Notes under the pieces: model-generated
What the model saw: the letters and a program-made list of their open reading frames with translations, nothing else
The model's database searches: none
What the model was told of the DNA's origin: nothing
Made by a program: the position numbers and the translations under genes
In this document: in pieces, positions 1 through 10,314 of the stretch
How the letters are laid out: the number at the start of each line of letters is the position of its first letter
How positions within the stretch are numbered: position 1 is the stretch's first letter
Source: an uncultured Treponema sp.
Lineage (GTDB): Bacteria; Spirochaetota; Spirochaetia; Treponematales; Treponemataceae
NCBI GenBank assembly: GCA_905236315.1
Contig: CAJOPO010000493.1
Coordinates: 1 to 10,314, forward strand
Reading direction: 5' to 3'
DNA: 10,314 bases

Positions 1-121
1 AAAAACAGAAAAAACTAAAAAGACTAAAACAGAAACAGTAAAGAAAGCAGTTGCAAAAGAGCAAAAGAAATCTACAAAATCACGTAAAAATAAAAATCTA
101 TCTAAAGAAAATGCTAACTAG
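1..121 (+). CDS. 3' end of an upstream gene, lysine-rich C-terminal tail (partial)
   Basis: An open frame enters from the left edge (first full codon at 2) and ends at TAG 119-121. The 39 visible residues begin KTEKTKKTKTETVKKA and are dominated by Lys, Thr, Glu and Ala, ending SKENAN. This is a low-complexity, strongly basic, probably disordered tail of the kind found on nucleic-acid-binding or ribosome-associated proteins, but many unrelated proteins have such tails and nothing here identifies the family. No clear terminator follows directly after the stop; the first convincing one is at 233-275, so readthrough into the small-RNA region is possible. That it is coding is supported by the clean frame and the absence of stops, but 39 codons of A-rich sequence is limited evidence. 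Confidence 0.6.
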   Translation, partial: KTEKTKKTKTETVKKAVAKEQKKSTKSRKNKNLSKENAN

Positions 122-152
122 TATAAAAAATTAGCAAATTGTGTATTTTTAT

Positions 153-181
153 TTGACTTAACTCTATATATGGTGTATAAT
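153..181 (+). promoter_or_regulatory. Strong sigma70-type promoter for the small-RNA candidate
   Basis: The -35 box TTGACT (153-158; 5 of 6 to TTGACA) and the -10 box TATAAT (176-181; 6 of 6) are separated by exactly 17 nt. This is the best promoter match in the window. The predicted transcription start is about 187-190, just before an 11-bp hairpin. The first plausible protein start downstream is at 326, and a terminator lies between, so the promoter appears to serve a short RNA rather than the operon. Confidence 0.82.
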
Positions 182-191
182 TTTTAATAGG

Positions 192-218
192 TTCAGTATA
201 GATTTATTCTATATTGAA
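192..218 (+). repeat. 11-bp inverted repeat / 5' hairpin of the small-RNA candidate
   Basis: TTCAGTATAGA (192-202) and TCTATATTGAA (208-218) are complementary along all 11 positions, with one G-U wobble (196 with 214), around the loop TTTAT. Only one run of T follows (TTTC), so it is a poor terminator. Lying right at the predicted transcript 5' end, it could protect the RNA. As DNA it is also a near-palindrome just downstream of the promoter and could be an operator. Confidence 0.7.
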
Positions 219-232
219 TTTCTCCCACCTAT

Positions 233-275
233 GCTCTGTCAGTTTTCCCACTAATCCCGCTGGCAGGGCTTTTTT
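233..275 (+). terminator. Rho-independent terminator
   Basis: GCTCTGTCAG (233-242) pairs with CTGGCAGGGC (260-269) over 10 consecutive positions, including two G-U wobbles, followed directly by six T (270-275). The 17-nt loop is long for a terminator and C-rich, which may mean that it also has a recognition role. It lies 50 nt upstream of the start codon at 326, so transcripts from the 153-181 promoter should mostly stop here. It may also end readthrough from the gene closing at 121. Confidence 0.78.
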
Positions 276-282
276 ATCCACA
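274..282 (+). other. Consensus DnaA-box 9-mer
   Basis: TTATCCACA matches the bacterial DnaA-box consensus TTATNCACA exactly. It overlaps the last T's of the terminator and ends 4 nt before the -35 box of the next promoter, a position where bound DnaA could affect transcription. It is a single box with no cluster nearby, so it does not mark a replication origin. Chance occurrence in a window of this size is quite possible. Confidence 0.35.
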
Positions 283-286
283 ACTC

Positions 287-315
287 TTGACACAATATTA
301 GATTTAATAGATTAT
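287..315 (+). promoter_or_regulatory. Probable promoter of the four-gene operon
   Basis: TTGACA (287-292) is a perfect -35 box. With a 17-nt spacer, the -10 position is GATTAT (310-315), 4 of 6 to TATAAT with the key A2 and T6 present. The predicted start is about 321-323, only 3-5 nt before ATG 326. The -10 box is weak; TATATT at 313-318 would need a 20-nt spacer. Confidence 0.5.
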
Positions 316-325
316 ATTTCCATAT

Positions 326-985
326 ATGGAACCTTCGTTGTTATCTCGGCAGTATTTAGAATCAGCTTCTACAGCAGATTTATTATCTCTAGCCGATGAT
401 TATGGAATAGATATACCAGATAATTTAAATAGACGATTTATAATAGGTGAACTGTTAGAACTAGCAGAGGAATTGCACTCTGAAAAAGAAGAAGTTCCCC
501 TAAAAGAAGATAACCAACCAGAAATAACAGATTTACCACTCACTTATAATGAAACACAAATTTGTGCCATAATGAGAACTCCACAATGGCTTTTTGTGTA
601 CTGGGACATGGGAGAGGCAGAAAAACTCGCTCTCATAGCAGAAAGTTCATTTAAAGGCTTCTTCTTGCATGCTGCTTTTTTTGATACAGAAGACGCAGAA
701 CTTCCTTCTGATTCTTTTGATATAAAAATAAACCCTAACGATAGGGAACAATATGTTCTTATTCCTAATCATATAAAGTTTTGTGAAATAAGTTTAAATT
801 GTGATAGAGGTCCTACAAGAACCTTATTTATGGCAGGAAGTAGAAGGATAGCTATTCCACAGGAAAACATGCAAGTTCAAAACATAAAGCCAGGAAGGCA
901 AATAGAATTAAGCGAGCAACTAAAGTTATCTGGTATGGAAGATTTACTAAAAGACCAATATATGAATAGAAGAGAAATTTTTTAA
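326..985 (+). CDS. DUF4912 domain protein with N-terminal Rho_N/SAP-like helical segment
   Basis: This 219-residue protein has no signal peptide or membrane segment and should be cytoplasmic. Residues about 8-50 (YLESASTADLLSLADDYGID through FIIGELLELAEEL) form a short helix-turn-helix-like segment resembling Rho N-terminal/SAP modules that touch nucleic acid. Residues about 75-185 match DUF4912: the signature PQWLFVYWD (86-94) with W93-D94, and the late strand pair TRTLFMAGSRRIAIP. DUF4912 has no established biochemical function; it is often found next to GH57/DUF1957 genes, as here, which suggests a shared role in alpha-glucan metabolism or its control. ATG 326 is the only in-frame ATG after the TAG at 308, and the MEPSLLSRQYLES start looks natural. 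There is no Shine-Dalgarno sequence upstream (TTTCCATAT), and the predicted transcript start is only a few nt away, so translation may be leaderless. It is first in a tight operon; its stop overlaps the next gene's ribosome binding site. Confidence 0.85.
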   Translation: MEPSLLSRQYLESASTADLLSLADDYGIDIPDNLNRRFIIGELLELAEELHSEKEEVPLKEDNQPEITDLPLTYNETQICAIMRTPQWLFVYWDMGEAEKLALIAESSFKGFFLHAAFFDTEDAELPSDSFDIKINPNDREQYVLIPNHIKFCEISLNCDRGPTRTLFMAGSRRIAIPQENMQVQNIKPGRQIELSEQLKLSGMEDLLKDQYMNRREIF

Positions 986-990
986 GGAGG
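984..990 (+). promoter_or_regulatory. Strong RBS that fixes a TTG start
   Basis: AAGGAGG is a full-strength Shine-Dalgarno sequence, 7 nt before TTG 998. It overlaps the TAA stop (983-985) of the preceding gene, implying coupled translation. Its strength and spacing are the reason for accepting the rare TTG start. Confidence 0.85.
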
Positions 991-997
991 AAGCGTT

Positions 998-2590
998 TTG
1001 CCTAATAAAGACCTTATTCTAGTTATTTCTTGCGAACAGGGTTATATACGAAATGCAGAAGACATAGATACATTTTACGCACAAAACGATATTCTTTTTT
1101 CTTCAATTTCTGATACCTATCTTCCACTTTTAAATTTGTTTTCAAAATTGGAAAAAGAAGAAGTACCTTTTAAGATTGGTTTAGTTATAAGTCCTGCTTT
1201 ATGCACATTGCTTTCTGACCCCATTGTTCAAAAACAATATGTAGATTATCTTGAAAGAAGAATTGCATTAGGTAATGAAGAGTTAGAAAGATGTAAAGAT
1301 AATCCTAAATTATTAAAAATAGTAAAGGCAAGTGTAGAAAAGCTTTTAAAAGATAGACTAGACTTTACAGAAACATATTCTTCAAATATTTTAACGCCAT
1401 TAAGACACTTAGCGTCAAAGGGATATTTGGAATTAATTCCAACAAGTGCAACTTATGCCTATCTACCCCACTACGAAGACCTTGAAGAAGTGCTAAATGC
1501 ACAGATAGAAACAGGATTAAACGCTCAAAGATACTTCTTTAAAGACGCAGGAGATGGTTTCTTTTTGCCAGAACTAGGCTGGACAAATAATATAGATAAG
1601 GTATTACGCTCCTATAATATAAATTATACTATTGTAGATACAAGAGCGGTTTTATTTTCTTCTACTTTGCCAGAAAATGGAATCTTTGAACCTGTAAGAA
1701 GCAATCATTCTCTAGTATTATTCGCTAGAGATAGAGAAACACCTAAAGATATATGTGACGAAAATGGTTTTATGTATAATAAAGTATATCGTTGCCAACA
1801 AAGGGATATAGGTTTTGAGCTAGATAGCAAAGAACTTGATGATTTTTTAGGTAGGGATAAGGCAAGAGTACAAACAGGTTTTAAATATTGGGCAAATAGC
1901 GAAAATGAAAAAGAAGAAATTCTTTATGATAGTGAAAAAGCTAAAGAGCAAGTAAAAAAAGATGCACTTAGCTTTTATGAATCAAAGAAAAATAGATTGA
2001 ATAAAGCTTCTAAGATAATGGAAGAAAAAAATGCAATGCTATTGTGCGTTATCTCTTCACGCTTTTTAGGGCAAATATGGCACGAAGGCATAGACTGGCT
2101 AGAAGAAGTAATACGTCTTATAGCAAAGGAGCAAGAAATAAAACTTTCTTTATGCAAAGAACACTTACAAGACCAGTTTAATATGAAAAAGATTTCTGTA
2201 TATCCCTGTGCTGCAAGTGGAACAGGTTATGCAGAAGACTTACTTGATGGCTCTAATAGCTGGATGATTCGCTACATAAGAAAGGCTAGCGAACGTATGA
2301 TTGATTTAACAGAACGATTTCCTTCAGAAACAGGTTTAAAATCTCGTCTATTAAACTTAGGTGCACGAGAACTTCTTTTAGCACAGTCAAGTGACTGGTC
2401 TAAAATGATTCAAGAAGGAAAACTACCTGATTATGCAAGAACAGAGTTTAAGAAAAGCATACTTTCTTTTTCTAAGGTATTTGACTCTCTTGCAAGCAAT
2501 ACAGTAAGTACAGAATGGCTTATCAATATGGAAAAAGAACATCCGATATTTCCATGGATGAGTTATAGAATATTTAGCAGAAAAAAATAG
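998..2590 (+). CDS. GH57/DUF1957 branching-enzyme-like protein with degenerate active site
   Basis: This 530-residue cytoplasmic protein has the GH57 alpha-glucan branching enzyme layout and near-normal length. The nucleophile motif is kept: GFFLPELGW (187-195) with Glu192, corresponding to the family's WLPE motif. The stretch leading to it (GYLELIPTSATYAYLP, 142-157) and the late SSDW motif (464-467) are also recognisable. Other catalytic positions are lost: the N-terminal H-x-H-L-P-Y-V-R motif reads SCEQGYIR (11-18), the ATH His is Tyr153, and the general acid/base Asp before the G-H-W-W-x-E-G block is Ser353 (SSRFLGQIWHEG, 353-364). Family knowledge predicts little or no transglycosylase activity. 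I infer a glucan-binding or regulatory role, or altered chemistry, probably with the DUF4912 partner 12 nt upstream. The TTG start is set by AAGGAGG at 984-990. The fold assignment is firm; the activity is not. Confidence 0.82.
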   Translation: MPNKDLILVISCEQGYIRNAEDIDTFYAQNDILFSSISDTYLPLLNLFSKLEKEEVPFKIGLVISPALCTLLSDPIVQKQYVDYLERRIALGNEELERCKDNPKLLKIVKASVEKLLKDRLDFTETYSSNILTPLRHLASKGYLELIPTSATYAYLPHYEDLEEVLNAQIETGLNAQRYFFKDAGDGFFLPELGWTNNIDKVLRSYNINYTIVDTRAVLFSSTLPENGIFEPVRSNHSLVLFARDRETPKDICDENGFMYNKVYRCQQRDIGFELDSKELDDFLGRDKARVQTGFKYWANSENEKEEILYDSEKAKEQVKKDALSFYESKKNRLNKASKIMEEKNAMLLCVISSRFLGQIWHEGIDWLEEVIRLIAKEQEIKLSLCKEHLQDQFNMKKISVYPCAASGTGYAEDLLDGSNSWMIRYIRKASERMIDLTERFPSETGLKSRLLNLGARELLLAQSSDWSKMIQEGKLPDYARTEFKKSILSFSKVFDSLASNTVSTEWLINMEKEHPIFPWMSYRIFSRKK

Positions 2591-2593
2591 GAG
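2589..2593 (+). promoter_or_regulatory. RBS overlapping the previous stop, setting a GTG start
   Basis: AGGAG sits across the TAG stop (2588-2590) of the GH57-like gene, 6 nt before GTG 2600. It supports this GTG as the start of the lipoprotein and coupled translation. The nearby ATG at 2610 is out of frame. Confidence 0.75.
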
Positions 2594-2599
2594 ATATTA

Positions 2600-4744
2600 G
2601 TGTGGAGTAAATGCTGTATATATTCAGCATATTCAAAAGTATCATATCTAATATTAACACTGCTCTGCTTTTATGTATGCTATTTTTGTGTAAGTTGTGC
2701 CACTACAGGAAACACTACTTATAAAGAGAGTGCATTACAAGAACAACAAGATACACCTATAAATCTTGACGAAGAAAATGCACAAAGTCTTTTACGCATA
2801 TTAGTTAAACAAATAGAAGAAGCTAATACTCTTGAACAAACTGCAAAATTACAAGAAATTACTCAAAAACTTCTATTAAAATACAAGCAAGAAAATATAG
2901 AAATAAACGAAGATAGTTTAAAATCCTGCCTTAATATAGTGCTTCTTGCACAAGAGGGCTTTGACCTTAGTATAAAGTTTTGTAGCGAGGATAATATTAT
3001 ACAAGATTTCGACGAAGCACAAACTAAGGCCTCCTTAAACTATATAGAAGCCTCTAAGCGTTTTTCTTATTTAAGTGACAAAACAGAGGAAGAAAAACTA
3101 AAACTACAAGGTAATGACTCTCTTTCAAAAGCTCTATTAGATTTATGTTCGAGACTTAAAGAATCTTATGCAGAAAATACTTACACAGCAATAATAAATG
3201 CAGTTTGTAGAAGTATAGATTCAGGTATATTTCTTTATGAAAATAATAAAAATATGTACGAAGAAGCTCTATCTTTTATTCCGCTAGATAAGGAACAAGA
3301 GCAATATCCTAAAAAAGCTTCTGTAATACTGCAAAATTGTCTTAATAATATTAATTTAAGTTTAAAATTATTAGATGAAAGTAATAATGCTTGTATAAAG
3401 GCTATAAACGAATTATCTAATATTAATGATGGTTTTATTACAAAAAGAGTTTATGATTCCATATATCTAATAACAGAATTACAAGGTTTAACAACGAAAC
3501 TTGCCGACACTGCTCGCGTACAACAAAGAAGTGCATTAACAGCAAGGAACGAAGTTCTTCTATATTATAGGCAATCAAAAACAGCCTACGAAGCTGGTTA
3601 TAATGAAAGAGCACAAAATCTTTTAGACCGAGCCTTAAGTGCCTATGACAATGCCATTACAACAATACGCCTAGATACAGAAACTCAAAATGAAGTTTAT
3701 TCACAAATAGCAGAATTAAGGCAAAAGATTGCAGAAACACAAAGACCGCTTATAATAAAAGAAATGCGACAATTTAAAACAGAAGCACGACAGGCATACT
3801 TTGCAGGTAATTTTGAAGAAGCAGATAACATTCTAACACAGGCAGAAAAGCGTCTTGAAAGTTGGACTCTCTTTATGGATATTGAAGCAGAAAAAGATGA
3901 AGAGCTAGAACGCCTTAGAGGTATGGTTAATACAGCCCTTAGGATAGAAAGTGGTCGCACCTTAAACCCAAATAATGCGCTATATCCAGAAATGTCTCAA
4001 CTTTTAACTATAGCAAATCAATATTACATAACAGGGAGTGCTCTTATAAAAAACAATAAAAGAGCCGAAGGAGAAAAAATTCTACAAACAGCAAAAGAAA
4101 AACTAAATGATTTAAGAGTAGTCTATCCCCATAATCAAGAAGCAAATCTTTTATCAATGAAAATAGACCAAATATTAAATCCTAAGCAATTTAGTCAAAC
4201 TTTTAGTACAAAAATAGAGGAACTAAAAAAAGTAAATTATTCAAAACAAGATACAACTGCCCTAACCGCTTATAGTGATTTGAGGGATTTATATGAAATT
4301 GAACCAAATTATAAGGACTTACAAGCGTTTATTGAACAAGTAGAGATAGATTTAGGCATTAGGCAGCCACCTATAGCAGACTCTAGCGCAGAAGAAGCTC
4401 AAGCTCTTGCAGAACAAGCTATGGAAATAGTACAAAATACAGGAAGAGACGCGCTTCAATTAGAAAGTGCAAAAACTCTAGCATATAGGTCTATTGCAAT
4501 CGACCCCAATAATGAACTTGCAGTTCAAGTTTTAGATGAAATTGCATTGCGCACAGGAACACAATCGGCCGTTGTGCTTAGTGCAGCAGATGAAGCTAGA
4601 TACCAGCAAGCTATTACTTCATTACAAAGTGGTAATATAGTTTTTGCAGCAGCAATATTACAAGACTTATTACAAAATCCTGCAAATAGGCGTTCTGCAA
4701 AAATACGAAAGTTACAAGGGCGCATAGAAGGACTTTTGCAATGA
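2600..4744 (+). CDS. TPR-repeat lipoprotein, probable partner of the sensor phosphatase
   Basis: The 714-residue product starts with a basic n-region (two Lys before residue 14), a hydrophobic core (about 14-32) and a candidate lipidation site, CVSC with Cys33 followed by ATTGN. Cys at -3 departs from the classic L-A-G-C box, but spirochaetes tolerate loose lipoboxes. The signal region is oddly rich in Cys (5, 6, 23, 27, 30, 33). The rest is almost all helix. TPR-like helical hairpins are visible near residues 320-352 (YEAGYNERAQNLLDRAL), 391-420 (YFAGNFEEADNILTQAEKRL), 464-525 (ending in a P-H-N-x-E-A capping motif), 630-660 and 668-700 (LQSGNIVFAAAILQDLLQ). TPR arrays bind proteins, so I infer an envelope scaffold or adaptor. 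The 4-nt ATGA overlap with the phosphatase gene argues for a stoichiometric partner. The N-terminal third (about 50-300) resembles nothing I recognise. Confidence 0.8.
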   Translation: MWSKCCIYSAYSKVSYLILTLLCFYVCYFCVSCATTGNTTYKESALQEQQDTPINLDEENAQSLLRILVKQIEEANTLEQTAKLQEITQKLLLKYKQENIEINEDSLKSCLNIVLLAQEGFDLSIKFCSEDNIIQDFDEAQTKASLNYIEASKRFSYLSDKTEEEKLKLQGNDSLSKALLDLCSRLKESYAENTYTAIINAVCRSIDSGIFLYENNKNMYEEALSFIPLDKEQEQYPKKASVILQNCLNNINLSLKLLDESNNACIKAINELSNINDGFITKRVYDSIYLITELQGLTTKLADTARVQQRSALTARNEVLLYYRQSKTAYEAGYNERAQNLLDRALSAYDNAITTIRLDTETQNEVYSQIAELRQKIAETQRPLIIKEMRQFKTEARQAYFAGNFEEADNILTQAEKRLESWTLFMDIEAEKDEELERLRGMVNTALRIESGRTLNPNNALYPEMSQLLTIANQYYITGSALIKNNKRAEGEKILQTAKEKLNDLRVVYPHNQEANLLSMKIDQILNPKQFSQTFSTKIEELKKVNYSKQDTTALTAYSDLRDLYEIEPNYKDLQAFIEQVEIDLGIRQPPIADSSAEEAQALAEQAMEIVQNTGRDALQLESAKTLAYRSIAIDPNNELAVQVLDEIALRTGTQSAVVLSAADEARYQQAITSLQSGNIVFAAAILQDLLQNPANRRSAKIRKLQGRIEGLLQ
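4727..4732 (+). promoter_or_regulatory. RBS of the sensor phosphatase inside the lipoprotein gene
   Basis: GAAGGA lies 8 nt before ATG 4741, within the last codons of the lipoprotein gene. With the ATGA stop/start overlap at 4741-4744, this indicates translational coupling. Confidence 0.65.
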
Positions 4745-7700
4745 GAAGATACTTTGCATTTATATTTTTACTTTGCACTCTTTCATTAGCATATACGCAA
4801 AATTTATATTGGGAACTTCCTCGTACAATAACAGATGAAAATATTGATTGTCGCTACCCTACCACACTCTCTTGTATTCCATCTTCAAATAATAAAAAAC
4901 GAAATCCTATTTCCGCTATATTTTGGGAAGAGATAGACAGTCAAAATAAAGAAATATATCTTAATATTAGCACAACACGAAACGGCTTAAAATGGAACGA
5001 AGCAAAAAGATTTTCTTCCCCATTTGTATATTATAATGAAATCCCAGAGATATATTCAGCAGCAATAAATAAATATGGAACCATTGTTGTAGCAACATTA
5101 AATAATTCATCACAAATATCTGTATACACTTCATATAATGAAGGGGACTCTTTTGAAATTCATACCTTTGATAATGACATAGGAATTTTAGTAGGTCCTA
5201 GAATATTTGCAACAAAAAACGATGGTTTTATAATATTTTGTACAAGAAGCTATAATGAAACCTTTTCTTTGCTTTATACGTCTTCTAAAGATGGAAAAAA
5301 CTGGACAGAGTTTAAAGAATTTCCTTTTGCTGTAGAAAATGCTTCTAATCCACTTGTTCCATATTTAGCTTCTATAGACAACGGAGATATGTTAGTCCTA
5401 CAAGCACATTATATCTCTGACAGTCGCCTTACATTTCAAATATACACTGCATTCACAAATGATAATGGTCAAAATTGGACAGAAGCAAAAATAATAAAAA
5501 CCTCTGAAGATTTTGATTCGTACAATAACCAACACCCAATGATTTTGCAATATCAAAAAAAAATATATATGATTTGGGAAAGAAGCTCTTATGCAAGTTC
5601 TCAAACATCAATATATGCTTCACAAATAAGTGCGTCAGGTGAAATAAAAGGAAAAATAGAAGCTCTTAACCAAAATGGAGAATATAACAATCCCCTACTA
5701 TTCATCTATAATGACCAGTTATACGCCCTATGGTCAGACTCTAAGGGCAGTAGAAATAATGTATATATGACGCATAAACTTTCTAGTTTTTGGGACGAAG
5801 CTAAAGTAATAATACAAAATACAGCAACTTCTACATATCCTGTGATTTCTGCAAATGGCAAAGAGCTTTCTTTTATATGGCAGCAACATACAGAAGATAA
5901 GGTTAATGCTTACCAAATAGCAATACTAGAAAAAGACTCTAGTTGCCCTCCCCCTATTATAGAAGGTTTAGACTTTAATAACGGAGACTTTGGTCATTCC
6001 TCTGAATTACGCGCTAAACTTGTAGAAACAGAAGATTCATCTGGAATAATGGGATTTTCTTGTATATGGACAAGAGATATTAATGAAGAACCTATAAATG
6101 AAATTTCTAATATGCTACAAGAAAGTAATATTTCAAAAATTGCAGATGAAGATGGAATATGGTATTTAAAAGCAAAGCAAGTAGATTTTGCAGGTAACTG
6201 GTCTCAAAGCACTACATTTGCTTATACAAGAGATACGGTTTCTCCAGAAGTTCCTATACTTACAGGTTTAGATGATATAGAAGACTTAGATAAACTAGGT
6301 TTAGTTAAAAGCAATACATTTAAACTTCAATGGAACAGCGAAGATGATAATATAGGAGGTTATGAGTGGAAACTTGAATATTTAGATTCTATACCTCTAT
6401 CGCTTGCAGAAAATAAAAGGCATCCATTAAAGATAAGTAAGGGTTATGCACAAAAATTAATTGATGAAATAAAAGAAAAATATGCCGAAGACTTAGAAAA
6501 TCTGCAACCAGAAAATACTGAAGAAGAAAAGAAACAGAAAGAAATAAGATTTAATAATGCAAGAAATGGAGTTTATGCTTTTGTACTAAGAACGCTTGAT
6601 AAGGCAGGGAATAAAAGCCCTTATATACGCACCCTATTCATTCTAAATAAATATGATCCTATTACCTCCATTACAAGCATAAAATCACAGATAAATAAAT
6701 TTGGAGATTTATCTCTTAGCATAATAGGACAAAACTTTACCTACGATGGTACAATATCAGAAATATATATAGATAAAGATAAAGAAGAACCTTATGATTA
6801 TATTCTATCTACACAAAATGGAGACTATGTAATAAAATCTAATAACCGCATAGAAGACATTACTCTTCAAAATATAGAAGCGGGCAATTATTATATAGGG
6901 CTTTTACATAGTGATAGAGGTTTATACTTTACAGATAAATCTGAATTAAAAATACAAGAACACGGAACTGTAAAAACATTTACAAAATTTACATTTATAC
7001 CAGAATGGAATTTTCTACGAAAGGATTATTCTATGGGGAAAAGACTTTCGTATATTTCTATAATATTAGTTTCATTATTTACTCTATGGATATTCATAGT
7101 TGCATGTAGAGGGCTATATAAAGCAACGGAACAAAGCATAACAACACAAGCAGAAATAAAAATGATTACTAAAGGCAATATCATGAAAAGAAAAGACGTT
7201 GGCTCTAAAAAACTAAATCACAGTGGTATAAGTTTACGTGTAAAACTTATGGCTTATACAATGGCAATAATATTAATAATTGTTTCCACTCTAGTTACAG
7301 TATTAAGCTACATAATGATTAATCGAGAAGAAAGTACAATGGTAAAAAGCCTTCTTGAACGTACTAATGTTATTCTTGATTCTATGTCTAATGGTGCTAA
7401 AAATAATTTGCCAAATGCTTCTTCTAATTTACTTGCATTAAGCGACCTTACAGAAGAATCTCAAGCCCTCTCTGATGCAGAATTTGCCATTATTACAGGT
7501 AAATCTTCATCAGCACAAGATAACAATATTGATTATATATGGGCTTCTAACGCTCCTGATATAACGCAAAAGATAAATACAGAAGCACTTATACTAGGAG
7601 AAAGTCGTTTTATATCAGAAGAAGCCCTAGCTGCAACCAAAAACTATTCAATACTAGAGGAAATGGCAAAACAAGAAGTAGGAAAAACTGCATTACAAAT

Positions 7701-9348
7701 AGATGAACTTACAGAAGAAGGGCTCTTTTTAGCAAGACAAAGTACAAACAGAAACTCTCCACAGGCAAAAAAGAATTCAGAAAGGCTACAGGAAATAACA
7801 GAAATAACTACACAACTTAATAAAAGGTTAGACAGCATACTAGACCAAATAGCAACAGAAAACACAGGTAGCTACCCGCCATTTAATAATACTAAAATTG
7901 ACCTTGAAAATACAACTTATCTCTTTTATCGTCCTGTACTATATCATCACAGTGGCGAAAACTCTTATGTACACGGAGTTGTATTTATTCAAATAAGTAC
8001 ACAAGCCCTTATTAACCAAATGAATGAAGCTCGCGCTGCTATATTAAAAACAACTATCGCTATAATAATACTAGCGTTTATAATAGGACTTTTAAGTGCT
8101 ACAGCAATGTCTGCGCTAATAGTAAGCCCCATAAACAAGCTTGCCCGCCATGTAGCAATGATACGTGATACAGAAGATAAAGAGGCACTAGCAGGAAAGG
8201 ATATTAGTATTCATAGCCATGATGAAATAGGTATGCTTGGAGATACTGTGAACGAAATGACGCACGGTCTTGTAGATGCTGCTTTACAAGCTAAAAATCT
8301 AACCGTTGGTAAAGAAGTACAAACAAAATTTATTCCATTACAGACAGACGAACGCGGAATAACATTAACAACAGGAGCTATGCAAGATAACGGCATTGAG
8401 TTTTTTGGATATTATGCAGGAGCAGATGAACTTTCAGGGGACTATTTTGATTATAAAAAACTAGATGATGACCATTATGCAATCATAAAGTGCGATGTTT
8501 CAGGACACGGAGTTCCTGCAGCATTGATTATGGTAGAGGTAGCAACACTATTTTTAAATTCATTTAATGGTTGGAGTATGTCTAATCCTGCACAAGGAAC
8601 TAATCTAGGACCTGTAGTTGGACAAATAAATAACTTACTAGAAAGCAGAGGCTTTAATGGACGTTTTGCGGCTTTTACCTTAGTATTGATTAATACTAAA
8701 ACTGGTGAATGTTGGTTTTGTAATGCAGGAGATAATATAGTACAAATATATGATGGTGCAAGCCATAAGAAAAAAATAATTTCCCTTCCAGAAACACCTG
8801 CAGCAGGTATGTTTAGCACTGACTTAGTAGACATCAAGGGAGGATATAAAGTTCAAAAATTAAAATTAAAGAAAGATGATGTTTTATTCTTATATACAGA
8901 CGGTATAGAAGAATCTAAAAGAAATATTCGTACATCAGACGGAAATATTATTGTAGACGCTAGTGAAGAAATGAGTGGAGAGCGCGTAAAAGATATAATC
9001 GAAGCCGTTTATAATAAAGATACCTATGTTCTTAATAAGCAAGGAGATAATGAAGTGTTAAATTTTGATTTTTCTACTTGCGAAGGTAATGCAGAAGATG
9101 CAATTATGGCCTTAGTAAGTATAGAAAAAATATTTAGGCTTTATCGCCCTCTATCTCCTAAACATTCAGACCGCATACGTGTAGACAAAAAAATTGATAA
9201 CTTTTTAAGATTGCACTTTAAGGAATACAGTATATATTGCAAAGACCATTCTTCTATAGAAATGGACCCTGTACATATTTTTTATAACGGCGTTACAGAA
9301 GATGCCCAATATGATGATTTAACTCTTGTGGCTATCAAGAAAAAATGA
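4741..9348 (+). CDS. Giant transmembrane sensor: propeller/Ig/TIG ectodomain - HAMP - PP2C/SpoIIE-type phosphatase
   Basis: The protein has 1535 residues. Residues 1-19 are a signal peptide. About 30-400 resembles a sialidase-type beta-propeller with Asp-box motifs at 77-85, 130-138, 181-188 and 239-246 (S/T-x-D/N-x-G-x-x-W/F). Two Ig-like segments (about 403-500 and 503-635) each end in a D-x-A-G-N-x-S motif, and 641-750 looks like an IPT/TIG domain. Transmembrane helix 1 (769-789) leads to a basic linker (790-836); helices 2 (837-860) and 3 (1104-1127) flank a cache-like sensor. HAMP follows (P1130, DEIG at 1161-1164). The phosphatase keeps all four expected metal-binding Asp: D1234 (SGDYFDY), D1252 (CDVSGHG), D1387 (YTDGIEE) and D1526 (DDLT), so it should be active. 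The usual substrate of this family is a phosphorylated anti-sigma-factor antagonist; none is encoded here. About 135 residues separate the last two Asp, far more than usual. The gene is coupled to the lipoprotein by a 4-nt overlap. Confidence 0.85.
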   Translation: MRRYFAFIFLLCTLSLAYTQNLYWELPRTITDENIDCRYPTTLSCIPSSNNKKRNPISAIFWEEIDSQNKEIYLNISTTRNGLKWNEAKRFSSPFVYYNEIPEIYSAAINKYGTIVVATLNNSSQISVYTSYNEGDSFEIHTFDNDIGILVGPRIFATKNDGFIIFCTRSYNETFSLLYTSSKDGKNWTEFKEFPFAVENASNPLVPYLASIDNGDMLVLQAHYISDSRLTFQIYTAFTNDNGQNWTEAKIIKTSEDFDSYNNQHPMILQYQKKIYMIWERSSYASSQTSIYASQISASGEIKGKIEALNQNGEYNNPLLFIYNDQLYALWSDSKGSRNNVYMTHKLSSFWDEAKVIIQNTATSTYPVISANGKELSFIWQQHTEDKVNAYQIAILEKDSSCPPPIIEGLDFNNGDFGHSSELRAKLVETEDSSGIMGFSCIWTRDINEEPINEISNMLQESNISKIADEDGIWYLKAKQVDFAGNWSQSTTFAYTRDTVSPEVPILTGLDDIEDLDKLGLVKSNTFKLQWNSEDDNIGGYEWKLEYLDSIPLSLAENKRHPLKISKGYAQKLIDEIKEKYAEDLENLQPENTEEEKKQKEIRFNNARNGVYAFVLRTLDKAGNKSPYIRTLFILNKYDPITSITSIKSQINKFGDLSLSIIGQNFTYDGTISEIYIDKDKEEPYDYILSTQNGDYVIKSNNRIEDITLQNIEAGNYYIGLLHSDRGLYFTDKSELKIQEHGTVKTFTKFTFIPEWNFLRKDYSMGKRLSYISIILVSLFTLWIFIVACRGLYKATEQSITTQAEIKMITKGNIMKRKDVGSKKLNHSGISLRVKLMAYTMAIILIIVSTLVTVLSYIMINREESTMVKSLLERTNVILDSMSNGAKNNLPNASSNLLALSDLTEESQALSDAEFAIITGKSSSAQDNNIDYIWASNAPDITQKINTEALILGESRFISEEALAATKNYSILEEMAKQEVGKTALQIDELTEEGLFLARQSTNRNSPQAKKNSERLQEITEITTQLNKRLDSILDQIATENTGSYPPFNNTKIDLENTTYLFYRPVLYHHSGENSYVHGVVFIQISTQALINQMNEARAAILKTTIAIIILAFIIGLLSATAMSALIVSPINKLARHVAMIRDTEDKEALAGKDISIHSHDEIGMLGDTVNEMTHGLVDAALQAKNLTVGKEVQTKFIPLQTDERGITLTTGAMQDNGIEFFGYYAGADELSGDYFDYKKLDDDHYAIIKCDVSGHGVPAALIMVEVATLFLNSFNGWSMSNPAQGTNLGPVVGQINNLLESRGFNGRFAAFTLVLINTKTGECWFCNAGDNIVQIYDGASHKKKIISLPETPAAGMFSTDLVDIKGGYKVQKLKLKKDDVLFLYTDGIEESKRNIRTSDGNIIVDASEEMSGERVKDIIEAVYNKDTYVLNKQGDNEVLNFDFSTCEGNAEDAIMALVSIEKIFRLYRPLSPKHSDRIRVDKKIDNFLRLHFKEYSIYCKDHSSIEMDPVHIFYNGVTEDAQYDDLTLVAIKKK

Positions 9349-9361
9349 ACTTTGTAAACTA

Positions 9362-9390
9362 TTGCATATTTATGCATATTTTTATATCAT
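9362..9390 (+). promoter_or_regulatory. Probable sigma70 promoter of glyA
   Basis: TTGCAT (9362-9367) and TATCAT (9385-9390) are separated by 17 nt, giving 4 of 6 and 5 of 6 matches. The predicted start is about 9396-9398, leaving a leader of about 25 nt before ATG 9423. I see no terminator between the phosphatase stop (9346-9348) and this promoter, so operon readthrough into glyA is also possible. Confidence 0.55.
9363..9381 (+). repeat. Duplicated 9-mer inside the glyA promoter
   Basis: TGCATATTT occurs at 9363-9371 and 9373-9381, one helical turn apart (10-nt period), starting inside the -35 box and filling the spacer. The pair also makes the short inverted repeat GCATA-TT-TATGC (9364-9375). 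Spacing by one turn is typical of regulator sites on one DNA face, but AT-rich spacers often produce such patterns by chance. Confidence 0.35.
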
Positions 9391-9412
9391 AGAATGAAAA
9401 CATTTTGTAATT

Positions 9413-9417
9413 GGAGA
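9413..9417 (+). promoter_or_regulatory. RBS of glyA
   Basis: GGAGA, 5 nt before ATG 9423, supports this start. The extended GGAGAA (9413-9418) is exactly complementary to UUCUCC in the small-RNA candidate (220-225). Confidence 0.7.
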
Positions 9418-9422
9418 ACTAT

Positions 9423-10314
9423 ATGCCTACCCCTATTGAAAATTATCTAAATCATTGTGATAACAAACCAAATGCTGCCATGCTTTCTTACGTAGCAAAT
9501 CTACAACAAACCGCAGAAATTGCTCCTGATATAGCCGCTTCTATTGTAAATGAATTAGAAAATCAACGAAGTCATTTAAAACTTGTAGCAAGTGAGAATT
9601 ACTGTTCTTTAAACGTACAATCTGCTATGGGAAATCTTCTTACTGATAAATATGCAGAAGGTTACCCAGAACACCGCTATTACGGAGGCTGTGTAAATAT
9701 AGACGCTGTAGAAAACATTGCCGCTAGAGAAGCAGAAGCGTTGTTTGGTGCAGATTATGCTTATGTGCAGCCACATTCAGGGGCAGATACAAATCTTGTA
9801 GCATATTGGGCTATACTATCAAAAAAAATAGAAACTCCAACATTAGAAGAACTAGGCGTAAAATCTCTTGCAGAACTTACAGAAGGTCAATTTGATATTT
9901 TGCGTCAGCGATTTGGGCAACAAAGGCTTATGGGGCTTGACTATAGTTGTGGCGGACATCTAACACACGGCTATCGTATGAACGTATCTGCTAGAATGTT
10001 TGAAAGTCATCCTTATGGCGTAGATAAAGAAACGGGGCTTTTAGATTATGATGCTATAGAAAAGCAAGCTATGGAAGTAAAGCCTCTAATTCTTTTAACA
10101 GGATTTTCTGCCTATCCTCGCAAAATAAACTTTAGACGTTTTAGAGAAATTGCAGATAAGTGCGGAGCTGTTCTTATGGTAGATATGGCTCATTTTGCAG
10201 GTTTAGTAGCAGGAAAGGTGTTTACAGATGATTATGACCCTGTAAAATGGGCTGATATAGTAACAACTACAACACATAAAACATTACGAGGTCCTAGAGG
10301 TGCTATTATTCTAT
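9423..10314 (+). CDS. glyA: Serine hydroxymethyltransferase, 5' part (cut by window end)
   Basis: GlyA is the PLP enzyme that interconverts serine and glycine while loading one-carbon units on tetrahydrofolate, in the cytoplasm. The visible 297 residues carry its hallmarks: LVASENY (54-60), KYAEGYPEHRYYGG (76-89), VQPHSGAD (115-122), GGHLTHG (177-183), the VDMAHFAGLVA strand (253-263) and the PLP-lysine motif TTTTHKTLRGPRG (281-293), with Lys286 as the Schiff-base lysine. Compared with the E. coli enzyme (Lys229) it has an N-terminal extension of about 25 residues and an insert of about 31 residues (roughly 134-168) before the GGHLTHG loop. All core motifs are intact, so it should be active. 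ATG 9423 is preceded by GGAGA and a promoter of its own. It is probably a separate unit from the operon upstream. Confidence 0.95.
   Translation, partial: MPTPIENYLNHCDNKPNAAMLSYVANLQQTAEIAPDIAASIVNELENQRSHLKLVASENYCSLNVQSAMGNLLTDKYAEGYPEHRYYGGCVNIDAVENIAAREAEALFGADYAYVQPHSGADTNLVAYWAILSKKIETPTLEELGVKSLAELTEGQFDILRQRFGQQRLMGLDYSCGGHLTHGYRMNVSARMFESHPYGVDKETGLLDYDAIEKQAMEVKPLILLTGFSAYPRKINFRRFREIADKCGAVLMVDMAHFAGLVAGKVFTDDYDPVKWADIVTTTTHKTLRGPRGAIIL

Follow-up and report, generated by a model that had tools for sequence, protein, structure and literature searches.

The 10,314-nucleotide stretch of Treponema DNA analysed here (the window) carries the gene of a predicted small RNA (sRNA) of about 88 nt, which is a member of a new Treponema sRNA family and has an NrdR-type palindrome between the -35 and -10 hexamers of its promoter. 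The reading that we favour, at a probability of roughly 0.6, is that this stand-alone sRNA is repressed by NrdR, is induced together with the class III ribonucleotide reductase NrdD when dATP is low, and pairs with ribosome-binding sites through UCCCAC motifs without Hfq. The sequence comparisons show the anatomy of the gene, the family, the structure of the RNA and the operator that it shares with nrdD and nrdR. Binding of NrdR at the sRNA promoter, expression of the RNA, its pairing and its physiological role are all steps that we infer from the features described below.

Anatomy of the predicted sRNA gene

The earlier note on this DNA had proposed a short RNA driven by a near-perfect promoter, TTGACT-17-TATAAT, and this promoter was borne out. 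With the -35 hexamer at 153-158 and the -10 hexamer, located by a promoter scan, at 176-181 (+ strand), the site at 153-181 is the sole 11-of-12 promoter match in the window. Because promoter-like sites overall occur there at chance level (42 found vs. 45.0 expected), the weight of this promoter rests on its conservation: TTGAC[A/T] and a -10 hexamer at a spacing of 17-18 bp were counted in 23/23 relatives.

The predicted RNA (188-275, + strand) has its 5′ end near 187-190 and its 3′ end in a T6 tract. A covariance-model match to the window spans 188-276 with 85.2 bits, and the RNA at 187-275 folds at -30.9 kcal/mol, compared with a mean of -13.7 for shuffled sequences (sd 2.7; z -6.3; 0/200 as good). 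On the + strand, a 5′ hairpin (192-218, arms 192-202 and 208-218) is followed by a linker with a UCCCAC motif (223-228) and by an intrinsic terminator (233-275), in which an 11-bp stem (233-243 with 259-269) encloses a 15-nt loop and precedes T6 at 270-275. The terminator had been described with a 10-bp stem; the T6 tract stands, and the stem is one of 11 bp. It was missing from our terminator scan because that scan admits loops of 3-8 nt only. Two UCCCAC-like motifs occupy the terminator loop (246-260), UCCCAC at 246-251 and UCCCGC at 255-260. All 23 family members share one layout in their minimum-free-energy folds: a 5′ hairpin comes first, then a linker, and last a terminator hairpin whose loop measures 13-19 nt. 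In the fold comparison the UCCCAC of the loop is followed by a second UCCCAC-like motif. The linker motif is present in 22/23 relatives and the first loop motif in 23/23.

The covariation analysis that had been proposed as a check was run, and both the 5′ hairpin and the conservation of the stems in relatives held up, with compensatory changes in the 5′ stem and a terminator hairpin that is kept in the family. Across 15 sequences, both-side changes were seen in 10 of the 11 pairs of the 5′ stem, and paired cells made up 86.5%, as opposed to 33-45% for slid structures. The slid structures still had 6-8 pairs with both-side changes (vs. 11), because the alignment of the 5′ stem is poor for distant members. 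A cleaner count came from the closest subgroup of 8 sequences, in which 99.4% of cells were paired and 4 pairs were changed on both sides, while slid versions gave 0-1; both tested structures were derived from these same sequences, which favours them somewhat.

The claim that the RNA has no open reading frame stood in part. There is no conserved ATG-started frame, since 13/23 relatives lack an ATG in the whole RNA; the window itself has a 7-codon ATG frame at 231-254 (read by eye) and a 61-aa TTG frame at 214-399. A small protein was rejected as a reading on the same ground, the ATG-started frame not being conserved. Taken together, the feature in the window has the anatomy of a real sRNA gene; the original observation is confirmed, and the transcript is a predicted one.

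A new Treponema sRNA family

Among 59 genomes (own included), a DNA search brought up relatives in 2 besides the own one; in both, the relative and the DUF4912 match lie on different contigs. A first covariance model was built from the three sequences. Applied to 200 genomes of the genus, it gave 41 matches in 38 genomes at E 0.5, of which 23 loci with at least 44 bits, in 23/200 genomes and in varied gene neighbourhoods, were counted (L066-L088). A 24th match, with 39 bits, falls on the same terminator in G133, which a contig end cuts short, and was not counted separately; the other 17 were dropped as chance, inspection covering seven of them (L089-L095). There is one locus per genome, the second partial match in G133 being taken as a contig overlap. 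A search of 390 genomes from the order with a second model, R2, gave 20 matches at E 0.05; the 11 strong ones are confined to the genus, and the rest have E values of 0.0035 or worse. The promoter box described below is absent from two matches outside the genus (L173, L175) and from a weak second match in G081 (L183), the last alone having a short CCCAC-like loop. Among 31 named DUF4912 loci, four hold the sRNA: Treponema sp. UBA4232 (L035), uncultured Spirochaetaceae RUG11787 (L038), Treponema sp. RUI133 (L043) and Treponema sp. UBA4307 (L054). Viral contigs gave 0 matches to the sRNA loop.

The suggestion that the RNA belongs to no known family also held: the covariance-model search of the window against Rfam 15 gave 0 matches at the gathering score, and the loci of four relatives gave two tRNAs only. 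The best Rfam resemblance is to PsrR1 (RF02701) and includes an unpaired UUCUCC stretch ahead of the terminator; membership was rejected at 25.1 bits vs. a gathering score of 42, PsrR1 being by name a photosynthesis RNA.

Gene neighbourhood

The window is the entire contig G000:C493 of a genome of 2.57 Mb in 546 contigs. A lysine-rich frame, read by eye, enters from the contig edge (1-121). Downstream of the sRNA, a DUF4912 gene (326-985, + strand) begins a row at 326-9348 that continues with a glycosyl hydrolase family 57 gene, a gene without assignment and a BNR/HAMP/SpoIIE-domain gene. The named relatives of the DUF4912 gene come from Treponema and other Spirochaetes, several of them from ruminant forestomach samples. 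A neighbour that recurs upstream of the sRNA is a hypothetical gene (L003:1698-2453, minus strand; lysine-rich end in the window's copy), which has no Pfam or NCBIfam match above cut-off. At L085 (G118:C225), nrdR, the hypothetical gene and the sRNA form one same-strand row, with 747 bp between nrdR and the sRNA.

An NrdR-type box in the promoter spacer

The earlier reading of the locus was right about an independent sRNA and missed both the palindrome between -35 and -10 and its assignment to NrdR. We took the palindrome to be NrdR-like, and the name is anchored on the nrdD and nrdR sites described below. Box 1, ACTCTATATATGGTGT, is a conserved 16-bp palindrome at 161-176 (+ strand), and its matrix score is the best in the window (19.2 vs. 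8.9 for the next), in a matrix that includes box 1 itself. A 16-bp palindrome near ACRCTAYATATAGTGT lies between -35 and -10 in 23/23 members, the boxes having been placed with a matrix built on these same members, and positions C4 and G13 are invariant in all of them. In the available text of PMC9110341, changes to the conserved GC pairs of the box strongly weakened NrdR binding.

The motif was then compared with other promoters of the same genomes. A matrix of 15 sRNA boxes from other genomes was used to scan 2.23 Mb of G202 and G155, both of which were left out of the matrix; the scan covered roughly 45% of the former genome and 22% of the latter. The first three ranks were sites upstream of nrdD in G202, upstream of nrdD in G155 and at the sRNA of G155, followed at ranks 4-6 by the sRNA of G202, a second nrdD site in G155 and a site upstream of nrdR in G202. 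These six scored 22.6 to 17.1 bits, and rank 7 scored 15.9. Pairs of boxes above the cut at offsets of 20-59 were found in the same scan at the sRNA of G202 (43), nrdD of G155 (32), nrdR of G202 (41) and nrdD of G202 (31). The motif is common to sRNA promoters and reductase promoters of the same genomes, and the likeness to the NrdR regulon extends to the palindrome shared with nrdD and nrdR, its position over the promoter and, in members with a second box, the spacing of the boxes.

In the own genome, a search with the box pattern gave 156 matches at no more than 3 mismatches, vs. 120 in the control; the closest match (1 mismatch) is the sRNA box, the pattern having been taken from the sRNA family itself. 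The examined stretch of the nrdR-nrdD locus of this genome (C201) has no good box, the best score being 4.1. Two NrdR-like boxes (L125:1501-1516 and 1542-1557, 41 bp apart, scores 16.1 and 11.0) lie upstream of a pyruvate formate-lyase-like gene of the same genome (PF02901; L125:2-1342, minus strand, on G000:C392).

NrdR was found above cut-off in 22/24 genomes, own included, and in 18/20 sRNA carriers; it was not found in carriers G012 and G133, both of whose assemblies are in pieces. NrdD was matched in 14/15 genomes examined, in 12 above cut-off, and the large subunit of class I/II reductases in 0/15. As the accessible parts of the NrdR papers describe it, the NrdR regulon consists of ribonucleotide reductase operons (PMC9110341, PMC12051234, PMC12176259, PMC3848588), and in other bacteria NrdR senses dATP and represses with dATP + ATP. 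Unlike the regulon members that appear in those parts, the regulated gene here would be a non-coding RNA. Within the open-access NrdR and sRNA literature, as far as its text was available and with subscription papers outside the scope, no NrdR-controlled sRNA was seen; in the corresponding portions of PMC12051234 and PMC4898720, the single mentions of small RNAs are in the reference lists.

A second box

A further copy, CACTATTT, was detected in the downstream arm region of the 5′ hairpin, +42/+43 from box 1, in 16/23 relatives. This places 26-27 bp between the boxes, and among 94 offsets compared by mean score +43 ranks first; the copies at +42/+43 lack G13. According to the available part of PMC12051234, NrdR binds well at a box spacing of 14-17 bp, with a second optimum at 24-27 bp. 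In G012, G089 and G133 the stems have diverged and ACACTATTT is still exactly at +43, which suggests a constraint at the DNA level. The second box is absent at +42/+43 in 7/23, including the window, G005 and G155, and a box-like stretch occurs at -31 (15 bp between boxes) in G077, G197 and G183. The window's second box is degenerate, with scores of -8.8 and -3.1, so that the window has one good box only. A possible upstream half box (TTGTGT half; 129-144, + strand), 32 bp before box 1, is weak (score -5.3) and speculative.

Exposed C-rich motifs and the search for targets

RyhB, FsrA and IsrR are iron-repressed sRNAs that answer to iron through Fur. The Treponema sRNA would resemble them in serving a repressor that responds to a nutrient or metabolite, and FsrA has UCCC motifs as well; the signal here, unlike that of the Fur-controlled sRNAs, would be dATP through NrdR. 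Its own promoter, its own terminator and the lack of a conserved ATG-started frame are features of trans-acting sRNAs. The available text of PMC4132741, in which FsrA is named, describes exposed C-rich motifs as typical of mRNA-pairing sRNAs in low-GC bacteria, and reports that LhrC1-5 of Listeria monocytogenes carry redundant CUCCC motifs, placed in loop A, in the linker and in the terminator loop, and bind an mRNA start region without Hfq. The Treponema sRNA is like LhrC in exposing its conserved C-rich motifs in the linker and terminator loop, in genomes in which Hfq was not found: a search for PF17209 recovered it in 0/30 genomes and in 5/14 controls. It differs in that the 5′ loop of the window and the listed members has no CU-rich motif (only G165 has UUCCCAC there) and in that LhrC is multicopy and under LisRK, whereas the Treponema sRNA has one locus per genome and an NrdR-type box. 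The likeness drawn here is one of features.

Target searches (loop complement, nrdD, start regions and mraW) gave no convincing shared target, and pairing with mRNA is for this reason the weakest step of the proposal. Long complements of the sRNA loop were above control in 2/10 genomes (own, 23 vs. 14; G118, 29 vs. 26) and below it in 8. By rough start calls, GTGGG lies within -250 to +60 of nrdD in 2/20 loci, so nrdD does not qualify as a general target; gene starts show no enrichment of GTGGGA (25th of 30 permutations). In a scan of start regions in parts of two genomes, covering 1,946 called genes and 278 ortholog pairs, the best pair was metK (-31.0, as opposed to -27.5 in the reversed control), with G155 contributing most of the score. 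Six single genes, one of them in a doubtful frame, scored better than the top value of the reversed control (-16.9). The start region of the upstream neighbour gene is AG-rich, yet it contains no conserved site.

Upstream of mraW (L309:15901-16902, minus strand; L334-L337), GGGTGGGA or GGGTGGGG matches the sRNA linker. One or the other was present in G155, G005, G136, G208 and G202, among 16 carriers examined; G165 has GTGGGAA farther upstream, and GGTGGGA occurs in 1/5 genomes without the sRNA (G100). The site may be a sub-clade target or chance, and is at most a sub-clade lead.

Discussion

In the mechanism that we propose, NrdR loaded with dATP + ATP would, when dATP is plentiful, occupy the box between -35 and -10 and block RNA polymerase; in many relatives it would probably bind, in addition, a second box lying three or four turns of the helix from the first. 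As dATP falls, the sRNA would be made together with NrdD and NrdR, and would expose the UCCCAC motifs of its linker and terminator loop. By pairing with G-rich ribosome-binding sites, and with no need for Hfq, these may reduce translation from some mRNAs and so answer a shortage of dNTPs.

Two alternatives would deny the RNA a role of its own, and the gene neighbourhoods bear on both. It is very improbable that the RNA is a 5′ leader or attenuator of the DUF4912 operon. The sRNA does stand directly upstream of a DUF4912 gene on the same strand in 7/23 loci (the window and 6 relatives), but in 16/23 the next called gene is not a same-strand DUF4912 gene, one of these loci (L083) being cut off by the contig edge. 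Between the sRNA and the DUF4912 gene there also stand a complete terminator and a second promoter: the -35 box that had been noted downstream of the terminator was found again as part of a promoter-like site of the DUF4912 gene, TTGACA-17-GATTAT (287-315, + strand), outside the sRNA, and DUF4912 genes without the sRNA in front carry their own TTGACA (e.g. L007, L008). With the sRNA present in 23/200 genomes, an operon leader was rejected and the earlier view of an independent RNA is supported. That the feature merely terminates the hypothetical gene upstream, and gives rise to no separate transcript, is scarcely credible: this gene precedes the sRNA on the same strand in 14/23 loci, but conservation extends to the promoter, operator and 5′ hairpin, even in loci that lack this gene.

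The other two alternatives accept the sRNA and change one of its partners. An NrdR-controlled RNA that binds a protein at the repeated UCCCAC motifs, as a sponge or scaffold and with no mRNA pairing, is unlikely, with some points in its favour: the repetition and strong conservation of the motif, and the lack of any target in our searches. Against this stand the association of such exposed motifs with mRNA-pairing sRNAs in the available text of PMC4132741 and the six start regions, one in a doubtful frame, that beat the reversed control. We consider it quite unlikely that the palindrome of a real sRNA gene is read by a repressor other than NrdR. NrdR binding to the sRNA box is a prediction from sequence, G012 and G133 carry the sRNA with no nrdR found, and a similar pair of boxes precedes the pflB-like gene of the own genome; however, the best matches to the motif lie upstream of nrdD and nrdR with NrdR spacing, and C4 and G13 are invariant.

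We therefore retain the reading of an NrdR-repressed sRNA that may pair with mRNAs. A wider proposal, which we put a little short of even odds, is that the NrdR regulon of these bacteria has an RNA arm, in which an sRNA induced with the class III reductase at falling dATP would reprogram translation without Hfq in a dNTP-sparing response; by analogy, this would be a counterpart of the way in which Fur-controlled sRNAs spare iron. NrdR is known as a repressor of reductase operons, and a regulatory RNA would extend its circuit beyond the enzyme genes. If this is true, a dNTP-sensing repressor also acts post-transcriptionally, in bacteria in which Hfq was not found, and the sRNA would offer a short, testable gene for asking what the cell turns down when DNA precursors run short.
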